64,000 nt of DNA from Roseivirga spongicola (GTDB taxonomy: Bacteria > Bacteroidota > Bacteroidia > Cytophagales > Cyclobacteriaceae), in assembly GCF_001592965.1 (NCBI RefSeq), contig NZ_LRPC01000029.1:62001-126000 (forward strand). Direction: 5' to 3'. This document shows, piece after piece, positions 1 to 64,000 of the stretch. The notes beneath the pieces were generated by a model. It had not been told where the DNA came from. It did no database searches and worked only from the letters and a program-made list of their open reading frames with translations. The position numbers and the translations under genes were made by a program. How positions within the stretch are numbered: position 1 is the stretch's first letter; each line of letters starts with the position of its first letter.

Positions 1-403
1 GGAAACCTTCGTTAATTGGGTGTTTTCTAACTACAGCGAATACTGCCTCAATGATACCACCAGCAGCATAGGCCACCAATACAATTGGCAATACCCATCT
101 TGCACCAAACAGCAAATTATCTACGGAGAAGAAAGAAGTTTGCTCTCCAATAGCTACATGATGCTGATAACCAACATTGAATATACCCCAAATCAAACAA
201 GGGATCATGGCGATGACAACTGTCATCATCATTCTCTTCAAGTCTACTGCATCTCTAATCTGGGCACCTTTGTTCCCTGCAGTACTAGCAGGAGAAAACA
301 TAAAAGTTTCACCAGCCTCAAACAGGTAGTAAAACTTCTCCAGTTTACCACCCTTCTCGAACATTGGCTTCTGCTTTTCTAAGATATTATGTAAAAACTT
401 CAT
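1..403 (-). CDS. nqrB: Na+-translocating NADH:quinone reductase subunit B (partial)
   Basis: The reverse strand from position 403 to the window edge reads MKFLHNILEKQKPMFEKGGK and then a hydrophobic stretch, with the phrase SPASTAGNKGAQIRDAVDLK typical of the NqrB N-terminus. NqrB is a membrane subunit of the sodium-pumping NADH:quinone reductase that carries FMN and takes part in quinone reduction. Only about 134 N-terminal residues are present; the rest lies beyond the window. The ATG sits 5 bases after the nqrA stop, so the two are co-transcribed in the usual nqrA-nqrB order. Identification rests on reading the translation; the gene is cut by the window edge, not broken. Confidence 0.93.
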   Translation of the reverse strand, partial: MKFLHNILEKQKPMFEKGGKLEKFYYLFEAGETFMFSPASTAGNKGAQIRDAVDLKRMMMTVVIAMIPCLIWGIFNVGYQHHVAIGEQTSFFSVDNLLFGARWVLPIVLVAYAAGGIIEAVFAVVRKHPINEGF

Positions 404-408
404 TCCAA

Positions 409-1776
409 TTAACCGTTTTGCATCAATTCAATCCCGTTTCTAACCATCTGTTGAACGTCATGTTTAGAAACATCTACATATTCACACAGTGCCAGATCTT
501 CTTCAATTACCTCGTAGATACCAAGCGCTTCCATGTTATCATAATCTTCGGCCAAAATAGCTTTTAGTAGATATACAGGATATATATCCATTGGAGTAAC
601 TTTCTCAAAAACACCTGTCTCTACAAATGCTCTTGGTTCTCCGTTGGTATTAGTATCTAAAACGTACTCTTTGTTCTTTCCATTTAGGAATGAGAATAGT
701 CCCCATGCTCTGTGGAAACTAAGCACCTCTTTTTTAGGCATTATCCATCCTAGGAAGTCTGCATGGTCTCCTTCAGGAAGAACAGAAAGCAGATTGCTAT
801 AGTAACCTAAAGCGCCATCTTTCTCTATCTTCTCTCCAGTTAAAGCATTGCCAGAGATGAATCTCACATTCTCGCTCTTCAGATTGCCTTCAACAATTTT
901 ATTAACACATGCTCCTGTGTAGGTTTTGTAGTATTGCGGCTCAGAAACTTCAGAACCTGCTACTGCTACTACTCTAGAAGCATCGTAAACACCTTTATTG
1001 AATAGTTTACCGATTTGAGCGACACCATATGGAGTTACTGTCCAAACTAAATCACCTTTTCCGATAGGATCTACGTGATGGATTTGAACACCAACATTAC
1101 CTGCTGGGTGCGGGCCACTGAACTTATTATGCTGAACACCTTCAACACCGGAGAAAACAGAAGATACTTCACCGTTCAAATCGTGATTGATATGAATAGT
1201 TCCTTCAGTAAATTTCTTAAGAATTTCTATACCGGTTTTGAAAGCCTCTTCTTCACCTTTTAAGGTAAAGGCGACATCAGCAGCCAAAGGATGGGTATCA
1301 AATGCAGAAATGAAGATAGACTTTGGAGTCTCTTCTTCCTTAGCAATTACACCGTAAGGCCTTTGGATGATGTTCGGCCAAACCCCACCTTTAACCATCT
1401 GAGCAGTAGCCTCTTCTCTAGAAAGGCTCTTGATGTCAGACACGTTATAGGTTTGGAAGGTTTCGTATTGAATTTCTTTGTCGGCCAGAATTTTAATTTC
1501 GAGTAGTTTTCTCTTGGCTCCCCTCTTCACTTCGACTACTTCACCGCTAACTGGAGAGCAGACCATCACGTTTTCCTGCATTTTGTCATACAAAACAGGA
1601 GTTCCAGCCTTCACTACATCGCCTTCAGCCACCAATAGTTTTGGTCTTGTCATTCCGACAAAATCTGTGGGCTTAATAGCAAATGTATCCGAAGGAGGAG
1701 TATTCGCGATTTTCTTCTGCGCCTTCCCGGCAAGGTTGATGTCAAAGCCTTTTTTAAGCTTTACAATTTTAGACAT
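409..1776 (-). CDS. nqrA: Na+-translocating NADH:quinone reductase subunit A
   Basis: This 455-residue protein matches the length and character of NqrA, the cytoplasmic-side subunit of the sodium-translocating NADH:quinone oxidoreductase. The N-terminus (MSKIVKLKKGFDINLAGKAQ) is the family signature. It is followed by a barrel-sandwich segment (residues about 35-90) with GDVVKAGTPVLYDK and SPVSGEVVEVKRGAKR. It begins at an ATG 37 bases downstream of a good Bacteroidota -7 box and is followed 5 bases later by nqrB. It is first gene of the nqr operon, which makes a sodium gradient from NADH oxidation; the antiporter at 45.3 kb could use or balance such a gradient (inference). Confidence 0.95.
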   Translation of the reverse strand: MSKIVKLKKGFDINLAGKAQKKIANTPPSDTFAIKPTDFVGMTRPKLLVAEGDVVKAGTPVLYDKMQENVMVCSPVSGEVVEVKRGAKRKLLEIKILADKEIQYETFQTYNVSDIKSLSREEATAQMVKGGVWPNIIQRPYGVIAKEEETPKSIFISAFDTHPLAADVAFTLKGEEEAFKTGIEILKKFTEGTIHINHDLNGEVSSVFSGVEGVQHNKFSGPHPAGNVGVQIHHVDPIGKGDLVWTVTPYGVAQIGKLFNKGVYDASRVVAVAGSEVSEPQYYKTYTGACVNKIVEGNLKSENVRFISGNALTGEKIEKDGALGYYSNLLSVLPEGDHADFLGWIMPKKEVLSFHRAWGLFSFLNGKNKEYVLDTNTNGEPRAFVETGVFEKVTPMDIYPVYLLKAILAEDYDNMEALGIYEVIEEDLALCEYVDVSKHDVQQMVRNGIELMQNG

Positions 1777-1819
1777 ACTGTATTGAGTTGCGAATCACTA
1801 AGGTTGATCAAAATCGAGG

Positions 1820-1827
1820 CAAAATTA
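1820..1827 (-). promoter_or_regulatory. Putative nqr promoter -7 box (TAATTTTG)
   Basis: On the minus strand the sequence TAATTTTG matches the Bacteroidota primary sigma factor -7 consensus TAnnTTTG. It would place the transcription start near 1813 and give a leader of roughly 37 bases before the nqrA ATG at 1776. No clean -33 TTTG at the usual spacing was found. Confidence 0.5.
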
Positions 1828-1916
1828 ACACTTTTGCACTCAAAAGAAAGGTTAATCTTCCCTTTTCGGTGCGCAATTTAGTCCAAAAAACTTGCTATAA
1901 AAAAGTAGATCGAAAT

Positions 1917-2810
1917 TTATATTTCAACGGTTTCCGCAAAGTGATTTTCGATGTATTGGGCCACATTTTGCATTAGCCACATTGGTGTAGAGGTTGCTCC
2001 GCAAATTCCAACATGGTCGGAGGGTCTTATCCAGTCGAAATCTACCTCCTCTTCGTTCTCCACAAAATAGCTTCTTTCGTTCTGTTGTTTACATACTGAA
2101 TAGAGCGCCTTTCCGTTAGAGCTCTTCTTTCCACTTACAAAGATTATTACATCTACTTCTTCAGAAAACTTGAGCAACTGAGGTTCTCTGTTAGACACTT
2201 GCCTGCAAATACTATCGTTTGCTGTAAAGTCAATTTCTTCTAGTTCACCTTTATGAGCCTTTATTCTTTCTTCAATCAGCTCGCGGATATGGTAAAAGCC
2301 TTTGGTGCTTTTGGTGGTTTGAGAGAAAAGAGTGACTGGCTTGCTGAAATCGATTTTATCCAGATCAGCTTCTTCCATTACAATAATGGCTTCATTATTA
2401 GTTTGACCTGTTAGACCTATTACTTCGGCATGACCAGTTTTTCCATAAATAACAATCTGGCCTCCTGCTTTCTTTATCTTATCGTAGGCAATTTTCACTC
2501 TATTCTGAAGCTTGAGCACCACAGGACAAGAAGCATCTACCAACTCTATATTATTCTCTAATGCTAACTGATAGGTTTCTGGCGGTTCGCCATGAGCACG
2601 AATTAACACCTTGGAATCCTTGATATTCTTAAGGTCGTCTCTTTCAATTATCTTGAGGCCTTTATCATTGAGGCGTTTCACCTCCATGCTGTTATGCACG
2701 ATATCTCCCAAGCAGTAAAGAGAGCCCTCCTGCATTTCGTCCTCTGCCATTTGAATGGCGAATTCTACGCCAAAACAATACCCCGAATTTTGATCTATCG
2801 TTACTTGCAT
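1917..2810 (-). CDS. ispH: 4-hydroxy-3-methylbut-2-enyl diphosphate reductase (LytB)
   Basis: A 297-residue IspH of normal length. It is the iron-sulfur enzyme that performs the last step of the methylerythritol phosphate pathway, turning HMBPP into IPP and DMAPP in the cytoplasm. The three cluster-binding cysteines are visible: Cys12 (GYCFGVEFA), Cys95 (DASCPVV) and Cys202 (NDSICRQ). The proton-relay glutamate is in GHAEVIG (about Glu129) and TTKST lies near residue 165. The gene starts 9 bases after the cmk stop on the same strand, so the two form an operon, a neighbourhood known in Bacteroidota. Confidence 0.96.
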   Translation of the reverse strand: MQVTIDQNSGYCFGVEFAIQMAEDEMQEGSLYCLGDIVHNSMEVKRLNDKGLKIIERDDLKNIKDSKVLIRAHGEPPETYQLALENNIELVDASCPVVLKLQNRVKIAYDKIKKAGGQIVIYGKTGHAEVIGLTGQTNNEAIIVMEEADLDKIDFSKPVTLFSQTTKSTKGFYHIRELIEERIKAHKGELEEIDFTANDSICRQVSNREPQLLKFSEEVDVIIFVSGKKSSNGKALYSVCKQQNERSYFVENEEEVDFDWIRPSDHVGICGATSTPMWLMQNVAQYIENHFAETVEI

Positions 2811-2819
2811 ACACTTATT

Positions 2820-3503
2820 CTATTCTGCCTCAATACGTTGCAATGCCAAATCTAATACTTTTTGCACTTGCTCTTCAAACAATAAATTAGAAGTATCTAC
2901 CTCTATAGCATCTTCTACTTTTATTAATGGGCTTTCATCTCTAGTGGAGTCAATTCTATCTCGCTCCTCAAGGTTTTTCATTATCTCATCAAGCGCAACT
3001 TCCTCTCCTTTTTCTCTCAACTCTGCCTGTCTCCTCTTAGCTCTCACTTCGGTAGAGGCTGTCATAAAGAGCTTCAGCTCTGCTTCTGGAAAAACAACGG
3101 AACCAATATCTCTACCGTCCATTACTACTCCTTTGTCTTTTCCCATTTGTTGCTGCTGTGCCACCATAGCCACTCTCACTTCTTTGATAGCTGCTACTTG
3201 ACTAACACTCCCCGCAACTCTCATTGAACGTATCTCCTCTTCAACATTTTGTCCATTCAAAAAGGTTTCGTTTTTCTGAGATTCCTGATTATATCGAAAG
3301 TCTATTGTAATCTGTTCAAGTGCTTGAATAACAGATTCTTTAGAAGTTAAATCAACAGCTTCATTCAACACATAAAGCGTTACAGCGCGATACATGGCTC
3401 CTGTATCTATAAACTTATAGCCTAGAGTTTTGGCAACGGCCTTAGCTGTACTACTTTTTCCACAGCCCGAAAGCCCATCTATCGCAATATTGATTTTCGC
3501 CAT
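2820..3503 (-). CDS. cmk: Cytidylate kinase
   Basis: Cytidylate kinase phosphorylates CMP/dCMP with ATP in pyrimidine nucleotide metabolism. The 227-residue product has the P-loop GLSGCGKSS near residues 10-18, FIDTGAMYRAVTLY, the DGRDIGSVVFPEA segment and the lid-region arginines of RAKRRQAEL. The reading frame can also open one codon upstream at a GTG (3506), but the ATG at 3503 is preferred. It is the first gene of the cmk-ispH operon. A TACCTTTG -7 box 17 bases upstream on the minus strand implies a very short leader. Confidence 0.95.
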   Translation of the reverse strand: MAKINIAIDGLSGCGKSSTAKAVAKTLGYKFIDTGAMYRAVTLYVLNEAVDLTSKESVIQALEQITIDFRYNQESQKNETFLNGQNVEEEIRSMRVAGSVSQVAAIKEVRVAMVAQQQQMGKDKGVVMDGRDIGSVVFPEAELKLFMTASTEVRAKRRQAELREKGEEVALDEIMKNLEERDRIDSTRDESPLIKVEDAIEVDTSNLLFEEQVQKVLDLALQRIEAE

Positions 3504-3519
3504 CACAGAAATTTGGTCG

Positions 3520-3527
3520 CAAAGGTA
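3520..3527 (-). promoter_or_regulatory. Putative cmk-ispH promoter -7 box (TACCTTTG)
   Basis: A perfect TAnnTTTG match on the minus strand, with TTTA about 20 bases upstream as a near match to the -33 TTTG. The start site would be near 3513, about ten bases before the cmk ATG. It lies in the 84-base divergent spacer shared with the adenine deaminase gene. Confidence 0.5.
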
Positions 3528-3587
3528 CAGTTCAAAGTTTTATGTTCTAAACCTTTTGTGGGAACTTAGCACCTCTAAAGCAGAAAC

Positions 3588-5213
3588 ATGAAAATATCAG
3601 GCCATATAGTTGACGTAAGAAATAGAAGGATGTTTGATGGTGAAATAACCGTACAAAACGATCGAATTATCTCTATTGAAGAAACTGAAAAAGTTGACGA
3701 TCAATACATACTACCTGGATTCATAGATTCTCATGTTCATGTGGAAAGTTCCATGTTAGTGCCGTCTGAGTTTGCCCGACTAGCAGTTGTTCACGGCACC
3801 GTTTCAACCGTTTCCGACCCTCATGAGATTGGAAATGTATTGGGAGTTGAAGGGGTAGAATACATGATTGAAAATGGAAAGAAGGCGAACTTCAAGTTCA
3901 ATTTTGGTGCTCCTTCTTGCGTTCCTGCAACCACTTTTGAAACTGCCGGTGCAGAAATAACTCCCGAAGAAGTTGAGTATTTGCTTAAGAAACCTGAAGT
4001 AAAATATCTGGCTGAAATGATGAATTGGCCAGGGGTTCTCTTTAAAGATGAAACGGTTTATAAAAAACTAAATATTGCCAAGGAATTAGGAAAACCTATA
4101 GATGGCCATGCACCAGGCTTGCGAGGCGAACAAGCCGAGCAATATATTAAAGCGGGCATGAGCACCGACCATGAATGCTTTACAGCCGATGAAGCCAGAG
4201 ACAAGCTCAAGCACGGAATGAAAATAGCCATTCGTGAAGGCTCTGCGGCTAAGAACTTTGAGGCTCTGGTAGAACTCTTTGCCGAAGCACCAGAAATGCT
4301 CATGTTCTGCTCTGACGATAAACACCCTGATAATTTGGTTGAAGGCCATGTTGACCAATTAGTGAAAAGAGCTTTAGCCAAAGGCCATGATTTATTCGAT
4401 GTGCTTACCGCTGCTTGCGTCACACCTATCGATCATTATAAATTAGATGTTGGCTCTTTGCAAAAAGGAGACTTTGCCGACTTTATTGTAGTGAACAATC
4501 TCAAAGACTTTAAAGTAAGTCACACCTATATAAATGGAATACATGTTGCCGACAACGGTAAAACCCTAATTGAGCGAGTAGAGAATGACATTATTAATCA
4601 GTTCAATTGCAACCCAATCAGCCTTACAGACATCCAGGTAAGAGCTGAGTCGAGCTCGGTTCATGTTATCGAAGCACTGGATGGTCAGCTGATTACGAAC
4701 TGTTTAGAGTATCCAACAAAAACTGATAGCGAAGGCAATGCTATTTCTGATATTGAGAATGATGTGCTCAAAATGGTAGTGGTCAATCGATACAACCCTG
4801 CCCCTCCAGCCATTGCATTCATTAAAAATTTCAACCTAAAAGAAGGGGCTATCGCTTCTTCTGTAGGCCACGATTCTCATAATATTATTGCAGTGGGAGC
4901 GGATGATGAATCTATTGTAAAGGCCGTAAACTTGGTGATTGAAGCAAGCGGTGGAGTTAGTGCTGTTTCTCCTACTTCTGAAATGGTTTTACCATTACCT
5001 GTTGCTGGTATAATGTCTGCTGAAAATGGCTATGAAGTAGCCAAAAAGTACACTTTAATTGACAAAATGTCGAAGAGTTTAGGCAGCACCTTAAACTCGC
5101 CATTCATGACATTATCTTTTATGGCACTGCTTGTAATACCTAAGCTCAAGCTCAGCGACTTAGGTCTATTCGATGGAGAAAAGTTTGAGTTCAAGAGCCT
5201 CTTCAAAAAATAG
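3588..5213 (+). CDS. ade: Adenine deaminase
   Basis: A 541-residue amidohydrolase of the bacterial Ade family, which hydrolyses adenine to hypoxanthine and ammonia in purine salvage. Metal-binding and signature motifs are present: GFIDSHVHVESSM (residues about 44-56), SDPHEIGNVLG, the DGHAPGLRG histidine, and CSDDKHPDNLVEGHVD. The C-terminal region carries EGAIASSVGHDSHNI, also characteristic of the family. It is transcribed divergently from cmk and has no obvious partner downstream. Confidence 0.94.
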   Translation: MKISGHIVDVRNRRMFDGEITVQNDRIISIEETEKVDDQYILPGFIDSHVHVESSMLVPSEFARLAVVHGTVSTVSDPHEIGNVLGVEGVEYMIENGKKANFKFNFGAPSCVPATTFETAGAEITPEEVEYLLKKPEVKYLAEMMNWPGVLFKDETVYKKLNIAKELGKPIDGHAPGLRGEQAEQYIKAGMSTDHECFTADEARDKLKHGMKIAIREGSAAKNFEALVELFAEAPEMLMFCSDDKHPDNLVEGHVDQLVKRALAKGHDLFDVLTAACVTPIDHYKLDVGSLQKGDFADFIVVNNLKDFKVSHTYINGIHVADNGKTLIERVENDIINQFNCNPISLTDIQVRAESSSVHVIEALDGQLITNCLEYPTKTDSEGNAISDIENDVLKMVVVNRYNPAPPAIAFIKNFNLKEGAIASSVGHDSHNIIAVGADDESIVKAVNLVIEASGGVSAVSPTSEMVLPLPVAGIMSAENGYEVAKKYTLIDKMSKSLGSTLNSPFMTLSFMALLVIPKLKLSDLGLFDGEKFEFKSLFKK

Positions 5214-5268
5214 CAATTCGCAACAATTTGATAATCCTTTAGTACATTCTTACTTTATAAGTAAGCGT

Positions 5269-5276
5269 TACTTTTG
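5269..5276 (+). promoter_or_regulatory. Putative promoter -7 box (TACTTTTG) for the TPR gene
   Basis: TACTTTTG matches the Bacteroidota TAnnTTTG box and lies 57 bases before the ATG at 5334, giving a leader of about 50 bases. No convincing -33 element was seen at the usual spacing. Confidence 0.45.
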
Positions 5277-5333
5277 CGCCTTAAATAAATTTTGGCTACA
5301 ACTTTGCTATTATCTATTCGTAAATTTGAGACT

Positions 5334-6647
5334 ATGAAAAAGATATTCTTTCTACTATTATCAATACTCACACTCAATTCAGCCTTTGCGCAGGCTGACC
5401 TGAAGCTTCCAGAAGACCCTCAATTACAGGCTGAAGCTAAGAGAAGGTTTGCCATTTCCGTAGATGCAATGTCGGCCGATAGATACAGAGAAGCAGCCAA
5501 CGCATTACACTGGTTAATGAAAAATGCTCCTGAATTATATGACGGATTATACATTAACGGTTACAAGGCTTATGAAGCACTAGCCGAAGCGGAGAGCGAT
5601 GAAGCAAAAAAGAATGTATTACTAGATTCAATGTTCTTGAGCTTCGACCTTAAAGCAAAATACTTTGAACTTACCGACTTGGAAGTAAACAACAAGGCAT
5701 ATCGTTACTACAAATATTGGAAGTCTAATAAGGAGAAAATGGGTGAAGCCATTACTGCCTATGAAAAGGCTTACGAAAAGCCATCTGAAGTAATCAACAA
5801 CAACTTGGTTTCTTACATGGACATTATTAGAAGAGCTAAAGCCTATGGCGAAGATATTCCTAGCGATCAGGTATTTGATGTTTATACTCAAGTGATGGAG
5901 AATATAGACATGAAGGAAGCTCAAGGTGAAAATGCTGAGAGATTAGCAAAATATAGAGATGCTGTGAATAGCTTGCTTACCATGACAATGGGCGATGAGC
6001 TTAACTGCGACTTCATCAACAACAATCTTGCACCACAATTAGACGAGTCCAATGATATTAAACTAGCAAAGAATGTTTTCCGTTTGCTGTTAAACCAACA
6101 GTGTAGCGATAGTCCATACTTTATTAAAGCAGCAGAAATTATTCAGTCAGAAGAGCCTACTGAAGGAATAGCCAAGGTTATTGGTCAGAGAGCTGCAGTT
6201 GCGGGAGAGTATGAAAAAGCCATTCAATACTATACTCAGGCTATTGAGTTATCTACTGATAGTGAGAAAAAAGCCGACCTATTATTAAGCCTAACTTCTG
6301 TTTACATTAGAATGGGTAACAAGCCAGAGGCTAGAAAAATTGCGCTTCAGGCTGCCGATTTAGACAAATCTGCAGAAAAGCAAGCTCTTACTTTAGTGGC
6401 TAACATGTATATGAATAGCTGGGATGAGTGTTCGAGAAAAATATCTCAGATAGATGATAGAGCCATTTATATGGCAGCTTATGATTTATACCAGAAAGTA
6501 GGCAACCAAGAGGGTATGGCCGAAGCTAAAAAGCAATTCCCTACTATTTCTGATGTATTTACAGCAAACAAAAAGGAAGGCGACCCAATTAGAGTTGGCT
6601 GTTGGATAAACGTTTCAACAACTATTAAAACTAGACCTTCGAACTAA
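5334..6647 (+). CDS. Secreted TPR-repeat protein
   Basis: A 437-residue protein starting with a classic signal peptide (MKKIFFLLLSILTLNSAFA) and then mostly alpha-helical repeats. Tetratricopeptide-like units are visible around residues 280-380, for example AGEYEKAIQYYTQAIELS followed by LTSVYIRMGNKPEARKIALQA. The open frame extends upstream to a TTG at 5292, but the ATG at 5334 directly precedes the signal peptide and is chosen. It probably sits in the periplasm as a scaffold; no enzymatic domain is recognisable. The small coiled-coil gene follows after one base, so they are likely co-transcribed. Confidence 0.82.
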   Translation: MKKIFFLLLSILTLNSAFAQADLKLPEDPQLQAEAKRRFAISVDAMSADRYREAANALHWLMKNAPELYDGLYINGYKAYEALAEAESDEAKKNVLLDSMFLSFDLKAKYFELTDLEVNNKAYRYYKYWKSNKEKMGEAITAYEKAYEKPSEVINNNLVSYMDIIRRAKAYGEDIPSDQVFDVYTQVMENIDMKEAQGENAERLAKYRDAVNSLLTMTMGDELNCDFINNNLAPQLDESNDIKLAKNVFRLLLNQQCSDSPYFIKAAEIIQSEEPTEGIAKVIGQRAAVAGEYEKAIQYYTQAIELSTDSEKKADLLLSLTSVYIRMGNKPEARKIALQAADLDKSAEKQALTLVANMYMNSWDECSRKISQIDDRAIYMAAYDLYQKVGNQEGMAEAKKQFPTISDVFTANKKEGDPIRVGCWINVSTTIKTRPSN

Positions 6648-6648
6648 G

Positions 6649-6927
6649 ATGGATACTGAAAAACTCTTAAAAGACATTCGCGATAGAATTGACGAGCTTA
6701 TTGACAAGGCGAAAGATGCTGGTGCAGAAGCTCGTGAAGAAATGGAAGATGTAATTGAAGACCTGAAAGAGCAGCGAGACAAGCTAGAAGACAAGCTTCA
6801 GGACTTCAAAAGCAAAAATGAGCCTAAATTCGAGGAAGCCAAATTCCATATTAGAAAAGCTGCTGAAGAATTAGAACAGGCTGTCAGAAAGCTATTTAGG
6901 AAAGGCCCTGGTGCCGAAGAGGTTTAA
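6649..6927 (+). CDS. Small charged coiled-coil protein
   Basis: A 92-residue, highly charged, almost entirely helical protein with heptad-like spacing (for example ELIDKAKDAGAEAREEMEDV). It has no signal peptide or membrane segment. It resembles YtxH-like or apolipoprotein-like small helical proteins in composition, but no family can be assigned with confidence. It starts one base after the TPR gene and is followed by an intrinsic terminator, so it is the last gene of a two-gene unit. Confidence 0.75.
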   Translation: MDTEKLLKDIRDRIDELIDKAKDAGAEAREEMEDVIEDLKEQRDKLEDKLQDFKSKNEPKFEEAKFHIRKAAEELEQAVRKLFRKGPGAEEV

Positions 6928-6948
6928 GTTCCAGAGGAATTTAACAAG

Positions 6949-6980
6949 AAGAGGAACTGTCATTGACGGTTCCTCTTTTT
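6949..6980 (+). terminator. Intrinsic terminator
   Basis: Arms AAGAGGAAC and GTTCCTCTT form a perfect 9-bp stem around an 11-base loop and run directly into a T stretch. It closes the TPR/coiled-coil unit 21 bases after the stop codon. Confidence 0.88.
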
Positions 6981-7049
6981 ATTTCAGGCAGTTTTAATTC
7001 CCAAAAAGAAATTTATTGAGCATAGTATTATCAGGTGATCCATTTACCT

Positions 7050-9443
7050 CTAAGACTTCTCAGAAATTTTCACCACTATTTTGCTGCCTTTTAAGAGTTT
7101 TCCGAACTCTTCTGACTCTACCTGTTCCCCTTCTACCATCTCCGCATTATTTGGTAATACTACATTGAAGTTTGCATCTGATTGTTCTATACTCAGCTGG
7201 CTTTCATTATCTGAAATTCGCTCAAAACGAATACTGATGTTATTAGTACCTATTCTAATATTCTCAAGTTCAGCCTCATTCCAAGCCAATGGCATTTTAG
7301 GGGATATTTTCACTTGGTTTAAATGCGCCATCGGCTCTATTCCAAAGAACTGTTTTACTATTGGAACAGCATAAGAATAAATATTCCAAGCCTGTGCGTG
7401 CATTCCAAAGTCTGGACTTACTTCATACATAGAGCCTGGCAAAGCATAACTGAATGAATTGGTCATTCTTTGAAGATACTCCAAGGCATTATCTGGCCTG
7501 CCATAGTTATTCTCCGCAATAGCCTGAACACCCGTAGGCAAGGTCATAACAGCTCCTGTGTAAGAGAAAACCTTCATCTTTTTGGCAAAGCCGCTATCAT
7601 CTGTACCGGCAGACTCATCGCGATCTATTCCAGTAACAAACATCCCAAACGGATTTACATATTTGCTTCCTGTATTCAATGCTTCTATGGCCTTTTCCGG
7701 CTCAGCCACTCCTACTTCCATTGGCGTGTTTACCACCCAATTGTGATAAAGCACAAAGCCTTGCTTCTTATTTGCAGGGTATTGACTCACCCTTCGCTGC
7801 GTTGCCTTTAACTCTTCCACAGCCCAAGGTTTATTCAAAGTATCTGCCCGAACAATAGCTCCTTCTATCAGATGCTCTGCTTCTTTGGCCGTTCCTATGA
7901 AATCGGCATAAGAGTTAAACTCATCTACCCAAAAGTCATTATTGATGATTTCTGACAGCTTTTCTGCTTTGCCTCTATAATCTACTGCTTGCTCAGTTTT
8001 CCCGAGCACTTCGGCCATTTCTGCAGCATCTATAAAGGCTTTGTAAGTGTAGGCTGCTACATCAATCATTTCCGATTCCAACCCATGAATTTCCATCATG
8101 CCGTAACCATCGGCCAAGAGGTTTCCATCCTCATCGTTTTCCTTCAATAGCCAGTCGAGTCCTGCCTCAACGGTTGGATAGTACTTTCTTAGGAAGTCCA
8201 TATCACCCGACCATTTAAACACCTCCCATATCAACGTGGCGTATTGGGGAGTTTCATTCAGGTTACCCGGGTTGAAAACTACCCCGTTGGTACTCATTTC
8301 GTGAATGATTTTTCCCGAACCATTATTCACAGCATTGGAAACGCTATCGATCATTTCTATGGTTGAATAAACAATATCCTTCATGCCGATAGCCATAGCA
8401 CCCTGCAAGGCATATTCTGAATCTGCACCAAAGAACCATGGATAGTCAGGGTTTCCGGCAGTAATTCCTCTACCCAAACCATCTACATCATTGATGAGCC
8501 AATCGGTATTGTACTTCACCCAACGGAAAGCCTCTTCGAGCTTCTTATCAGGAATAGTAAGCTTGGCCTGATCAGCAATGGTCTGATATCTATTCGCTTT
8601 GGCTTGAAGCATTTGTTCTGCATTAGCCTGCACCTTATTCAGAGTGGTGATAGCCTCTGCATTAGACTCATCAGAGCCCGCAATGACAAATGGAAGAACC
8701 GCATGACCGAAGGGTGGAACTTCCACCGAGTAACTTAGCGATCCGTTGGCCCCCATACCTGCTCTTTGATAGTCGCAGGTGCTAACATTTAACTCATGAG
8801 CATTTGGCTTTAATGTTGAAGCATAAACCACGTGCCAATCGTTGTTTGAATCCTTTCCTTCTATCCCCTGAATAGATTCATTCCAGCTCACTTCATCTTC
8901 CCCATCAATCATTTCCGACCTCTCACCTAACCAAACGGGTCTAAGGTCTACCATACCGTTGAAGGTAAATATCAGCTCTTGCAGGGTCTCACTGTTATTG
9001 GTAATTTCATACTCTACATAAACCGCTTCTTCTCCATCGGGAACAAACTGCTTACGGGTAGCCGTAAGCATCAAATCTTTTACTTCAAACTCGTGAGTAT
9101 TAGTAAAAGGATAATTCACAAACTGCTTGGCGCTATCTAAACAATAGTTTACTCCATCTTTACTGATTTGTGCCGAAAAACCATCCATTAGTTTGATTGG
9201 ATGATTCCAGATCCCTCCCATTTCTCCAGTAACATGCCAGCCCAAATCTGGGAAAGTACCATTCTGATGCCCAACCATGTAAGTCTTATCACCTGGAGTT
9301 AGATAAGGCGAAGCCAAATACTCTGGCTCACCTGCGATGCTTTCAGAATCGGTTAATACAGTATTGAAAACTGATTCTTCTGGAGCTTTGGTGCAGGCAG
9401 AAATGATTAAAGTACCGAGCAATAAGAGGGCAGGCTTTTTCAT
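7050..9443 (-). CDS. Glycogen-debranching-like (six-hairpin) glycosidase lipoprotein
   Basis: A 797-residue lipoprotein: the signal MKKPALLLLGTLIISAC ends in a lipobox with Cys17. The N-terminal third is a beta-sandwich type region (residues about 30-320). The rest resembles an (alpha/alpha)6 catalytic barrel, with WVKYNTDWLINDVDGLGRG, PDYPWFFGADSEYAL and a repeated helical pattern seen in debranching-enzyme-like and GH15-like glycosidases. Substrate and exact family are not determined. The open frame extends upstream to 9611 inside the permease gene, but the lipoprotein signal fixes the start at 9443. It lies 71 bases after the last permease on the same strand and may be the distal gene of that operon. 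Confidence 0.72.
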   Translation of the reverse strand: MKKPALLLLGTLIISACTKAPEESVFNTVLTDSESIAGEPEYLASPYLTPGDKTYMVGHQNGTFPDLGWHVTGEMGGIWNHPIKLMDGFSAQISKDGVNYCLDSAKQFVNYPFTNTHEFEVKDLMLTATRKQFVPDGEEAVYVEYEITNNSETLQELIFTFNGMVDLRPVWLGERSEMIDGEDEVSWNESIQGIEGKDSNNDWHVVYASTLKPNAHELNVSTCDYQRAGMGANGSLSYSVEVPPFGHAVLPFVIAGSDESNAEAITTLNKVQANAEQMLQAKANRYQTIADQAKLTIPDKKLEEAFRWVKYNTDWLINDVDGLGRGITAGNPDYPWFFGADSEYALQGAMAIGMKDIVYSTIEMIDSVSNAVNNGSGKIIHEMSTNGVVFNPGNLNETPQYATLIWEVFKWSGDMDFLRKYYPTVEAGLDWLLKENDEDGNLLADGYGMMEIHGLESEMIDVAAYTYKAFIDAAEMAEVLGKTEQAVDYRGKAEKLSEIINNDFWVDEFNSYADFIGTAKEAEHLIEGAIVRADTLNKPWAVEELKATQRRVSQYPANKKQGFVLYHNWVVNTPMEVGVAEPEKAIEALNTGSKYVNPFGMFVTGIDRDESAGTDDSGFAKKMKVFSYTGAVMTLPTGVQAIAENNYGRPDNALEYLQRMTNSFSYALPGSMYEVSPDFGMHAQAWNIYSYAVPIVKQFFGIEPMAHLNQVKISPKMPLAWNEAELENIRIGTNNISIRFERISDNESQLSIEQSDANFNVVLPNNAEMVEGEQVESEEFGKLLKGSKIVVKISEKS

Positions 9444-9514
9444 GTTATCGACTTGATTTACGCTAAACTTAAGTAATGCCTTCTGTTTAGCAAAGTCGAT
9501 TTTGGGAATAAAAG

Positions 9515-11866
9515 CTACTCTTCTCTCAATACATCTGCAGGATTCTCCTTTGAAACTTTCAATGATTGTGCAATTGTAACAAGCCAACTCAATGACAAGA
9601 AGGCCAAGCATGCAATTACAAAAATCAGGGGACTAATTGTTATTCTATACTTAAACTCTTCAAGCCAACCTTGCATGGCGTAATAGGCTATTGGAGAGGC
9701 TATGATAAAGGCTATCAGTACTAGAATAGAATATTCCTTATTGAGCATCAGGATGAGTCTTTGAACGGAAGCTCCCAGTACTTTACGAACACTAACCTCT
9801 TTTCTTCTTTGTTGAACTGTGTAGATCGTTAAACCAACTAAACCCAACAACGACACAAAAATGGCCAGTGATGAAAAAATCTGGAAAAGAAGAAACTGAC
9901 CCTGCTCCTTTTTATAAAAATCTCTTATCTGGTCATTCAGGTAATAAAACTCAAATGGCCTTTGAACCATTGATTCATAAACTTCACCAACATTTGCCAA
10001 TGTTTGCTGTGCTTGTTCACCATTGATCTTTAATAAAGCGTTTCGAGCAGATCTTTCTGTCAAGGGTTGAATAAAGAGTGGTTCAACTTCTTGCTTTAAA
10101 GAGTAGGTGTGGAAGTCTGCTACAACAGCTACTACTTCGAGTGGCCTAGTATCAAAATTGTAAATCTTCTGTCCTAATGGGTTTTCCCAACCGAAGTCCT
10201 GAACCAAAGCTTCATTTACCACCACTTCATTACTATTGAGCTTATCAAACTCAAAGTGATCCGCTTTCATAATAAAGCTCAATCCTAACGTTTTGGCATA
10301 ATCTTTATCAGCAGATATAACAGCCGCTTCCCGAGACTCCTGTATATTTTTTGGGTCGTCAGTTATTCCCGTTTTTGCCCCTCCTCCAACTTGCCAACCA
10401 CTGACACTGGCAAATTCCACCCCGCTGATATTTTGGATTTCATTCTTTAAACTCTCGTGTGAATATTCAGAGCTTCTATAAAGTGGGACTTGAACTACAA
10501 ATTCAGGATTAAAGCCCAAATCTTTGGTCTTCAAGTATCTCATTTGATTGTGCATTAGAACAGCCACAACCAACAACAGTCCTGAAATAATGAATTGAAA
10601 AAGAACTAGAAACTTTCTTAACCCCTCCTTATTGCTTAGACCTAGTGATTTATTATTTATAAGCATTAAAGGCTTAAAGCGAGATATGTAAAAAGCCGGG
10701 TATGCCCCTGAAACAAAGCCCAAAGCTATTCCAGCGATAAAAACCCAGCTTACAAACTCCCAACTATCATATTGCAAAATGATATCTTTCTCTAGCCAAC
10801 CATTGTACAGTGGCATTAGTCGCTCCGCAATTGCAAAGGCCAAAGCAAAAGAAATCAGAGCAACAACTGTAGACTCAAAGAGGTGATAGAAAACGAGATG
10901 CAACTTTTGAGCTCCTATCACCTTTCTCAATCCTACTTCTTTTTGCCTCTTTAATGACTGGGAAGTAACCAGATTGATATAATTGACAACTGCCAGAAGC
11001 AGTACAACCAGACCTATTCCTGAAAATAACTTAACATATCGAATATCATTATTCTCGTAATAATCAAACTCAAAAGGGGCTTTTAGTCTCTGATCTGTCA
11101 TTGGCAACAGTGAAAAACTCTCATTTTCTAGAAATCGAGCATAGTCTGGTTTTGGTTTTGCAGCATCTATTTCTTCTGCCACCTGCCCGGCTGAAGAGCC
11201 TGGAGAAAGAGTCAGGTAAGTAATAGCTGATTTCACAAAATGCTTATTGGTATAGTCATTCTTGAAATAGCCTTGATCATATACAACCATTTCAAATTGG
11301 ATATGGCTATTAGAAGGAACCGTTTCAGCTAGCCCAGTAATAATGACGGATTCATCCTTATTGATTTTCAGTGACTTTCCAATGGGATCATCACTGCCAA
11401 AAAGCTTTTCGCTTAACTCAGTAGTTATAACCGCAGACCCGCTCTGATTAAACACCGAACTAAGATTCTCTTCATCCAAAGCGAAGGAGAAGAACTCAAA
11501 GAAATTCCGGTCGGTATATAAAACTTTCTCCACATTTAATGCTTTGTCTTCAGATTCAACAAGTGAGTAAAACTCCTTGATAGCAAGTCTGGTATAACTT
11601 TCTATCTGGGGTGAGTCCTCTTCAAAATAGTCCACATAGTCACTCACGACCAAGCTAGAATATCCTCCCTCCTCGCTTTGGCTAATAACCCTATAGATGT
11701 TTTCATGATTATCATGAAACCTATCAAAGCTCAACTCATCCCTCACATAAAGACCAATCAGTAAAAAGGCTGTTAGACCAACGGTGAGACCTAAAATATT
11801 TACAAAGGTGTAAAGCTTCTCTCTTTTGAGTTTTCTGAGGATTAGTTTAAGGTTGTTTCTGAACAT
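9515..11866 (-). CDS. FtsX/MacB-type ABC permease, paralogue 7 (last in operon)
   Basis: A 783-residue full-length permease with two half-units. TM1 is near residues 20-42 (NILGLTVGLTAFLLIGLYV), followed by a periplasmic MacB_PCD domain and an FtsX domain with three TMs near 280-395. A second TM and PCD start near 420, and the C-terminal FtsX domain near 665-775 holds the RRKEVSVRKVLGAS motif. The end, NPADVLREE, is the tail signature shared by all seven paralogues. It has no ATP-binding domain, so it must borrow an ATPase from elsewhere if it is an active transporter. The last 120 residues are almost identical to those of the next paralogue. Confidence 0.9.
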   Translation of the reverse strand: MFRNNLKLILRKLKREKLYTFVNILGLTVGLTAFLLIGLYVRDELSFDRFHDNHENIYRVISQSEEGGYSSLVVSDYVDYFEEDSPQIESYTRLAIKEFYSLVESEDKALNVEKVLYTDRNFFEFFSFALDEENLSSVFNQSGSAVITTELSEKLFGSDDPIGKSLKINKDESVIITGLAETVPSNSHIQFEMVVYDQGYFKNDYTNKHFVKSAITYLTLSPGSSAGQVAEEIDAAKPKPDYARFLENESFSLLPMTDQRLKAPFEFDYYENNDIRYVKLFSGIGLVVLLLAVVNYINLVTSQSLKRQKEVGLRKVIGAQKLHLVFYHLFESTVVALISFALAFAIAERLMPLYNGWLEKDIILQYDSWEFVSWVFIAGIALGFVSGAYPAFYISRFKPLMLINNKSLGLSNKEGLRKFLVLFQFIISGLLLVVAVLMHNQMRYLKTKDLGFNPEFVVQVPLYRSSEYSHESLKNEIQNISGVEFASVSGWQVGGGAKTGITDDPKNIQESREAAVISADKDYAKTLGLSFIMKADHFEFDKLNSNEVVVNEALVQDFGWENPLGQKIYNFDTRPLEVVAVVADFHTYSLKQEVEPLFIQPLTERSARNALLKINGEQAQQTLANVGEVYESMVQRPFEFYYLNDQIRDFYKKEQGQFLLFQIFSSLAIFVSLLGLVGLTIYTVQQRRKEVSVRKVLGASVQRLILMLNKEYSILVLIAFIIASPIAYYAMQGWLEEFKYRITISPLIFVIACLAFLSLSWLVTIAQSLKVSKENPADVLREE

Positions 11867-11878
11867 AGTTAGTGTGGT

Positions 11879-14248
11879 TTATTCGTCTCTTAAGACATCT
11901 GCGGGATTTTCTTGGGATACTCTCAATGATTGGGCAATCGTGACCAGCCAACTTAATGCTAGAAATCCTAAAAAGGCCAAAATGAAAATCAAGGGGCTCA
12001 AGCTTATTCTGTATTTAAATTCCTGCAGCCAGTCTTGCATGGCGTAATAGGCTATTGGAGAGGCTATGATAAAAGCTATCAGTACTAGAATGGAATATTC
12101 CTTATTCAGCATAAGAATAAGCCTTTGGACTGATGCTCCTAAAACCTTTCTGATGCTGACTTCTTTTCTGCGCTGTTCAAGGCTATAGATAGTCAATGCC
12201 ACCAACCCAAGAAGGGAAATAATCAATGCGATTGTAGAAAACAGCTGAAACAGTTTAAACTGACCTTCTTCCTTCTTGTAGAACTCGGCAATCTCATCGT
12301 CTAGAAAACTAAATTCAAAAGGCCTTCCAAAAAATGATTCATATCGATCACCCAACCCCGCCAGAGTGGCTGAAAGGTTATTCATATCTACCTTAACAAG
12401 AATGTTATGTACTCCCCAATCATTCAAGTAGTAGATAGATATGGGCTCAATCCCGTCTTTTAAAGATTTCATGTGGAAATCTTCAACAATAGCAACCACC
12501 TTTTTCCCCACCTTATCATTCCATCCATAGATGCGTTTGTCTTCTGGATTATCAAGCGCTCCAATGCTTTCCGCCATAGATTTATTGATAATCACTTGTC
12601 CTTCCTTGAATTCTTCAATGGCCTTATCGTGTTCTTCCCAATAAACCTCCATCTCCATCACATCTATAAAAGAAGCATCTCCAATTATGGCGTCTCCTCC
12701 AAGTCCGTTGGCATCCTCTCCTTGAACATTCGGTGCATCCATAGCCGATATGTATGCGTATCCACCTGGCTTAAAACCACCTAAACTTGCTTTTTGAACT
12801 CCGGGTATCTTCAAAAATTCTTGCTGCAAAGGAAAATATGACTGTGTAGAATCACTATCTAACGTGACGCTAATAAGCGCTTCGGGAGCAAACCCAAGAT
12901 CTTTTTCTTTCAGGTAATCCATTTGGCCAATCATAATGGATAGACAACAAATCAGGATAGCCGTAACGGTAAATTGGAAAAGCACCAAAAACTTTCTGAA
13001 ACTTGTATTTTGCCTACTACCGCTAGATGATGACTTAATAATGGCGAGAGGCTTTATCTTCATTATTTGAATCGCAGGATATAAGCCAGAAAGTAGACCA
13101 ATGACAACCCCTGCGACAATTACCCATAGAAAAAATGTTGAGCCAAAGTATTGAAGGGTTACATCTTTATTGAGTAGCGAATTGAATTGTGGCAGTAACC
13201 TTTCCGTAATAGCAAATGCCAAAACAAAAGAAAACACAACCACCACAATTGACTCTGCAAACTGATAGATCATCAACTGGAACCTCCCTGCTCCAATCAC
13301 TTTTCGAAGCCCTATTTCCTTAGCCTTTTTAGCAGCTTGCGCAGTGACAAGGTTGATGTAGTTAATAATGGCCAATAGAAGTACCACTATAGCTATACCC
13401 CCAAACAACTGTAGATAACGAATGTCATTTTTCTCAAAAAATGTTACGACATAATCAGCATAAAGTCTTTGATCTGTGATTGGGGACAATCCATACACCT
13501 GATCCCTAGTCATTATGGTATAAGGAGTCTTGTTTTTGGCTGCATCTATTTTATCCAGCACACTATCTAGTGACACATCTGGTTGTAACTTGAGATAGGT
13601 GATAACATTTCTTAAACCAGAGGTCTGCTCGAAATTATTCTTAAATCTTCCTTCCTGATAAGTAACCAACTCAAACTGAATGGTGCTATTTGATGGCGGA
13701 TCTTTCACCAAACCGGTAATAGTGTACACCTCTTTTCCTTTTTCAATCAGCAGTTCTTCTCCAATCGGGCATTTTTCTCCGAACAACTTTTTGCTTAAGG
13801 TTTCGGTAATAACAGCACTTCCTGAAGTAGCCAAAACAGATGAAGGCACACCATCAATTAGATCGAAAGAGAAAAACTCGAAGAAGTTGCTATCAGCTGA
13901 TAACATACCTTTAAAGTTCAACTCCTTCCCTCCTCCTGAAGCTAAGGTCGTCTCGTCCTTAACGCTTATTCGAGAGAAGCTATTTAACCCAACAACATCA
14001 TCTTTGAAAAACTGAACGTAATCGCTTGCAATTACTCCCCTCCATTCTCTATCTCTATACTTAGATGTTACTCTGTAAATGTTCTCCTTATCCTGGTGGA
14101 ATTGGTCAAAGCTGAGTTCATGCTTTATGTACAGGCCAATCATCAAAAATGCGGTTAAGCCAACCGTTAAACCCAAAATATTAACGAGAGAAAAGACCTT
14201 CTCCTTACGAAGTCTTCTAAATACAAGAATGAGGTTGTTTTTTATCAT
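11879..14248 (-). CDS. FtsX/MacB-type ABC permease, paralogue 6
   Basis: 789 residues with the same eight-TM, two-PCD layout. The N-terminus contains NILGLTVGLTAFLMIGLYIK, and the mid-FtsX motif is AKEIGLRKVIGAGRF. The C-terminal half has RRKEVSIRKVLGASVQRL and the tail NPADVLRDE. Its C-terminal FtsX domain is nearly identical to that of the downstream gene in both protein and DNA, indicating recent duplication or gene conversion. The gap to the next gene is 12 bases and to the previous gene 8 bases, so it lies inside the operon. Confidence 0.9.
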   Translation of the reverse strand: MIKNNLILVFRRLRKEKVFSLVNILGLTVGLTAFLMIGLYIKHELSFDQFHQDKENIYRVTSKYRDREWRGVIASDYVQFFKDDVVGLNSFSRISVKDETTLASGGGKELNFKGMLSADSNFFEFFSFDLIDGVPSSVLATSGSAVITETLSKKLFGEKCPIGEELLIEKGKEVYTITGLVKDPPSNSTIQFELVTYQEGRFKNNFEQTSGLRNVITYLKLQPDVSLDSVLDKIDAAKNKTPYTIMTRDQVYGLSPITDQRLYADYVVTFFEKNDIRYLQLFGGIAIVVLLLAIINYINLVTAQAAKKAKEIGLRKVIGAGRFQLMIYQFAESIVVVVFSFVLAFAITERLLPQFNSLLNKDVTLQYFGSTFFLWVIVAGVVIGLLSGLYPAIQIMKIKPLAIIKSSSSGSRQNTSFRKFLVLFQFTVTAILICCLSIMIGQMDYLKEKDLGFAPEALISVTLDSDSTQSYFPLQQEFLKIPGVQKASLGGFKPGGYAYISAMDAPNVQGEDANGLGGDAIIGDASFIDVMEMEVYWEEHDKAIEEFKEGQVIINKSMAESIGALDNPEDKRIYGWNDKVGKKVVAIVEDFHMKSLKDGIEPISIYYLNDWGVHNILVKVDMNNLSATLAGLGDRYESFFGRPFEFSFLDDEIAEFYKKEEGQFKLFQLFSTIALIISLLGLVALTIYSLEQRRKEVSIRKVLGASVQRLILMLNKEYSILVLIAFIIASPIAYYAMQDWLQEFKYRISLSPLIFILAFLGFLALSWLVTIAQSLRVSQENPADVLRDE

Positions 14249-14256
14249 GATATGGT

Positions 14257-16641
14257 TTACTCGTTACGTAAGGTTTCAACAGGGTTAAGGCGGCCAGCTT
14301 TTAGGGACTGGAAAAGGATAGTAGCAAAAGCTATGGCAAGGGCACATATTCCGGCTACAACAAAGCCTATAACGCTCAAATCAATTCTATTGGCGTAAGT
14401 ATCGAGCCATAGGTTGACTCCATAAATGGCTACTGGTACGGAAACAATAAAGGCGAGTAGTACCAGTTTAATAAAATCAAGACTGAAAACATGAACAATA
14501 TCTCTCACATTAGCGCCCAGCACTTTTCGTATTCCAAACTCATGTTGCCTTTGGTCGGCTGCAAAGGCTGCTAAACCAAATAAGCCCAAACAGCTAATAA
14601 AAATAGCCAGCACGGTAAATACCATAATAGCATCCCCGTTTTGTTTTTCCTTGGCAAAAACCGAAGCAAAATTTTCATCTAGATATTTAAACTCAATGAC
14701 TTCGCCCCTTAGCTTACTCCAAGTAGCTTCTAACCTTGGCAGGGCATCTGCCAATGATGGAGCGTTTAATTTAATAGCCAGTTGGTCGGGCGTTTTAGGA
14801 TCGTAAGCCATGATTGCTGGCCCCACATTAGTTCTGTAGTTATCAATGAAAAAGTTCTCCACCACTCCAACTACGCGCCAGTAATTTCCAAATACTTGCC
14901 CTATGGGGTTGCCTTCCAAACCTAGGGCATTAACAGCCGACTCATTGAGCACCACAAGAGAATCGGTTTGTGTTTGATTTTCGGCAAACCAATCTCCTTC
15001 CATTACATTCAGGTTAAGAACATCGGCAAAGTGTGGGTCTGCCTGAAAGACATCAAGTAATAAGGTTTCCTCAGCACTCAACATTATTGAAAGTAAGTTG
15101 GCTGATTGTTCTGCTGGCATACGGCTAGTAAAACTAGCAGCTTCTACACCAGGTATTTTGAGCAGTTCATTGCGAATGGCAGATCTGTCATCACCCTTTT
15201 TGGCCGTATATGGAACTACCAAAACCTGTTCCTTATCAAACCCAATATCCATCTGCTTAATGTGCTGTAACTGATGATATACAAAGTAGGCACCGATTAT
15301 GAGGGTTGAAGAAGCTGCAAACTGAACCACTACTAAAGTATTTCTAAGTACCCGAGCATTGCCCATATTGAGTATATGCCCAAGCTTCATCCCTTTCAAA
15401 AGCGGAATCATCTTTACAGAAGAAAGATAAAAAGCTGGGTAAACACCTGCTAAGCAGCCAATAAGCAGCACCCCTAATAAAATGAGGCCTCCAAGGCTGG
15501 GGTAGCTAACTATAGAAATACCAATTACCTCTCCTAGTGACTGATTGAGTAAAAATATAAACAGCTCAGATAAACCGGCTCCTATGGTAGCTGCAAACAA
15601 GGTTACCAGTACTGACTCTAATAGAAATTGAGCTATCAACTCTTTTTTCCCTGTACCCATTACCTTGCGCACACCAATCTCTTTAGTGCGCAAAGATGAT
15701 TTAGCGGTCGATAGATTCATGAAGTTGATAATCGCTATGATGAGAATAAAAACACCGATGATGGTAAGTGTGGCACGAGACTGTGGATCTCCATTGGTGC
15801 TGAATTCAAACTCTACACCCTCCTTCAAATGAATGTCGCGAACTGGTTTGGCAAAAAACTGAATCTTATTAGCAGATTGCAGCCATTCATCTCTTGACAA
15901 TGGGCTGTTGTTAACCACTGGGTAGGCATAAGTTTTGGCTATTTCATCAAGCCGCTCATTAATCAATTGTGGCTCTGCTTGCCCATCCATCTTAACGTAG
16001 ATATAGCCTGCAATCATCCACCACCTGCCATCAGCATAAGACGGATTGAAAATATTGGTAGAGATAAAGTCGAAATCTAAATGACTCCTATAAGCAAACT
16101 CATCTAGCAAACCGGTTACAATAAGCTCCTTATTCTCGTACTGAAAAGTTTTACCAACTACTTGCTCTGTGCCAAAAAGCTTTTGAGCATACTTTTTTGT
16201 AAGCACTACCTTGTCTGGCCCTTCTAGGGCAGTAGCCGGATCGCCTTGGGCAAGTTTAAAGTCGAAAACATCGAAAAGGCCTTCAGTGGTTTTCAGTACA
16301 CGCGGTGACCTTAGCTTCTTATCGCCAAACTCTGCCCATGATGACCGATTTGAGGCCACATCTAAGCGCACATAGCTTGCTACCCCAGGTACTTCATCGA
16401 GCTTATATTGCAAATTAGAGGTTGAAGAAGCACCTCGGCCCATACCCAAAAACTCTTCTTCTATCCTGTAAATCTTATCATAGTCGGTGAAGCCCTTTTC
16501 GTAGGTATTCTCCTGATAGAGATAGAGCGTGATCACCAAAAAACAGCCAAACCCAACACTTAGGCCAAGTATATTCAGTAATGAAAGTAATGGGTTCTTA
16601 CCAATGGCTCTAAGCGATATTTTAAGATAATGGCTGATCAT
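14257..16641 (-). CDS. FtsX/MacB-type ABC permease, paralogue 5
   Basis: 794 residues. TM1 reads NILGLSVGFGCFLVITLYLY. The first FtsX module has LRTKEIGVRKVMGTGKKEL near residue 310, and the C-terminal one DQRQHEFGIRKVLGANVRD; the tail is NPVETLRNE. It is more diverged than its neighbours: the C-terminal half uses FAADQRQHEFGIRK in place of the Q-R-R-K-E-V version. There is no nucleotide-binding domain. It sits in tight series with genes on both sides (8 and 10 bases). Confidence 0.9.
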   Translation of the reverse strand: MISHYLKISLRAIGKNPLLSLLNILGLSVGFGCFLVITLYLYQENTYEKGFTDYDKIYRIEEEFLGMGRGASSTSNLQYKLDEVPGVASYVRLDVASNRSSWAEFGDKKLRSPRVLKTTEGLFDVFDFKLAQGDPATALEGPDKVVLTKKYAQKLFGTEQVVGKTFQYENKELIVTGLLDEFAYRSHLDFDFISTNIFNPSYADGRWWMIAGYIYVKMDGQAEPQLINERLDEIAKTYAYPVVNNSPLSRDEWLQSANKIQFFAKPVRDIHLKEGVEFEFSTNGDPQSRATLTIIGVFILIIAIINFMNLSTAKSSLRTKEIGVRKVMGTGKKELIAQFLLESVLVTLFAATIGAGLSELFIFLLNQSLGEVIGISIVSYPSLGGLILLGVLLIGCLAGVYPAFYLSSVKMIPLLKGMKLGHILNMGNARVLRNTLVVVQFAASSTLIIGAYFVYHQLQHIKQMDIGFDKEQVLVVPYTAKKGDDRSAIRNELLKIPGVEAASFTSRMPAEQSANLLSIMLSAEETLLLDVFQADPHFADVLNLNVMEGDWFAENQTQTDSLVVLNESAVNALGLEGNPIGQVFGNYWRVVGVVENFFIDNYRTNVGPAIMAYDPKTPDQLAIKLNAPSLADALPRLEATWSKLRGEVIEFKYLDENFASVFAKEKQNGDAIMVFTVLAIFISCLGLFGLAAFAADQRQHEFGIRKVLGANVRDIVHVFSLDFIKLVLLAFIVSVPVAIYGVNLWLDTYANRIDLSVIGFVVAGICALAIAFATILFQSLKAGRLNPVETLRNE

Positions 16642-16651
16642 GATTTAGCTT

Positions 16652-19054
16652 TTACTCGTCTCTAAGTGATTGAACTGGATTGGCCGTAGCTGCCCTCATT
16701 GATCTATAGCCTGTAGTGAGCATGGCAATAATCAATGATGCCAAAATGCTAACGGCAAAGACAACTGGGCCAATGCTGATTCTGTATTCGTATTGATTGA
16801 GCCACACATTCATAAAGTAGTAAGCCAATGGTGCGGCAAGCAAAAAGGCTACACCTACCAATAGGATAAACTCTAGCGAGAATTTCTGCATGATATTGGC
16901 AACAGAAGCACCCAGCACCTTGCGGATTCCAATCTCTTTAGCTTTTTGGTTCGCCATAAAAGAGACTAAGCCGTATAGTCCAAGACAGCCAATGAAGATG
17001 GCAATACCAGCAAAAACCGTGAGCATTTGCGACATTTTTTGCTCCATTTCATAGTAGTCTACCAGTTGATCGTCTACGTACTGATAGCTGAACTCATACT
17101 CTTCATTCACCTGATACCAAATCTCCTCTAAAGCGGCAACCACACTTTCAGCATTTGCAGGGTTTACCCTAACACCTAGTGTTCTATAGCTCCTTGCATC
17201 GTTAAACATAGTCACTGGTTCTATTGCCTGACTCAGTGTAGAAACATGGTAGTCTTTCACCACACCAACAATAGGCGCTTTTTTGCCCCAAACCTGAATG
17301 GTTTTAAAAATGGCTTCCTCAGGTTCTAGGCCTACTTTTTTAAGGAAAGTCTCATTCACCACATACTGGTTGGTAGTGTCGCTATCGTTGAGCCATTTTC
17401 CAGCCAAGAGCGTAAGACCATAGGTCTCAAGATAATTGGCATCAGCCATTTTGACATGGGTTGTAAGTGCATCTCGGGTAGTGTCATTCGAATATACATA
17501 TGCATCTGTAGCCGAAATTGAGCCTGAAAAAGGAGGTCTGTAATTAAAAGAGTAGTTATTCACTCCAGGTATATTCTGTATTTCCGAATCCCATAGATCG
17601 AGCGCTTGTTTGTCTCTCTTAGCCAAGCCAATATTTAGAATCCACTCCTGATCATAACCCATGTCTACGTTGAGGAAGTAGTTCATTTGGGTTACCGCCA
17701 CCACGGTTCCGAAAATCAATACCTGACAAATGAAGAATTGAAAGAAAACCAAGAAACGTCTGAAACCCATCCCTCCTTTTGTTTGAGCCGAACCTCCTTT
17801 AAGTGCGGTTATCGGTTTAGCACTAGAAAGCACGAAGGCTGGGTAAAGCCCTGCGAAAAGTGAAACCGTAACTAAGACTCCTAAAAGATACAGCAGCAAA
17901 GCAGGGTCTGAGATTGGGCTAAATGGAATTTCAATACCCATAAAATCATTGATAACCATTGGCAGCAGTCGCTCTGTAATGGCCATTGATAGTAATGTAG
18001 CTATAAGCGTGATCACAAATGTTTCACCCAAAAAGCGCATCACTAACTGCTTTCTATCGCTACCCAATACTTTTCTCATGCCTACTTCTTTGCTGCGCTT
18101 CACAGACATTGCAGTAGACATATTGATGAAGTTTACACAGGCAGTAACTATTAGAAATGCTCCGATGATGATATAGGTAATGAGCATGGTTTTCGGAATG
18201 ATACGCTGTGAGAAATTGCTAAAGCGCTCATCGAAGTGATATTCTGTCATTGGAGTGAGTAAGAACGTAGTCTGTTCTCTTCGGTCTTTGTTCCAATGCT
18301 TTTCTACGAAATCTGGAAACTGAGCATCGATTTGTTCTGGAGTAACATTATTTTCCAACTGCACAAAAGCTACATTATCGCTTGAAATGCTTCCCCACTC
18401 ATTGAAATCGTCTGGGTTTTGGGTACGCTTGGTTTCCATAGAAATGAAAATGCCGAAAGGAAAATCGGAGTCCTTTCTAGCGTCTTCCAAAATGGCAATC
18501 ACTTTTAAATCTAGTGTTTTATTCAACCGTATGGTTTTACCCATGGCCGATTCGCCCGGAAAATACTTCTCTGCCAAAGTCTTGCTTAGCGCTACCACAT
18601 TTGGTTCCGCCAGAGCTTCTCCTTCCACTACGCCTTCTAGCACCTTCCAGTCAAACATTCTGAAGAAGTTCGGTTCTACATAAACCAATTCCGGATCTTC
18701 CTCATAGTGATTTACTTTTCCTGTATTGTCGGTAGCGGAGATAAGGCCGTAAGCCTCATGAGCAACCAGCGTAATATCTTTTAAGCCAACAATTTCTTCC
18801 TTGATAGAAGGCGGCATTACCAATGGCAAACCACCTTGAGTATACTCTCTTCCATCAACCACATCGCGATGACCAATGCGATACAGTGAGTCTAAGTTTG
18901 AGTGATATCTGTTGAAACTGAATTCTTGTTTCACCACCAAAAACATGATCAGACTACAGGTAATACCCATAGTGAGACCTAGAATGTTGATGAGTGTGAA
19001 GGCCTTATTTCTGGCGAAATTCCTTCTAAGTACGTTGAGATAATTTTTGAGCAT
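16652..19054 (-). CDS. FtsX/MacB-type ABC permease, paralogue 4
   Basis: 800 residues. It starts MLKNYLNVLRRNFARNKAFT with TM1 NILGLTMGITCSLIMFLVV. Module signatures are VKRSKEVGMRKVLGSDRKQ and MANQKAKEIGIRKVLGASVA; the tail is NPVQSLRDE. Within the set it is closest to the first gene of the operon (23846-26272), sharing the LVSFMANQK segment. The 5' flank CTCAAAAACAACAGT just before its ATG is shared with the gene at 21476-23824, a sign of block duplication. No ATPase domain. Confidence 0.9.
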   Translation of the reverse strand: MLKNYLNVLRRNFARNKAFTLINILGLTMGITCSLIMFLVVKQEFSFNRYHSNLDSLYRIGHRDVVDGREYTQGGLPLVMPPSIKEEIVGLKDITLVAHEAYGLISATDNTGKVNHYEEDPELVYVEPNFFRMFDWKVLEGVVEGEALAEPNVVALSKTLAEKYFPGESAMGKTIRLNKTLDLKVIAILEDARKDSDFPFGIFISMETKRTQNPDDFNEWGSISSDNVAFVQLENNVTPEQIDAQFPDFVEKHWNKDRREQTTFLLTPMTEYHFDERFSNFSQRIIPKTMLITYIIIGAFLIVTACVNFINMSTAMSVKRSKEVGMRKVLGSDRKQLVMRFLGETFVITLIATLLSMAITERLLPMVINDFMGIEIPFSPISDPALLLYLLGVLVTVSLFAGLYPAFVLSSAKPITALKGGSAQTKGGMGFRRFLVFFQFFICQVLIFGTVVAVTQMNYFLNVDMGYDQEWILNIGLAKRDKQALDLWDSEIQNIPGVNNYSFNYRPPFSGSISATDAYVYSNDTTRDALTTHVKMADANYLETYGLTLLAGKWLNDSDTTNQYVVNETFLKKVGLEPEEAIFKTIQVWGKKAPIVGVVKDYHVSTLSQAIEPVTMFNDARSYRTLGVRVNPANAESVVAALEEIWYQVNEEYEFSYQYVDDQLVDYYEMEQKMSQMLTVFAGIAIFIGCLGLYGLVSFMANQKAKEIGIRKVLGASVANIMQKFSLEFILLVGVAFLLAAPLAYYFMNVWLNQYEYRISIGPVVFAVSILASLIIAMLTTGYRSMRAATANPVQSLRDE

Positions 19055-19074
19055 TTTACTGTTGTTTTTGAGTT

Positions 19075-21465
19075 TTATTCGTTTCTGAGAATTTCCGTTG
19101 GATTTACTCTGGAAACTCTACGGGATTGATGCCATACTGAAGCAAATGCGACCACCAAGGTTATAACCAGACCAATCGCAAATGTGAATGGCGACAAAGT
19201 GATTTTATACTTGAAGGTGTCCAGCCAATCAGCCGATGCGATATAAATAATTGGACAGGCTACCAGGAATGATATTAGAATCAGGAAAACGAACTCTTTA
19301 GAAAGTAATCCTACCAATTGACTAGCCGATGCTCCCAATACCTTTCTAATTCCGAATTCCTTCAGGCGCTGTTCTGCCGCAAATGTTGTTAAACCAATGA
19401 GTCCGATAATTGATATGGAAATGGCTATGCCTGAGAAGACATTGAAAACATTGCCCAACCTTGTTTCCTTTCTGTAGTTGGCATCATAATAATCATCATA
19501 GAATTGAAACAGGAAGGGTCTATCCTTAACCATAGAATTCCAGATATCCTCAATTTGAGACAATGCTTCTCTGGTTTGTCCTGATTCGAATCTTATATTG
19601 AGAAAATCTCGATGATTCCCCGTGAGTATCAGTGCGCTTGGCATAATTTCACTTTTCAATGACTCATTATGAAAGTCATCAATCACTGCCACAACTTCTC
19701 TTTCTTTACCCCAAAACTTCATTCTCATTCCAATAGGATTCTCCATCCTCAGCTTTTCCTGAGCCGCTTTTGTAATAACAATTTTATCCTCCGAGGTTAT
19801 TTCTGCAATCTCATCGACAGTCATTCCCAAAACCGACCTCATACCAATTGTCTTGAGGTAATTGAAATCTACCTCGAAAGAATTGCTAAAGAAAAAGTCT
19901 TCTTCAGACGATTCTTCCTCTCCATTAAATTCACTCACTTTTCCAAATGTGATGCCGTTGTGATCAATAATATTGGTGGTAAGTGATACTTCCTTAACTC
20001 CAGAAATTCTGGCAACTTCATCCTTAAAGACACTCGTCCTATCTCCTAATTCTCCATAAGTTTTGATGAACAGAGCATTTTCTCTATCGTATCCGAGATC
20101 CTTATTTTGCAGATAGCTTAACTGAGACTGAATGATTACAGTGGCTACAATCAGACTTTGTGCCACCAAAAACTGAGTGAAGACAAGTCCCCTTCTCACC
20201 CCTGACCGCTCTTTTACTTTGCTATTGCCATGTAGTGCATTTATGGTTTTGAAACCGCTAAGCCTCAGAGCCGGATAAATGCCAGAAGCCAAACCAACAA
20301 TCAAGGTTAGGCCTATCACAAAGACGAAAAACTCTAGACTGAAATAACTAAGAGAAAGCTGTCTGTCTATTAAATTATTATAATATGGTAAGAGCCTTTC
20401 GGCCAAAGCAAAGGCAAGCAATACACTGATGAAGGTATAGACACACGACTCGAAGATATTCTGTCTGAGAATCTGCTTTCTATTTGCCCCAAATACCTTT
20501 CGAAGCCCAATCTCCTTCATCTTTTTAATTGATCTGGCCGTGATCAGGTTCACATAATTCAGGCAGGCGATCATTAGAATAAGACAAGCTATACTACCAA
20601 ACAGGTAGATGTAGCGGATATCATTAACCGGAAAAAGCGAAAAAGTAAAACCTGATTTAAGATGGATGTCGCTAAAGGGAAAGAAATACATCTTTTGTTC
20701 AAAATTTCCTTCTTCATCGAATTTAAGAGCACTCTTCGGCCACTCATCTAACATCAGTTTGTCTACCTTGGCCTGAACAGACTCGATGCTCACATTCTCA
20801 GGCAACAGAATATAAGCCGAGACAATTGAGCCTCCGCTTTCTGCAAAATCTGCAGCTGCCTCTTTCAACTCAGATAAGTTGGAAAGCAATAGCTTAAATT
20901 GGATTCTTGAATTGGCAGGAGGATCAACAGCAATGGCTGTAATTTCAAAACTACCTGTACCATCCACTTCAATTACCTTGCCTATAGGACTCTCATCGTT
21001 GAAATACTGCCTTGCCAAGCTCTCGGTAATTACTGCCTTATTTTCCTGGTTCAGCTCCACATTTCCTTGCTTAATTGGGAAATCGAAAATCTCGAAGAAG
21101 TCGTTATTCGACATGTAGACATTTTCAACATAAAAACTCCTATCGTTGGCTTTTATTAAATCGTCAAATCCCAATTGACTAAGCATTGCCATCTGGCTGA
21201 GCTCAGGAATACGATCTTGCATTCTTGCCGCATGACTCGTTCGATAACGAGCCCATTTATCTTTTCCTCCATTTACATTTTCTGCAATGATGTATATCTG
21301 ATCCTTCTTGCTGTGAAATTGATCTACAGATAGTTCATTCTTGACATAAAGTGCCAGAAGAATGAAAGAAGTAACCCCAACTGTTAAACCAACAAGGTTG
21401 AGTATAGAAAAGAATTTATCTCTTTTCAATCTTCGAAATGTGCTTATGAAATAGCTTTTGAGCAT
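19075..21465 (-). CDS. FtsX/MacB-type ABC permease, paralogue 3
   Basis: 796 residues, with TM1 NLVGLTVGVTSFILLALYVK. The central FtsX motif is IKKMKEIGLRKVFGANRKQ, the C-terminal motif EQRLKEFGIRKVLGASASQ, and the tail NPTEILRNE. The periplasmic domains are the most variable part among the paralogues, as expected if each recognises a different partner or substrate (inference). Spacing is 20 bases to the downstream and 10 bases to the upstream permease. Confidence 0.9.
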   Translation of the reverse strand: MLKSYFISTFRRLKRDKFFSILNLVGLTVGVTSFILLALYVKNELSVDQFHSKKDQIYIIAENVNGGKDKWARYRTSHAARMQDRIPELSQMAMLSQLGFDDLIKANDRSFYVENVYMSNNDFFEIFDFPIKQGNVELNQENKAVITESLARQYFNDESPIGKVIEVDGTGSFEITAIAVDPPANSRIQFKLLLSNLSELKEAAADFAESGGSIVSAYILLPENVSIESVQAKVDKLMLDEWPKSALKFDEEGNFEQKMYFFPFSDIHLKSGFTFSLFPVNDIRYIYLFGSIACLILMIACLNYVNLITARSIKKMKEIGLRKVFGANRKQILRQNIFESCVYTFISVLLAFALAERLLPYYNNLIDRQLSLSYFSLEFFVFVIGLTLIVGLASGIYPALRLSGFKTINALHGNSKVKERSGVRRGLVFTQFLVAQSLIVATVIIQSQLSYLQNKDLGYDRENALFIKTYGELGDRTSVFKDEVARISGVKEVSLTTNIIDHNGITFGKVSEFNGEEESSEEDFFFSNSFEVDFNYLKTIGMRSVLGMTVDEIAEITSEDKIVITKAAQEKLRMENPIGMRMKFWGKEREVVAVIDDFHNESLKSEIMPSALILTGNHRDFLNIRFESGQTREALSQIEDIWNSMVKDRPFLFQFYDDYYDANYRKETRLGNVFNVFSGIAISISIIGLIGLTTFAAEQRLKEFGIRKVLGASASQLVGLLSKEFVFLILISFLVACPIIYIASADWLDTFKYKITLSPFTFAIGLVITLVVAFASVWHQSRRVSRVNPTEILRNE

Positions 21466-21475
21466 AGTTTAGGGT

Positions 21476-23824
21476 TTATTCGTTTCTGAGGATTTCTGCA
21501 GGATTAATTCGTTTGGTACGCGCGATTTGAAGTACAATAACACTAAGCGATATAATCAGTGTACCCATTACGGCCGATGAAAAGGAGAAAATACCTGGCT
21601 GTATTCTGTAGACAAACTGTGATAACCAGTCGCTGGTGAAATAGTAAACCACAGGTGCGGCCACCATAAACCCAAGCAATATCATCCCTACATAACTTCT
21701 GGCAAAGAGCTGGAAGATCTCCCTGTAATTTGCACCCAAAACCCTCCTCAGACTGATCTCTTTGATTCTTTGTTCAATGGTGAAGGTAGAGAGGCCAACA
21801 ATACCCAAAATGGCAATGAAAATCGCCAACCCTGAGAAGAACAAAAACATCTCTCCTAGCCTTTGCTCAACAATATACTGTCCGTTATAGGCCTCGTCTA
21901 AAAACTTGTATTGCATAGGCCGACCAGTGGCCATAGCATCCCATTTCTCGGTAATCTGAGCTAAAGTCTCCTTCACTTCAGTCCCTGTTAAGCGAACTAG
22001 AGCAAATTTAGAAGCATTAGGATTGAAGGAAATTACTGATGGTCTGATTTCCGATTTCAATGATTCATTATGGAAGTCTTTAATCACTCCAACTAAAGGA
22101 ATATCTCCATTGACTAAGCTCAATACATGATCACCTTCAGCCTCCCAGCTAAAAGCCGGCAAGGCTGACTCATTGACAAGAATACCTCGTAGTTCCTTGG
22201 AAGGCGTTTGGCCTGAAACCAATTCTATACCCAAGGTCTCAATAAAGTCTTCATCGCCACTAAAGAAATCGGTAAGAACTTCTTTTTCTTCGTCTACACC
22301 GAGCTCATCTTTATTTAAAACACCAAAACTGGAATAAGAGATAGATGAGTTAGCCATCGATACCTTTTCAACACCAGAAACGCTCAGCAACTCATTCTTA
22401 AAAACCTGAGCTTTATCTCCTATTTTATCATGTAAATCAATCTCAAGAAGTAATTCACGTTCGTAACCAAGGTTCTTAGTCTGAATGAAATTGAGTTGCT
22501 GCTGAATAATTACTGTAGCGATAATCAGTAATTGCGCAATGAAGAACTGTACAACGGTTAAGCCTTTTCGAAGTCTAGTTTTTGAACCAACCTTTCCCTG
22601 CCCAAGAGCTTGTAAGGGCTTGGATTTAGAAAGAAATAGTGCTGGATAAATTCCTGAAAGAAAACCAACCAAAACCGCAGTTCCGAAAACCAACACGAAA
22701 AATTCGGTAGAGAAGTAGTTCAATTCAATCTCCTTTTGGAGCATATCATTTACCCAAGGCAGAAGTCTCTCTGTTAGTGCAAAAGCCAATATGGCACCTA
22801 TAAACACCAGAGAAAATGATTCGAGCAGATAGTACGAAAGCACCTGAAACCTAGAAGCTCCAACTACCTTTCTGAGCCCTACTTCCTTTCCTCTTTTTAT
22901 AGACTGAGATGTGACAAGATTAGTATAATTAATAACAGCAATAAATAGCACCAAGAAGCCAATGGCACCAAACAAGTAGATGTATCTAATATCACTTGTA
23001 TTGCTGCTCGTAAAATCTAGTTCTGCTTTTAAATGGTAGTCGGTTAAAGGAAGTAAGAAAATGTTTTGGTTGGCCTGTGTATTAGTGTATCTATGACTAT
23101 AAGGCATGCTCATAGCTATAGCCTGCATCTTTTCTTGAACAGCCTCTTTGCTGAAACCTCTTTGCATTAAGAACCAGTTTTGAGCAGGGAAATAGCCATT
23201 TTCATTATCCATTAATTGACTTCGCTTTTCAAAAAGCTCATTCTCAACAGATAGAAAATCAAATTGTAAGGTGGAGTTGGCCGGTACATCTTCCAACACA
23301 CCAGAAATAATGTATTCATCATCTTCATCTACAGTAATCTTCTTACCTAGAGCAAGCGTAGCTTCACCAAAGTACTTCTCTGCCGCAGAACGACTGATAA
23401 GCAATGAACCCTTGTCTTCTTCTGCCACACCAAAGGCCAAAGGAAAGTCGAAGACTGTAAGAAACTCATTATTTACATAAGCCATTTCATTATCTAGAAA
23501 GGTTTTGTTTCCAGCAGTAATCAGTCTATTTCTCGATTGGTAACTAGCAAGTTTCTGTACTTCTGGTACTTCTTCCGCAATTTGCTTGGCTAGCCCATAA
23601 GCCAATCTGTCGCTGGTTACCTTATTATTACCCATCAAATGATAGCTCAGGTATATATCGTCCTTCCTTGTATGAAACTTATCAAAACTCAGTTCATCTT
23701 GAATATAGAGACCGATTAACAAAACAGTAGTCAATCCAACAGTGAGCCCGCCAAGGTTAAGTAGTGAAAAGAGCTTTTCCTTTCTGAATTTTCTAAGGAA
23801 TGTATTGATGTAAGTTTTGAGCAT
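21476..23824 (-). CDS. FtsX/MacB-type ABC permease, paralogue 2
   Basis: 782 residues. TM1 is NLGGLTVGLTTVLLIGLYIQ and the central motif IKRGKEVGLRKVVGASRFQ. The C-terminal motif is EQRIKEISLRRVLGANYRE, with arginine in place of the usual lysine after LR. The tail is NPAEILRNE. Architecture is as in the other paralogues: TM, PCD, three TMs, TM, PCD, three TMs. It lies 21 bases downstream of the first gene of the operon. Confidence 0.9.
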   Translation of the reverse strand: MLKTYINTFLRKFRKEKLFSLLNLGGLTVGLTTVLLIGLYIQDELSFDKFHTRKDDIYLSYHLMGNNKVTSDRLAYGLAKQIAEEVPEVQKLASYQSRNRLITAGNKTFLDNEMAYVNNEFLTVFDFPLAFGVAEEDKGSLLISRSAAEKYFGEATLALGKKITVDEDDEYIISGVLEDVPANSTLQFDFLSVENELFEKRSQLMDNENGYFPAQNWFLMQRGFSKEAVQEKMQAIAMSMPYSHRYTNTQANQNIFLLPLTDYHLKAELDFTSSNTSDIRYIYLFGAIGFLVLFIAVINYTNLVTSQSIKRGKEVGLRKVVGASRFQVLSYYLLESFSLVFIGAILAFALTERLLPWVNDMLQKEIELNYFSTEFFVLVFGTAVLVGFLSGIYPALFLSKSKPLQALGQGKVGSKTRLRKGLTVVQFFIAQLLIIATVIIQQQLNFIQTKNLGYERELLLEIDLHDKIGDKAQVFKNELLSVSGVEKVSMANSSISYSSFGVLNKDELGVDEEKEVLTDFFSGDEDFIETLGIELVSGQTPSKELRGILVNESALPAFSWEAEGDHVLSLVNGDIPLVGVIKDFHNESLKSEIRPSVISFNPNASKFALVRLTGTEVKETLAQITEKWDAMATGRPMQYKFLDEAYNGQYIVEQRLGEMFLFFSGLAIFIAILGIVGLSTFTIEQRIKEISLRRVLGANYREIFQLFARSYVGMILLGFMVAAPVVYYFTSDWLSQFVYRIQPGIFSFSSAVMGTLIISLSVIVLQIARTKRINPAEILRNE

Positions 23825-23845
23825 CTGACTGTTGTTTTTGAGTTC

Positions 23846-26272
23846 TTATTCGCTTCTAAGTGAATCTACAGGGTTTGAAGTAGCTGCACGGAAAGAACGC
23901 AAGCCTGTGGTAATGGCTCCAATTAATAAGGTGAAGCCGATAGCCGCAGCAAACACCCAAACCGACAATCCGATCCTAAATTCGAATCCGCTCAGCCAGT
24001 CATTCATGAGGTAGTAACCAAGAGGAGCAGCCAATAAGAAAGCGATGCCAATGAGTACCAACAGTTCTTTAGAAAACAGATTCAAGATTTGATTGACAGA
24101 AGCACCCAGTACTTTGCGAATACCGATCTCCTTTGTCTTCTGGTTAGCCATGAATGACACTAAGCCATATAAGCCTAAACAACCAATAAAGATGGCCAAA
24201 CCTGAAAATATCTGGAAAAGTGTGAGCACTCGGGCTTCTTCTTCATAGTTCTCCATGATCTTCTCAGAGAGCAGCGTATAATCGAAAATAGTATCAGGAT
24301 ACTGCGCTGTCCAGGTCTCTTCAAGCTTCTTCACCAAGTTTGAAGTCTGACTTTCCGAACCCTCAAACCTTACCGCTCCTTCGTAGTAATAGCCAGCGTA
24401 TTTGACCATAATTATCGGGTCAACTTTATCTCTCAAATCCTTATTGTGGAAATCCTTGAAGACCCCAACTACTCTTTTATCGCCATTGAAACCTGAGCGG
24501 ATGGTTTCTCCAATAGCGTCTTCAGGGTTTTCAAGCCCCATCAGTTTCAATGCTTGTTCAGAAATGATTGCTTCGGAAAGTGTTGTATCGAACTTGCTGA
24601 TATCGCTCCCAGCCAAAAGTTTGATGTCATATAAATCCAAATAATTTTCATCAATCACCTTGAATGCAGCATCGAACTCTCCTGTGGTTTCCAACGGAGC
24701 ATAACCGAAGGTAGAGCCAATGTTGTTATCAGAAAGTGGACTTGCAAATGAAAAACTAACCCCCTCAACCCCAGGGAAAGTCTGCAATTCATTCCCCATA
24801 AAGTTCAGCTTCGCCTCTTCGTTAGAAGGAAGAGGAAAGGTAATGATGGAAGATTTTCTGAAGCCTAAGTCCTTATTCTCGAAGAATTTCATCTGAGAAA
24901 TAACCACCAGCGTACAGATCACAAGCACTTGAGAAATAAGAAACTGGAAGACTACCAAACCCCTTCTAGTATTGATATTTCCTGAAAGAGAACTCTGCCC
25001 CTTGCTTCTGAGTACTGCAACAGGCTTTAGTCTGGAAAGTATAAATGATGGATAAAGTCCTGCCAAGAGCGTTACCCCCACCACTACGCCTAAAGCCACT
25101 AGCAAGAGGGAAATGTCTTTCATTAGCTCTAACGATAAGCTATAACCAATCAACTCTTCCATATTAGTCATAGCCAATTCGGCTACTCCCAAAGAAATAA
25201 GAGTGGCTATCACTGTTATGAGGAAGGTTTCGCCCATAAACTGGAAAACCAGCTGGTTTCTTACACCGCCTAAAACCTTTCTGATACCAACTTCCTTTGA
25301 GCGTTTTATGGCCAAAGCGGTAGATAAATTCACAAAGTTGATACAAGCCGTGAGAATTAAGAATACCCCAATAGCAATCGGAACGGTTAGAAAGTCGGGC
25401 GACTTGGCCGAGTTTCCATACACATTATATTCTGGTTGAAAGTGCATATCAGCAAGTGCTTGAAGCTGAAAAACAGTTTCATTCTCCGTTTCAGGCATAT
25501 ATTTCTCAGACATGGCCGGAAGCACATCTCTAATTTGCTGTGCCGTTACATTTTCATTGGCAAGGAAATACACATGTGCATTTGAGGAAGTAGACCCCCA
25601 AGAATCTGGCTGGAAGAAATCGAAAATCTCAGCTACCGACTCGTACTCTATCATCAACTTAAAAGGAAGAGATGCATTTTTTGGAGGATCTGTAACCACG
25701 CCTGTAATGAAAATCGTTAGGTCATTATTGAGCTTCATTTCCTTACCCAATACTCTATCGTATCCTCCATCGGTCACACCGAAATACTTTTCTGCTAGGG
25801 AAATTGAGATTACAGCCGACTTAGGCTTAGACAAGGCTGTTTCAGGGTCACCCACCTTCCACTCATAATCGAAGAGCTTAAAGAACTCTTCATCTACAAA
25901 TGAAATACCATCGCGTTGCTCATAATGGGTCCAGTCACCCGTTATATTCTGAACGCTGAGCTGATTCTCACCTATGTAAAAGGTTCGTACAGGAGTACCC
26001 AAGTCTGGATAGTCTGTTTTGAAAGCCTCCGCAAATGGATTCTGCATTCCAGCTTCCTGCTCTACCAAATTCGGGCTGATTACCTTTTTAGTGAAGCGAT
26101 AAAGGTGGTCGTAATTGGTTAGGTAAGTATCGAAGCTCTTTTCAAAAATTACAATCTTAAAGAGAACCAAGGCAGCACTAATGCCTAATGCTAAACCGAA
26201 AATATTGATGATGGTAAAAGACCTGTTTCTCGACAGGTTTCTAAGTGCGGTGATGAAATAATTCTTTAACAT
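23846..26272 (-). CDS. FtsX/MacB-type ABC permease, paralogue 1 (first in operon)
   Basis: 808 residues, the longest of the seven and the first to be transcribed. It starts MLKNYFITALRNLSRNRSFT with TM1 NIFGLALGISAALVLFKIV; the central motif is IKRSKEVGIRKVLGGVRNQ. The C-terminal half has MANQKTKEIGIRKVLGASVN and the tail NPVDSLRSE. Its ATG lies about 26 bases from a strong sigma-54-like -24/-12 element, and a sigma-54 activator gene is transcribed divergently 150 bases away. The operon is therefore probably induced through that regulator (inference). Confidence 0.9.
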   Translation of the reverse strand: MLKNYFITALRNLSRNRSFTIINIFGLALGISAALVLFKIVIFEKSFDTYLTNYDHLYRFTKKVISPNLVEQEAGMQNPFAEAFKTDYPDLGTPVRTFYIGENQLSVQNITGDWTHYEQRDGISFVDEEFFKLFDYEWKVGDPETALSKPKSAVISISLAEKYFGVTDGGYDRVLGKEMKLNNDLTIFITGVVTDPPKNASLPFKLMIEYESVAEIFDFFQPDSWGSTSSNAHVYFLANENVTAQQIRDVLPAMSEKYMPETENETVFQLQALADMHFQPEYNVYGNSAKSPDFLTVPIAIGVFLILTACINFVNLSTALAIKRSKEVGIRKVLGGVRNQLVFQFMGETFLITVIATLISLGVAELAMTNMEELIGYSLSLELMKDISLLLVALGVVVGVTLLAGLYPSFILSRLKPVAVLRSKGQSSLSGNINTRRGLVVFQFLISQVLVICTLVVISQMKFFENKDLGFRKSSIITFPLPSNEEAKLNFMGNELQTFPGVEGVSFSFASPLSDNNIGSTFGYAPLETTGEFDAAFKVIDENYLDLYDIKLLAGSDISKFDTTLSEAIISEQALKLMGLENPEDAIGETIRSGFNGDKRVVGVFKDFHNKDLRDKVDPIIMVKYAGYYYEGAVRFEGSESQTSNLVKKLEETWTAQYPDTIFDYTLLSEKIMENYEEEARVLTLFQIFSGLAIFIGCLGLYGLVSFMANQKTKEIGIRKVLGASVNQILNLFSKELLVLIGIAFLLAAPLGYYLMNDWLSGFEFRIGLSVWVFAAAIGFTLLIGAITTGLRSFRAATSNPVDSLRSE

Positions 26273-26297
26273 AGTTGACCTTTGATGTCACAATCTA

Positions 26298-26313
26298 GCC
26301 AAAAGGAGTGCCA
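26298..26313 (-). promoter_or_regulatory. Sigma-54-like -24/-12 promoter upstream of the permease operon
   Basis: On the minus strand TGGCACTCCTTTTGGC matches the consensus TGGCAC-N5-TTGC with the correct spacing between the two invariant dinucleotides; the only departure is GG where the -12 GC is expected. The -12 end lies 26 bases upstream of the ATG at 26272, which suits a short leader. The divergent gene encodes an NtrC-family activator. Confidence 0.72.
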
Positions 26314-26422
26314 AAAACACTACATACTGAATATCAGAACGTTGTAAATATATTTCAGTCATTGATAGTTTTTATCCGTTTGTTTTCAATACATTTAAGT
26401 GTTTGTTTTTGATACAGTTTTT

Positions 26423-27799
26423 ATGGCGAAGATAGAGGCTAAAATACTGATTGTTGACGATGATATTGATGTGCTCAACACGGCACGAATGTATCTGAAA
26501 CAGCAGTTTACCTTAGTGCAGATTGAAAGTAATCCGGAACTGATCCCCCTCCACTTTGAGCGAGAATCATTCGATGTTGTATTGCTCGACATGAACTTCA
26601 AGAAAGGAGAAAATGATGGATCTGACGGCCTTCATTGGCTCAACCAGATTCTGGATATCGACCCGAACGCTATTGTTATTTTAGTCACCGCTTATGGTGA
26701 GTTCGACTTGGCGGTTCAAGCCATCAAATCGGGAGGTACCGACTTTATTACCAAACCATGGAAAAATGAAAAACTCTATGCCACCATTACTTCGGCCTTA
26801 CAACTTCGGCACAGTAAATTAGAGGTAGACAGACTTAAAAACACCACCAAAAGCATCACCGATGATGTTGAACAGAAGTACTCCAACTTTCTGGGGAATT
26901 CGGCACCCATGCAACGGGTTTTCTCACTCATTGAAAAGGTAGGACCAACCGATGCGAACGTGCTGATTCTCGGAGAAAACGGAACTGGTAAAGAATTGGC
27001 AGCCAGAGCACTGCACAAAAAATCAGACAGAGCTAATCAGGTTTTCATTAAGGTCGATTTGGGCTCTATTAGCGAAACGCTTTTTGAATCGGAGCTTTTC
27101 GGTCATGTAAAAGGGGCTTTTACCGATGCCAAAGAAGACAAACCAGGACGGTTCGAACTGGCGCAAGGCGGCACTCTTTTTCTGGACGAAATTGGTAACC
27201 TCTCTCTCCCTCTTCAGGCCAAACTACTTTCGGTACTTCAGCAGCGAAAAGTAAGCAGAGTGGGTTCAGGCAAAGAAATTCCGATAGATATACGTCTGGT
27301 TTGTGCCACCAACATGCCCCTTTATGAGGTGGTAGATGAAGGTGAATTCAGGCAAGACTTGCTCTATAGAATCAACACCGTTGAGCTTAAAATGCCATCG
27401 CTTTCAGAAAGAATTGAAGACATGGACATTCTGGTTGAACACTTCTTAAACGTATTTGGCAAGAAGTATAAGAAGACCAATATGCGCATTGATGCAGGCA
27501 CAATGAACAAGTTGAAAAAACACCACTGGCCGGGAAATATTCGAGAGTTGGAGCACTCAGTAGAGCGAGCTATTATTCTGGCCGATGGCAACAAACTAGG
27601 ACCCAATGACTTTATGCTGGGAAGCACAAAAGCAACTGCCAAAGCACAAGAAGATGAAAACTTAAACATCACGGAAAACGAAAAAAGACTAATATTAAAA
27701 GCGCTAGACAAACATAATGGCAACGTAACCCGAGCCGCTAAAGAACTCGGCTTGGACAGACTGGCCCTTTATAGAAGAATGCAGAAGTATGGATTGTAG
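26423..27799 (+). CDS. NtrC/AtoC-type sigma-54-dependent response regulator
   Basis: A 458-residue regulator with three domains. The receiver has the acidic pair in ILIVDDDID, phospho-acceptor Asp56 in VVLLDMNF and Lys111 in ITKPW. The AAA+ sigma-54 interaction domain has Walker A GENGTGKE near 184-191 and Walker B TLFLDEIG near 251-258. A C-terminal Fis-type helix-turn-helix (NVTRAAKELGLDRLALYRRM) completes it. The sigma-54 contact loop reads GAFTDA at 231-236, not GAFTGA. A GTG at 26399 would extend the frame by 8 residues; the ATG at 26423 fits the receiver start better. The likely partner is the histidine kinase at 29.2 kb and the likely target the divergent permease operon. Confidence 0.93.
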   Translation: MAKIEAKILIVDDDIDVLNTARMYLKQQFTLVQIESNPELIPLHFERESFDVVLLDMNFKKGENDGSDGLHWLNQILDIDPNAIVILVTAYGEFDLAVQAIKSGGTDFITKPWKNEKLYATITSALQLRHSKLEVDRLKNTTKSITDDVEQKYSNFLGNSAPMQRVFSLIEKVGPTDANVLILGENGTGKELAARALHKKSDRANQVFIKVDLGSISETLFESELFGHVKGAFTDAKEDKPGRFELAQGGTLFLDEIGNLSLPLQAKLLSVLQQRKVSRVGSGKEIPIDIRLVCATNMPLYEVVDEGEFRQDLLYRINTVELKMPSLSERIEDMDILVEHFLNVFGKKYKKTNMRIDAGTMNKLKKHHWPGNIRELEHSVERAIILADGNKLGPNDFMLGSTKATAKAQEDENLNITENEKRLILKALDKHNGNVTRAAKELGLDRLALYRRMQKYGL

Positions 27800-27800
27800 C

Positions 27801-28199
27801 GGGAAGACCGAAGACAGGAGTCGGAAGACGGAAGTAACTAGCCATCTTTTGCTCGATTACTGATGAAGTGCTGCCCCTTTAGGGGTTAAGGGTAGATTTA
27901 GAAGGAAGTCGAAAGTCGGAAGTAACTTAGCCATCTTTTGCTCGAGTATTGATGAAATGCCGCCCCTTTAGGGGTAAGGGGTAAATTGAGACCGAAGTCA
28001 GAAGACAGAAGTCGGAAGTCAGAAGCAACTTAGCCATCTTTTGCTCGATTACTGATGAAGTGCTGCCCCTTTAGGGGTTAAGGGTAGAAGAAGACGGAAG
28101 TCAGAAGACCGAAGACCGAAGTCGGAAGACGGAAGTAACTTAGCTATCTTTTGCTCGAGTACTGATAAAGCACTTCCCCTTTAGGGGTTAGGGGTAGAG
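27801..28199. repeat. Four-unit tandem repeat with heptamer-rich spacers
   Basis: Four copies of a roughly 60-base core lie at about 27835-27895, 27923-27983, 28026-28087 and 28136-28197. Each runs from TAACTTAGCCATC through TTTGCTCGA to a CCCCTTTAGGGG mini-palindrome and GGGTAGA. The cores are separated by variable stretches built from imperfect GAAGTCG/GAAGACG heptamers, so the period grows from 88 to 103 to 110 bases. The array fills the whole spacer between the response regulator and the propeller lipoprotein gene; no coding potential is seen in it. Confidence 0.9.
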
Positions 28200-28296
28200 A
28201 GAAAGAAAAGTTTTACGCGAGGAAGGAATTTCGGAAGAGTAAGAGTAAGAATCGACCTTAGAAGCATTAATATTAAGAATACTAAACAACTCAAAT

Positions 28297-29181
28297 ATGA
28301 AAACCAACCTAGCGCTAACACTTGCATTGCTCTTAGCAGCTTGTACCAGTCAAAACTATGAACTGGCATACGTTAATGACGAAAACGGAAAGCTAGATAT
28401 TTTTCTATTTGACTCTAAAAACATAACTGACACTCTCCTTATAAGTTCAGAAAACACTAAGTATAACATGGTTTGGAGTAGTGATGGAAAAAGCCTCTAC
28501 TATACTGAATACAAGCAGGGTAGCCGCTCCATAATGCGCTATAATCTCGAGAGCAAAGAGAACGAAGAATTACTTAGCGACACCCTTACGCTTACCCTCA
28601 ACGATGTTTCAAGAGATGGAAAAACATTATTAGTAAGTTCTGGCCGCGATCAGGTTAAAGGTGAAATTTACAGTTACCATCAACCTACAAAAGAATGGTT
28701 CAGACTCACCAAAAATGAACTCTATGAGTCTGGAGCAAAGTTTTCTCCAGATGAATCTCAGGTAATTGCCAGCATACAAACTCAAGTAGGCGACTCAATT
28801 TATAGATCTGGAATAGCTGAAATATTTCAGATAAACGTACCAAACCCAATCAATCAAAAACAGCTCACCAGTCTAAAGCACTTCAATGCTCTGCCAGATT
28901 ACTCCCCCAATGGAGAACAAATTGCCTTCCATCATTGCGACACAGGTAACTGCGACATTTACGTAATGAATGCTGATGGAAGTAATCAAGTCAATATTAC
29001 CCAAGGCATTGATGATAACCGATGGCCAAGATGGTCTCCCGATGGAAGAGTATTAGCCTTTACCAAAACCCTAGATGGTAATTCGGAAATCTATATTTGG
29101 AATTCTTCTACTAAAGAAATTACACCATTAATCACGTCTCCTAAAAGAGATGAAATAGCTGAATTCAGGCCAAAGAACTAA
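28297..29181 (+). CDS. TolB-like beta-propeller lipoprotein
   Basis: A 294-residue lipoprotein: signal MKTNLALTLALLLAAC with the lipobox Cys16. The rest consists of repeated PD40/WD40-like blades typical of TolB and related propellers, for example MVWSSDGKSLYYTEY, KFSPDESQVIAS, DYSPNGEQIAFHH and RWSPDGRVLAFTK. Such propellers usually bind proteins or sugars in the periplasm. It is placed between the sigma-54 regulator and the histidine kinase and 15 bases upstream of the latter. A role as periplasmic sensor or accessory protein of that two-component system is plausible but is inference. Confidence 0.85.
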   Translation: MKTNLALTLALLLAACTSQNYELAYVNDENGKLDIFLFDSKNITDTLLISSENTKYNMVWSSDGKSLYYTEYKQGSRSIMRYNLESKENEELLSDTLTLTLNDVSRDGKTLLVSSGRDQVKGEIYSYHQPTKEWFRLTKNELYESGAKFSPDESQVIASIQTQVGDSIYRSGIAEIFQINVPNPINQKQLTSLKHFNALPDYSPNGEQIAFHHCDTGNCDIYVMNADGSNQVNITQGIDDNRWPRWSPDGRVLAFTKTLDGNSEIYIWNSSTKEITPLITSPKRDEIAEFRPKN

Positions 29182-29196
29182 GAGACACTAGGTACA

Positions 29197-30549
29197 ATGG
29201 TATCAAAAAGATTCGCTTTACTGGTAGTTATCCGCATCGTGTTGCTCATGCTCACCATGACGGCACTGGCCTTTATTTTCGCCAGAACAGAGCTCTTCTT
29301 CAACCAAATTATACTGCTAGGCATAATCATTATTCAGGTCTCTGAACTCATCAGGTTTATCACACACACGAATCGAGAGATTGCCAAACTACTGATGGCC
29401 ATTCGTTACTCCGACTTCTCCATCTCCTTCAAAGGCAAAAAGCATGGCAAGTCGTTTCAAGAACTGCAAGATGCCTTTGTAGAAATCATAGAAGCATTCA
29501 AAAAAGTAAGCGTTGAAAAGGAAGCCCAATTTAAGTTCCTTCAAGTCATTGTAGATAACATTAAGGTAGGTGTGTTAGCAGTGAAAGAAGATCATGGAAT
29601 TGAGCTAATGAACAAGGCCGCTCAAGATCTACTAAAAATTGCCACTCCAAATTACTGGAAGCAATTTCAGCAGCTACAGCCCACTTTTGCCAACGAATTG
29701 GATGCCATGGAAGACAATGAACGTAAGCTGATTGAACTTTCCATCAAGGGCGAAAAACAGCAAGTTTCGGTTCAGATCAACCGACTTAAAATTCTGAATT
29801 ATCGATACACTATAGTCACCTTTCAGGATATCAAAAGTGAGATTGAACAGAAGGAAATTGAGGCTTGGCATAAGCTTATTCGCATTCTCACGCACGAAAT
29901 TATGAACTCGGTAACGCCTGTCACCTCTCTTTCTGAGACCATGATTATGCTACTGGAAGAAAATGGTCAGCCGAAGCCATTGGAGAACCTTTCCGAAGAA
30001 ACGTTGGAAGACCTTCGTTTCTCACTTAAAACCATTCAAAGGCGTAGTGAAGGCCTACTCCACTTTGTAGAAGACTACCGTAAGCTGACCAGAATTAAGA
30101 CCTTAGAGCTGAAAGAAGTCAACGTCAGGGAGCTGTTAGAAGAAAACGCCAACCTCTTAAGTAAGGAGTTCGAAAAAGCTGGTGTAAAACTCCAGACAAA
30201 ATCTGAAGCCCGCATGTCGGTAGCAATGGATAGAAAGCTTATAGATCAGGTTCTGATTAACCTATTAACCAATGCTCGACACGCTACAGAAAACCACGAA
30301 AATGGCTTAGTAGAAATTCATGCTTATTCTAGTAGTCACCAGTCAGTCATAGAAATAAAAGACAACGGAATCGGTATAGACGAGACCAAAATGGATCAAA
30401 TTTTTATTCCATTCTTTTCCACCAAAGAAGATGGTTCTGGCATTGGGTTGAGCCTCTCCAAACAGATAATGAAAAAGCATAAAGGCGACTTGACAGTGAA
30501 ATCCCAACATGGCCAAGGAGCTACATTCAGCCTGATATTCAGGAAATAA
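29197..30549 (+). CDS. Membrane histidine kinase (NtrB-like)
   Basis: A 450-residue sensor kinase. Two adjacent N-terminal membrane segments (about 8-30 and 36-56) with almost no periplasmic loop suggest it senses within the membrane or through a partner. A PAS-like region follows (about 110-215). The H-box is ILTHEIMNSVTP with His233, the N-box INLLTNARHAT, and the G-boxes DNGIGID and GSGIGLSLSKQIM. It is linked to the propeller gene and close to the sigma-54 response regulator, its likely cognate partner. Confidence 0.93.
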   Translation: MVSKRFALLVVIRIVLLMLTMTALAFIFARTELFFNQIILLGIIIIQVSELIRFITHTNREIAKLLMAIRYSDFSISFKGKKHGKSFQELQDAFVEIIEAFKKVSVEKEAQFKFLQVIVDNIKVGVLAVKEDHGIELMNKAAQDLLKIATPNYWKQFQQLQPTFANELDAMEDNERKLIELSIKGEKQQVSVQINRLKILNYRYTIVTFQDIKSEIEQKEIEAWHKLIRILTHEIMNSVTPVTSLSETMIMLLEENGQPKPLENLSEETLEDLRFSLKTIQRRSEGLLHFVEDYRKLTRIKTLELKEVNVRELLEENANLLSKEFEKAGVKLQTKSEARMSVAMDRKLIDQVLINLLTNARHATENHENGLVEIHAYSSSHQSVIEIKDNGIGIDETKMDQIFIPFFSTKEDGSGIGLSLSKQIMKKHKGDLTVKSQHGQGATFSLIFRK

Positions 30550-30753
30550 CAGTTTAGTAAAACACACTTTACCAATTTAAATAAGGTAGTCGGTTTCAGT
30601 CATTAAACTGACATTCCAAAAGCAAACACCCTCCTTCTCGCTGAACCTAACTCAACATAAAATCCTTAAATGGTTTTTCAACAAGGTGAAAAGCACACGG
30701 CAACTTTAAGCCATACCAAAACGTAATGAGCTTTCATCCACAAACCAAAGGTC

Positions 30754-31827
30754 ATGAAAATATTACTCAACATATTATTGGGCATATTAACGGTAGAGCT
30801 AGCCCATGCACAAAGCAAAAGCATTTCAATTCCTATGAAATCAACGCATTGGAATATTCCGGCCGATGCTCAATTTGAACAATTCGACAACAGAGAAACA
30901 CTAGTTTTAACTACTGGCAGGGCCACAGTAAAAGGTCAACACTTCACCAATGGAATCATAGAGGTAGAGGTTTACGCCAAGGCTAGCAGAAGCTTTGCTG
31001 GCATCAGTTTTCGCGAAGAGAACAACAACTTGGAAGAAGTGTATATGAGGTTACACAAATCTGGTCAGGCAGACGCTGTTCAATACACGCCCATGTTCAA
31101 TAATGAGTCTAACTGGCAATTGTATCGCGAGCATCAGGCCAACGTGACATTCAAAGCTAATGGCTGGAATAAACTAAGGTTAGAAGTTCAGAATCAGCGG
31201 GTAGAAGTCTTTATTAACGGAAGCTACGCAATGACTGTGGAGCAAATGAAAACCAGTCAAAAAGAGGGAAAAATTGGCTTATGGGCCTTATTTGGCAACC
31301 GATTCTCTAATTTCAAGGTTACTCATTCCGCAGTAGATAAATCGACTCAAGAAAAACCGAAGACACCAACAGACCCTACAATTATTTCTAGTTGGCAAAT
31401 AACATCAGCTCAGTCTTTCCATAAAGAAAAGTTAGATTATGAGCTGCTCGCTAAGACCGAATACACGTCTGTTACCACAGAAGAATCAGGCTTACTACCT
31501 ATTTCTAAATATGTTAAAAAGACGTCTTCTGGCGGGTTCGAGCAAAACAAAGAAGATTTTATTGTTGCGAAGACCACGATTCATTCAGAAGAGGCTGCTA
31601 ACAAGCTTTTCTCTTTCGACTACAGCGACAAAATCATCATTTACCTAAATGGTGAAGCGATTTTCTCTGGTGATAACAGCTTCCGACTGAAGGGAGTGCA
31701 ATTTATGGGGCACTTAAATATTGATGCCAACACGCTTTATCTTCCTCTAAAAAAAGGAGACAACCTAATTCACTGCGTAGTAATTGACCAGGCCAATGGC
31801 TGGGGCTTAATTGGTAAAATAGAATAG
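30754..31827 (+). CDS. Secreted LamG/DUF1080-like beta-sandwich protein
   Basis: A 357-residue exported protein with signal MKILLNILLGILTVELAHA. Residues about 30-190 look like a concanavalin/LamG-type sandwich as in DUF1080-family proteins, with GIIEVEVYAKASRSFAGISF and WNKLRLEVQNQRVEVFINGS. Residues about 210-357 form a second beta-rich module (SDKIIIYLNGEAIFSG, KKGDNLIHCVVID) reminiscent of carbohydrate-binding jelly rolls. No catalytic residues are identified; glycan binding is a guess. It stands alone in a 1.5 kb stretch. Confidence 0.7.
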   Translation: MKILLNILLGILTVELAHAQSKSISIPMKSTHWNIPADAQFEQFDNRETLVLTTGRATVKGQHFTNGIIEVEVYAKASRSFAGISFREENNNLEEVYMRLHKSGQADAVQYTPMFNNESNWQLYREHQANVTFKANGWNKLRLEVQNQRVEVFINGSYAMTVEQMKTSQKEGKIGLWALFGNRFSNFKVTHSAVDKSTQEKPKTPTDPTIISSWQITSAQSFHKEKLDYELLAKTEYTSVTTEESGLLPISKYVKKTSSGGFEQNKEDFIVAKTTIHSEEAANKLFSFDYSDKIIIYLNGEAIFSGDNSFRLKGVQFMGHLNIDANTLYLPLKKGDNLIHCVVIDQANGWGLIGKIE

Positions 31828-31833
31828 CAAGCA

Positions 31834-31868
31834 GCGTTTCTAAACGCCACACTGTTTTGTAAAACAGT
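31834..31868 (+). terminator. Two tandem short hairpins after the LamG-like gene
   Basis: GCGTTT-CT-AAACGC (31834-31847) and ACTGTTTT-GT-AAAACAGT (31851-31868) are two perfect palindromes directly after the stop codon, followed by an AT-rich stretch. They probably end transcription or stabilise the 3' end. Confidence 0.55.
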
Positions 31869-32074
31869 TTATTACAATTAGTCAGAAAATATGGATCTAT
31901 ATAAGTGATAAATCTATATTTCTGGCTTATTTCTATGTCTACTCATAATAACCCCAGAGACCTTAGCTTAATAGAAATAGAGTTATCTTACCGAGAGGCC
32001 ACGGCTAATGAACTCGGCTGGCACATGCATAATGTTACCTGTTCTGAAAAACCACATTCGCGAAAGCAAATCAT

Positions 32075-32542
32075 ATGACTCAATCCGAACTGATAGTCTT
32101 AAACTTCACAGAGATTAGAAGAAGAAGTATAAAACTTTGGAAAGCGCTTCCTGAAAGCCGGTATAATTGGAAACCTGACGAAAAAGCGATGACTTCTATG
32201 GGCATGATTCGGCACGTTTTGGAAGCCGATTATGGATGGAATATGATTATCAATAACGAGAGCATGACTAATTATCATACTCCTTGGGAAAATCAACCAT
32301 TGATTAGCGTTGCTGACGAACTTGAATTTGCTCAACCTTACAGAAACACATTTATAGAAAGCGTCCGTCAGTTTTCTGATAGAGAATTAAACGAAACAGA
32401 AATCGTGCACCCTGGCAATGGCGAGAAAAAGAATCTCGGAAAATACTTATTGCGCATTGGGTATCATGAATCCGTTCACGCAGGTCAATTCCTAACATAC
32501 TTGAGAGCGATGGGAATTGATCGTCCAAGTGTATGGGACTAA
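32075..32542 (+). CDS. DinB-family protein
   Basis: A 155-residue four-helix-bundle protein of the DinB/YfiT type, cytoplasmic metal-binding proteins that include thiol-dependent transferases. The three expected histidines are visible: GMIRHVLEAD near residue 48, and the pair in GYHESVHAGQF near 135-139. Length is normal. Its specific substrate cannot be read from sequence. The stop codon is followed within 20 bases by GGCCAACAAT, a motif also found right after two other accessory genes (38.9 and 41.05 kb), which suggests it may be a mobile cassette gene. Confidence 0.85.
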   Translation: MTQSELIVLNFTEIRRRSIKLWKALPESRYNWKPDEKAMTSMGMIRHVLEADYGWNMIINNESMTNYHTPWENQPLISVADELEFAQPYRNTFIESVRQFSDRELNETEIVHPGNGEKKNLGKYLLRIGYHESVHAGQFLTYLRAMGIDRPSVWD

Positions 32543-32831
32543 AAACACAATGGCCAACAATGGCACCTAGTCTTCATTTGTCTGAATCAATGTATCTGAA
32601 AAGGTCATGAGCAAACAAATGAATAAGCTATACAGCATTGAAGCTGTTTAGCATAAAAATCTCTATCTGGTCTTGAGCGTCTCGCTAAGACGTATGCGGT
32701 GGGTAGGCCAAATATAATCTCCGTAAATAATCTCAGCAAGCCATCTAAATATAGTCTGAAATAAGCGAGGCAATGTTTTACAAGGTATTATGAGAGACTG
32801 CAAAAATATTCAAAAGCTTATGGCTTTATAT
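32543..32831. other. Gene-free spacer between the DinB and TetR genes
   Basis: No reading frame or RNA gene is supported here. The left end holds the half-site motif GGCCAACAAT (about 32552-32563). The right end leads into the TetR operator and promoter, listed separately. Confidence 0.6.
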
Positions 32832-32851
32832 TTTACCAAACGTTCGGTAAA
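32832..32851. promoter_or_regulatory. Palindromic TetR-type operator
   Basis: TTTACCAAACGTTCGGTAAA is a 20-base near-perfect palindrome with one mismatched pair, centred on ACGT. It resembles operators of AcrR/TetR-family repressors and lies 28 bases before a TetR-family gene, so autoregulation is likely. Confidence 0.75.
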
Positions 32852-32866
32852 TATTTATTCATTATA

Positions 32867-32874
32867 TACATTTG
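32867..32874 (+). promoter_or_regulatory. Perfect -7 box (TACATTTG) abutting the tetR start codon
   Basis: TACATTTG is an exact TAnnTTTG match ending only 4 bases before the ATG at 32879. Transcription would begin at or within a few bases of the start codon, implying a leaderless or nearly leaderless mRNA. The operator lies just upstream, in the -33/spacer region. Confidence 0.5.
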
Positions 32875-32878
32875 CTTT

Positions 32879-33448
32879 ATGAGACCACCGAAAGTATTGG
32901 AAGAAGATGTACTGGAAAGCTTAACAAAAGTATTTCGTGAGAAGGGCTACGAAGGTGCTAGCCTCTCGGATTTAGCTGAAGCAACTAATTTAAAAAAAGC
33001 CAGCTTATACCATCGTTTCCCGAAAGGTAAGCAAGCAATGGCTGAAGCTGTGTTACAGAATGTAAATAAGTGGGTTCAGGAAAACATATTTTCTGTTTTA
33101 CAAAATGAAATTTTGACCCCCGAGGAAAGGTTAAAGAATGCGTTGAGTCAAATAAGCGTACTTTATTCTGCTGGAGAAGAAACTTGCATTTTTAGAGCTT
33201 TATCGATGCGAGTAGGCTTAGAGCTTTTTGAAGAACAAATCAACAGCGGAATGCAATTGTGGATTATCAATTTCAAAGAAATCGGAATTGAATTGAATTT
33301 TGAAGAAGACGAGGCACTCGATCTTGCGCTGCAAACTTTGATCGAAATTCAAGGAGCCTTAGTTGTATCTCGAACCATGAGAGACAAAAACATTTTCAGT
33401 CAGACATTACAAAAAATTGAAACCCGCTATCTCCATAGATTTCTTTAA
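32879..33448 (+). CDS. TetR/AcrR-family transcriptional repressor
   Basis: A 189-residue regulator. The N-terminal helix-turn-helix covers residues about 8-55 and reads ALTKVF-like helix 1, then GASLSDLAEATNLKKASLYH, the family hallmark, and FPKGKQAM. The C-terminal helical domain is a variable ligand pocket, so the inducer is unknown. A palindrome directly upstream fits autorepression. The following gene starts 31 bases later and might be co-regulated, but it is a secreted T9SS protein with no evident link. Confidence 0.9.
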   Translation: MRPPKVLEEDVLESLTKVFREKGYEGASLSDLAEATNLKKASLYHRFPKGKQAMAEAVLQNVNKWVQENIFSVLQNEILTPEERLKNALSQISVLYSAGEETCIFRALSMRVGLELFEEQINSGMQLWIINFKEIGIELNFEEDEALDLALQTLIEIQGALVVSRTMRDKNIFSQTLQKIETRYLHRFL

Positions 33449-33479
33449 GGAAAAACTATTCTCCCCTTAAAAGCTACTC

Positions 33480-35270
33480 ATGAAAACAACATTACTACTC
33501 GCAATATTATTTATATCCATAAGCCTAAACGCACAAGATTTAATAGTAAACACTACTCAATCAATCAACTGGAACAAAGATTACACTAAGTTTTATGGAT
33601 TTCTTCAATCTGCCTTGGTAACTGATAGCGATGGGAATAAAATTGTGGTGGGTGGATTTGATGGATTGAGTGTAGATTTTGGGACAGACGATACTCTATC
33701 ATCTGATGAAAATTCCAATATTTTTATCGCCAAATATGACACTAACGACAATTTAGTCTTCTTGAAGGGTATCGGAGGAAGTTTTTTTCAAGAAAGCAGA
33801 TATAGTAATGATTATGCAAGTGATGTAAAAGTAGATAGCGAAAACAACATTTATGTTTTGGCGACCATTGACGTTGGTACATTGCAAAAGGTGGACTTAG
33901 ACTCGGAACACCCAGAGAGCAACTCGATTATTTCTACTTCTTACGGGAATGATTTTTCTGACAACAACCATAATGCTTTCATAATAAAATACTCTCCAGA
34001 AGGAAAAATGCTCTGGTATAGAGAAATAAAAGATGACTTTACAGATCGAAGCTTTAGTCTCTATATTGATACCAATAATGATGTGTGGGCTACTGGCTAT
34101 CTAGGAGGTTTTACAGGTGCTAATATTGATTTTGACACTAACAATGAGTACTCGGATAATCGCGATATTATCCAGGGTGAATTTCTTCGTTTAGGATTTG
34201 TCGCACATTACAATAGTGATGGCGATTTTGTAGATGTAAAGGGTATTGGAGGTGGTACACTTTCAAGCTTACATGTTTGTGTAGCCCCGAGTGGAAATAT
34301 GTACTTGGCCGGTGCATTTAATGCTCTTAAAGGCACTAACGCTAAAGGATTATCCTTATTTAAAAATAATGAAACACCTGTTTATGTGGAAAGTCAAGGA
34401 TTCTTTGAATTTGCTCCACAAAATACAGACATATTTATTTTAAAATGTAATGCTTCAGGAAATGTAGAGTGGGTAAAAACGATTAGTTCAAATTCATTCA
34501 ATTCTGTTACCGACATTACCTTTGATGACAATGAACATATTTATATTTCCGGTTTTTTTTCAGGTAACAATGTGGATTTCGATATAGATAATGACTTATC
34601 ATACGATACCAAAACTTCAGTATCCAATGGTTCAGGGCTTGTAGCTAAATATAATTCAGAGGGAAACCTTACCATGCTAAAAACCATTGATGGAGGTACT
34701 CGCACCAGAATTCACTCTTTAGCCATAAATAATAATGGTACTATAGCTGTAGGTGGGGATTTTAAAGGTGATGTTTCATTTGGCGATATCTCTCTGAATA
34801 CTTCCTCTTCAAATTCCAATCCGTTTATTGCCATAATCGATTCTGAGGGAAATTGGAGCAATGTTAAAAAGATCGAAAAAAATGGTTACGCTTCTATTGC
34901 AAGCATTGAAGCAACTCCCAATAATGATTTTCAATTTGTAGGTTTCGAGGCAGTGATATACACTGAGGGATACAATATAGAATCTATTTTTTATGGTATT
35001 GCTCAAAGCGAATCATTGGTCACAGCAATTCCCGATATATTAGAGAATAATAACATTATTGTCTATCCTAACCCGGCTACAGATTTCCTGAACATTCAGA
35101 CAAAGAAAGATATTGACCAAATAGATGTTTATAGTTTAAGTGGAAGATTACTATTATCTGAAAAAGACTCTAGATTGATTGATGTAACAACGTTGCCAGA
35201 CGGAGTATATCTGCTAAAAATGTATTTAAAGAATAGTGAGAGTTGTATGAAACGCATTTTAGTTAAATAA
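33480..35270 (+). CDS. Secreted T9SS substrate with propeller-like repeats
   Basis: A 596-residue exported protein with signal MKTTLLLAILFISISLNAQ. The body has repeated units of the SBBP type, each pairing an IYV/IYISG strand with GN..W phrases (for example DNEHIYISGFFSGNNVDFD and AKYNSEGNLTMLKTI), suggesting a beta-propeller. The last 75 residues are a type A T9SS sorting domain: IVYPNPATDFLNI, IDVYSLSGRLLL, TTLPDGVYLLKMYL and a basic end. It should be delivered to the cell surface by the gliding-associated type IX system. Its ligand is unknown. DNA is AT-rich compared with core genes nearby. Confidence 0.88.
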   Translation: MKTTLLLAILFISISLNAQDLIVNTTQSINWNKDYTKFYGFLQSALVTDSDGNKIVVGGFDGLSVDFGTDDTLSSDENSNIFIAKYDTNDNLVFLKGIGGSFFQESRYSNDYASDVKVDSENNIYVLATIDVGTLQKVDLDSEHPESNSIISTSYGNDFSDNNHNAFIIKYSPEGKMLWYREIKDDFTDRSFSLYIDTNNDVWATGYLGGFTGANIDFDTNNEYSDNRDIIQGEFLRLGFVAHYNSDGDFVDVKGIGGGTLSSLHVCVAPSGNMYLAGAFNALKGTNAKGLSLFKNNETPVYVESQGFFEFAPQNTDIFILKCNASGNVEWVKTISSNSFNSVTDITFDDNEHIYISGFFSGNNVDFDIDNDLSYDTKTSVSNGSGLVAKYNSEGNLTMLKTIDGGTRTRIHSLAINNNGTIAVGGDFKGDVSFGDISLNTSSSNSNPFIAIIDSEGNWSNVKKIEKNGYASIASIEATPNNDFQFVGFEAVIYTEGYNIESIFYGIAQSESLVTAIPDILENNNIIVYPNPATDFLNIQTKKDIDQIDVYSLSGRLLLSEKDSRLIDVTTLPDGVYLLKMYLKNSESCMKRILVK

Positions 35271-35593
35271 AAACTGGCTACGAACGTGTCAATAAAGCTC
35301 GCGCTTCACCTTTCTCAGATCTTAACGCCTCTCCGAGACCTTGGTTTAACAGAATTATGCTACTGAGAAGCCAAGGCTAGTTTTAGTTTTTCTATCTTTA
35401 CAGCCTGTTTTACTAGCATTACATATCGCATATCCTTGACCTAAGGATATTCAATTAAACGAGCAACCAACGCCCAGATCTGTTGGCTGTCTCTTTCATT
35501 CAAATTTTTATTCAAGATCGATCAACCATTGGTCGCAATATCATCTTAAAGTCAATTTCAGACTTCAGGCTTGATATTCATCTAATCTTTAAA
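35271..35593. other. Gene-free spacer with a degenerate repeat
   Basis: No gene is supported. The stretch near 35330-35385 (CCGAGACCTTGG...GAAGCCAAGGCTAG) loosely resembles one at about 31948-32005 (AGAGACCTTAGC...GAGGCCACGGCTAAT), perhaps a decayed dispersed element. The frame leading into the methyltransferase is open upstream to 35483 but lacks family similarity. Confidence 0.4.
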
Positions 35594-36433
35594 ATGACTA
35601 GTAATAATCTTATAAGTAAAAATATAGAAGCTTTCTATAATCAGGCCTCAGAAGAAACCAGACTCAATAAAGGAATGGGAGTATTCGAGTTCGAAAGAAT
35701 TAAAACCCTCATTGAAAAGTATATTCCCAATCAACCATCAAAAATTATTGATGTGGGTGGCGGTACCGGAAAGTATTCGGAATGGCTTGCTCAAAAAGGG
35801 CATCAAGTCCACTTAGTAGAACCCGTTCGCAAACACCTAAAACTGGCAAAAGGCAGGTCCAATAAATTAAAGAACAAGTTCTCTGTTCACTCAGGAGAAT
35901 CTAGAAATCTCGACTTCCCCAGTAACTGTGCTGACTTGGTCATTTTGCACGGACCATTGTATCATCTTCAGAATAAAGAAGACCGAAGTACGAGCATTCG
36001 CGAAGCCAAAAGAGTAGTAAAACCTGACGGTATCATTCTTGGCTTTGCCATTAATTATACTGCCTCCACCTTAGTTGGACTCTTAAATGGTCTGATCCAT
36101 AAAAAGCCCTTTTTCCAAATGTGCAAAGAAGAGTTGACCACTGGGGTTCACAACCCTCCTGATGATTTCCCCTGGTTGTTAGCTGAAGCCTATTATCATA
36201 GGCCAGAGCAATTAAAAAGCGAGTTTCTTGAGCAAGAGCTGATCTACCTTAACACTTATGCCATTGAAGGAATGGCTTGGCTAGACAAGGATTACTTTGC
36301 CAGTATGCTGAACTGTAATAGAAAAAAGACTCTACTCGAATTGATTGAAGTAACGGAAAATGACAGCTACCTCCTACCCTTCAGTCCACATATGATGATC
36401 GCAACACAAAAACAATCTAGTAATGAATATTAA
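35594..36433 (+). CDS. Class I SAM-dependent methyltransferase
   Basis: A 279-residue Rossmann-fold methyltransferase. Motif I is KIIDVGGGTGKYSEWLA near residues 49-65, the acidic end of strand 2 is VHLVEP, and the post-motif segment is DLVILHGPLYHL. Substrate is unknown. The open frame extends to an upstream ATG at 35483, but the extra 37 residues do not look like part of the family, and MTSNNLISKNIEAFYNQASEE is the usual kind of start. The next gene overlaps its last 11 bases. Confidence 0.86.
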   Translation: MTSNNLISKNIEAFYNQASEETRLNKGMGVFEFERIKTLIEKYIPNQPSKIIDVGGGTGKYSEWLAQKGHQVHLVEPVRKHLKLAKGRSNKLKNKFSVHSGESRNLDFPSNCADLVILHGPLYHLQNKEDRSTSIREAKRVVKPDGIILGFAINYTASTLVGLLNGLIHKKPFFQMCKEELTTGVHNPPDDFPWLLAEAYYHRPEQLKSEFLEQELIYLNTYAIEGMAWLDKDYFASMLNCNRKKTLLELIEVTENDSYLLPFSPHMMIATQKQSSNEY

Positions 36434-36623
36434 AGAAGACTACTACAACCTGTTAATAGCCAACAATGGCTGCTTAAGCGAGATAGAACTTGGAGAAAAG
36501 TTAGGACTCAATGAAAACGAAACGCAACGAATAATCTCCCAGTTGCTCTCTGAATATAAAATCGAACACAAGACAAACAAGGCTTGTGATTACAGCCTAT
36601 TCAAACCTCCAAAAACTAAGTAG
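36423..36623 (+). CDS. Small winged-helix-like protein
   Basis: A 66-residue protein whose pattern (CLSEIELGEKLGLNENETQR, ISQLLSEYKIEH) is that of a short winged helix: helix-turn-helix followed by a beta hairpin (IEHKTNKACDYSLF). No family is recognised with certainty. It overlaps the 3' end of the methyltransferase gene by 11 bases, a sign of translational coupling, and may act as a partner or regulator of it. Confidence 0.65.
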   Translation: MNIKEDYYNLLIANNGCLSEIELGEKLGLNENETQRIISQLLSEYKIEHKTNKACDYSLFKPPKTK

Positions 36624-36738
36624 AATGTAACCAATGTAGGTTTTATAACCTCAGTATTTATAGCGGAGCCCACTACCGATTTTAAAATCTAAACGTATTC
36701 TAAAAGCCTTTTAAAGCCTTTTCTCGATTGATATAACC

Positions 36739-36762
36739 CACTCCCTTTCACTAAAGGGAGTG
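36739..36762. terminator. Strong hairpin downstream of the methyltransferase unit
   Basis: CACTCCCTTT and AAAGGGAGTG form a perfect 10-bp stem around a CACT loop. There is no T run, so it may be an RNA-stabilising or factor-assisted terminator hairpin rather than a classical intrinsic one. Confidence 0.45.
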
Positions 36763-36772
36763 ATAACCTTCT

Positions 36773-36788
36773 GAACTACTAGTAGTTC
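36773..36788. promoter_or_regulatory. Perfect 16-bp palindrome upstream of the SDR gene
   Basis: GAACTACTAGTAGTTC is fully self-complementary and lies 92 bases before the SDR start codon. It could be a regulator binding site; no cognate regulator is identified. Confidence 0.4.
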
Positions 36789-36879
36789 TTATTCTGGCTC
36801 AGTAAGAAGCAAATGAAATTCTAGCGTAAATATTCGCACTTTTGTTTCGAATACTTAACACGGCAGTCACATTGGAAAA

Positions 36880-37683
36880 ATGGAAATAAGAGACAAAATC
36901 GTTTTAATAACAGGTGGTGCATCTGGAATAGGCAAAATCATGGTTCGTTTAATGTTAGAACGAAAAGCCAAAGTAATTATCTGGGACATCCACCAAGAAG
37001 GTATCGATCGAACCATTGCCGAATTTTCAGGCAAGGGAAAGGTATTTGGTTACAAAGTAGATGTCTCTAGCCTTGAGCAGATTCAGGAAACTGCTAAAAA
37101 AGTGAAGGCAGAAATAGGCGTGGTAGATATACTGATTAACAATGCTGGCATAGTGGTTGGCAAGTACTTTAATGAGCATACGCCATCAGATATTTCAAAG
37201 ACAATAGACATCAACACCAATGCGCCAATGTTTATTACTAGGGAGTTTCTTGATGATATGCTGAAACAAAACTCGGGTCACATTTGCAATATTGCCTCTT
37301 CTGGCGGCTTAGTTTCTAACCCTAAAATGTCGGTTTACGCAGCCAGTAAATGGGCTCTGAACGGCTGGTCGGACACATTGCGCTTAGAGATGAAGCAGAT
37401 GAAAAAGAAAGTGAATGTGACTACCATAATGCCCTATTACATCAACACTGGAATGTTCGATGGTGTTAAGTCAAAAATCCCCATCCTAGAACCAGAGGCC
37501 ACAGCATTAACCATTGTTAAGGCTATTGAAAAGAACAAAAAGCTCATTAGTATACCGGGGTATATTTATAGAGTCACTCGACTAGGCCAAGCTATTATGT
37601 CCATCAATATGTTTGATTGGTTTGCAGGAGACATTCTTGGAATTTACAAGACTATGGAACAGTTCAAAGGTAGGAAAAAGTAA
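36880..37683 (+). CDS. Short-chain dehydrogenase/reductase
   Basis: A 267-residue classical SDR. The cofactor motif is TGGASGIG (residues about 10-17), NNAG is near 87-90, the catalytic serine is in NIASSGG and the YxxxK pair in VYAASKWAL. The C-terminal part (GYIYRVTRLGQAIM...FDWFAGDILGIY) resembles SDRs related to 17-beta-hydroxysteroid or retinol dehydrogenases, often lipid-associated. The true substrate is unknown. Monocistronic. Confidence 0.9.
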   Translation: MEIRDKIVLITGGASGIGKIMVRLMLERKAKVIIWDIHQEGIDRTIAEFSGKGKVFGYKVDVSSLEQIQETAKKVKAEIGVVDILINNAGIVVGKYFNEHTPSDISKTIDINTNAPMFITREFLDDMLKQNSGHICNIASSGGLVSNPKMSVYAASKWALNGWSDTLRLEMKQMKKKVNVTTIMPYYINTGMFDGVKSKIPILEPEATALTIVKAIEKNKKLISIPGYIYRVTRLGQAIMSINMFDWFAGDILGIYKTMEQFKGRKK

Positions 37684-37701
37684 GTTTAACATAATCTGCA
37701 C

Positions 37702-37933
37702 GCTTTTATCCCTCCCCTCACGATGCTTTTGGAGAGAGTTACACCACAGCAAAAATCAAAAACCACACAACACGCTAGCACATGATATCATCTTCCTCCT
37801 ACGGGGGAAGACAGGAGATGGGGGCTCCCTTGCAAAACTCCTTTCAATACACGTTCTTCATTGAAGAAAACACACCAATTCATTTAGAGTCTCTATGCTT
37901 CTCAGAAGTATTGATAACTCATTATAGCAGCAC
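37702..37933. repeat. Intergenic repeat, copy 1
   Basis: This is one of three related copies. The core runs CACAACACGCTAGCAC, then TATCATCTTCCTCC, a GGGGGAAG arm and ACAGGAGATGGGGGCT. CTTCCTCC-TAC-GGGGGAAG (37792-37810) forms a hairpin. The similarity to copy 2 continues through CTCCCTTGCAAAACTCC to about 37933. No coding potential. Confidence 0.85.
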
Positions 37934-37976
37934 CATAATGTCACATCATTAACCTGAGCCACAATTTGACATAAGA

Positions 37977-38915
37977 ATGAAAAAGATACTAGTTTGTTTA
38001 TTTGGCATAGCGGCTTTAACAACAAATGCTCAAGATGTCTATGATTACTATGAAAAAATTAATGAGGGCAGAAAGTTTGTCATTGATAGAGATTTATCTT
38101 CTGCCTTAAACTCTTATCGCTCTGCTTTTGAAAAATATGACCATCCATTTGCACGAGATTGCTACAATGCAATAGAATTATCCATATCAGCAAAAGACAC
38201 TATTAACCTTGATTTCTTTTTGCAAAAGGGTTTAACAAGAGGAATCAGAATAAAAGACCTAGAATCTTCGGGGCTTACAACCAATTATCTGAAAAGTAAT
38301 TTCTACAAAAAAATCAAAGAAAAAGAAGATAGTTTATTGACTATTTATTCTTCTAAAATCAATTGGGAATTAAGGAATGAGGTTAATCAAATGTTTTTGG
38401 AAGATCAGAAAATGCGAGAATTATATTATAATTCGAGCTTCTTTAAAAAGAGGAAAATAGGAAAAGAATGGGAAGTATTGAACAGGAAACAAATCGAAAG
38501 ATTAATAGAAATCACAGAACAATACGGTTTTCCTGGTGAGAATTTGATTGGAATCGACAGAAGCGAAATGCACTCTAAGATTAGAACAAACAACTATTCA
38601 GCGGGGATGCCTATAGTGATTTTAATACATCATTTCAGTCAGCCAAATTTGTCTTATGATAGTCTACTTTTGGAAGAAGTAAAGGAGGGTTATCTATACA
38701 ACGAACATTTTGCGACAATCTGTGACTTTGAAGCCCAATTTGGTAAAGCTAAATATGAGAATTTTGGTTACTATGGACTGAGACATAGACCCAGAAAGTT
38801 GGATTTACACACCTTGAACTTAAAACGAGGGGAAATTGGAATTTTAGGATTCACGGAAATTGATAAGCTAAATCGGGTCCGGAACCTAACAAAATTTTGG
38901 AATCGACTTTACTAA
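37977..38915 (+). CDS. Exported DUF6624-like protein
   Basis: A 312-residue protein with a signal peptide (MKKILVCLFGIAALTTNA). The N-terminal part is helical. The second half has the layout of DUF6624 proteins: DQKMRELYY, then an EITEQYGFPGENLIG segment, MPIVILIHHFSQPNL, and a late acidic/aromatic section. Function is unknown; I assign the family from memory of its motif pattern only. The gene is AT-rich and ends a few bases before the motif GGCCAACAAT, as do two other accessory genes, suggesting a mobile cassette. Confidence 0.7.
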   Translation: MKKILVCLFGIAALTTNAQDVYDYYEKINEGRKFVIDRDLSSALNSYRSAFEKYDHPFARDCYNAIELSISAKDTINLDFFLQKGLTRGIRIKDLESSGLTTNYLKSNFYKKIKEKEDSLLTIYSSKINWELRNEVNQMFLEDQKMRELYYNSSFFKKRKIGKEWEVLNRKQIERLIEITEQYGFPGENLIGIDRSEMHSKIRTNNYSAGMPIVILIHHFSQPNLSYDSLLLEEVKEGYLYNEHFATICDFEAQFGKAKYENFGYYGLRHRPRKLDLHTLNLKRGEIGILGFTEIDKLNRVRNLTKFWNRLY

Positions 38916-39086
38916 AAACAACGGCCAACAATAAGTATAAACGTGAAACAAGGCTCAACGCAGTCAGAAAGACTTTCTCTTCGAAATTCATTAGCTTTTT
39001 TTGGTCTTAGATTTCGCTGAGACCTTAACCTTTTTCTTCAAAAAAAGTCGAAGCGTAAAAAATGGTTTGTTGAGAATAGCCCCACC

Positions 39087-39105
39087 CCTGCCTGCTGCAG
39101 GCAGG
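39087..39105. repeat. Short GC-rich palindrome CCTGCCTGCTGCAGGCAGG
   Basis: An 8-bp perfect stem (CCTGCCTG/CAGGCAGG) with a 3-base centre, placed exactly at the left border of repeat copy 2. A related palindrome is inserted inside the same copy at 39219-39240. Confidence 0.8.
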
Positions 39106-39366
39106 CTTTTACCTTTCCCCTCCCGAAGCCTTGGGAGAGAGGGGCAGTACACCACCGCAAAAATCTAACAACCACACAACACTCTAGCACTTGGTATCAT
39201 CTTCCTCCTTCGGGGGAACCTGCCTGCCGGCAAAGGCAGGGACAGGAGATGGGGGCTCCCTTGCAAAACTCCTTTCAAAGCACGTTCTTCATAGGAGAAA
39301 ACGCACAATCTCTTTTAGAATCTCTGTGCTTTTCTAGACTAATGAAACTTCCTTATAGCACTACAA
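39106..39366. repeat. Intergenic repeat, copy 2, with nested insertion
   Basis: Shares its core and both flanks with copy 1 (for example CACAACACTCTAGCAC, TATCATCTTCCTCC, GAGATGGGGGCTCCC, TTGCAAAACTCC). Unlike copies 1 and 3 it carries 22 extra bases at 39219-39240, starting CCTGCCTGCC and ending GGCAGG, which interrupt the right arm of the hairpin. Confidence 0.85.
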
Positions 39367-39390
39367 TATGGTATGCTATAAGGAAGTTTC
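39344..39390. repeat. 17-bp perfect inverted repeat
   Basis: GAAACTTCCTTATAGCA (39344-39360) is repeated inverted at 39374-39390 around a 13-base spacer. The left arm overlaps the end of repeat copy 2. No T run follows, so a terminator role is uncertain; it could mark a recombination end. Confidence 0.85.
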
Positions 39391-39462
39391 ACCAACCTAT
39401 ATTAAATATAACCGCCACTACAGTGGCGCATAGCTAACGTTCAAAACAACCGAAAAAATGAA

Positions 39463-40059
39463 ATGAAAGAAATTATTGAAAATAGAAAATCTGTATTTAA
39501 GGCAGAACTCAATAATGACCTCATATCAGATACGGTAATTATCAGAAAGAACCTGCTACATGGAAACCCGATAATTTATCATGATGACGAAGACAAATAC
39601 TTCTTCTTGAAACAAAAAGTTGCCAACTTCTTCAATGTAAGTACTACAAAAGTAGTTATGGTAGGCTCGGCTAAGCTAGGATTTAGCATAGCTCCCAAAA
39701 AAATATGGAATGACTTTAATGAAGAATCTGACATTGATATTGTAGTTATCAGTGAAACCATATTTGATGAATATTGGCAGGAACTTCTCAACTTTAATAT
39801 TAACGTTAAAGCAAGGAGTGAACAAGAAGACAAAAATTATAGAGAATTCCTGGAATACTTCTTAAAAGGATGGATTAGACCAGATTTATTCCCTTTTAAT
39901 TATCCGAAGAAAAATGAATGGTTTGAATTTTTTAAAGGTATTTCGTACGGAAAGTATGGGAATTATAAAATAGCAGGTGCCATTTTTCGAAATGAATACT
40001 TTTTCGAACAATACCATTCTCGAAATATCAGCAGATTAAGACTAGAAAACTATGAATAA
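39463..40059 (+). CDS. Nucleotidyltransferase-fold protein paired with DUF262
   Basis: A 198-residue protein with the elements of a Pol-beta-type nucleotidyltransferase: GS at residues 68-69 (VVMVGSAKLGF) and the acidic pattern ESDIDIVVI with aspartates 90 and 92. The spacing between them is longer than in minimal MNT antitoxins. The rest has no clear family. An in-frame ATG 5 bases upstream is out of frame, so 39463 is the start. The DUF262 gene begins 8 bases before this gene ends, implying translational coupling and a joint function, possibly toxin-antitoxin or defence (inference). Confidence 0.7.
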   Translation: MKEIIENRKSVFKAELNNDLISDTVIIRKNLLHGNPIIYHDDEDKYFFLKQKVANFFNVSTTKVVMVGSAKLGFSIAPKKIWNDFNEESDIDIVVISETIFDEYWQELLNFNINVKARSEQEDKNYREFLEYFLKGWIRPDLFPFNYPKKNEWFEFFKGISYGKYGNYKIAGAIFRNEYFFEQYHSRNISRLRLENYE

Positions 40060-41065
40060 TATAGGAACAGCGGACAACGAGAAATTACTCGATTTATACA
40101 ACGATTTGAAAAATGGGACTCTCGTTTTACGTCCTACTTTTCAGAGAAATTTGGTTTGGAATAATTCACATAAAGAAAAATTTATTGACACCATTCTTAG
40201 AGGTTTTCCTTTTCCGGAAATCTACCTTGCTGATGGAGATATAGACTTAGAAACTCAAACTTCAACTCGCTTGGTAGTTGACGGGCAACAGCGATTAGAT
40301 ACTATATTTTCTTATATCAACGGGGAGATTGCTACTCGGGGAATACCATTATTTAAAGAATTATCTGCTAAGCAACAAACTGATTTTTATGATTACAAGA
40401 TTGTAGTTCGCGACTTAGGGAGATTAGACGAGAATCAAATAATTGAAATTTTTCAAAGAATCAATTCTGTAAGTTACGCTTTGAACGCAATGGAAATCAA
40501 TAATGCGTTGTATGAGGGAGCATTTATTTCTACGGCACAGACAATTCAAGAGTCAAAAGAATTTGAAGCATTGGATATCTTCAGCCAAAATCAATATGCA
40601 AGGATGAAAGACACTGAATATATTCTGTTAATAATGGCAACAATAGAGGAAGGCGGTTATTTCACCGGAAATTCGGAAATAGAGAGATATATCAAGCTTC
40701 ATAATGATGAGTATGCAGATTCAGAAAAGATTAAATCAGATATTACTGAGACCTGCCAAATGATTATTGATTTGAATTTAGAACCTGATTCTCTTTGGTT
40801 TAGAAAGACCAGTTTTTTCACATTGCTTGTTGAATTGGTTAAATTAAAAAGAAGTGGAACTGACTTTAGTAAGATTAATTTGAAAGCTGTTTTGACCGAC
40901 TTAGAAAATCAAATCTTAGAAAACAAATCAACTGACCCGGAAACGAATGGATATGCAAAATTCTATAAATACGTATTCCAAGGCACTAGTGGTCGTGCTG
41001 GACGAATTGCCAGAGGGACTTTAGTCGAAAATGAAATAAAAAAGGCAGTTGCTAACAATGGCTAA
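40052..41065 (+). CDS. DUF262 (ParB/Srx-fold, GmrS-like) protein
   Basis: A 337-residue protein with the DUF262 signature: LRPTFQRNLVWN near 26-37, GFPFPEIYL near 51-59 and the catalytic-type motif VVDGQQRLDTI at residues 75-85. DUF262 is the N-terminal, NTP-binding nuclease-related domain of GmrSD-like DNA restriction systems. Here it stands without a DUF1524/HNH partner domain; the C-terminal half is helical. It overlaps the nucleotidyltransferase gene by 8 bases. Its stop codon lies inside an attC-like inverted repeat, so the pair seems to occupy a gene cassette. A defence role is plausible but unproven. Confidence 0.82.
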   Translation: MNNIGTADNEKLLDLYNDLKNGTLVLRPTFQRNLVWNNSHKEKFIDTILRGFPFPEIYLADGDIDLETQTSTRLVVDGQQRLDTIFSYINGEIATRGIPLFKELSAKQQTDFYDYKIVVRDLGRLDENQIIEIFQRINSVSYALNAMEINNALYEGAFISTAQTIQESKEFEALDIFSQNQYARMKDTEYILLIMATIEEGGYFTGNSEIERYIKLHNDEYADSEKIKSDITETCQMIIDLNLEPDSLWFRKTSFFTLLVELVKLKRSGTDFSKINLKAVLTDLENQILENKSTDPETNGYAKFYKYVFQGTSGRAGRIARGTLVENEIKKAVANNG

Positions 41066-41120
41066 AAAATCATAGCCACCCTACGGGATGGCAAAGCTTT
41101 TTAGCCTAACCGTTAGCAAC
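41048..41120. repeat. attC-like cassette recombination site
   Basis: Nested inverted repeats: outer arms GTTGCTAAC (41048-41056) and GTTAGCAAC (41112-41120), inner arms GGCTAAAAA (41060-41068) and TTTTTAGCC (41098-41106), and a central GCCACCCTACGGGATGGC hairpin. Two unequal spacers (AAT, TAACC) separate the arms, as in integron attC sites. The outer boxes are TGCTAAC/GTTAGCA, near but not equal to the classical RYYYAAC/GTTRRRY. The DUF262 stop codon falls within the site. No integrase gene is in the window. Confidence 0.65.
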
Positions 41121-41153
41121 GGTTATTAAACTGAACCCAGTAAGAGAATTGAA

Positions 41154-42578
41154 ATGGAAGGACTCTTCAAAAAAACTGTAGAAAACGGTATTGAGATGCT
41201 AAGTTTCAGCCCTGCTCTTTCGACTAAAATTCGAGTGACTTATGTTATTGAAGACGGGAAATTTATCCATAAGAAAGTTTGGCCACATGGTGGAGTTCAG
41301 GAAACCGTGGTGATTAAAGAAATTCAAAGTGTTGAGAAAGGCAAATGGAACTTTAAAAGCCTCAATGGCATACGAACCTTGATAGTAAAAACGTCAACAA
41401 CGAATATGGAGTTAGAGAGCATTTCCAATCCCGACAAAATTCGTTCTTATATTCTTGGACTAAAAACTGCTAAAGAAAACGTAGAGCCAAACAAGGATAC
41501 CGAAGGAGAATTAGCTCCAGAATATGTATATGTACCCGCCATACCAGATGTAATTTATAATCTTTTAAAATCTATACAGACAGGGGGGCGTGATAAGCTA
41601 ATAAGTTGGGAAGTTACAACAGGTGAATTCGTAAAGGCAAACCAAGTAATAGGACAGCTAAATGTCCCGGTAAAAAAATATAAATATGACGATATAAGAT
41701 ACAAAAATATCGCAATTATAAGAGCGCCTATTTCTGGTAAGATAATAGAAATCACCTCTGATGAATCCACATCAATTTTTGAAACCCGACTACCAACTGA
41801 CTCACTTCAAAAGTATCGCTTTTTCAAGCATATGCTTATAATTCAGCCATTAGCATCAGAGAAATTTGCTGGTAATCCGTTCACCAAACCCCTGGCAGAT
41901 TACTGTTTTTTTAAATTTGCTGATAGAAATAGTAGTTACTTTGAACCACTTGAGGCCTTGTATAAAATTGTCAATAGGTCAGAACCTGTAACTATAAAAG
42001 AAGATTGGAAAGTAACATTAAGCGATGACGATGATTTGGAAGAATTTGCGGTTCAAATACCATATCCATCCTATTACCTATGTGAAGCTCTTTTTGGGAA
42101 TTTTGGAACATCCTATTCAGTTAAGAGACAATCCAGAGTAAACCAGGGAGACTCAATTGGTGAATTTAATTCTTACGGTAAAGCTATAGCCTCTATAATC
42201 TCACCCGTTGACGGTCTTATACTATTTACAGGATTAGACTACTCAGATTCAGAAGTAATGAAAATCGATAGAAGTTACAAAACAGAATTTCTGCAAGGAA
42301 CTATATGGGGTGATGATAATTGGCCCATAAAGGAATTTTATAATGAAGAATACAATCGCGTTAAAACTATTTTATGCATCATACAACCGAGAAGGGGTTC
42401 AGACATTACGAAATACGTAAGAGAGTCCTACAAACATGTGATTCCAGCTATCGAAGAGAGATTAAGTGAAAAATTAAGAGACGACTTCAGCTATAGTAAA
42501 GAAAAATACAAAACCGTTGTGGAAAAAGAAATTCTTAAAATAAAAGAATCGGATGGTCGATTGATTCGTAGAAACTAA
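41154..42578 (+). CDS. Unrecognised protein with two barrel-sandwich-like segments
   Basis: A 474-residue soluble protein with no signal or membrane segment. I do not recognise a family for the whole. Two segments look like biotinyl/lipoyl-type hammerheads: residues about 152-200 (WEVTTGEFVKANQVIGQL ... RAPISGKIIEIT) and 328-360 (VNQGDSIGEFNSYGKAI ... SPVDGLILFTG). Neither has the MKM/DKA modification lysine, so covalent cofactor attachment is unlikely. The N-terminal 100 residues may form a PH- or GRAM-like barrel. It begins 34 bases after the attC-like site, as expected for a cassette-borne gene, and is AT-rich. Confidence 0.7.
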   Translation: MEGLFKKTVENGIEMLSFSPALSTKIRVTYVIEDGKFIHKKVWPHGGVQETVVIKEIQSVEKGKWNFKSLNGIRTLIVKTSTTNMELESISNPDKIRSYILGLKTAKENVEPNKDTEGELAPEYVYVPAIPDVIYNLLKSIQTGGRDKLISWEVTTGEFVKANQVIGQLNVPVKKYKYDDIRYKNIAIIRAPISGKIIEITSDESTSIFETRLPTDSLQKYRFFKHMLIIQPLASEKFAGNPFTKPLADYCFFKFADRNSSYFEPLEALYKIVNRSEPVTIKEDWKVTLSDDDDLEEFAVQIPYPSYYLCEALFGNFGTSYSVKRQSRVNQGDSIGEFNSYGKAIASIISPVDGLILFTGLDYSDSEVMKIDRSYKTEFLQGTIWGDDNWPIKEFYNEEYNRVKTILCIIQPRRGSDITKYVRESYKHVIPAIEERLSEKLRDDFSYSKEKYKTVVEKEILKIKESDGRLIRRN

Positions 42579-42626
42579 AACATTTGCTAATTACGTAGAC
42601 TGCCCTGAGCCATAAGCCCCCGGTGC

Positions 42627-42743
42627 GCCTCCCGATACCTCGAGAGAGGGACAGCAAAAAACAGCAAAAATCTAACAACCCCACAACACTCTAGCACTTG
42701 GTATCATCTTCCTCCTACGGGGGAAGACAGGAGATGGGGGCTA
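42627..42743. repeat. Intergenic repeat, copy 3
   Basis: The core CACAACACTCTAGCAC ... TATCATCTTCCTCC-TAC-GGGGGAAG ... GAGATGGGGGCT matches copies 1 and 2. Similarity stops exactly at the stop codon of the aldolase gene (42741-42743), so the right half present in copies 1 and 2 is missing here. Confidence 0.85.
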
Positions 42744-43496
42744 CTTACCCAACTCCCCCAAAACACTCTTCCCTTTCTCTATTAAAAAGCCTGAATCTGT
42801 TCCGCAGGTAATCAGCTGGTAGCTTTCATTTTGTAGGTATGGTTTTACAGCTTCTGGGTTTGTGCCGAAATAACCCATCGGAATTCTAGCTTTAGCGCAA
42901 GCCGTTTCTACTTTTTCAATGGCCACCTTCACCAGTGGATGCTCCACCTGACCTGCCACACCAAAACTGGCAGAAAGATCATACGGCCCAATAAAGACTA
43001 CATCCACTCCTTCTACCTCCACTATTTCATTGATGTTATTGACTCCTTCAAAGTGTTCAATCTGAATCACCACAAGGGTTTCTTTATTCGCTCTTTCCAC
43101 ATATTCTTTAAAGCTCAGTCCATAGCCATGAGCACGGGCAGCTCCTACCCCACGTACTCCCTGAGTCGGGTACTTGGCATAAGAAACAATCTGCTTGGCC
43201 TCTTCAGCAGTATTCACTTTCGGTACAATAATTCCTTCAGCACCAATATCTAATACCTTTTTGATATTCGCTTCACTGACTTCTGGCACTCGCACCAAAG
43301 CACCACAACCAGGCTTCATAGCTTGCAGCATTCGCTGGAGTTCCATAAAGCCATGCGGGCCATGCTCTAAATCGATAAAAAGCCAATCGAAACCTACCAT
43401 ACTCATAATTTCAGCAATTTCCGGAGAAGGCAATGAGAGTAACGTTCCTATCAACTTTTCACCCTGATCTAACTTTTTACGCAATTGGAAGTTCAT
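42741..43496 (-). CDS. HpcH/HpaI-family aldolase
   Basis: A 251-residue class II pyruvate aldolase of the HpaI type, which cleaves 2-keto-3-deoxy or 4-hydroxy-2-keto acids to pyruvate and an aldehyde in the cytoplasm. Visible motifs are GFDWLFIDLEHGPHG with the catalytic histidine, GALVRVPE, VVIQIEHFEGVNNI with a metal-ligand glutamate, and VVFIGPYDLSASFG with the second metal ligand. The exact substrate (for example 2-keto-3-deoxy-L-rhamnonate or 4-hydroxy-2-oxo acids) is not clear. It stands alone, convergent with the cassette region, and its stop codon abuts repeat copy 3. Confidence 0.9.
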   Translation of the reverse strand: MNFQLRKKLDQGEKLIGTLLSLPSPEIAEIMSMVGFDWLFIDLEHGPHGFMELQRMLQAMKPGCGALVRVPEVSEANIKKVLDIGAEGIIVPKVNTAEEAKQIVSYAKYPTQGVRGVGAARAHGYGLSFKEYVERANKETLVVIQIEHFEGVNNINEIVEVEGVDVVFIGPYDLSASFGVAGQVEHPLVKVAIEKVETACAKARIPMGYFGTNPEAVKPYLQNESYQLITCGTDSGFLIEKGKSVLGELGK

Positions 43497-43603
43497 ACAC
43501 TAAGAGTTTAAAGCCTCAAGATGCAACGAACACACTGCCTATCAAAAGACTGACAGAAAATCGAAGCCATCGAAAATGTAGGACCTAACACTTTTATCTA
43601 CCT

Positions 43604-43611
43604 TACATTTG
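43604..43611 (+). promoter_or_regulatory. Putative -7 box (TACATTTG) upstream of the AsmA-like gene
   Basis: An exact TAnnTTTG match ending 10 bases before the ATG at 43622, giving a very short leader. No clear -33 box at the usual spacing. Confidence 0.45.
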
Positions 43612-43621
43612 ATATTTTTTT

Positions 43622-45253
43622 ATGAATAAGTCCTGGAAAAGAGTAATAAAACGAATAGCAGTGGGCCTGCTTATATTCGTTGCCTTGCTTGGCGTATTTG
43701 CTACCTTCTTTTTAAAAGACATCGTCAACAACCAGCTTCAAAAGCAGATAAAAAGCACTTTTGGTGATTTTTACCAGCTCTCATACGAGCGCAGCTCTAC
43801 TGCACTATCTACCTCTGGTTTTAGCATTAACTTTGAAAAGGTTTTGTTTGAAGCTGATACCAGCAACCAGCTGATGATGAGGAAATACCCTGCTATTTTC
43901 TTTAATACAGACCTGCTAGAAATTACCGACATCAATGTTATTGGGCTATTGCTTAACTCTAAAGTAGCCGTAAAAAACATTGAAATTGATGATCCTAAGC
44001 TGCTCTTCTATATCACAGGTTCGGGCGAAGCCTCAGACTCTACCGAGTCTAATACGCAATCAGACAACCTTATTGAAAGCATTAAAGTGGGGCATATCTC
44101 GATCGATAAAGGCAGTGCTTCCTTCATCTTCGAAAAAAGCCGAACCGACACACTATTTTCAGGGAAAGACCTTTCCTTAGAAATTGAAAACCTTGGCTTG
44201 GACTTAAGATCTGAGGAAAACATTGTACGAACAGGCACACTAGACCAACTTGCCTTTTCTATTAAAGAGCTCCGAATGTCACCTAAAAGATCCGACTACA
44301 ACTATGGTATAGAAGCGCTGAAATTCAATTATAAAGATCAATTATTTCAGTGCTCTGAGTTCTCCCTAGAACCCGTTGGCAACCCAGCAGAAATGGCGGC
44401 CAATAATCAATACAGAAAGTCAATTCTACGGATTAAAGTAGATTCGTTAGCTTATCAATCGGATGATTTCAAATCACTTAAAAACCTTACTTCCATCAAT
44501 GGTCAAGCGCTCAATATTATGGGAATTGACCTGATTATTGATAGAGATAAACGCCTGCCACTGGATCAGACAGTGTATAAAAAACTCTTTCACGAATCTC
44601 TCTTAGAGTTACCCATTGCAGTAAATCTGGACTCTATAAACGTTTCTAATGCACGAATAGACTATAGAGTACATAATGCTTCTAGTGCTGAACCGGGCAA
44701 CCTTTTGCTTAGCTCGGTCGATGGGAATATTACCAACATCAACACCAAAGACTTGAGCCAGATTGAAGCCAAATTCAATGGCATCTTTATGGAAGATGGC
44801 CCTTTCAACCTAAATATTCAGCTTCCACTGGCAACACCACATAACCACAGCTACAATGGTTTTATAGGTAAAACTGACTTCACTTCTATCAACCCACTTA
44901 TTGCTAACCTCACAAAAGTGAGAATGGAAGAAGGCTGGATTGAACGCATAGATTTTGATGGAAAAGGAAGCGAATACCTCAATCAGGGTGTTATGAAAAT
45001 TGCTTTCCATGACTTGAAGCTTTCAGTTACCAACGATAACAACAAGAAAAAGTGGATTCAATCGGGGCTTGGCAACCTAATAACCCGAAACAATAACCGC
45101 ACAGATGAATCTGAAACAGCAGACCAACTGGAGTATTCGTATGAACGACCACACTATAAAGACCATTTAGATATGTATGGCGGTGGACTCATTAATGGTT
45201 TTGCTTTGGGTATACTGCCCAAGCCCATCTATAACCTAGTTATGAATAATTAG
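43622..45253 (+). CDS. AsmA/DUF748-like membrane-anchored periplasmic protein
   Basis: A 543-residue protein with one N-terminal membrane segment (residues about 12-32, AVGLLIFVALLGVFATFFL) followed by a long beta-rich periplasmic region. The pattern of short amphipathic strands (SGFSINFEKVLFEAD, DINVIGLLLNSKVAVKNIEID) resembles AsmA-like or DUF748 proteins, which act in envelope assembly or lipid transport. The family call is tentative because no single diagnostic motif exists. It lies divergent from the aldolase and 75 bases upstream of the antiporter gene. Confidence 0.6.
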   Translation: MNKSWKRVIKRIAVGLLIFVALLGVFATFFLKDIVNNQLQKQIKSTFGDFYQLSYERSSTALSTSGFSINFEKVLFEADTSNQLMMRKYPAIFFNTDLLEITDINVIGLLLNSKVAVKNIEIDDPKLLFYITGSGEASDSTESNTQSDNLIESIKVGHISIDKGSASFIFEKSRTDTLFSGKDLSLEIENLGLDLRSEENIVRTGTLDQLAFSIKELRMSPKRSDYNYGIEALKFNYKDQLFQCSEFSLEPVGNPAEMAANNQYRKSILRIKVDSLAYQSDDFKSLKNLTSINGQALNIMGIDLIIDRDKRLPLDQTVYKKLFHESLLELPIAVNLDSINVSNARIDYRVHNASSAEPGNLLLSSVDGNITNINTKDLSQIEAKFNGIFMEDGPFNLNIQLPLATPHNHSYNGFIGKTDFTSINPLIANLTKVRMEEGWIERIDFDGKGSEYLNQGVMKIAFHDLKLSVTNDNNKKKWIQSGLGNLITRNNNRTDESETADQLEYSYERPHYKDHLDMYGGGLINGFALGILPKPIYNLVMNN

Positions 45254-45328
45254 TGTCAATTGGCTCTCAAACTTTGATGAGTCTGTATAAACCAATTATT
45301 TTGAAGCCTTAACCTTTTAATCAGCACA

Positions 45329-46567
45329 ATGGACATTTTTGCCATCATTACCATCCTCACCATTTTATCTGCGGCTTTTGCCTTCATCAACACCAAATTC
45401 TTGAAGCTGCCATTCACTATTGGTTTGATGATAATAGCCATGTGTTTTACCCTACTTATTGTAATAGTGGGGCAATTCAATAGCAGCATTTTAGAGCAGT
45501 CTAAAGAACTCATTCAATCCATTGACTTTAAAACTGTATTGCTCGAAGTGATGCTGAGCTTCTTGCTTTTTGCGGGAGCTCTACACACTAAACTGGACGA
45601 CTTGGCTAAACACAGAGCTCCAATTATGCTCTTTGCCACCTTCGGAGTAATGGTTTCAACCTTTTTAGTGGGTGGCATTTTCTACTTTGTGGCCGAAGCC
45701 GTTGGCCATCATATTGACTTTATTTACTGTCTGCTTTTCGGAGCTTTGATCTCCCCTACCGATCCGATTGCCGTATTAGGAATTCTAAAAGATGCGAAAG
45801 CTCCTAAGAAATTAGAGATCAAAATTGTGGGTGAATCACTCTTCAACGATGGTGTTGGCGTAGTAGTATTCTTGGTTATTTTCTCAATTGCTCAGCGTGG
45901 AATTGCCTCTGTAGAAGCCGAAGAAGTAGGTCTACTTTTCTTTGAGGAAGTATTTGGCGGAATTGCTCTGGGCCTATTGATGGGTTGGGTTGGATTCAAA
46001 ATAATGAAGACTATCGACCATTACGAAACTGAAGTGATGATTACTTTAGCGATGGTAATGGGAATTTATTCTATTGCTCATGCAGTGCATTTCTCTGGGC
46101 CTTTAGCGGTTGTAGTTGCCGGTATTTTCATTGGCAATAAGTCGCCAGAAATAGCTTGGTCTAAAACCACTCAAAACTATGTAGACAAGTTCTGGGAACT
46201 GATTGATGTATTCTTGAACGCCATACTCTTCGTTCTGATTGGTTTTGAACTACTCATTGTTACCATCAATGGCGAATATATTTTACTCGGGGTTTTGGCT
46301 ATTCCTATTACGCTCATTGCCCGATACCTAGCATTAAAAGGGCCGATTATGCTTTTCAATAAAAAGCTGGAGTTCATTCCTAAAACTGATATGATTATGA
46401 CTTGGGGTGGAATCCGTGGTGGTATTTCCATCGCTCTAGCCCTTTCCCTTCAACCTGAAATGGAAAGAGAACTCTTCCTTACGGTAACTTATGTAATTGT
46501 GGTATTCTCTATTATTGGCCAAGGCCTAACTATTGGACCTTTGGTGAAGAGAGTTTTGGGGAGGTAG
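45329..46567 (+). CDS. CPA1-type Na+/H+ antiporter (NhaP-like)
   Basis: A 412-residue inner-membrane protein with about 12 hydrophobic segments. The CPA1 hallmarks are GALISPTDPIAVLGILKDAKAP and GESLFNDGVGVVVF, the latter containing the ND pair of electroneutral antiporters. The late arginine motif is MTWGGIRGGISIALAL. It exchanges sodium for protons for pH and salt homeostasis, in keeping with a marine host that also uses Na+-NQR. It ends close to the hairpin-rich spacer and is probably monocistronic or linked to the AsmA-like gene. Confidence 0.93.
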   Translation: MDIFAIITILTILSAAFAFINTKFLKLPFTIGLMIIAMCFTLLIVIVGQFNSSILEQSKELIQSIDFKTVLLEVMLSFLLFAGALHTKLDDLAKHRAPIMLFATFGVMVSTFLVGGIFYFVAEAVGHHIDFIYCLLFGALISPTDPIAVLGILKDAKAPKKLEIKIVGESLFNDGVGVVVFLVIFSIAQRGIASVEAEEVGLLFFEEVFGGIALGLLMGWVGFKIMKTIDHYETEVMITLAMVMGIYSIAHAVHFSGPLAVVVAGIFIGNKSPEIAWSKTTQNYVDKFWELIDVFLNAILFVLIGFELLIVTINGEYILLGVLAIPITLIARYLALKGPIMLFNKKLEFIPKTDMIMTWGGIRGGISIALALSLQPEMERELFLTVTYVIVVFSIIGQGLTIGPLVKRVLGR

Positions 46568-46621
46568 AAGTAGAATCCTCGGTCCTTCAGGCACCTACTT
46601 TATGCAGTTATTTGCTATGAC

Positions 46622-46656
46622 TAGCCGTCCGACCGCTTGGAGCGGTCAGACGGCTA
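46622..46656. repeat. REP-like hairpin H1
   Basis: TAGCCGTC-C-GACCGCT-TGG-AGCGGTC-A-GACGGCTA forms a 15-bp stem with a single internal mismatch and a 3-base loop. H2 at 47237-47269 has the same shape with paired base changes. Confidence 0.9.
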
Positions 46657-46677
46657 TACACACTTACACTACTAACT

Positions 46678-46725
46678 CATCATCGATTGGATCGAGGATG
46701 GTAGAATGGTCAGTTTGTAACTGAC
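46678..46725. repeat. REP-like double hairpin P1-Q1
   Basis: The first hairpin has arms CATCATCGAT and ATCGAGGATG (one mismatch). It is followed after 8 bases by GTCAGTT-TGT-AACTGAC (46709-46725). The same pair in the same orientation recurs at 47082-47129. Confidence 0.88.
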
Positions 46726-47081
46726 TAGTGGAAAAATTCTAAACAAAAACTGGAGGCTTTATGCCGCTTCTACGAAGCTGAGTTCTGTCAATACTTTGAG
46801 GTTTTATAACATATCGTCCCGCTGGGACTTAGGAAATGGATTCCGTGAGTACTTCTTCTACACACAGGAGGGCTGAGATCCAACATCAGCGTGACCATCG
46901 ACAGATACTACGCCTATGAAAGACTTGGCAAGTTCGATGGTTTTGATGTTGGTCGCTTTTTCTTTTGTAGAATCAAGAGAAAAGGAAGTCTAGAAAAACA
47001 ACCCTAAACAAAGACAAGGATAAGTTTTGCAGATCCCTCCCAAAGTCGGGATGGAAAATTAAAAAACACCTTCTTCTAGCT

Positions 47082-47129
47082 CATCATCGATTGCATCGAT
47101 GATGCATGAGAAGTCAGTTTGTAACTGAC
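47082..47129. repeat. REP-like double hairpin P2-Q2
   Basis: Arms CATCATCGAT and ATCGATGATG around a TGC loop are perfect here, followed by GTCAGTT-TGT-AACTGAC at 47113-47129. It is a direct repeat of the unit at 46678-46725, 404 bases away. Confidence 0.9.
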
Positions 47130-47236
47130 ACTTCAAACTTAAATTCCCCCAGCTCTTCCGAAATACCGAGAGGATGAGCGATCTTTTTTCCACACCTGAT
47201 AAAGCCCCCTTTCAGAGAATTTATTGGTTAGATTAG

Positions 47237-47269
47237 AGTCGTCCGACCACTTAGAGTGGTCTGACGACT
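47237..47269. repeat. REP-like hairpin H2
   Basis: AGTCGTC-C-GACCACT-TAG-AGTGGTC-T-GACGACT. Compared with H1, two stem positions changed together with their partners, so pairing is preserved. It ends 9 bases from the stop codon of the next gene and may also serve as its 3' hairpin. Confidence 0.9.
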
Positions 47270-47278
47270 AATCCCTTG

Positions 47279-48067
47279 TCAATTATAGTAAATCACTACT
47301 TTGGGCTGCTCTGGTAAAGCTCGGTAGATAGAAGTTAGTTCAGCACTTGGAGCAACCAAATAGATTTGAGGCCGATACTCCATAGTTTCAAAAGTAAATA
47401 CCGAAGTCACAAGTGAGCTCAAAGCGTTGGTTCTTTGGGAGTCAAAAAACTGTCTTTTTGCTCTTCTATCTAGCTTTTTAGAATTCTCTTCTTGACTCAA
47501 AAATAGCTCAAGGCCATTCTCCAAAATCAGCTGAATATGAGTAGGCTCATAAACCAACGAATCAGGTTGTGATACAGATGCTAAAAACTCTTCCTGAGTT
47601 TTTGGAGCAGTCTTCTCAATAATCGGCTCCTTCACAATGGTAGCTCTACTAGAGTCCACTCGTAATGGTTTTGAAAACTGTGTCCAGTACTCCCTCTCTC
47701 CTAGTCGTTTCAGCAAAGGATCTATCTGCATTTCAGCTAGCTGAACTTTGTAAATTGACATACCATTGATAAACAAACTCAAGGAGCTATCTGGAACATT
47801 GAGCACTAGGCTAATCGAATCTTTCTTCGGCAAAGCGAGTAATGCCTTTTTAAAAGCAATCTGTCTTTGAAGGGAATCGAGTCCGTTTACAAACTCTGGT
47901 GATTCCATTTCAACATCCTGGTTCCTCCACTCCTTCAACTTTAAGATTGGAGCTGAAGCTAAGTGAAACATACTTAGTAACAGCAACACTCCGAACACAC
48001 AAGCTACAGCAATGACTGGCTTTCTATATCGCTGAAAAAACGACTTTAAAGTAGCAAATACTTCCAT
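47279..48067 (-). CDS. Membrane-anchored protein of the L,D-transpeptidase cluster
   Basis: A 262-residue protein with one N-terminal membrane segment (residues about 18-38, PVIAVACVFGVLLLLSMFHL) and a periplasmic remainder; family not recognised. The frame is open upstream to 48133 inside the preceding gene, but the ATG at 48067, one base beyond the neighbour's stop codon, is the natural start. It follows a YkuD L,D-transpeptidase gene directly, so a role in peptidoglycan cross-linking or anchoring is likely by association only. Confidence 0.65.
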   Translation of the reverse strand: MEVFATLKSFFQRYRKPVIAVACVFGVLLLLSMFHLASAPILKLKEWRNQDVEMESPEFVNGLDSLQRQIAFKKALLALPKKDSISLVLNVPDSSLSLFINGMSIYKVQLAEMQIDPLLKRLGEREYWTQFSKPLRVDSSRATIVKEPIIEKTAPKTQEEFLASVSQPDSLVYEPTHIQLILENGLELFLSQEENSKKLDRRAKRQFFDSQRTNALSSLVTSVFTFETMEYRPQIYLVAPSAELTSIYRALPEQPKVVIYYN

Positions 48068-48068
48068 C

Positions 48069-48716
48069 TTAGAAGATATAAACTTTGGCACCCATTGGCA
48101 TAGACTTATAAACAAGCTCAAGGTTTTCGTCATTTAGGCGAATACAACCATGCGTAACCGGAAGCCCTAAAAACCGCTGGAAAAGCGTACCGTGAATCAA
48201 ATAGCCATCGCCTAAGCTTAGAGAATAATCACCAAGCACTCCATACTCAAACCTTGAGGGGTGATTGTACGATGGCACAGGCAAGCCTTCCTCCACAAAA
48301 GCCCAGTCTGGCTTCTTCCATACCGGGTCTTTCGTTTTATTTAATATTCTGAATTCGCCTTTAGGCGTTTTAAACATCCACTTTTCTTTCTCGCTCTTTT
48401 TAAGAAGAACATAACTACCTGTAGAGCACATGTCTTTTTTAATCAGTTCATCGCCCTTATATAGGTAGAACTCGTTCATGGTGCTATTCACCACTAGGTA
48501 ATTTGTTTTGGGCATATTAGCCTTCAATTTTTTATCTAGCGAAGTCAATTCCTTTTCGGCATTGGACTTCATTACCCGAAACGTTGAATCGTTCACCTCA
48601 GGCTCGTTGCCAATGGTAGCCAAAGCAATTGTAACCGACTGTAGATTGAGCACAAGCAACAGCCCTGAAATGCTCAGGCTTACAATCATTAAGGTTTTTA
48701 CTATTCTCTTATTCAT
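48069..48716 (-). CDS. L,D-transpeptidase (YkuD domain)
   Basis: A 215-residue protein with an N-terminal signal anchor (LMIVSLSISGLLLVLNLQS). The YkuD catalytic domain runs over residues about 75-215: LVVNSTMNEFYLYKGD, GEFRILNKTK, the first histidine in YLIHGTLFQRF and the catalytic cysteine in THGCIRLNDEN. Such enzymes form 3-3 cross-links in peptidoglycan or attach lipoproteins to it from the periplasmic side. It is encoded one base after the next L,D-transpeptidase gene ends, in a compact envelope operon. Confidence 0.9.
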   Translation of the reverse strand: MNKRIVKTLMIVSLSISGLLLVLNLQSVTIALATIGNEPEVNDSTFRVMKSNAEKELTSLDKKLKANMPKTNYLVVNSTMNEFYLYKGDELIKKDMCSTGSYVLLKKSEKEKWMFKTPKGEFRILNKTKDPVWKKPDWAFVEEGLPVPSYNHPSRFEYGVLGDYSLSLGDGYLIHGTLFQRFLGLPVTHGCIRLNDENLELVYKSMPMGAKVYIF

Positions 48717-48717
48717 T

Positions 48718-49812
48718 TCAATTACCCGTTGTGGGCATATTTAGTGCACCGACAATGAGCACTGGCGTGTTTTCTGGCACCAGTTTCCATATTTTGTCCA
48801 TGTCTGAATTTTCTAAGGCAATACATCCGTCTGTCCAATCGATGCCTTTTCCACCATCTCCATGTATTTCGATCAGGTTACCAATGCTTGCGCTTTGGGG
48901 AATTATTCCCTCAGCTTTATTCTGCTTAAATCTCTTTTTATCTTCCTCATTCGGATAGTCCAAAAGAAAGGCCTTGTAATACTTAGTTTGGCCATTAGCC
49001 TTTCGCTTCAATACCTTGTAATGACCTTCTGGAGTTGTTTTATCTCCCGACCGCTGCTTATCGCCAATCCAATTGGCACCCAACTCTACTGAATAAGTAC
49101 TCAGCAGTTTGCCTCTACTATAGATTTTAAGCTCCCTATTGTACTTGTTCACCACTACCAATGCCGAACCTGTTCTTCTAGAATTTTCAATGGCTGAATT
49201 CACCCACTTTTTCCAAGTTGGAACCTCTCTTGAAAATTCTTCGAGTGTATTTTTTGCGTAAACAACCAACTCCCCCACGCCAGACTCCAAGACTTTGAGA
49301 TTTTGCTCCATCTTTCCAGTATTTCCTTTCGCTAATGAGTTAGTCAACTCCTGATGTTTAAGCCTACTACTCGCCAGTAAACTCAATTGCCTTTTACTCA
49401 TTGGCAAGCGCTTATAGCTACCATCGAATAGAGTTAGCTGTCCACCAATATTTTTAAGCCTATTGGCAAAATTGTTCGTAAGCTTTTTACTTCCTGCTTT
49501 TGCCTCTTGAGCGGCCATTTCGGCATACTCAATTGACTTCTTAGCGAAGTCTCTGCTCTCGCTATAAGTTCTCAGAAAAAAGAGCCTTTCGTTTTCAGCG
49601 CTCCACGAATTCATAGCAGAATCGTAAAACATCTTGGCTTTCGTCCAGCTACTTTTAGCATAAACCGAAGCCTTTTGTTTATCGGCCAAGGCTAGTTTTT
49701 CTCTAGCCAGCGCCAGCTCATCTAAAGGCGGTTTGGGATATAGCGCAAAACCCGACAAAACCAACAGCACAACTAATGCCGACAATCCCAAAACCAACCA
49801 TTTAAATCTCAT
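48718..49812 (-). CDS. YafK-like L,D-transpeptidase with helical N-terminal domain
   Basis: A 364-residue protein with an N-terminal membrane segment (LVLGLSALVVLLVLSGFALY). A helical region follows (about 30-200, LALAREKLALADKQ, SRDFAKKSIEYAEMAAQEAK). A C-terminal YkuD-type domain has LVVVNKYNRELKIYSRGK, DKTTPEGHYKVL, IEIHGDGGKGIDW and the catalytic cysteine in TDGCIALENSD. The latter pattern is the COG3034/YafK type, whose E. coli member DpaA cuts Lpp off peptidoglycan. Here it could cut or form such links. The adjacent upstream gene encodes a lysine-ended lipoprotein. Confidence 0.85.
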   Translation of the reverse strand: MRFKWLVLGLSALVVLLVLSGFALYPKPPLDELALAREKLALADKQKASVYAKSSWTKAKMFYDSAMNSWSAENERLFFLRTYSESRDFAKKSIEYAEMAAQEAKAGSKKLTNNFANRLKNIGGQLTLFDGSYKRLPMSKRQLSLLASSRLKHQELTNSLAKGNTGKMEQNLKVLESGVGELVVYAKNTLEEFSREVPTWKKWVNSAIENSRRTGSALVVVNKYNRELKIYSRGKLLSTYSVELGANWIGDKQRSGDKTTPEGHYKVLKRKANGQTKYYKAFLLDYPNEEDKKRFKQNKAEGIIPQSASIGNLIEIHGDGGKGIDWTDGCIALENSDMDKIWKLVPENTPVLIVGALNMPTTGN

Positions 49813-49828
49813 AGGCTTTCATAAATAG

Positions 49829-49865
49829 AAAATCCCCTAGAGCCTAAGCTTTCGGGGACTTTTCA
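49829..49865 (-). terminator. Terminator-like hairpin between lipoprotein and L,D-transpeptidase genes
   Basis: On the minus strand, TCCCC and GGGGA arms with an inner AGC-TTAG-GCT stem are followed by TTTTC. It could limit read-through from the lipoprotein gene into the transpeptidase genes, giving much more lipoprotein than enzyme. Confidence 0.55.
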
Positions 49866-49881
49866 CATGATTCAAATACTA

Positions 49882-50481
49882 TTACTTTCTTGCAGTTTTG
49901 TATTTGCTGATCACCTCTGTTAATTCAGTGTTGATGGAGCTAGCCTTTTCTCTGGCAACAGATAATTTCTCCATTGTTGGTTTCAACTGACCGCTCTGAA
50001 ACATCTCGTTAGACTCGTTCATTGATGTTTCGATAGCATCTAGCTCTGCTTTGATAGCCACTAAAGCAGTTGAACCTTCTTTACCTCTTGGGGCTTCAGA
50101 AATAAGCGTTCTAGCTTCTGCTACTAATTCAGATACTTCACTGATGGTAGCTGTAATTTCAGATCTTAATGACATAATCACCTCATTGGTGTTAGCAGTA
50201 AGCTCTGTAGCTTGCTCTGTTACAGCATTTAGTTTTTCGATAGTAACATCGTACTTCTTGAAGAATTTAGATTTTTGCTCTTCTAGGCTAGCCATTGCTA
50301 CAGCCATAGAGTCGTTCAATGCCTGAAATTCATCTTCCAAGTAAATGTCTGCACCAGCAACCTGCGCTCCGCTGATGGCTGCGTTTGCTGCATCAACTTC
50401 TGCTTGTGGAACACCAGCACATGAGGTTAAGCCAATAATACCAATGAACAATGCACCGATAAATGTGTTTTTAGCTTTCAT
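49882..50481 (-). CDS. DUF4398-like helical lipoprotein with C-terminal lysine
   Basis: A 199-residue lipoprotein: signal with lipobox LTSC, Cys21. The mature part is almost wholly helical, with an alanine-rich start (AEVDAANAAISGAQVAGADIY) like DUF4398 domains and a long coiled-coil region (ELTANTNEVIMSLRSEITA). It ends in SKYKTARK, so the last residue is lysine, as in Braun's lipoprotein (TKYRK), which L,D-transpeptidases link to diaminopimelate. The two following genes are L,D-transpeptidases. An outer-membrane tethering role is inferred from this combination, not shown. Confidence 0.8.
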   Translation of the reverse strand: MKAKNTFIGALFIGIIGLTSCAGVPQAEVDAANAAISGAQVAGADIYLEDEFQALNDSMAVAMASLEEQKSKFFKKYDVTIEKLNAVTEQATELTANTNEVIMSLRSEITATISEVSELVAEARTLISEAPRGKEGSTALVAIKAELDAIETSMNESNEMFQSGQLKPTMEKLSVAREKASSINTELTEVISKYKTARK

Positions 50482-50646
50482 AATTAGTCTTTCGTCTTTC
50501 GTTTTTAGTAGCCTTTGTTAAGACCATTTTTTTAAATCGATCATTTGACGAAGACCTGATAAAAGGTCACATGTTGGGGTGAAAAATATTTTTCTTCCAC
50601 ACAATATTGATTGAACAAAGCCTGTTATAGACCTATTCTACCTACT

Positions 50647-51819
50647 TCAACCCATCTCTGTTGCCAGATTTTTTTTCTGTTTCCTTAACCTTACAATAGA
50701 AACTGCAACTATAATTCCTATGGCTGCCATAGCCGCACCAACTAAATCGGCAGAGGTAAAGCCGTAGCCCATGGCAATTGGCAACCCTGCCAAATAAGCA
50801 CCAGAAGCATTGCCCATATTGAAGGCACTTTGATTGAGCGATGAGCCTAACATCTCTGATCCTTTAGCAGAGCGAATCATCGTCATTTGAATAGGTGATG
50901 CTAAACTGAAAGCTAAAGCACCAATAATGAAAGTCATTATAAGTAGGGCTGTCTTATTTTCTGCAACCATTGTGTTGACCACAAGTGCAATAACCATAAG
51001 AATCAGGAAGAAAATCACAGCCTTAATTGGTGAAACTCTATCGGCTACTTTTGCGCCTATAACGTTACCTACAGTCATGCCTACGCCTGCCAGCACTAAG
51101 ATGTAGCCCACATGGTTTTCCTGAAAGCCAGCCACATCGGTAATCAACGGTGCTATGTAGCTATACCATGCAAAAAAGCCACCCGTACCAATGGTTGTGA
51201 GAATAATGACTAACCATGGTTCTGTTCTTTTGAGTAGACCAAAATCTTTGAGAATACCTCTTTTCGATGCTTTCGGAAGCTCTGGCATCCAGAAATAGAT
51301 GCTCAGCATAGCTAGAACACCAATTACACCAACTATTAAAAAGGCCAGCTTCCAGCTAAAATTGTGACCTAAATATGTACCAAGAGGAACCCCCAATACA
51401 TTGGCGAAAGTCAAGCCGCTGAACATTACAGCAATTGCCTGAGCTTCTTTCCCTTTTTTGGCTAGTGTTCCGGCCACCACAGCACCTATACCAAAGAAGG
51501 CACCGTGTTGTAACCCAGAAAGAAAACGTGCCACCAGTAGTGTCCAGTAATCATTTGCTAAAGCAGAAGCTGTATTGAAGATTGTGAACCATAACATCAG
51601 TAGCAGTAATACCTTATGAGCCGGGTACTTACCTCCTAGTCCTGTAAGTATTGGAGCCCCAACAACCACACCTAAGGCATAGGCCGAAATAAAGTGTCCA
51701 GCTTGTGGAATAGATATATCTAAAGCTAGAGCTACATCGGGTAAAATCCCCATAATTACGAACTCGGTCATACCAATACCAAAGCCGCCAATAGCTAGAG
51801 CCAACAATGATTTCTTCAT
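50647..51819 (-). CDS. MFS efflux transporter (AraJ/sugar-efflux type)
   Basis: A 390-residue major facilitator protein with about 12 hydrophobic segments. TM1 is LLALAIGGFGIGMTEFVIMG, characteristic of the DHA1 AraJ/SotB-like group; loop 2-3 has GKYPAHKVLLLLM and TM5 GVPLGTYLGHNFSWKLAFLI. Such proteins export sugars, arabinose analogues or drugs; the substrate here is unknown. The frame opens at 51843, but MKKSLLALAIGG at 51819 is a better start. It stands alone. Confidence 0.85.
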   Translation of the reverse strand: MKKSLLALAIGGFGIGMTEFVIMGILPDVALALDISIPQAGHFISAYALGVVVGAPILTGLGGKYPAHKVLLLLMLWFTIFNTASALANDYWTLLVARFLSGLQHGAFFGIGAVVAGTLAKKGKEAQAIAVMFSGLTFANVLGVPLGTYLGHNFSWKLAFLIVGVIGVLAMLSIYFWMPELPKASKRGILKDFGLLKRTEPWLVIILTTIGTGGFFAWYSYIAPLITDVAGFQENHVGYILVLAGVGMTVGNVIGAKVADRVSPIKAVIFFLILMVIALVVNTMVAENKTALLIMTFIIGALAFSLASPIQMTMIRSAKGSEMLGSSLNQSAFNMGNASGAYLAGLPIAMGYGFTSADLVGAAMAAIGIIVAVSIVRLRKQKKNLATEMG

Positions 51820-52072
51820 AATAGCGTGTTTCAAACCAGGCACTCATTCACCTGAGAGTGGGATAAGCTTTGAAAGCCATTAAAAGTTTCCCAATAGTGC
51901 AAATTGATTAAATGAGTAGTAATAATGGATAAATGAGAACAGAAGTGAGGAATCTCAAGTAGTAAACAGCACTTAATGCAAAGGTGATTAAATGTGCTAG
52001 GGAAAGGAGTAAAAAGGTAAAAGAGTTGAGAGTGAAGTATGAACTTCAACCTCACCCTCAACAGATTAATAT

Positions 52073-52780
52073 TTAATCATTAGTTCTTGCAGGCGGCAGT
52101 GCTCTATGAATTCTATCTACCAATTTGCTAAACGGAAGACTTTGCAAATACACTTTACCAGGCCCAGTAAGGTTAACCAAGAAAAGTCCTTCTCCACCAA
52201 ATAAGGCATTTTTGAATCCGCCAATAAACTGAACATCATAATTTACCGAAGGGCTGAAACCTACCACACATCCAGTATCCACTTTCAAAGTCTCGCCAGG
52301 CTTAAGCTCCCTTTCAATGATTGTACCACCTGCATGGATGAATGCCAATCCATCACCAGTCAGTTTTTGGAGAATGAATCCTTCACCGCCAAAAAGTCCC
52401 GCTCCAAAACGTTTAGTGAAAGTCACCTCTATCTCAATTCCGTGAGCAGCACATAGAAAGGCATCTTTCTGGCAGATGAACTCTCCTCCTTTAGCTGCTA
52501 AATCTAGTGGTACAATTTTTCCCGGATAAGGAGAAGCAAAGCCTACCACTTCCCTGTCTCTACCCATGTTGGTGAATGAGGTAATAAAGAAACTCTCACC
52601 TGTAAACATACGCTTCAAGCCTTTCATAAGACCTCCACCAGTACCTGTTTCCATTTGAATGCTCTGATCCATATACATCATGGTTCCTGCCTCTGCTCTT
52701 ACAGTTTCTTGAGGATCTAAGGTAATTTCCACCAATTGCATATCGTCTCCAATAAGCTTGTAATCTATTTCGTGCGCCAT
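52073..52780 (-). CDS. TIGR00266/AIM24-family protein
   Basis: A 235-residue protein made of repeated beta elements of the TIGR00266/AIM24 type (MQLVEITLDPQETVRAEAGT, MYMDQSIQMET, LFGGEGFILQKLTGDGLAFI, NALFGGEGLFLVNLTGPGKV). The two GLFGGEG/ALFGGEG motifs are typical. The cellular role in bacteria is unknown. An AACGAAT heptamer tract lies only 10 bases upstream of its ATG, between it and the Dabb gene that precedes it on the same strand. Confidence 0.9.
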   Translation of the reverse strand: MAHEIDYKLIGDDMQLVEITLDPQETVRAEAGTMMYMDQSIQMETGTGGGLMKGLKRMFTGESFFITSFTNMGRDREVVGFASPYPGKIVPLDLAAKGGEFICQKDAFLCAAHGIEIEVTFTKRFGAGLFGGEGFILQKLTGDGLAFIHAGGTIIERELKPGETLKVDTGCVVGFSPSVNYDVQFIGGFKNALFGGEGLFLVNLTGPGKVYLQSLPFSKLVDRIHRALPPARTND

Positions 52781-52790
52781 AGTTTGATTT

Positions 52791-52832
52791 ATTCGTTATT
52801 CGTTATTCGTTATTCGTTATTCGTTATTGGTT
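52791..52832. repeat. Heptamer tandem repeat (ATTCGTT)x6
   Basis: Five exact ATTCGTT units and one ATTGGTT fill nearly the whole 43-base space between the Dabb lipoprotein gene and the AIM24-like gene. The Dabb stop codon (52824-52826) lies inside the tract and the AIM24 ATG is 10 bases from its end. Confidence 0.95.
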
Positions 52833-53201
52833 AATTGTATAATCTACTACCACAAGATCTTCTATAATTCCGCCATGTGTATCTCCAAAAGCTTTATGAA
52901 CAGGATGCGGTAAATACTCGTCTCTAGCTCTCTCATTTTCAAAAGTTAGCAAAAACACATGAGTCATACCTCTATCAAATCCCTCTGGACTATTATTTAG
53001 ACCCCATTCGAAGGATAAAATTTGTGGAATTTCATTCTGAAGTCCTTCAAATGCCTCAATCAGAGCATCTACTTGCTGTTCTGTAGCATCTGGCTTGAAT
53101 TTGAACGACACTACATGCCTCAACTTACCCTCGTTGTGTTCTAAAGTTGAACATGCTGGAATCGTTAATATAAGTACTAGTAAAGCAACTAATTTCTTCA
53201 T
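52824..53201 (-). CDS. Dabb-domain lipoprotein
   Basis: A 125-residue lipoprotein with lipobox IPAC (Cys17). The mature part is a Dabb (stress-responsive alpha/beta barrel) domain: LRHVVSFKFKPDATEQQVD, a conserved His in MTHVFLLTF and PVHKAF near the end. Function in this family is mostly unknown. It is probably co-transcribed with the AIM24-like gene, and its stop codon falls inside the heptamer repeat. Confidence 0.87.
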   Translation of the reverse strand: MKKLVALLVLILTIPACSTLEHNEGKLRHVVSFKFKPDATEQQVDALIEAFEGLQNEIPQILSFEWGLNNSPEGFDRGMTHVFLLTFENERARDEYLPHPVHKAFGDTHGGIIEDLVVVDYTINQ

Positions 53202-53298
53202 ATCTGATTTCTAAAGTTTAATCTAATAAATCTATAGAAAGACCAAGTAAGAAACCTGAGTAACGGAATCCTCTCGTCACCAAAGGTGCCTTGGAGAT

Positions 53299-53760
53299 TT
53301 AAGAATAAAGGACACCTACAATTGTGGCAGACCACTTTAAAGCTTCTCCTAACCAAACTACCAAAATGGCCGAACGTGACCTCAGCTTCTTGGGATTTCG
53401 GAAAAACAAAGCACCTCCGACTATGCAATACAACATACCAAAAATGTACTTTGGTATTAATTGACTGAAGCCCAACACCTCCGAAACTGTAATCAACACA
53501 ATGACCACTGCTGTAACAGTAAAGAAAGATTTATGACGAGGCTTTAAGTTCAGTGAGTTAGATGGCTCTACTGAAGCTAATATGGAAGCGAAGGCAAAAA
53601 CATAATCTCCAAATCTACCTATACCGAAAAAGGGGTCTAAATATATAAGACTAGACAAAGCCAGAAATATCGCCAGATTTTTGGTTAGAGGCTTACGGGC
53701 ATAGCTTACCAATAATAGTGCGGCAAAGGCACAGGCAATGGTTATGATTGAGGAGATCAT
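53299..53760 (-). CDS. Small multi-pass membrane protein of unknown function
   Basis: A 153-residue protein with about five hydrophobic segments (for example IITIACAFAALLLVSYA, FFTVTAVVIVLITVSEVLGF, IFGMLYCIVGGALFF). No family or motif recognised. It lies about 100 bases upstream of the Dabb gene on the same strand and may share its transcript. Confidence 0.7.
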   Translation of the reverse strand: MISSIITIACAFAALLLVSYARKPLTKNLAIFLALSSLIYLDPFFGIGRFGDYVFAFASILASVEPSNSLNLKPRHKSFFTVTAVVIVLITVSEVLGFSQLIPKYIFGMLYCIVGGALFFRNPKKLRSRSAILVVWLGEALKWSATIVGVLYS

Positions 53761-53797
53761 TAAGGCATAAAGTTACCACTAATATTCTCCCTGTACA

Positions 53798-53813
53798 TAC
53801 CCTAATTAGGGTA
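53798..53813. promoter_or_regulatory. Perfect 16-bp palindrome TACCCTAATTAGGGTA
   Basis: The sequence is exactly self-complementary and sits in the 250-base divergent spacer, 38 bases before the membrane-protein ATG and about 200 before the LOG gene. It looks like a dimeric regulator's binding site. Confidence 0.5.
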
Positions 53814-54010
53814 CGAGATAGATCGGAAGTCAAGTTTCCTTCTCAATACCCAAAAACATTTTAATACTCTCTGATTTTAAGTTACCGGAGTACTCACTCT
53901 GAACTCAAAGGGAATCAGATCAATCACAACCCCGTGAGCTCCTGTGAACCGTACCATGTATTAAAAGTACTATTCCATTGTTTACTTTGCCTTTGGGTAT
54001 AAATTAGCGT

Positions 54011-54598
54011 ATGCAAAAAATTAAGAAGGTTTGTGTCTATTGCGCTTCGAGCGATAAAATAGACTCAAAGTATTTCGAAGCAACCAAAACTCTTGCTAAG
54101 GCATTAACCAAGAATAATACCACCGTAGTGTATGGTGGTGGTGCCAGAGGGTTAATGGGACAGTTGGCAGACACTGTTCTAGAGGAGAAAGGACGAATAA
54201 TTGGTATTATGCCCCACTTTATGAAGGAAGTTGAGTTTCATCATAAAGATGTGAACGAATTCATTTTTACCGCAGATATGCATGAAAGGAAAAAGCAGTT
54301 TATGGTGGGTGTAGATGCACTCATTACCTTACCAGGCGGCTGTGGCACATTCGAAGAGCTAATGGAGGCCATCACCTTAAAAAGACTTGGCATTTTTACC
54401 AAGCCAATAGTTATCCTAAACCTAGACGGGTATTATGACGACCTCCTTAACATGTTAGAAAAGGCAATATCAGAGAACTTTCTAGCAGATGCTCACCGAG
54501 ACATCTGGACTGTATTCACCGACCCTTCTAAAGTTCTTGAAGCTATTCACAACAGCAAACCTTGGTCTAATGATGCAATTAAGTTTGCTCAAGTATAA
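54011..54598 (+). CDS. LOG-family protein (TIGR00730)
   Basis: A 195-residue Rossmann-fold protein of the LOG family, which hydrolyses nucleoside 5'-monophosphates to a base and ribose phosphate. The signature motifs are VYGGGARGLMGQLAD near residues 38-52 and LPGGCGTFEELMEA near 96-109, with MHERKKQFM between them. Normal length. The catalytic Arg and Glu expected in the motifs are present. It stands alone between a divergent spacer and the hybrid kinase. Confidence 0.92.
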   Translation: MQKIKKVCVYCASSDKIDSKYFEATKTLAKALTKNNTTVVYGGGARGLMGQLADTVLEEKGRIIGIMPHFMKEVEFHHKDVNEFIFTADMHERKKQFMVGVDALITLPGGCGTFEELMEAITLKRLGIFTKPIVILNLDGYYDDLLNMLEKAISENFLADAHRDIWTVFTDPSKVLEAIHNSKPWSNDAIKFAQV

Positions 54599-54678
54599 AA
54601 TTTCGCATATAGGCTGGAAGAATTCTTATACATAATTTGTAAAATCCGTAAGAATCTAGAATCTTTCAGCGGTAATTG

Positions 54679-57162
54679 ATGAGGTTCTTAAGGCTATTTT
54701 TTCTTCTATCTGGTATACTACTCCCAAGCTTAACCCAAATAGGTTTTGCCCAGCAGCGTTTTTCCAAAAACCTCCACATAATAAGTGGTCATACCAACAG
54801 AGAGTTAGACCAAAATAGAATTCTCGTTTATATAGATGAGTCCAATGAGCTGGAAATAGAAGACATTCTTAAGCTTGAACAAAATGATTACATAGAAGCC
54901 AACTACCTAACTCGGTTCGATGAGAGTAATACATATTGGATGTATTATAGAATTAATGATTCAGGAGATGAACCGCTTTCTCATATTCTCAGGGGTGGAA
55001 CAAATGCGAAAGAGACTTACTACGTAGTTATTAATGACCAAATATCAGAACACAAAACGGGCTATCTTTTCCCTGCTTCGGAAAGAAGCATACCTCAAGG
55101 GCACGATACTAAAATACGGATTGACCACCCACCTAAAGGAGAAGCTCATGTTTATGTAAGAGTTCAGAATACGGATGGCACTCCAATAGATTTAAAGGCA
55201 AGACTAGAGCCCTACCAAGAATGGTATGATAATAAAGAGCGAGTAAACCTATTCCAAGGCTTTTTTACCGGGTTAATTATAGTAGTTGCTATGCTCAACT
55301 TCTTTTTGTTCGGCTTCACTAAACAAAAGGCTTTCCTCTTTTTTGCGCTTTACTGTTTATTCAACCTATCATATTTTCTTGAAGAATACGGAATACTCGA
55401 GGTTTGGCTGTATCCAGAAACAGCAAATCTAGTATCATTTTTAAAGTTTGGACCTATTCTATCCGTAGCCTTCTATTGTCTTTTTGCCAAAGAGTTTCTT
55501 GAACTGTATAAAGGCTTTCCCTTTTGGAATAGGACTGTAAAAACCATTGCCTATTTCTCTTTTGTCTTCTTTGTTTTGGTAGCAGGCTTCAACATTATTT
55601 CTGGTAATTATTATACCTCTTTCAGAATCTTTGAAGGCTATATGGCTGTAGCATCTTTCACTGCTATTGTATTTCTAATCTCCATTAATCTAAAACCCAA
55701 CCTTTTGGTTAGGTACTTTTCAATGGGTACCACCTTGTTGATTATTACCGTATTAGTTTCTGCAATTGCCAAGTCATTAGACCATTCGTTCGATATTCAC
55801 ATATTTATTCAAGTAGGTTTAATCATTGAATTGATAGTATTCTCCATAGGAATGAGCCATAAGCTCAAACGCAATTTGGAGAACCATGAAATCACCCAAA
55901 AATCGCTGATTATTCAACTTCAGAATAATGAGAAATTACAGCTAAACATCAATCAAGACCTTACTGAACTAGTTGCGGCAAGAACACAGCTTATCAAAAA
56001 GCAGAATAAGGAATTGGAAGAAGCCAGAAACGAAGCTGAAAAGGCCACTCAAGCCAAATCTGAATTCCTTTCTGTGATGAGTCATGAAATTAGAACTCCT
56101 CTAAACGCTATCATTAGTCTGTCTCATATAATGGAAATGGACAATGAGAATGAGGAGATGCAAGAATACATTGATGCACTGAAGTTCTCTGCAGAAAATC
56201 TACACTCACTCATTAATGATGTACTTGATTACAATAAAATTGAAGCCGATAAGCTTGTTTTAGAGACTATTGAATTCTCTGTGATAGACTTACTGAGAAA
56301 CATTAGAGATAGCTTTAAGTACAAAGCTAAAAATCAAGGTATTGAGTTATTGGTAGAAGTTGGCGAACACATGCCAGATAGAGTCATTGGCGACCCAACC
56401 AGACTTACTCAAATATTTAATAACCTCATTGGTAATGCAATTAAGTTCACTCATGAAGGCCACGTTCATATAAAAGCTACCCTCTTAGGCCTTAAAGATG
56501 ATATAGCCACTGTAACCTTTGAGGTTAAAGACACCGGTATAGGAATACCAAGGGAGAAACTAGAAACGATTTTTGAAGCTTACGAACAGGCCGGCAAAGA
56601 AACTACCCGTGAATATGGCGGTACTGGTTTAGGCTTATCAATTACCCAAAAGCTACTTAACCTGATGGGTAGTAAAGTTAGAATAGAATCTGCCGAAGAA
56701 GAGGGCACTAGCCTCTCGTTCGATATTTCGTTTATGATTAATCAGGCCTTTGATATGGTAAGTCTCCAAGATCAGATGAGAGATAAAGATCTTCATGGCA
56801 AGCATATTTTAGTGGTTGATGATAATGACATGAACCGTTTGGTTCTCAAAAGACTTCTCACCAGTTGGAATGCTCAGTTCGATGAAGCTAATGGTGGAGA
56901 AACAGCCTTAAAAAAATGCGGAGAGCATCAGTACGATCTCATTTTGATGGATATTGAAATGAAACCATTATCTGGGTTTGAGGTAGCAGCCACCATTCGT
57001 GAAGAGTGCATAAACAATAAGGAAACTACAATCATAGCCATGAGTGGCTACCTAACTTCGGAGTTTGACAAAGAGATGGATAAAAAGCATTTTTCTACCT
57101 TAGTGCTTAAGCCATTTGAACCTAATGAGCTATACCGTCAAATATTGAAGTATACACAATGA
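54679..57162 (+). CDS. 7TMR-DISM hybrid histidine kinase
   Basis: An 827-residue hybrid sensor kinase. It has a signal peptide, a periplasmic DISMED2-type domain (about 40-170), seven membrane helices (about 195-390) and a coiled-coil linker. HisKA has His469 in MSHEIRTPLNA; the HATPase has NNLIGNAIKFT, DTGIGIP and GTGLGLSI. A C-terminal receiver carries acceptor Asp758 in LILMDIEM and Lys in VLKPFE. There is no DNA-binding output, so the signal passes by phosphotransfer to an unknown partner. The frame starts with TTG at 54676, but the ATG at 54679 is preferred. Confidence 0.93.
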   Translation: MRFLRLFFLLSGILLPSLTQIGFAQQRFSKNLHIISGHTNRELDQNRILVYIDESNELEIEDILKLEQNDYIEANYLTRFDESNTYWMYYRINDSGDEPLSHILRGGTNAKETYYVVINDQISEHKTGYLFPASERSIPQGHDTKIRIDHPPKGEAHVYVRVQNTDGTPIDLKARLEPYQEWYDNKERVNLFQGFFTGLIIVVAMLNFFLFGFTKQKAFLFFALYCLFNLSYFLEEYGILEVWLYPETANLVSFLKFGPILSVAFYCLFAKEFLELYKGFPFWNRTVKTIAYFSFVFFVLVAGFNIISGNYYTSFRIFEGYMAVASFTAIVFLISINLKPNLLVRYFSMGTTLLIITVLVSAIAKSLDHSFDIHIFIQVGLIIELIVFSIGMSHKLKRNLENHEITQKSLIIQLQNNEKLQLNINQDLTELVAARTQLIKKQNKELEEARNEAEKATQAKSEFLSVMSHEIRTPLNAIISLSHIMEMDNENEEMQEYIDALKFSAENLHSLINDVLDYNKIEADKLVLETIEFSVIDLLRNIRDSFKYKAKNQGIELLVEVGEHMPDRVIGDPTRLTQIFNNLIGNAIKFTHEGHVHIKATLLGLKDDIATVTFEVKDTGIGIPREKLETIFEAYEQAGKETTREYGGTGLGLSITQKLLNLMGSKVRIESAEEEGTSLSFDISFMINQAFDMVSLQDQMRDKDLHGKHILVVDDNDMNRLVLKRLLTSWNAQFDEANGGETALKKCGEHQYDLILMDIEMKPLSGFEVAATIREECINNKETTIIAMSGYLTSEFDKEMDKKHFSTLVLKPFEPNELYRQILKYTQ

Positions 57163-57551
57163 GCAAACGAAATAACATAAGCAGTGGTAGTCCGTGGGAA
57201 GATGTTGTGGGTTATTCCCGAGCAGTTAGAATAGGAAATGTTGTTGAAGTTACTGGAACAGTAGCAGATAATGAAGGTGAATTAGTAGGCGGAAACGACC
57301 CTTATCTTCAGACTAAATTTGCCATTCAGAAAATTAAAGGCGTATTAGCACAGGCTGGTGCTTCTTTAGAAGATGTAATTCGCACTAGAATATTCGTCAC
57401 CGATATCACCCAATGGGAGGCAATTGGAAAAGCTCACCAAGAAGCTTTTGGTGAAATTAAGCCCTGTACCACCATGGTTCAAGTTTCCCGATTTATAGAT
57501 GACAAGTATTTGGTTGAAATTGAAGCTAGTGCCATTATAACTGAAGCTTAG
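57159..57551 (+). CDS. RidA-family enamine/imine deaminase
   Basis: A 130-residue member of the YjgF/YER057c/UK114 (RidA) family, which clears reactive enamine/imine intermediates of amino-acid metabolism. Family features are GNVVEVTGTV, the arginine in VIRTRIFVTD and the glutamate in YLVEIEASAI. Its ATG overlaps the stop of the hybrid kinase gene (ATGA), so it is translationally coupled, an unusual partner for a kinase. Its 3' end overlaps the convergent NUDIX gene by 17 bases. Confidence 0.92.
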   Translation: MSKRNNISSGSPWEDVVGYSRAVRIGNVVEVTGTVADNEGELVGGNDPYLQTKFAIQKIKGVLAQAGASLEDVIRTRIFVTDITQWEAIGKAHQEAFGEIKPCTTMVQVSRFIDDKYLVEIEASAIITEA

Positions 57552-58260
57552 CTTCAATCTCATCTACCACATAAGAGAATTCGCTGAGCATCATGGCTGT
57601 TGCTCCCCAAACCACTTCTCCATGAATATCAAAGTAAGGAGATTGTATGGTGTAAGGAGGAAACTTCATCTCTTTCACCTTCCGCAAAGCTGGGTCTTTT
57701 AGAGCAGCCAAAGGCATTGGCAATACATCTGCCACCTCAATAGGGTCTGGTATAAAGTTCGGCTTGTTTCTTACTACACCGATAGTGGGAAGTACTTTGA
57801 AGTTGCTGGCAATTATGAATAACTCAGATAGGCTTCCTAATACCTCAACATTATCTTTAGGCACACCAATCTCCTCATGGGTTTCTCTCAATGCCGTATC
57901 AACCAAATCGGTATCTACATCTTCCAGCTTACCACCAGGAAAACTAACCTGTCCGCTATGAGCCCCATCATATTCAGGCCTCTTCATTAACGGAATGTGC
58001 ACCCCTCCCCTGTCTGGATAAAGTAAAATCATAACCCCTCCCAACCTGGCTGGCCGCATTGGGTTTTCTCTGAACCTATTTTCATCTATTGGCTTTGGCG
58101 CCATCCTTATTTGCGCTGTCCTTCCTGGCAAAGGCTCTTTCAACCTATCTCTAAGTTCAGATACAAAAGATTCAAAATACTGATTGCTCACTGCTGGAAT
58201 TAATGTTGGCTTTTCAATCTTAAAGTAATAAACTAAGACACTAATTAATCGTTCCTTCAA
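57535..58260 (-). CDS. NUDIX hydrolase (CoA-pyrophosphatase-like)
   Basis: A 241-residue NUDIX protein. The NUDIX box is GGKLEDVDTDLVDTALRETH followed by EEIGV, with the catalytic REXXEE glutamates, and an upstream GQVSFPGGK lead-in typical of CoA-diphosphatase members (NudL-like). It would hydrolyse CoA or acyl-CoA at the pyrophosphate. Its start is only 17 bases from the divergent DUF4159 start, and its end overlaps ridA convergently. Confidence 0.87.
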   Translation of the reverse strand: MKERLISVLVYYFKIEKPTLIPAVSNQYFESFVSELRDRLKEPLPGRTAQIRMAPKPIDENRFRENPMRPARLGGVMILLYPDRGGVHIPLMKRPEYDGAHSGQVSFPGGKLEDVDTDLVDTALRETHEEIGVPKDNVEVLGSLSELFIIASNFKVLPTIGVVRNKPNFIPDPIEVADVLPMPLAALKDPALRKVKEMKFPPYTIQSPYFDIHGEVVWGATAMMLSEFSYVVDEIEAKLQL

Positions 58261-58277
58261 AACGAGAATTGATTTTC

Positions 58278-58937
58278 ATGAAAAAATTTGGTTTAACCAT
58301 ACTGCTGCTGGCCTTCTTCTCTGGAGTGAGTGCGCAGTCCGAAAAAATTAAAATCGCAAAACTTCAATATAGTGGTGGTGGAGACTGGTATGCCAATAAA
58401 ACCGCACTGCCCAACTTGGCAAAATTTTGTAATGAGCAGCTAGGTACAACAATAGATGAAGAAAATGCCGTAGTAACAGTGGGGAGCCCAGAACTTTTCA
58501 ATTATGCATTTGTATACATGACAGGCCATGGAAATGTGGTGTTTAGTCCCTCGGAAGCAGAGAACCTAAGAAAGTACCTTACTTCTGGTGGCTTCTTACA
58601 CATTGATGATAACTATGGGCTAAATGATTACATACGCTTAGAAATGAAGAAGGTGTTTCCTGAACTTGAGTTCATAGAGTTACCTCATGATCATCCGATC
58701 TATCATCAGAAATTCAATTTCCCAAATGGTATACCCAAAATTCATGAACACGACAACAAACCCGCACAAGGTTTTGGCCTGATTTATGAAGGTAAACTAG
58801 TGTGCTATTTTTCTTATGAATCTGATTTAGGAAATGGCTGGGAAGACCAAAGAATTCACAATGATCCTGAAGAAGTAAGACTCAAGGCACTGCAGATGGG
58901 AGCCAATCTCATTACATATATTTTTACCGAACTTTAA
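58278..58937 (+). CDS. Exported DUF4159 protein
   Basis: A 219-residue protein with signal MKKFGLTILLLAFFSGVSA. The mature part is a DUF4159 domain: IKIAKLQYSGGGDWYANKTA, AFVYMTGHGNVVFS, GGFLHIDDNYGLN and ELPHDHPIYH. The fold is related to glutamine amidotransferase-like domains, but the catalytic triad is not evident; function unknown. An ATG 9 bases upstream is in frame (58269), but the signal peptide begins at 58278. The divergent NUDIX gene is 17 bases away. Confidence 0.9.
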   Translation: MKKFGLTILLLAFFSGVSAQSEKIKIAKLQYSGGGDWYANKTALPNLAKFCNEQLGTTIDEENAVVTVGSPELFNYAFVYMTGHGNVVFSPSEAENLRKYLTSGGFLHIDDNYGLNDYIRLEMKKVFPELEFIELPHDHPIYHQKFNFPNGIPKIHEHDNKPAQGFGLIYEGKLVCYFSYESDLGNGWEDQRIHNDPEEVRLKALQMGANLITYIFTEL

Positions 58938-58949
58938 AATTATTTAAAT

Positions 58950-58986
58950 AAACTAACAGGTTAGTTTGAAAACTAGCGCGATAGTT
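58950..58986. promoter_or_regulatory. BlaI-type operators over the repressor promoter
   Basis: AAACTAACAGGTTAGTTT (58950-58967) is a perfect 18-base palindrome; a second, looser site AACTA-GCGCGA-TAGTT spans 58971-58986. Both contain the ACTA/TAGT half-sites. They overlap the -33 region and spacer of the downstream promoter, so a bound repressor would block it. Confidence 0.75.
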
Positions 58987-58995
58987 GTATAATTG
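58965..58995 (+). promoter_or_regulatory. Promoter of the blaI-blaR pair (TTTG-N19-TATAATTG)
   Basis: TTTG at 58965-58968 is followed after 19 bases by TATAATTG (58988-58995), close to the Bacteroidota -33/-7 consensus with one mismatch. The start site would be near 59002, about 19 bases before the ATG at 59021. Confidence 0.6.
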
Positions 58996-59020
58996 ATAAT
59001 TACGCAACAACTCGATTGAT

Positions 59021-59398
59021 ATGAAGGAATTAACAAAGGCTGAAGAACAGGTAATGCAGATATTGTGGGATATTGAACAAGGCTTTGTCAAAGATGTATT
59101 GGCAAAAATGCCTGAGCCAAAACCTGCTTACAATACTGTTTCTACCATTATCAGAATACTCGAGAAAAAGGGTTTTGTGGGCTACAAAGCTTATGGTAAA
59201 ACGCATGAGTACTTCCCACTGGTTGATAAAAAAACCTACAGCAATTTTTACTTGAAGAATTTCATTGGCGGCTATTTTGGAGGGTCTTTCCAAAAGTTAG
59301 TTTCCTTTTTTGCCAAAGAAAACGAAATGGACATTCGCGACTTCCAGTCATTAATGGACCATGTAAAAACTGATTTAGATTCGGAAGAAGAAAAATAA
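59021..59398 (+). CDS. BlaI/MecI-family repressor
   Basis: A 125-residue winged-helix repressor. The N-terminal part is LTKAEEQVMQILWDIEQGFV, the recognition-helix region KPAYNTVSTIIRILEKKGFV and the wing KAYGKTHEYFPLV, all typical of BlaI/MecI/CopY proteins. Palindromic operators lie directly upstream. It is followed at once by an M56-family receptor (the ATG comes right after the stop), the standard BlaI-BlaR pair, in which the receptor's signal leads to repressor cleavage. The genes controlled besides itself are unknown; no beta-lactamase is in the window. Confidence 0.92.
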   Translation: MKELTKAEEQVMQILWDIEQGFVKDVLAKMPEPKPAYNTVSTIIRILEKKGFVGYKAYGKTHEYFPLVDKKTYSNFYLKNFIGGYFGGSFQKLVSFFAKENEMDIRDFQSLMDHVKTDLDSEEEK

Positions 59399-60688
59399 AT
59401 GAAGCAGCATCCAACCATAGAGCTCCTAGAATCACTCAACATTACTGTGATTTACCTAATTGAGTCTGCTACTTGTTTAGCAGTGCTCTATTTGCTTTAT
59501 CATTTCTTTTTAAGAAATGAGAAGAGCTTCCATTACAACAGAGCCTATTTGTTGGTTGCTTTATTTATCTCTGTTTCTTTCCCAATGATGGAGTTTTCTT
59601 ACAACCCGGCCAATACACCGGGCTTCTTTAACTCACTTCATCAATTGGGCAATGGTGTAGGAGACGATCCGATTATTGAAGCGGAAAGAGCTTACTCCTA
59701 TACCATTACCGCCAAGTCTGAAAGACCATTTTTACTATGGTGGGAGGCATTACTTCTGCTCTATGTAACGGGTGTAACTTTCGGCCTTTTAAAGCTTTTA
59801 GTAAGAATTCGCCAATTCAAAGAAGTTATATGGTATAGAAGGCATGCAACTCGTTTTAAGAAGAATTTTTTCTTAGTTCAGACTGAAGGAATGATGCCTA
59901 CATTCTCTTTCTTCAATTACCTTTTCTGGGATAACTCTCAAGAGTATTCAGAAGAAGAAAAAGAGCAAGTAATTGCTCACGAAAGGGCTCACATAGACCA
60001 AAAACACTCTTATGACATCCTCTTTATTGAAATTCTTAAGGTAATCTTTTGGTTCAACCCACTAATGTACCTTTACAAGGCTTTGCTAGAAGAGGTTCAC
60101 GAATACGCAGCAGACAAAGCAGCAATTGGCAATGCCAACCCTGCTATTTATTCTCAGCTGTTAGTAAGAACAGTTTTCAAAAAAATGGGACTGGAATACG
60201 GTAGCTATTTTGGCAAAAACAAAACAGTAAAAAGGCTTAATATGATGAAAAAAGTAGCCTCAACTAACTACTTTAAACTTCTATTGCCTGTACCATTCAT
60301 CGCCTTGTTATTCTTCATTTTCTCTTTCGATGCATTACCTATCGAAAAAGTGATCATTGAAAATTATAAGGTAGAAGCCAACGAAAACTTTGAGTCGTTC
60401 CCTGAACCTACTATTGGTATCGAAGACTGGAAGTCTTTCCTCGAAAGTAATATTGTTTATCCTGAAGCAGCAAAAGAGGCAAACCTAGAGGGTGAAATGC
60501 TAATCTCCTTTAATGTAAACCAGTATGGCAATATTCAGGAGTTGGTTTTCAGTAAGAAGTTAGGTTATGAAACTGAAAAAGCTGTTTTAGAAGCTCTTTC
60601 TAAATCTAGTAAGTGGAAACCTGCCACAAAAGATGGGAATAACGTACCTTCTAGAGTAGAAGTACCTATTGTTTTCAAAAAGTCTTAA
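59399..60688 (+). CDS. BlaR1/M56-type membrane peptidase with TonB-like C-terminus
   Basis: A 429-residue protein. N-terminal membrane helices (about 15-35, 45-62, 110-130) lead to an M56 metalloprotease with IAHERAHIDQKHSYD (the zinc-binding HExxH in the form HERAH) and EVHEYAADKAA. A further TM lies near 290-312, followed by a periplasmic TonB_C-like domain (YPEAAKEANLEGEMLISFNV, SSKWKPATKDGNNV). This replaces the penicillin-binding sensor of true BlaR1, a common layout in Bacteroidota. It probably senses an envelope signal and triggers loss of the repressor. Confidence 0.9.
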   Translation: MKQHPTIELLESLNITVIYLIESATCLAVLYLLYHFFLRNEKSFHYNRAYLLVALFISVSFPMMEFSYNPANTPGFFNSLHQLGNGVGDDPIIEAERAYSYTITAKSERPFLLWWEALLLLYVTGVTFGLLKLLVRIRQFKEVIWYRRHATRFKKNFFLVQTEGMMPTFSFFNYLFWDNSQEYSEEEKEQVIAHERAHIDQKHSYDILFIEILKVIFWFNPLMYLYKALLEEVHEYAADKAAIGNANPAIYSQLLVRTVFKKMGLEYGSYFGKNKTVKRLNMMKKVASTNYFKLLLPVPFIALLFFIFSFDALPIEKVIIENYKVEANENFESFPEPTIGIEDWKSFLESNIVYPEAAKEANLEGEMLISFNVNQYGNIQELVFSKKLGYETEKAVLEALSKSSKWKPATKDGNNVPSRVEVPIVFKKS

Positions 60689-61167
60689 TTGAATTTTCTA
60701 TTGAAAATTTCGGATGCGACAAATGCCTTCTTTGCGGAGTCTAAGTCAGCAAACATATCGGCATAGTCATTCTCAGAGTCAACCTGCTCTTCTATTTCAT
60801 AAGGCTCTAAATGATCATTGAATTTTGAGCGAATTCTAGCTGCTTCGGCTTCTGCCTCTCTTTTACGTTTAGCAGTATTCTCCTTGGCAACTTCAAAAGT
60901 AGATCTATATGGCCTCTCCTCTTTTATGGGTTTAGCGTCAGCCACTGGCTCCAATACAGGTTCTGGACGAACAGTTTTTTGCCCAGTAAATTCTTCTAGT
61001 AACTCTTCAAAAGTTGGTCTTCTTCCAGTTGAAGTAGTCTGCCTAGGTTCTTTTTCCTCATATCTCTCATCTTGCTGCTGTCTCTTCTTATTCTTTGAAT
61101 TAGCCTGAAAGATGAAGTAGATGATTCCGAGAACTATATAAATAACCGTTCCAAAGTCAATATCCAT
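60685..61167 (-). CDS. Small membrane-anchored charged protein
   Basis: A 160-residue protein with one N-terminal membrane helix (TVIYIVLGIIYFIFQA) and a long, charged, low-complexity cytoplasmic tail (KKRQQQDERYEEKEPR, KRKREAEAEAARIR). Unknown family. Its stop overlaps that of the M56 gene by 4 bases, convergently. Likely real because of the clean anchor and start, but functional assignment is not possible. Confidence 0.72.
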   Translation of the reverse strand: MDIDFGTVIYIVLGIIYFIFQANSKNKKRQQQDERYEEKEPRQTTSTGRRPTFEELLEEFTGQKTVRPEPVLEPVADAKPIKEERPYRSTFEVAKENTAKRKREAEAEAARIRSKFNDHLEPYEIEEQVDSENDYADMFADLDSAKKAFVASEIFNRKFN

Positions 61168-61315
61168 AGAATAACAAAGCTAACAATTTGGGCGACATAA
61201 TTCGTTTTTTAGTTCATCTTGTACCGAACATCAATCTCATAAGAGCATTCGCAGAAAACAGGCTATTCCACCACTATTTTTTATAGCATAAACCGTGAAT
61301 TGTCAGTCTTAATTT

Positions 61316-61323
61316 TAATTTTG
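61316..61323 (+). promoter_or_regulatory. Putative smc promoter -7 box (TAATTTTG)
   Basis: An exact TAnnTTTG match 33 bases before the smc ATG, giving a leader of about 26 bases. No clear -33 element at standard spacing. Confidence 0.45.
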
Positions 61324-61355
61324 CTAGATACACCCAATTTTTAGGTAGCCCATTC

Positions 61356-64000
61356 ATGCAGCTAACCAAGCTAGAAATAAAAGGATTCAAGAGTTTTGGT
61401 GATAAAGTCGTTATCAACTTTGATAAAGGTATTACTGGCATTGTTGGACCCAATGGCTGCGGAAAATCCAATGTAGTAGATTCTATTCGCTGGGTACTAG
61501 GTGAGCAGAAAACAAGAATGCTCAGATCTGAGAAGATGGAAAACATCATTTTCAACGGAACCAAAAAGCGAAAGCCAACTCAACTTGCAGAGGTTTCACT
61601 AACTTTTAAAAACACTAAAAACTTACTTCCTACTGAGTATACCGAAGTTACTATTACCAGAAGATACTACAGATCTGGTGAAAGCGAATACCTGCTCAAT
61701 GGTGTTAGTTGTAGGCTAAAAGACATTACCAATCTGTTTATGGATACAGGTATTGCATCTAATAGCTACGCCATTATTGAACTAAAAATGGTGGATGACA
61801 TCCTTAATGATAAGGATAATTCTAGAAGAGCGCTCTTCGAAGAAGCAGCAGGCATATCAAAATTCAAGACTAGAAAGAAGGAAACACTTAAGAAGCTTAA
61901 AGATACTGACGATGACCTCGACAGGGTTGAAGATCTTCTCTTTGAAATTGAGAAAAACCTAAAATCGTTAGAGAAACAAGCTAGACAGGCCGAGAAATAC
62001 TACAAGCTCAAAGAAGAATATAAGGTTGAAAGCGTAGCCCTAGCAAGAAAATCGGTAGCCGAAAAATCCAATAGATTCAAGTCTTTAGAAAAAGGCATTC
62101 AGCAAGAAACCGATCGTAAGCTGGAGATCAATCAAATGATGGCGAGTCAAGAAGCCATTATTGAAAAGGGAAAGACAGAACTCATAAACAAAGAGAAGCT
62201 TCTTGCTTCAAGGCAAAGAACACTCAATGAGCACGTCAATAAAATCAGGCAATATGAGAGTGAGCGTAAAATTAAAAATGAGCGTCTCACGTTCTTGGAA
62301 GACAAAAGTGATAGCCTTAGAGAACAATTAGAAGCAGATAAGAAGAGTAACGATAGAGCGTCTTTCAGCTTAGAGAGCCTTAGAAACGAGTTAGAAGATG
62401 CTGCGAAACAACTACAAGTTGTTGAACAAGAGGTAAAATCTCTCGAAAAAATTTATGCTGAACAGAAGCAGATAAGTCAGGAAGCTCAGTTGGCCTATGA
62501 AGAGCATAGAAAAACGTTCACCTCAAAACGAGAGCGTTTATTCAACCTTCGGAAGGAAATAGAAATCAAGGAGATTCAATTACAAACACTAAAGTCTGAG
62601 TTTGAAAAAACAGAAACAGACTCAACCGAACAATCGGAAACCCTTGAGCGCTTCGATGACAAGTTGGCCATGCTGGAAGAGCAAAAGGAAGAAAAAGAAG
62701 CGCTGCTAACCAAGAGAAAAACTGAAGAAGAACGACACACTAAAGCTATTCAGGACACGACTGAAACTATTGATATCATCCGGGAGGAAATGACTCAGGT
62801 TAGTCGTAAGCTCGACAGCAAGAATAACGAATATAATCTCACCAAATCACTAGTAGAGAATCTTGAGGGCTTTCCAGAAGCAATTAAATTCTTGAAGAAG
62901 AAAGCCAACTGGAACAAAAACGCTCCACTCCTTTCTGACATTATCGCCTGTGACGACAAGTATCGTGTAACTATTGAGAACTACTTAGAAAGTTACATGA
63001 ATTACTACATTGTTGACACCGAAAGGCAAGCTTTTGAAGCTGTCAACATCCTCAGCGATGCATCTAAAGGCAAGGCCAACTTCTTTGTGCTCGATGCTTT
63101 CGACAAGTTTAGCCCACAACCTTCTAAGTTATATGACAATGCCATCCCGGCCACCGAGATTGTAGAATTCGACCCTAAATACAAAAGACTTATTGGCTAC
63201 ATTCTGGAGAATGTATTCATTGTTAAGGGTGGCCCTGGGGATATTCCAATGGATACCGATGCAGTATTTATTACTGAGAGTGGCAAGTACACTAAGAGAA
63301 GATTCAGTGTTTCTGGCGGTTCAGTAGGCCTCTTTGAAGGCAAAAGGATTGGGCGAGCCAAAAACCTTGAAAAACTGCAGAAGATTATCAAGGATCTTGA
63401 GGCGAAAAGCGTGAACATTAAAGATCGCCTAGATCAGAAACAACAAGAACTGGCGCGACTTAAATCTAACTCCTTCAAATCTGATATTGAAGAACTACAA
63501 AGAGACTTCAACCAAATTAACGAAGAGTACATCTCTGTAAAAACTAGAAAAGAGCAGCTTTCTCAAATGCTTTCTAACCATGCTAATAAAAAGGAAGAAA
63601 TGGTTAAGGGCATAGAAAGACTAACTGGAGAACTTGAAAAGCTAAAACCTCAAGTTGAAGAAGAGGAAGCAGTATTTGAAGAATTGGAAGCTGGAATTGT
63701 AGAGCTAGAGGAGAAAGCCAAAACAGCAGCCAGTGCGCTCTCTGAAAGATCTCAGGTTTTTAACGATAAGAACATTCTGTTCCATCAAAAGCAGAACAGG
63801 GTTGAGTCTATCAAGCAAGAGATAGGTTATAAAGAAACTGCTTTTGAAAGTAGTAAACAGCGCATAAGTAAAAATCAAGAAGAGCTAGAGCGCAACGAAT
63901 TAGAGATCAGAAAACTCATAGATTCATCGGAAAACAATGAGGACGAACTCATTGAAATGTACGATGAAAAGGATGCTATTGAAAAAGGAGTCAATGAGGC
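61356..64000 (+). CDS. smc: Chromosome partition/condensin protein SMC (partial)
   Basis: The reading frame stays open from the ATG at 61356 to the window edge, about 881 residues. The start (MQLTKLEIKGFKSFGDKVVI) and the Walker A GPNGCGKSN at residues 31-39 are classic SMC. The N-terminal domain continues with IRWVLGEQK and LFEEAAGISKFKTRKKE. Long coiled coils and a hinge (about residues 510-660, LLSDIIACDDKYRVTIENYL) follow. The C-terminal Walker B half lies outside. SMC organises chromosome structure and segregation with ScpAB. The gene is incomplete only because of the window. Confidence 0.95.
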   Translation, partial: MQLTKLEIKGFKSFGDKVVINFDKGITGIVGPNGCGKSNVVDSIRWVLGEQKTRMLRSEKMENIIFNGTKKRKPTQLAEVSLTFKNTKNLLPTEYTEVTITRRYYRSGESEYLLNGVSCRLKDITNLFMDTGIASNSYAIIELKMVDDILNDKDNSRRALFEEAAGISKFKTRKKETLKKLKDTDDDLDRVEDLLFEIEKNLKSLEKQARQAEKYYKLKEEYKVESVALARKSVAEKSNRFKSLEKGIQQETDRKLEINQMMASQEAIIEKGKTELINKEKLLASRQRTLNEHVNKIRQYESERKIKNERLTFLEDKSDSLREQLEADKKSNDRASFSLESLRNELEDAAKQLQVVEQEVKSLEKIYAEQKQISQEAQLAYEEHRKTFTSKRERLFNLRKEIEIKEIQLQTLKSEFEKTETDSTEQSETLERFDDKLAMLEEQKEEKEALLTKRKTEEERHTKAIQDTTETIDIIREEMTQVSRKLDSKNNEYNLTKSLVENLEGFPEAIKFLKKKANWNKNAPLLSDIIACDDKYRVTIENYLESYMNYYIVDTERQAFEAVNILSDASKGKANFFVLDAFDKFSPQPSKLYDNAIPATEIVEFDPKYKRLIGYILENVFIVKGGPGDIPMDTDAVFITESGKYTKRRFSVSGGSVGLFEGKRIGRAKNLEKLQKIIKDLEAKSVNIKDRLDQKQQELARLKSNSFKSDIEELQRDFNQINEEYISVKTRKEQLSQMLSNHANKKEEMVKGIERLTGELEKLKPQVEEEEAVFEELEAGIVELEEKAKTAASALSERSQVFNDKNILFHQKQNRVESIKQEIGYKETAFESSKQRISKNQEELERNELEIRKLIDSSENNEDELIEMYDEKDAIEKGVNE

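Follow-up and report, generated by a model that had tools for sequence, protein, structure and literature searches.

The window, the 64,000-nucleotide stretch of Roseivirga spongicola DNA that we analysed, carries on its reverse strand four consecutive genes, for a lipoprotein, two YkuD-domain proteins (LDT1 and LDT2) and a further protein, ORF4, together with a promoter motif and an intergenic hairpin (Table 1). The preliminary description of this DNA had placed a lysine-ended lipoprotein beside a YkuD-type and a YafK-type gene. Open reading frames and PF03734 matches confirmed this arrangement, the actual order being YafK/DpaA-like LDT1 first and ErfK/YbiS-like LDT2 second. The unit is larger than had been described, as a fourth gene and the promoter motif belong to the locus. 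ORF4 begins one base past the end of LDT2; the list of open reading frames gives an earlier ORF4 start.

Table 1. Features of the four-gene locus, in window positions
Feature	Position	Strand	Description or basis
Lipoprotein gene	49882..50481	−	ORF; 199 aa, lipobox LTSC, C-terminus SKYKTARK
LDT1 gene	48718..49812	−	364 aa; PF03734 match
LDT2 gene	48069..48716	−	215 aa; PF03734 match
ORF4	47279..48067	−	262 aa; profile and fold match to YkuD
Terminator-like hairpin, lipoprotein/LDT1 gap	49813..49881	−	Folding energy and recurrence in relatives
ECF-sigma-type promoter motif GTGACCTTTTATCAGGTCTTCGTC (GTKACYTW-N12-CGTC)	50547..50570	−	Placement recurs in near-group loci

Distribution and control of the locus

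The order lipoprotein, LDT1, LDT2 was kept in all 22 loci collected, some of them phylogenetically far apart in the phylum. ORF4 was found in 21, the exception (L090) being a sequence that stops right behind LDT2, and in one locus (L092) the LDT1 reading frame is split. The window and five genus kin were recovered through the lipoprotein and LDT1 alike, one genome (G312) through the lipoprotein and 15 of the 22 loci through LDT1; lipoproteins independent of LDT1 were surveyed in two lipoprotein-based searches only. The locus search covered the phylum, with one locus (L039) coming from a separate contig scan that reached beyond it. A lipoprotein profile run against 291 genomes of the order gave five strong and five weak matches (E 4e-4 to 0.01), and the weak set was dropped. 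Alignments held rows from 15 of the 22 loci for LDT1, 21 each for LDT2 and the lipoprotein, and 16 for ORF4. Full-length LDT1 was rare (9 of 395 genomes in the phylum sample), and LDT1 and LDT2 are the only YkuD genes in the 4.48-Mb R. spongicola genome (PF03734 matches, E ≤ 0.001). A largely open-access literature search returned no paper on the four-gene set among the matches listed.

The promoter motif lies 65 nt upstream of the lipoprotein ATG. A GTNAC-type motif with CGTC at equal spacing (1 nt longer in one locus) occurred on the gene strand of 14 of 15 near-group loci and of none of six far-group loci, so this control does not extend to the family as a whole. Enrichment of the exact motif was ruled out as evidence: it matched four times in the R. 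spongicola genome, the site at this locus included, against five for the reversed control; in ten other genomes together it matched 40 times and the control 98 times, and it was no commoner than the control in nine of the 11 genomes (the exceptions being G016, 5 versus 1, and G006, 6 versus 3). Thirty of those 40 sites were read, and seven had no ATG-started ORF of at least 60 aa within 200 nt. The case for a promoter thus lies solely in position and repeated targets. An ECF sigma gene lay within 2.5 kb in all eight near-group Bacteroidota loci outside the genus. A sigma-70 promoter scan gave no excess over shuffles (six found, shuffle mean 7.4), and a search upstream of the lipoprotein with the consensus of the Bacteroidota housekeeping promoter found the full motif at 0 of 21 loci, its −7 part at one and a looser form at one.

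The terminator-like hairpin that had been described between the lipoprotein and the next gene was substantiated. With its T-rich tail it folds at −19 kcal/mol (z −2.1; 6 of 200 shuffles equally good) and it recurs in 14 of 15 near-group loci, by a rule that has no shuffle control of its own and that also flags three of six far-group loci, in stretches that may be coding. A simple terminator scan left it off its list; the loop is longer than the scan permits. For the 100 nt past the lipoprotein stop, fold z in the 21 loci lay between −0.6 and −5.4 (−0.9 in the window).

Domain architecture and catalytic signatures

The lipobox cysteine was present in 21/21 lipoprotein orthologues; a K-(D/E)2 export signal was looked for at +2 to +6 after the cysteine and none was found. 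The AF2 model (pLDDT 88.5) has helices at residues 26–41, 49–70, 78–129, 134–162 and 166–198, a predicted bundle of several helices in one chain. The lipobox and the modelled helices thus bear out the earlier view of a lipid-anchored, helical protein. The label 'DUF4398-like' is weak: the window protein had no match to PF14346 at E ≤ 1, and the lipoproteins of five of six relatives matched weakly in their N-terminal part, all below the cut-off (best 18.6 bits, cut-off 27.9). Pfam Lpp (PF04728) was not among the ten families matching the window lipoprotein at E ≤ 1. We assigned no family by fold, as the search returned only common helical bundles (best Z 11.8, the BB0323 N-domain tied with TBK1; no Foldseek match at E ≤ 0.001). 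One lysine, Lys134 in an APxGK(E/D)G turn, was invariant (21/21) and sits in the model where the long helix joins the next.

LDT1 matched PF03734 at 68.2 bits (cut-off 23.4) and comprises a hydrophobic segment (residues 6–24, by hydropathy), a lipoprotein-like helical domain (about 25–195) and a YkuD domain. Aligned by hhalign, the helical domain matched the lipoprotein with probability 99.0, E 5e-18 and score 117.8, against 15.6 and 17.7 for reversed controls and at most 18.3 for 30 column shuffles. This profile similarity makes the N-terminal domain of LDT1 and the lipoprotein paralogues.

The catalytic motif of LDT1 is TDGCIAL, with Cys330; Ala332 at Cys+2, Lys252 and Tyr278 were each conserved in 15/15 aligned sequences. 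In DpaA-like proteins Cys+2 is Ala or Asn, as opposed to Arg in transpeptidases (PMC8263019). The closest solved-structure match was 8ikr, and in that alignment Lys252 and Tyr278 fall on DpaA Lys83 and Tyr109; changing either to alanine abolishes or almost abolishes DpaA activity (PMC8263019, PMC10653827). NCBIfam LdtF_DpaA_YafK matched at E 8.6e-11 and 41.4 bits, far under its equivalog cut-off of 365, and the position of DpaA Gln86 (255 in LDT1) held Gln in 2 of 15. In HMMER alignments to Pgp2 and Csd6, an invariant Glu315 (15/15) lines up with the Trp of the D-Ala pocket, Trp158 in Csd6 by the offset that places the Csd6 lysine at 107. From these signatures, LDT1 is likely a bond-breaking YkuD of the DpaA/L,D-carboxypeptidase branch.

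LDT2 matched PF03734 at 68.9 bits (cut-off 23.4). Its motif is THGCIRL, with Cys191 and Arg193 both conserved in 21/21 aligned sequences, and its closest solved structures are titled L,D-transpeptidases. Weak NCBIfam matches include LdtE, described in PMC12729407 as a cross-linking enzyme. By sequence, LDT2 is likely a bond-making YkuD of the transpeptidase type.

ORF4 had no Pfam match and carries a hydrophobic segment at residues 18–36. Its profile matched that of LDT2 (hhalign E 6e-5, controls flat) and gave no clear match to the LDT1 catalytic domain (score 21.8). When its model was searched by fold, 48 of the 50 matches listed bore L,D-transpeptidase/YkuD or Csd6/Pgp2/Bd1075 titles; support for the YkuD fold is moderate, given a best Foldseek E of 7.8e-3 and Z values below 8 (best 7.7). 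No alignment column held Cys or His in more than half of the 16 rows, and the modelled protein is probably a degenerate YkuD fold, a pseudo-L,D-transpeptidase.

The terminal lysine across orthologues

The preliminary description had read the lipoprotein as a possible analogue of Braun's lipoprotein (Lpp) and had proposed conservation of the terminal lysine as a check. The lysine failed this check: 7 of 21 orthologues end in it, and the remaining 14 have G, S, A, V or R as last residue, which at the level of the family stands against the proposal. All six genus orthologues end in RK, though the linker before the tail differs by two residues, and that of G312 ends in KK. Elsewhere, tails such as RRV, KRG and KRS keep positive charge without a terminal lysine, and in near-group orthologues basic charge is better kept than a lysine in last place. 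Three far-group orthologues have no lysine in their last 16 residues and still have both enzymes beside them. A terminal lysine alone is weak evidence, as 7 of 44 picked window ORFs end in one and so, according to PMC12274547, do more than 20% of the periplasmic proteins and lipoproteins of E. coli. On the LDT2 tree the terminal-lysine label needs two changes; one change suffices in 10% of bootstrap trees, and the lysine may therefore reflect a single event. A second promoter-linked helical lipoprotein was discarded as support for tethering, as it ends in QARLK in the window genome and its orthologues end in N, H, H and H.

A conserved Lpp-type linkage through a terminal lysine is thus not the module's general mode, and we rejected a simple Lpp analogue kept across the family. 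What stands of the analogy is an anchored, predicted helical lipoprotein linked to YkuD enzymes in 22/22 loci; the terminal lysine and the fold, modelled as a bundle, do not fit it.

Interpretation and comparison with known systems

Our best explanation, to which we give an even chance, is that the four proteins form an ECF-controlled, stress-induced envelope module in which L,D-amide bonds are made and broken and the lipoprotein is the outer-membrane partner. In peptidoglycan, LDT2 would form bonds to diaminopimelic acid at its L-centre carboxyl, LDT1 would hydrolyse bonds of the kind that LDT2 forms, and ORF4 would be a catalytically dead YkuD partner, probably a regulatory one. The lipoprotein bundle, homologous to the N-terminal bundle of LDT1, probably pairs with LDT1, and through this pairing we infer that the enzymes, anchored in the inner membrane, would act where the wall meets the outer membrane. 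The terminator would leave the lipoprotein in excess over the enzymes, and the ECF sigma factor would turn the module on under stress. Against this explanation, Ala at Cys+2 and the lysine are common to L,D-carboxypeptidases and DpaA Gln86 is seldom matched in LDT1, and a hairpin-driven excess of lipoprotein suits a substrate or structural role equally, not a scaffold alone.

In E. coli, LdtA–C attach Lpp to diaminopimelic acid and DpaA detaches it. A counterpart confined to Roseivirga and near kin, in which LDT2 joins the terminal lysine of the lipoprotein to diaminopimelic acid and LDT1 detaches it, is possible though doubtful. The RK and KK tails favour it, as do the presence of a transpeptidase-type and a DpaA-type enzyme as the sole YkuD genes of the genome, the lipoprotein excess that the hairpin suggests and the finding in Dickeya that a C-terminal Lys box suffices for attachment and tolerates substitutions (PMC12274547). 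It is opposed by the scarcity of terminal lysines, the RRV, KRG and KRS tails, the lysine-free far-group tails with both enzymes present, a modelled fold unlike Lpp, and a tree on which the lysine changed twice or perhaps once. The fullest form of this idea, which we advance tentatively and do not expect to hold, is a reversible, Lpp-independent outer-membrane tether in Roseivirga and near kin: LDT2 would fix the basic, lysine-ended tail (or another lysine) to peptidoglycan, LDT1, with its copy of the substrate's bundle, would dock and cut, the pseudo-transpeptidase would set the balance, and the ECF sigma factor would switch the system on under envelope stress.

LpoA and LpoB are activators, and a lipoprotein of that kind could serve enzymes that edit peptidoglycan only, LDT2 forming 3-3 cross-links and LDT1 acting as an L,D-carboxypeptidase. 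The matches of LDT1 to Pgp2 and Csd6, with Lys and Ala in common, fit such a scheme, as do the weak LDT2 match to LdtE (cross-linking according to PMC12729407) and the suggestion in PMC8263019 of an L,D-carboxypeptidase role for some DpaA homologues; the replacement of the carboxypeptidase pocket Trp by an invariant Glu315 speaks against it, and we judge it unlikely. It is very unlikely that the lipoprotein is bound covalently by another lysine such as Lys134, by analogy with LimB of Coxiella, attached through an internal lysine according to PMC12274547 and PMC12729407: Lys134 is invariant and lies at an inter-helix turn, yet the corresponding position in the bundle of the window LDT1 is also a lysine, pointing to a structural role. 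That the lipoprotein is a mere co-regulated neighbour, parted from the enzyme genes by the hairpin and without direct share in their work, is highly improbable given an order kept in 22/22 loci, distant ones included, and the duplication of its domain within LDT1.

Lpp forms a trimer of 58-residue helices. The module resembles the E. coli system of Lpp, LdtA/LdtB/LdtC and DpaA in having a lipid-anchored helical protein, a Cys-x-Arg YkuD and a Cys-x-Ala YkuD, a likeness limited to the genus for the terminal lysine. It differs in a mature lipoprotein of about 179 aa that is modelled as a bundle and has an unconserved terminal lysine, in genes linked in one unit with an ECF-type promoter motif and an added probable pseudo-transpeptidase, and in a DpaA-type enzyme with its own copy of the lipoprotein domain. 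With DpaA (YafK, LdtF) itself, LDT1 shares the YkuD domain, Ala at Cys+2, the Lys83/Tyr109 positions and the match to 8ikr, whereas it adds the N-terminal helical domain and hydrophobic segment, mostly lacks Gln86, scores 41.4 against 365 bits and has Glu315 where DpaA has Met133 (via the Csd6/Pgp2 alignment). Csd6, Pgp2 and Bd1075 match the LDT1 catalytic domain at 34–41 bits with the loop 1 Lys in common; Cys+2 is Ala in Csd6, Pgp2 and LDT1 and Val in Bd1075, and the pocket Trp of Csd6 and Pgp2 aligns with the invariant Glu of LDT1. The likeness to DUF4398 is weak and below cut-off in every case. An Lpp analogue outside Pseudomonadota has been proposed in Methylacidiphilum fumariolicum (WP_009060351), an abundant lipoprotein of 139 aa described as confined to Verrucomicrobiota and the group of its host, from its C-terminal Tyr and Lys and its presence in the peptidoglycan fraction (PMC10260701); we compared it by description only.

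DpaA-like enzymes occur in many bacteria that lack Lpp, Bacteroidetes included, where they must serve another purpose (PMC8263019). In this recurring unit one enzyme of the DpaA type and one of the transpeptidase type stand together with a relative that is probably dead and with a lipoprotein sharing the helical domain of the DpaA-type enzyme. The locus so offers a candidate partner or substrate for DpaA-like enzymes without Lpp, which makes the question testable in named strains of Roseivirga or Marinoscillum.

The gene unit and its distribution

The coordinates of a lipoprotein gene beside two YkuD genes (Table), as given in the preliminary description, were confirmed. In a Pfam profile search both enzymes, LDT1 and LDT2, passed the PF03734 cut-off, and they were the only two PF03734 matches in the window's genome at E ≤ 0.001. 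Directly after the fourth gene, ORF4, an inverted repeat was seen by eye (AGTCGTCCGACCACT-TAG-AGTGGTCTGACGACT, one mismatch; 47237-47269), which is perhaps the unit's terminator.

Positions of the unit in the window and of the small protein gene next to the sigma gene at other loci
Feature	Position	Strand	Remark
Lipoprotein	50481-49882	minus	ORF, matches earlier description
LDT1	49812-48718	minus	ORF, matches earlier description
LDT2	48716-48069	minus	ORF, matches earlier description
ORF4	48067-47279	minus	likely start ATG at 48067; one base after LDT2
Small protein, L040	8964-9362		
Small protein, L035	4120-4524		
Small protein, L037	3983-4381		
Small protein, L038	4119-4520		

We read 22 loci at length: a near group of 15 (six from the genus, seven from elsewhere in the family, the Bacteroidales MAG L037 and the unassigned MAG L039) and a far group of seven from elsewhere in the same phylum, two of which are close kin. 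The lipoprotein, LDT1 and LDT2 profiles matched all 22 in an order that was constant by coordinates, and the ORF4 profile matched 21, the exception (L090) stopping just past LDT2. In L092 (4199-5394, genome G847) the LDT1 frame is broken in two, by mutation or assembly error. The four-gene unit is scattered, not universal. Six of 19 genus genomes had the lipoprotein and the same six had LDT1, with one short, weak LDT1 match besides (G011). LDT1 was found in 13 of 390 family genomes (E ≤ 1e-40), and a sample of 395 genomes from the phylum included 64 with an LDT1 match at E ≤ 1e-20, which was near full length (243 bits or more) in 9 and confined to the catalytic domain in the remainder. The lipoprotein profile yielded five strong and five weak matches in 291 genomes of the order. 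Three adjacent ORFs in L020 (11399-15939) share an identical C-terminal 25 residues (AIIQGFIGWFMLTIFSVSLISQLLN).

Promoter motif, sigma factor and hairpin

The window carries GTGACCTTTTATCAGGTCTTCGTC 65 nt before the lipoprotein ATG, a motif that we take to resemble ECF-type promoters. With CGTC and the same spacing (one base more in one locus), it precedes the lipoprotein in 14 of 15 near-group loci, or 12 under a stricter expression; on the gene strand it was absent upstream of the lipoprotein in L039 and six of six far-group loci. A looser match on the opposite strand occurs in L077, as does a weaker sigma match near the unit. All eight near-group Bacteroidota loci outside the genus carry an ECF sigma gene at most 2.5 kb away, which in seven of them is divergent from and adjoins the lipoprotein. 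Next to the sigma gene in all eight is a small protein, possibly a sigma-factor regulator, with no Pfam match in the two tested. In G831 and G752 this small protein is itself downstream of the motif.

In G000, the genome of the window, that sigma factor has its closest relative away from the unit (E = 1.6e-34; next, 4.6e-17), and one of four exact motif matches genome-wide ends 21 bases before the match to it. This site (G000:C1:740071-740094; L105 5072-5095) sits between the sigma relative (match C1:740116-740664) and an operon in divergent orientation; by eye, this operon encodes a C39-like peptidase and ATP-grasp, glutamate-cysteine ligase-like and N-formylglutamate amidohydrolase-like proteins. 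A similar first gene of this operon follows the motif in four genomes (G016, G014, G007 and G312). Of the two remaining exact matches in G000, one precedes an MscS-like channel and the other a second coiled-coil lipoprotein, both named from sequence reading. The channel gene (L106 2645-4273, G000:C1) adjoins ORFs of a repeated unit resembling a CRISPR array. Orthologues of the second lipoprotein (L107 3659-4423, G000:C1) stand behind the motif in four of four other genus genomes searched; the protein ends in QARLK in G000 and in N or H in the other four.

Ten other genomes held 40 exact motif matches, and the surrounding DNA was read for 30. Nine of the ten have the exact motif before the unit, and the tenth (G831) has a one-base-longer form. 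Of 11 genomes, only G016 and G006 had more exact matches to the motif than to its reversed control, so the case for the motif rests on its placement. Its resemblance and the neighbouring sigma genes suggest a motif of ECF type.

A terminator-like hairpin between the lipoprotein and LDT1 had also been described, and it stood up: the window hairpin folds at -19 kcal/mol, and a hairpin with a T-rich tail follows the lipoprotein stop in 14 of 15 near-group loci, its sequence varying between lineages. Three of six far-group loci were also flagged, in possibly coding stretches. From this hairpin we infer that the lipoprotein transcript would exceed the enzyme transcripts.

Predicted chemistry of LDT1, LDT2 and ORF4

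According to PMC8263019, transpeptidases have Arg two residues after the catalytic Cys and DpaA-like proteins mostly Ala or Asn; the residue is Arg in 21/21 aligned LDT2 and Ala in 15/15 aligned LDT1 sequences. The best solved match of LDT1 was 8ikr (46.9 bits), ahead of Pgp2, Bd1075 and Csd6. Mention of 8ikr in PMC10653827, together with matching residues, suggests that it is DpaA. In that paper DpaA K83A is reported to lack activity, with little left in Y109A and Y131A. In a HMMER alignment to 8ikr, the offset placing Lys at 83 gives Arg 108 and Tyr 109; the LDT1 residues aligned with Lys83 and Tyr109 are K252 and Y278, both found in 15/15 LDT1, and Gln86 is matched in only two of the 15. 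Lys and Ala are also common to Pgp2 and Csd6 and therefore cannot separate amidase from carboxypeptidase, whereas Trp158 of the carboxypeptidases aligns with Glu315 of LDT1, which is Glu in all 15. The NCBIfam DpaA model matches LDT1 far under its cut-off. From these comparisons LDT1 probably works like the hydrolytic YkuD branch and may be an amidase, but we do not class it as DpaA.

Neither Pfam nor NCBIfam gave a match to ORF4 at E ≤ 1. The ORF4 profile matched that of LDT2 (E = 6e-5, score 38.7; controls ≤17.6), close to the scores of LDT2 against LDT1, both YkuD proteins (40.7 and 43.6 in two comparisons), with no clear match to LDT1 (21.8). Among the best 50 structure matches listed for its model (pLDDT 86.6), 48 are titled L,D-transpeptidase, YkuD or Csd6/Pgp2/Bd1075. 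The remaining two are 4xxt, which the LDT2 profile matches as well, and 1zat, which we presume to be an Enterococcus L,D-transpeptidase. The best Z of 7.7 (rmsd 3.5 over 99 residues) is below the comparison tool's safe level, and Foldseek E-values are weak (best 7.8e-3). No column of the 16-row alignment has Cys or His in the majority of rows. We read ORF4 as a pseudo-transpeptidase, a probable dead YkuD.

The lipoprotein and its relation to the enzymes

The AlphaFold2 model of the lipoprotein (pLDDT 88.5, pTM 0.75) has helices at 26-41, 49-70, 78-129, 134-162 and 166-198, and its PDB matches are common helical bundles. We aligned 21 lipoproteins, omitting one of the two far-group close kin. 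All 21 have the lipidation cysteine and none has K-(D/E)2 at +2 to +6, a surface-export signal according to PMC5080379; together these features suggest a periplasm-facing lipoprotein.

The lipoprotein had been proposed as a possible Braun-lipoprotein (Lpp) analogue linked through its terminal lysine, and conservation of this residue did not hold: the last residue is K in 7, S in 8, G in 2, R in 2, A in 1 and V in 1, the seven being the six of the genus and G312. The last lysine lies 0 residues from the C-terminus in seven, 1-3 in seven, 6-7 in four, and 16, 21 and 62 in three far-group lipoproteins. Near-group tails (RK, RRK, KK, GRKG, TKKS, AKRG, GKRS, TRRV, KKS, KKA and AGR) conserve basic charge, not an end-position lysine. 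The genus RK ending persists although the linker differs by two residues in length, perhaps through selection or because divergence is short; on the LDT2 tree the terminal-K label takes two changes (one in 10% of bootstrap trees). The gene set is conserved far beyond the terminal lysine, so this lysine cannot be the unit's main point. Covalent attachment of the Roseivirga lipoprotein through it we consider unlikely, and attachment through another lysine very improbable. K134, within a conserved APxGK(E/D)G, is invariant (21/21). PMC12274547 covers the Lpp box, LimB and the frequency of terminal Lys, and PMC10260701 a proposed Lpp analogue in Verrucomicrobiota; a review (PMC12729407) was also drawn on.

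LDT1 contains the lipoprotein domain. The lipoprotein profile aligned with LDT1 residues 1-205 over 188 columns (score 117.8, E = 5e-18), against 15.6 and 17.7 for reversed profiles, ≤18.3 for 30 column permutations and 13.5 for the catalytic half. In the ORF sets of the 22 loci, the lipoprotein is detected by the LDT1 profile every time (E = 1e-7 to 4.5e-20), and LDT1 by the lipoprotein profile in 20. The unit would comprise one YkuD that makes bonds, another that breaks them and carries a lipoprotein-like domain, a third that is probably dead, and the lipoprotein, under apparent stress-type control. Our preferred reading, on which we are evenly balanced, is that the lipoprotein is an outer-membrane partner placing or regulating the enzymes. 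We know of no arrangement in the Lpp system like that of an enzyme carrying the lipoprotein domain.
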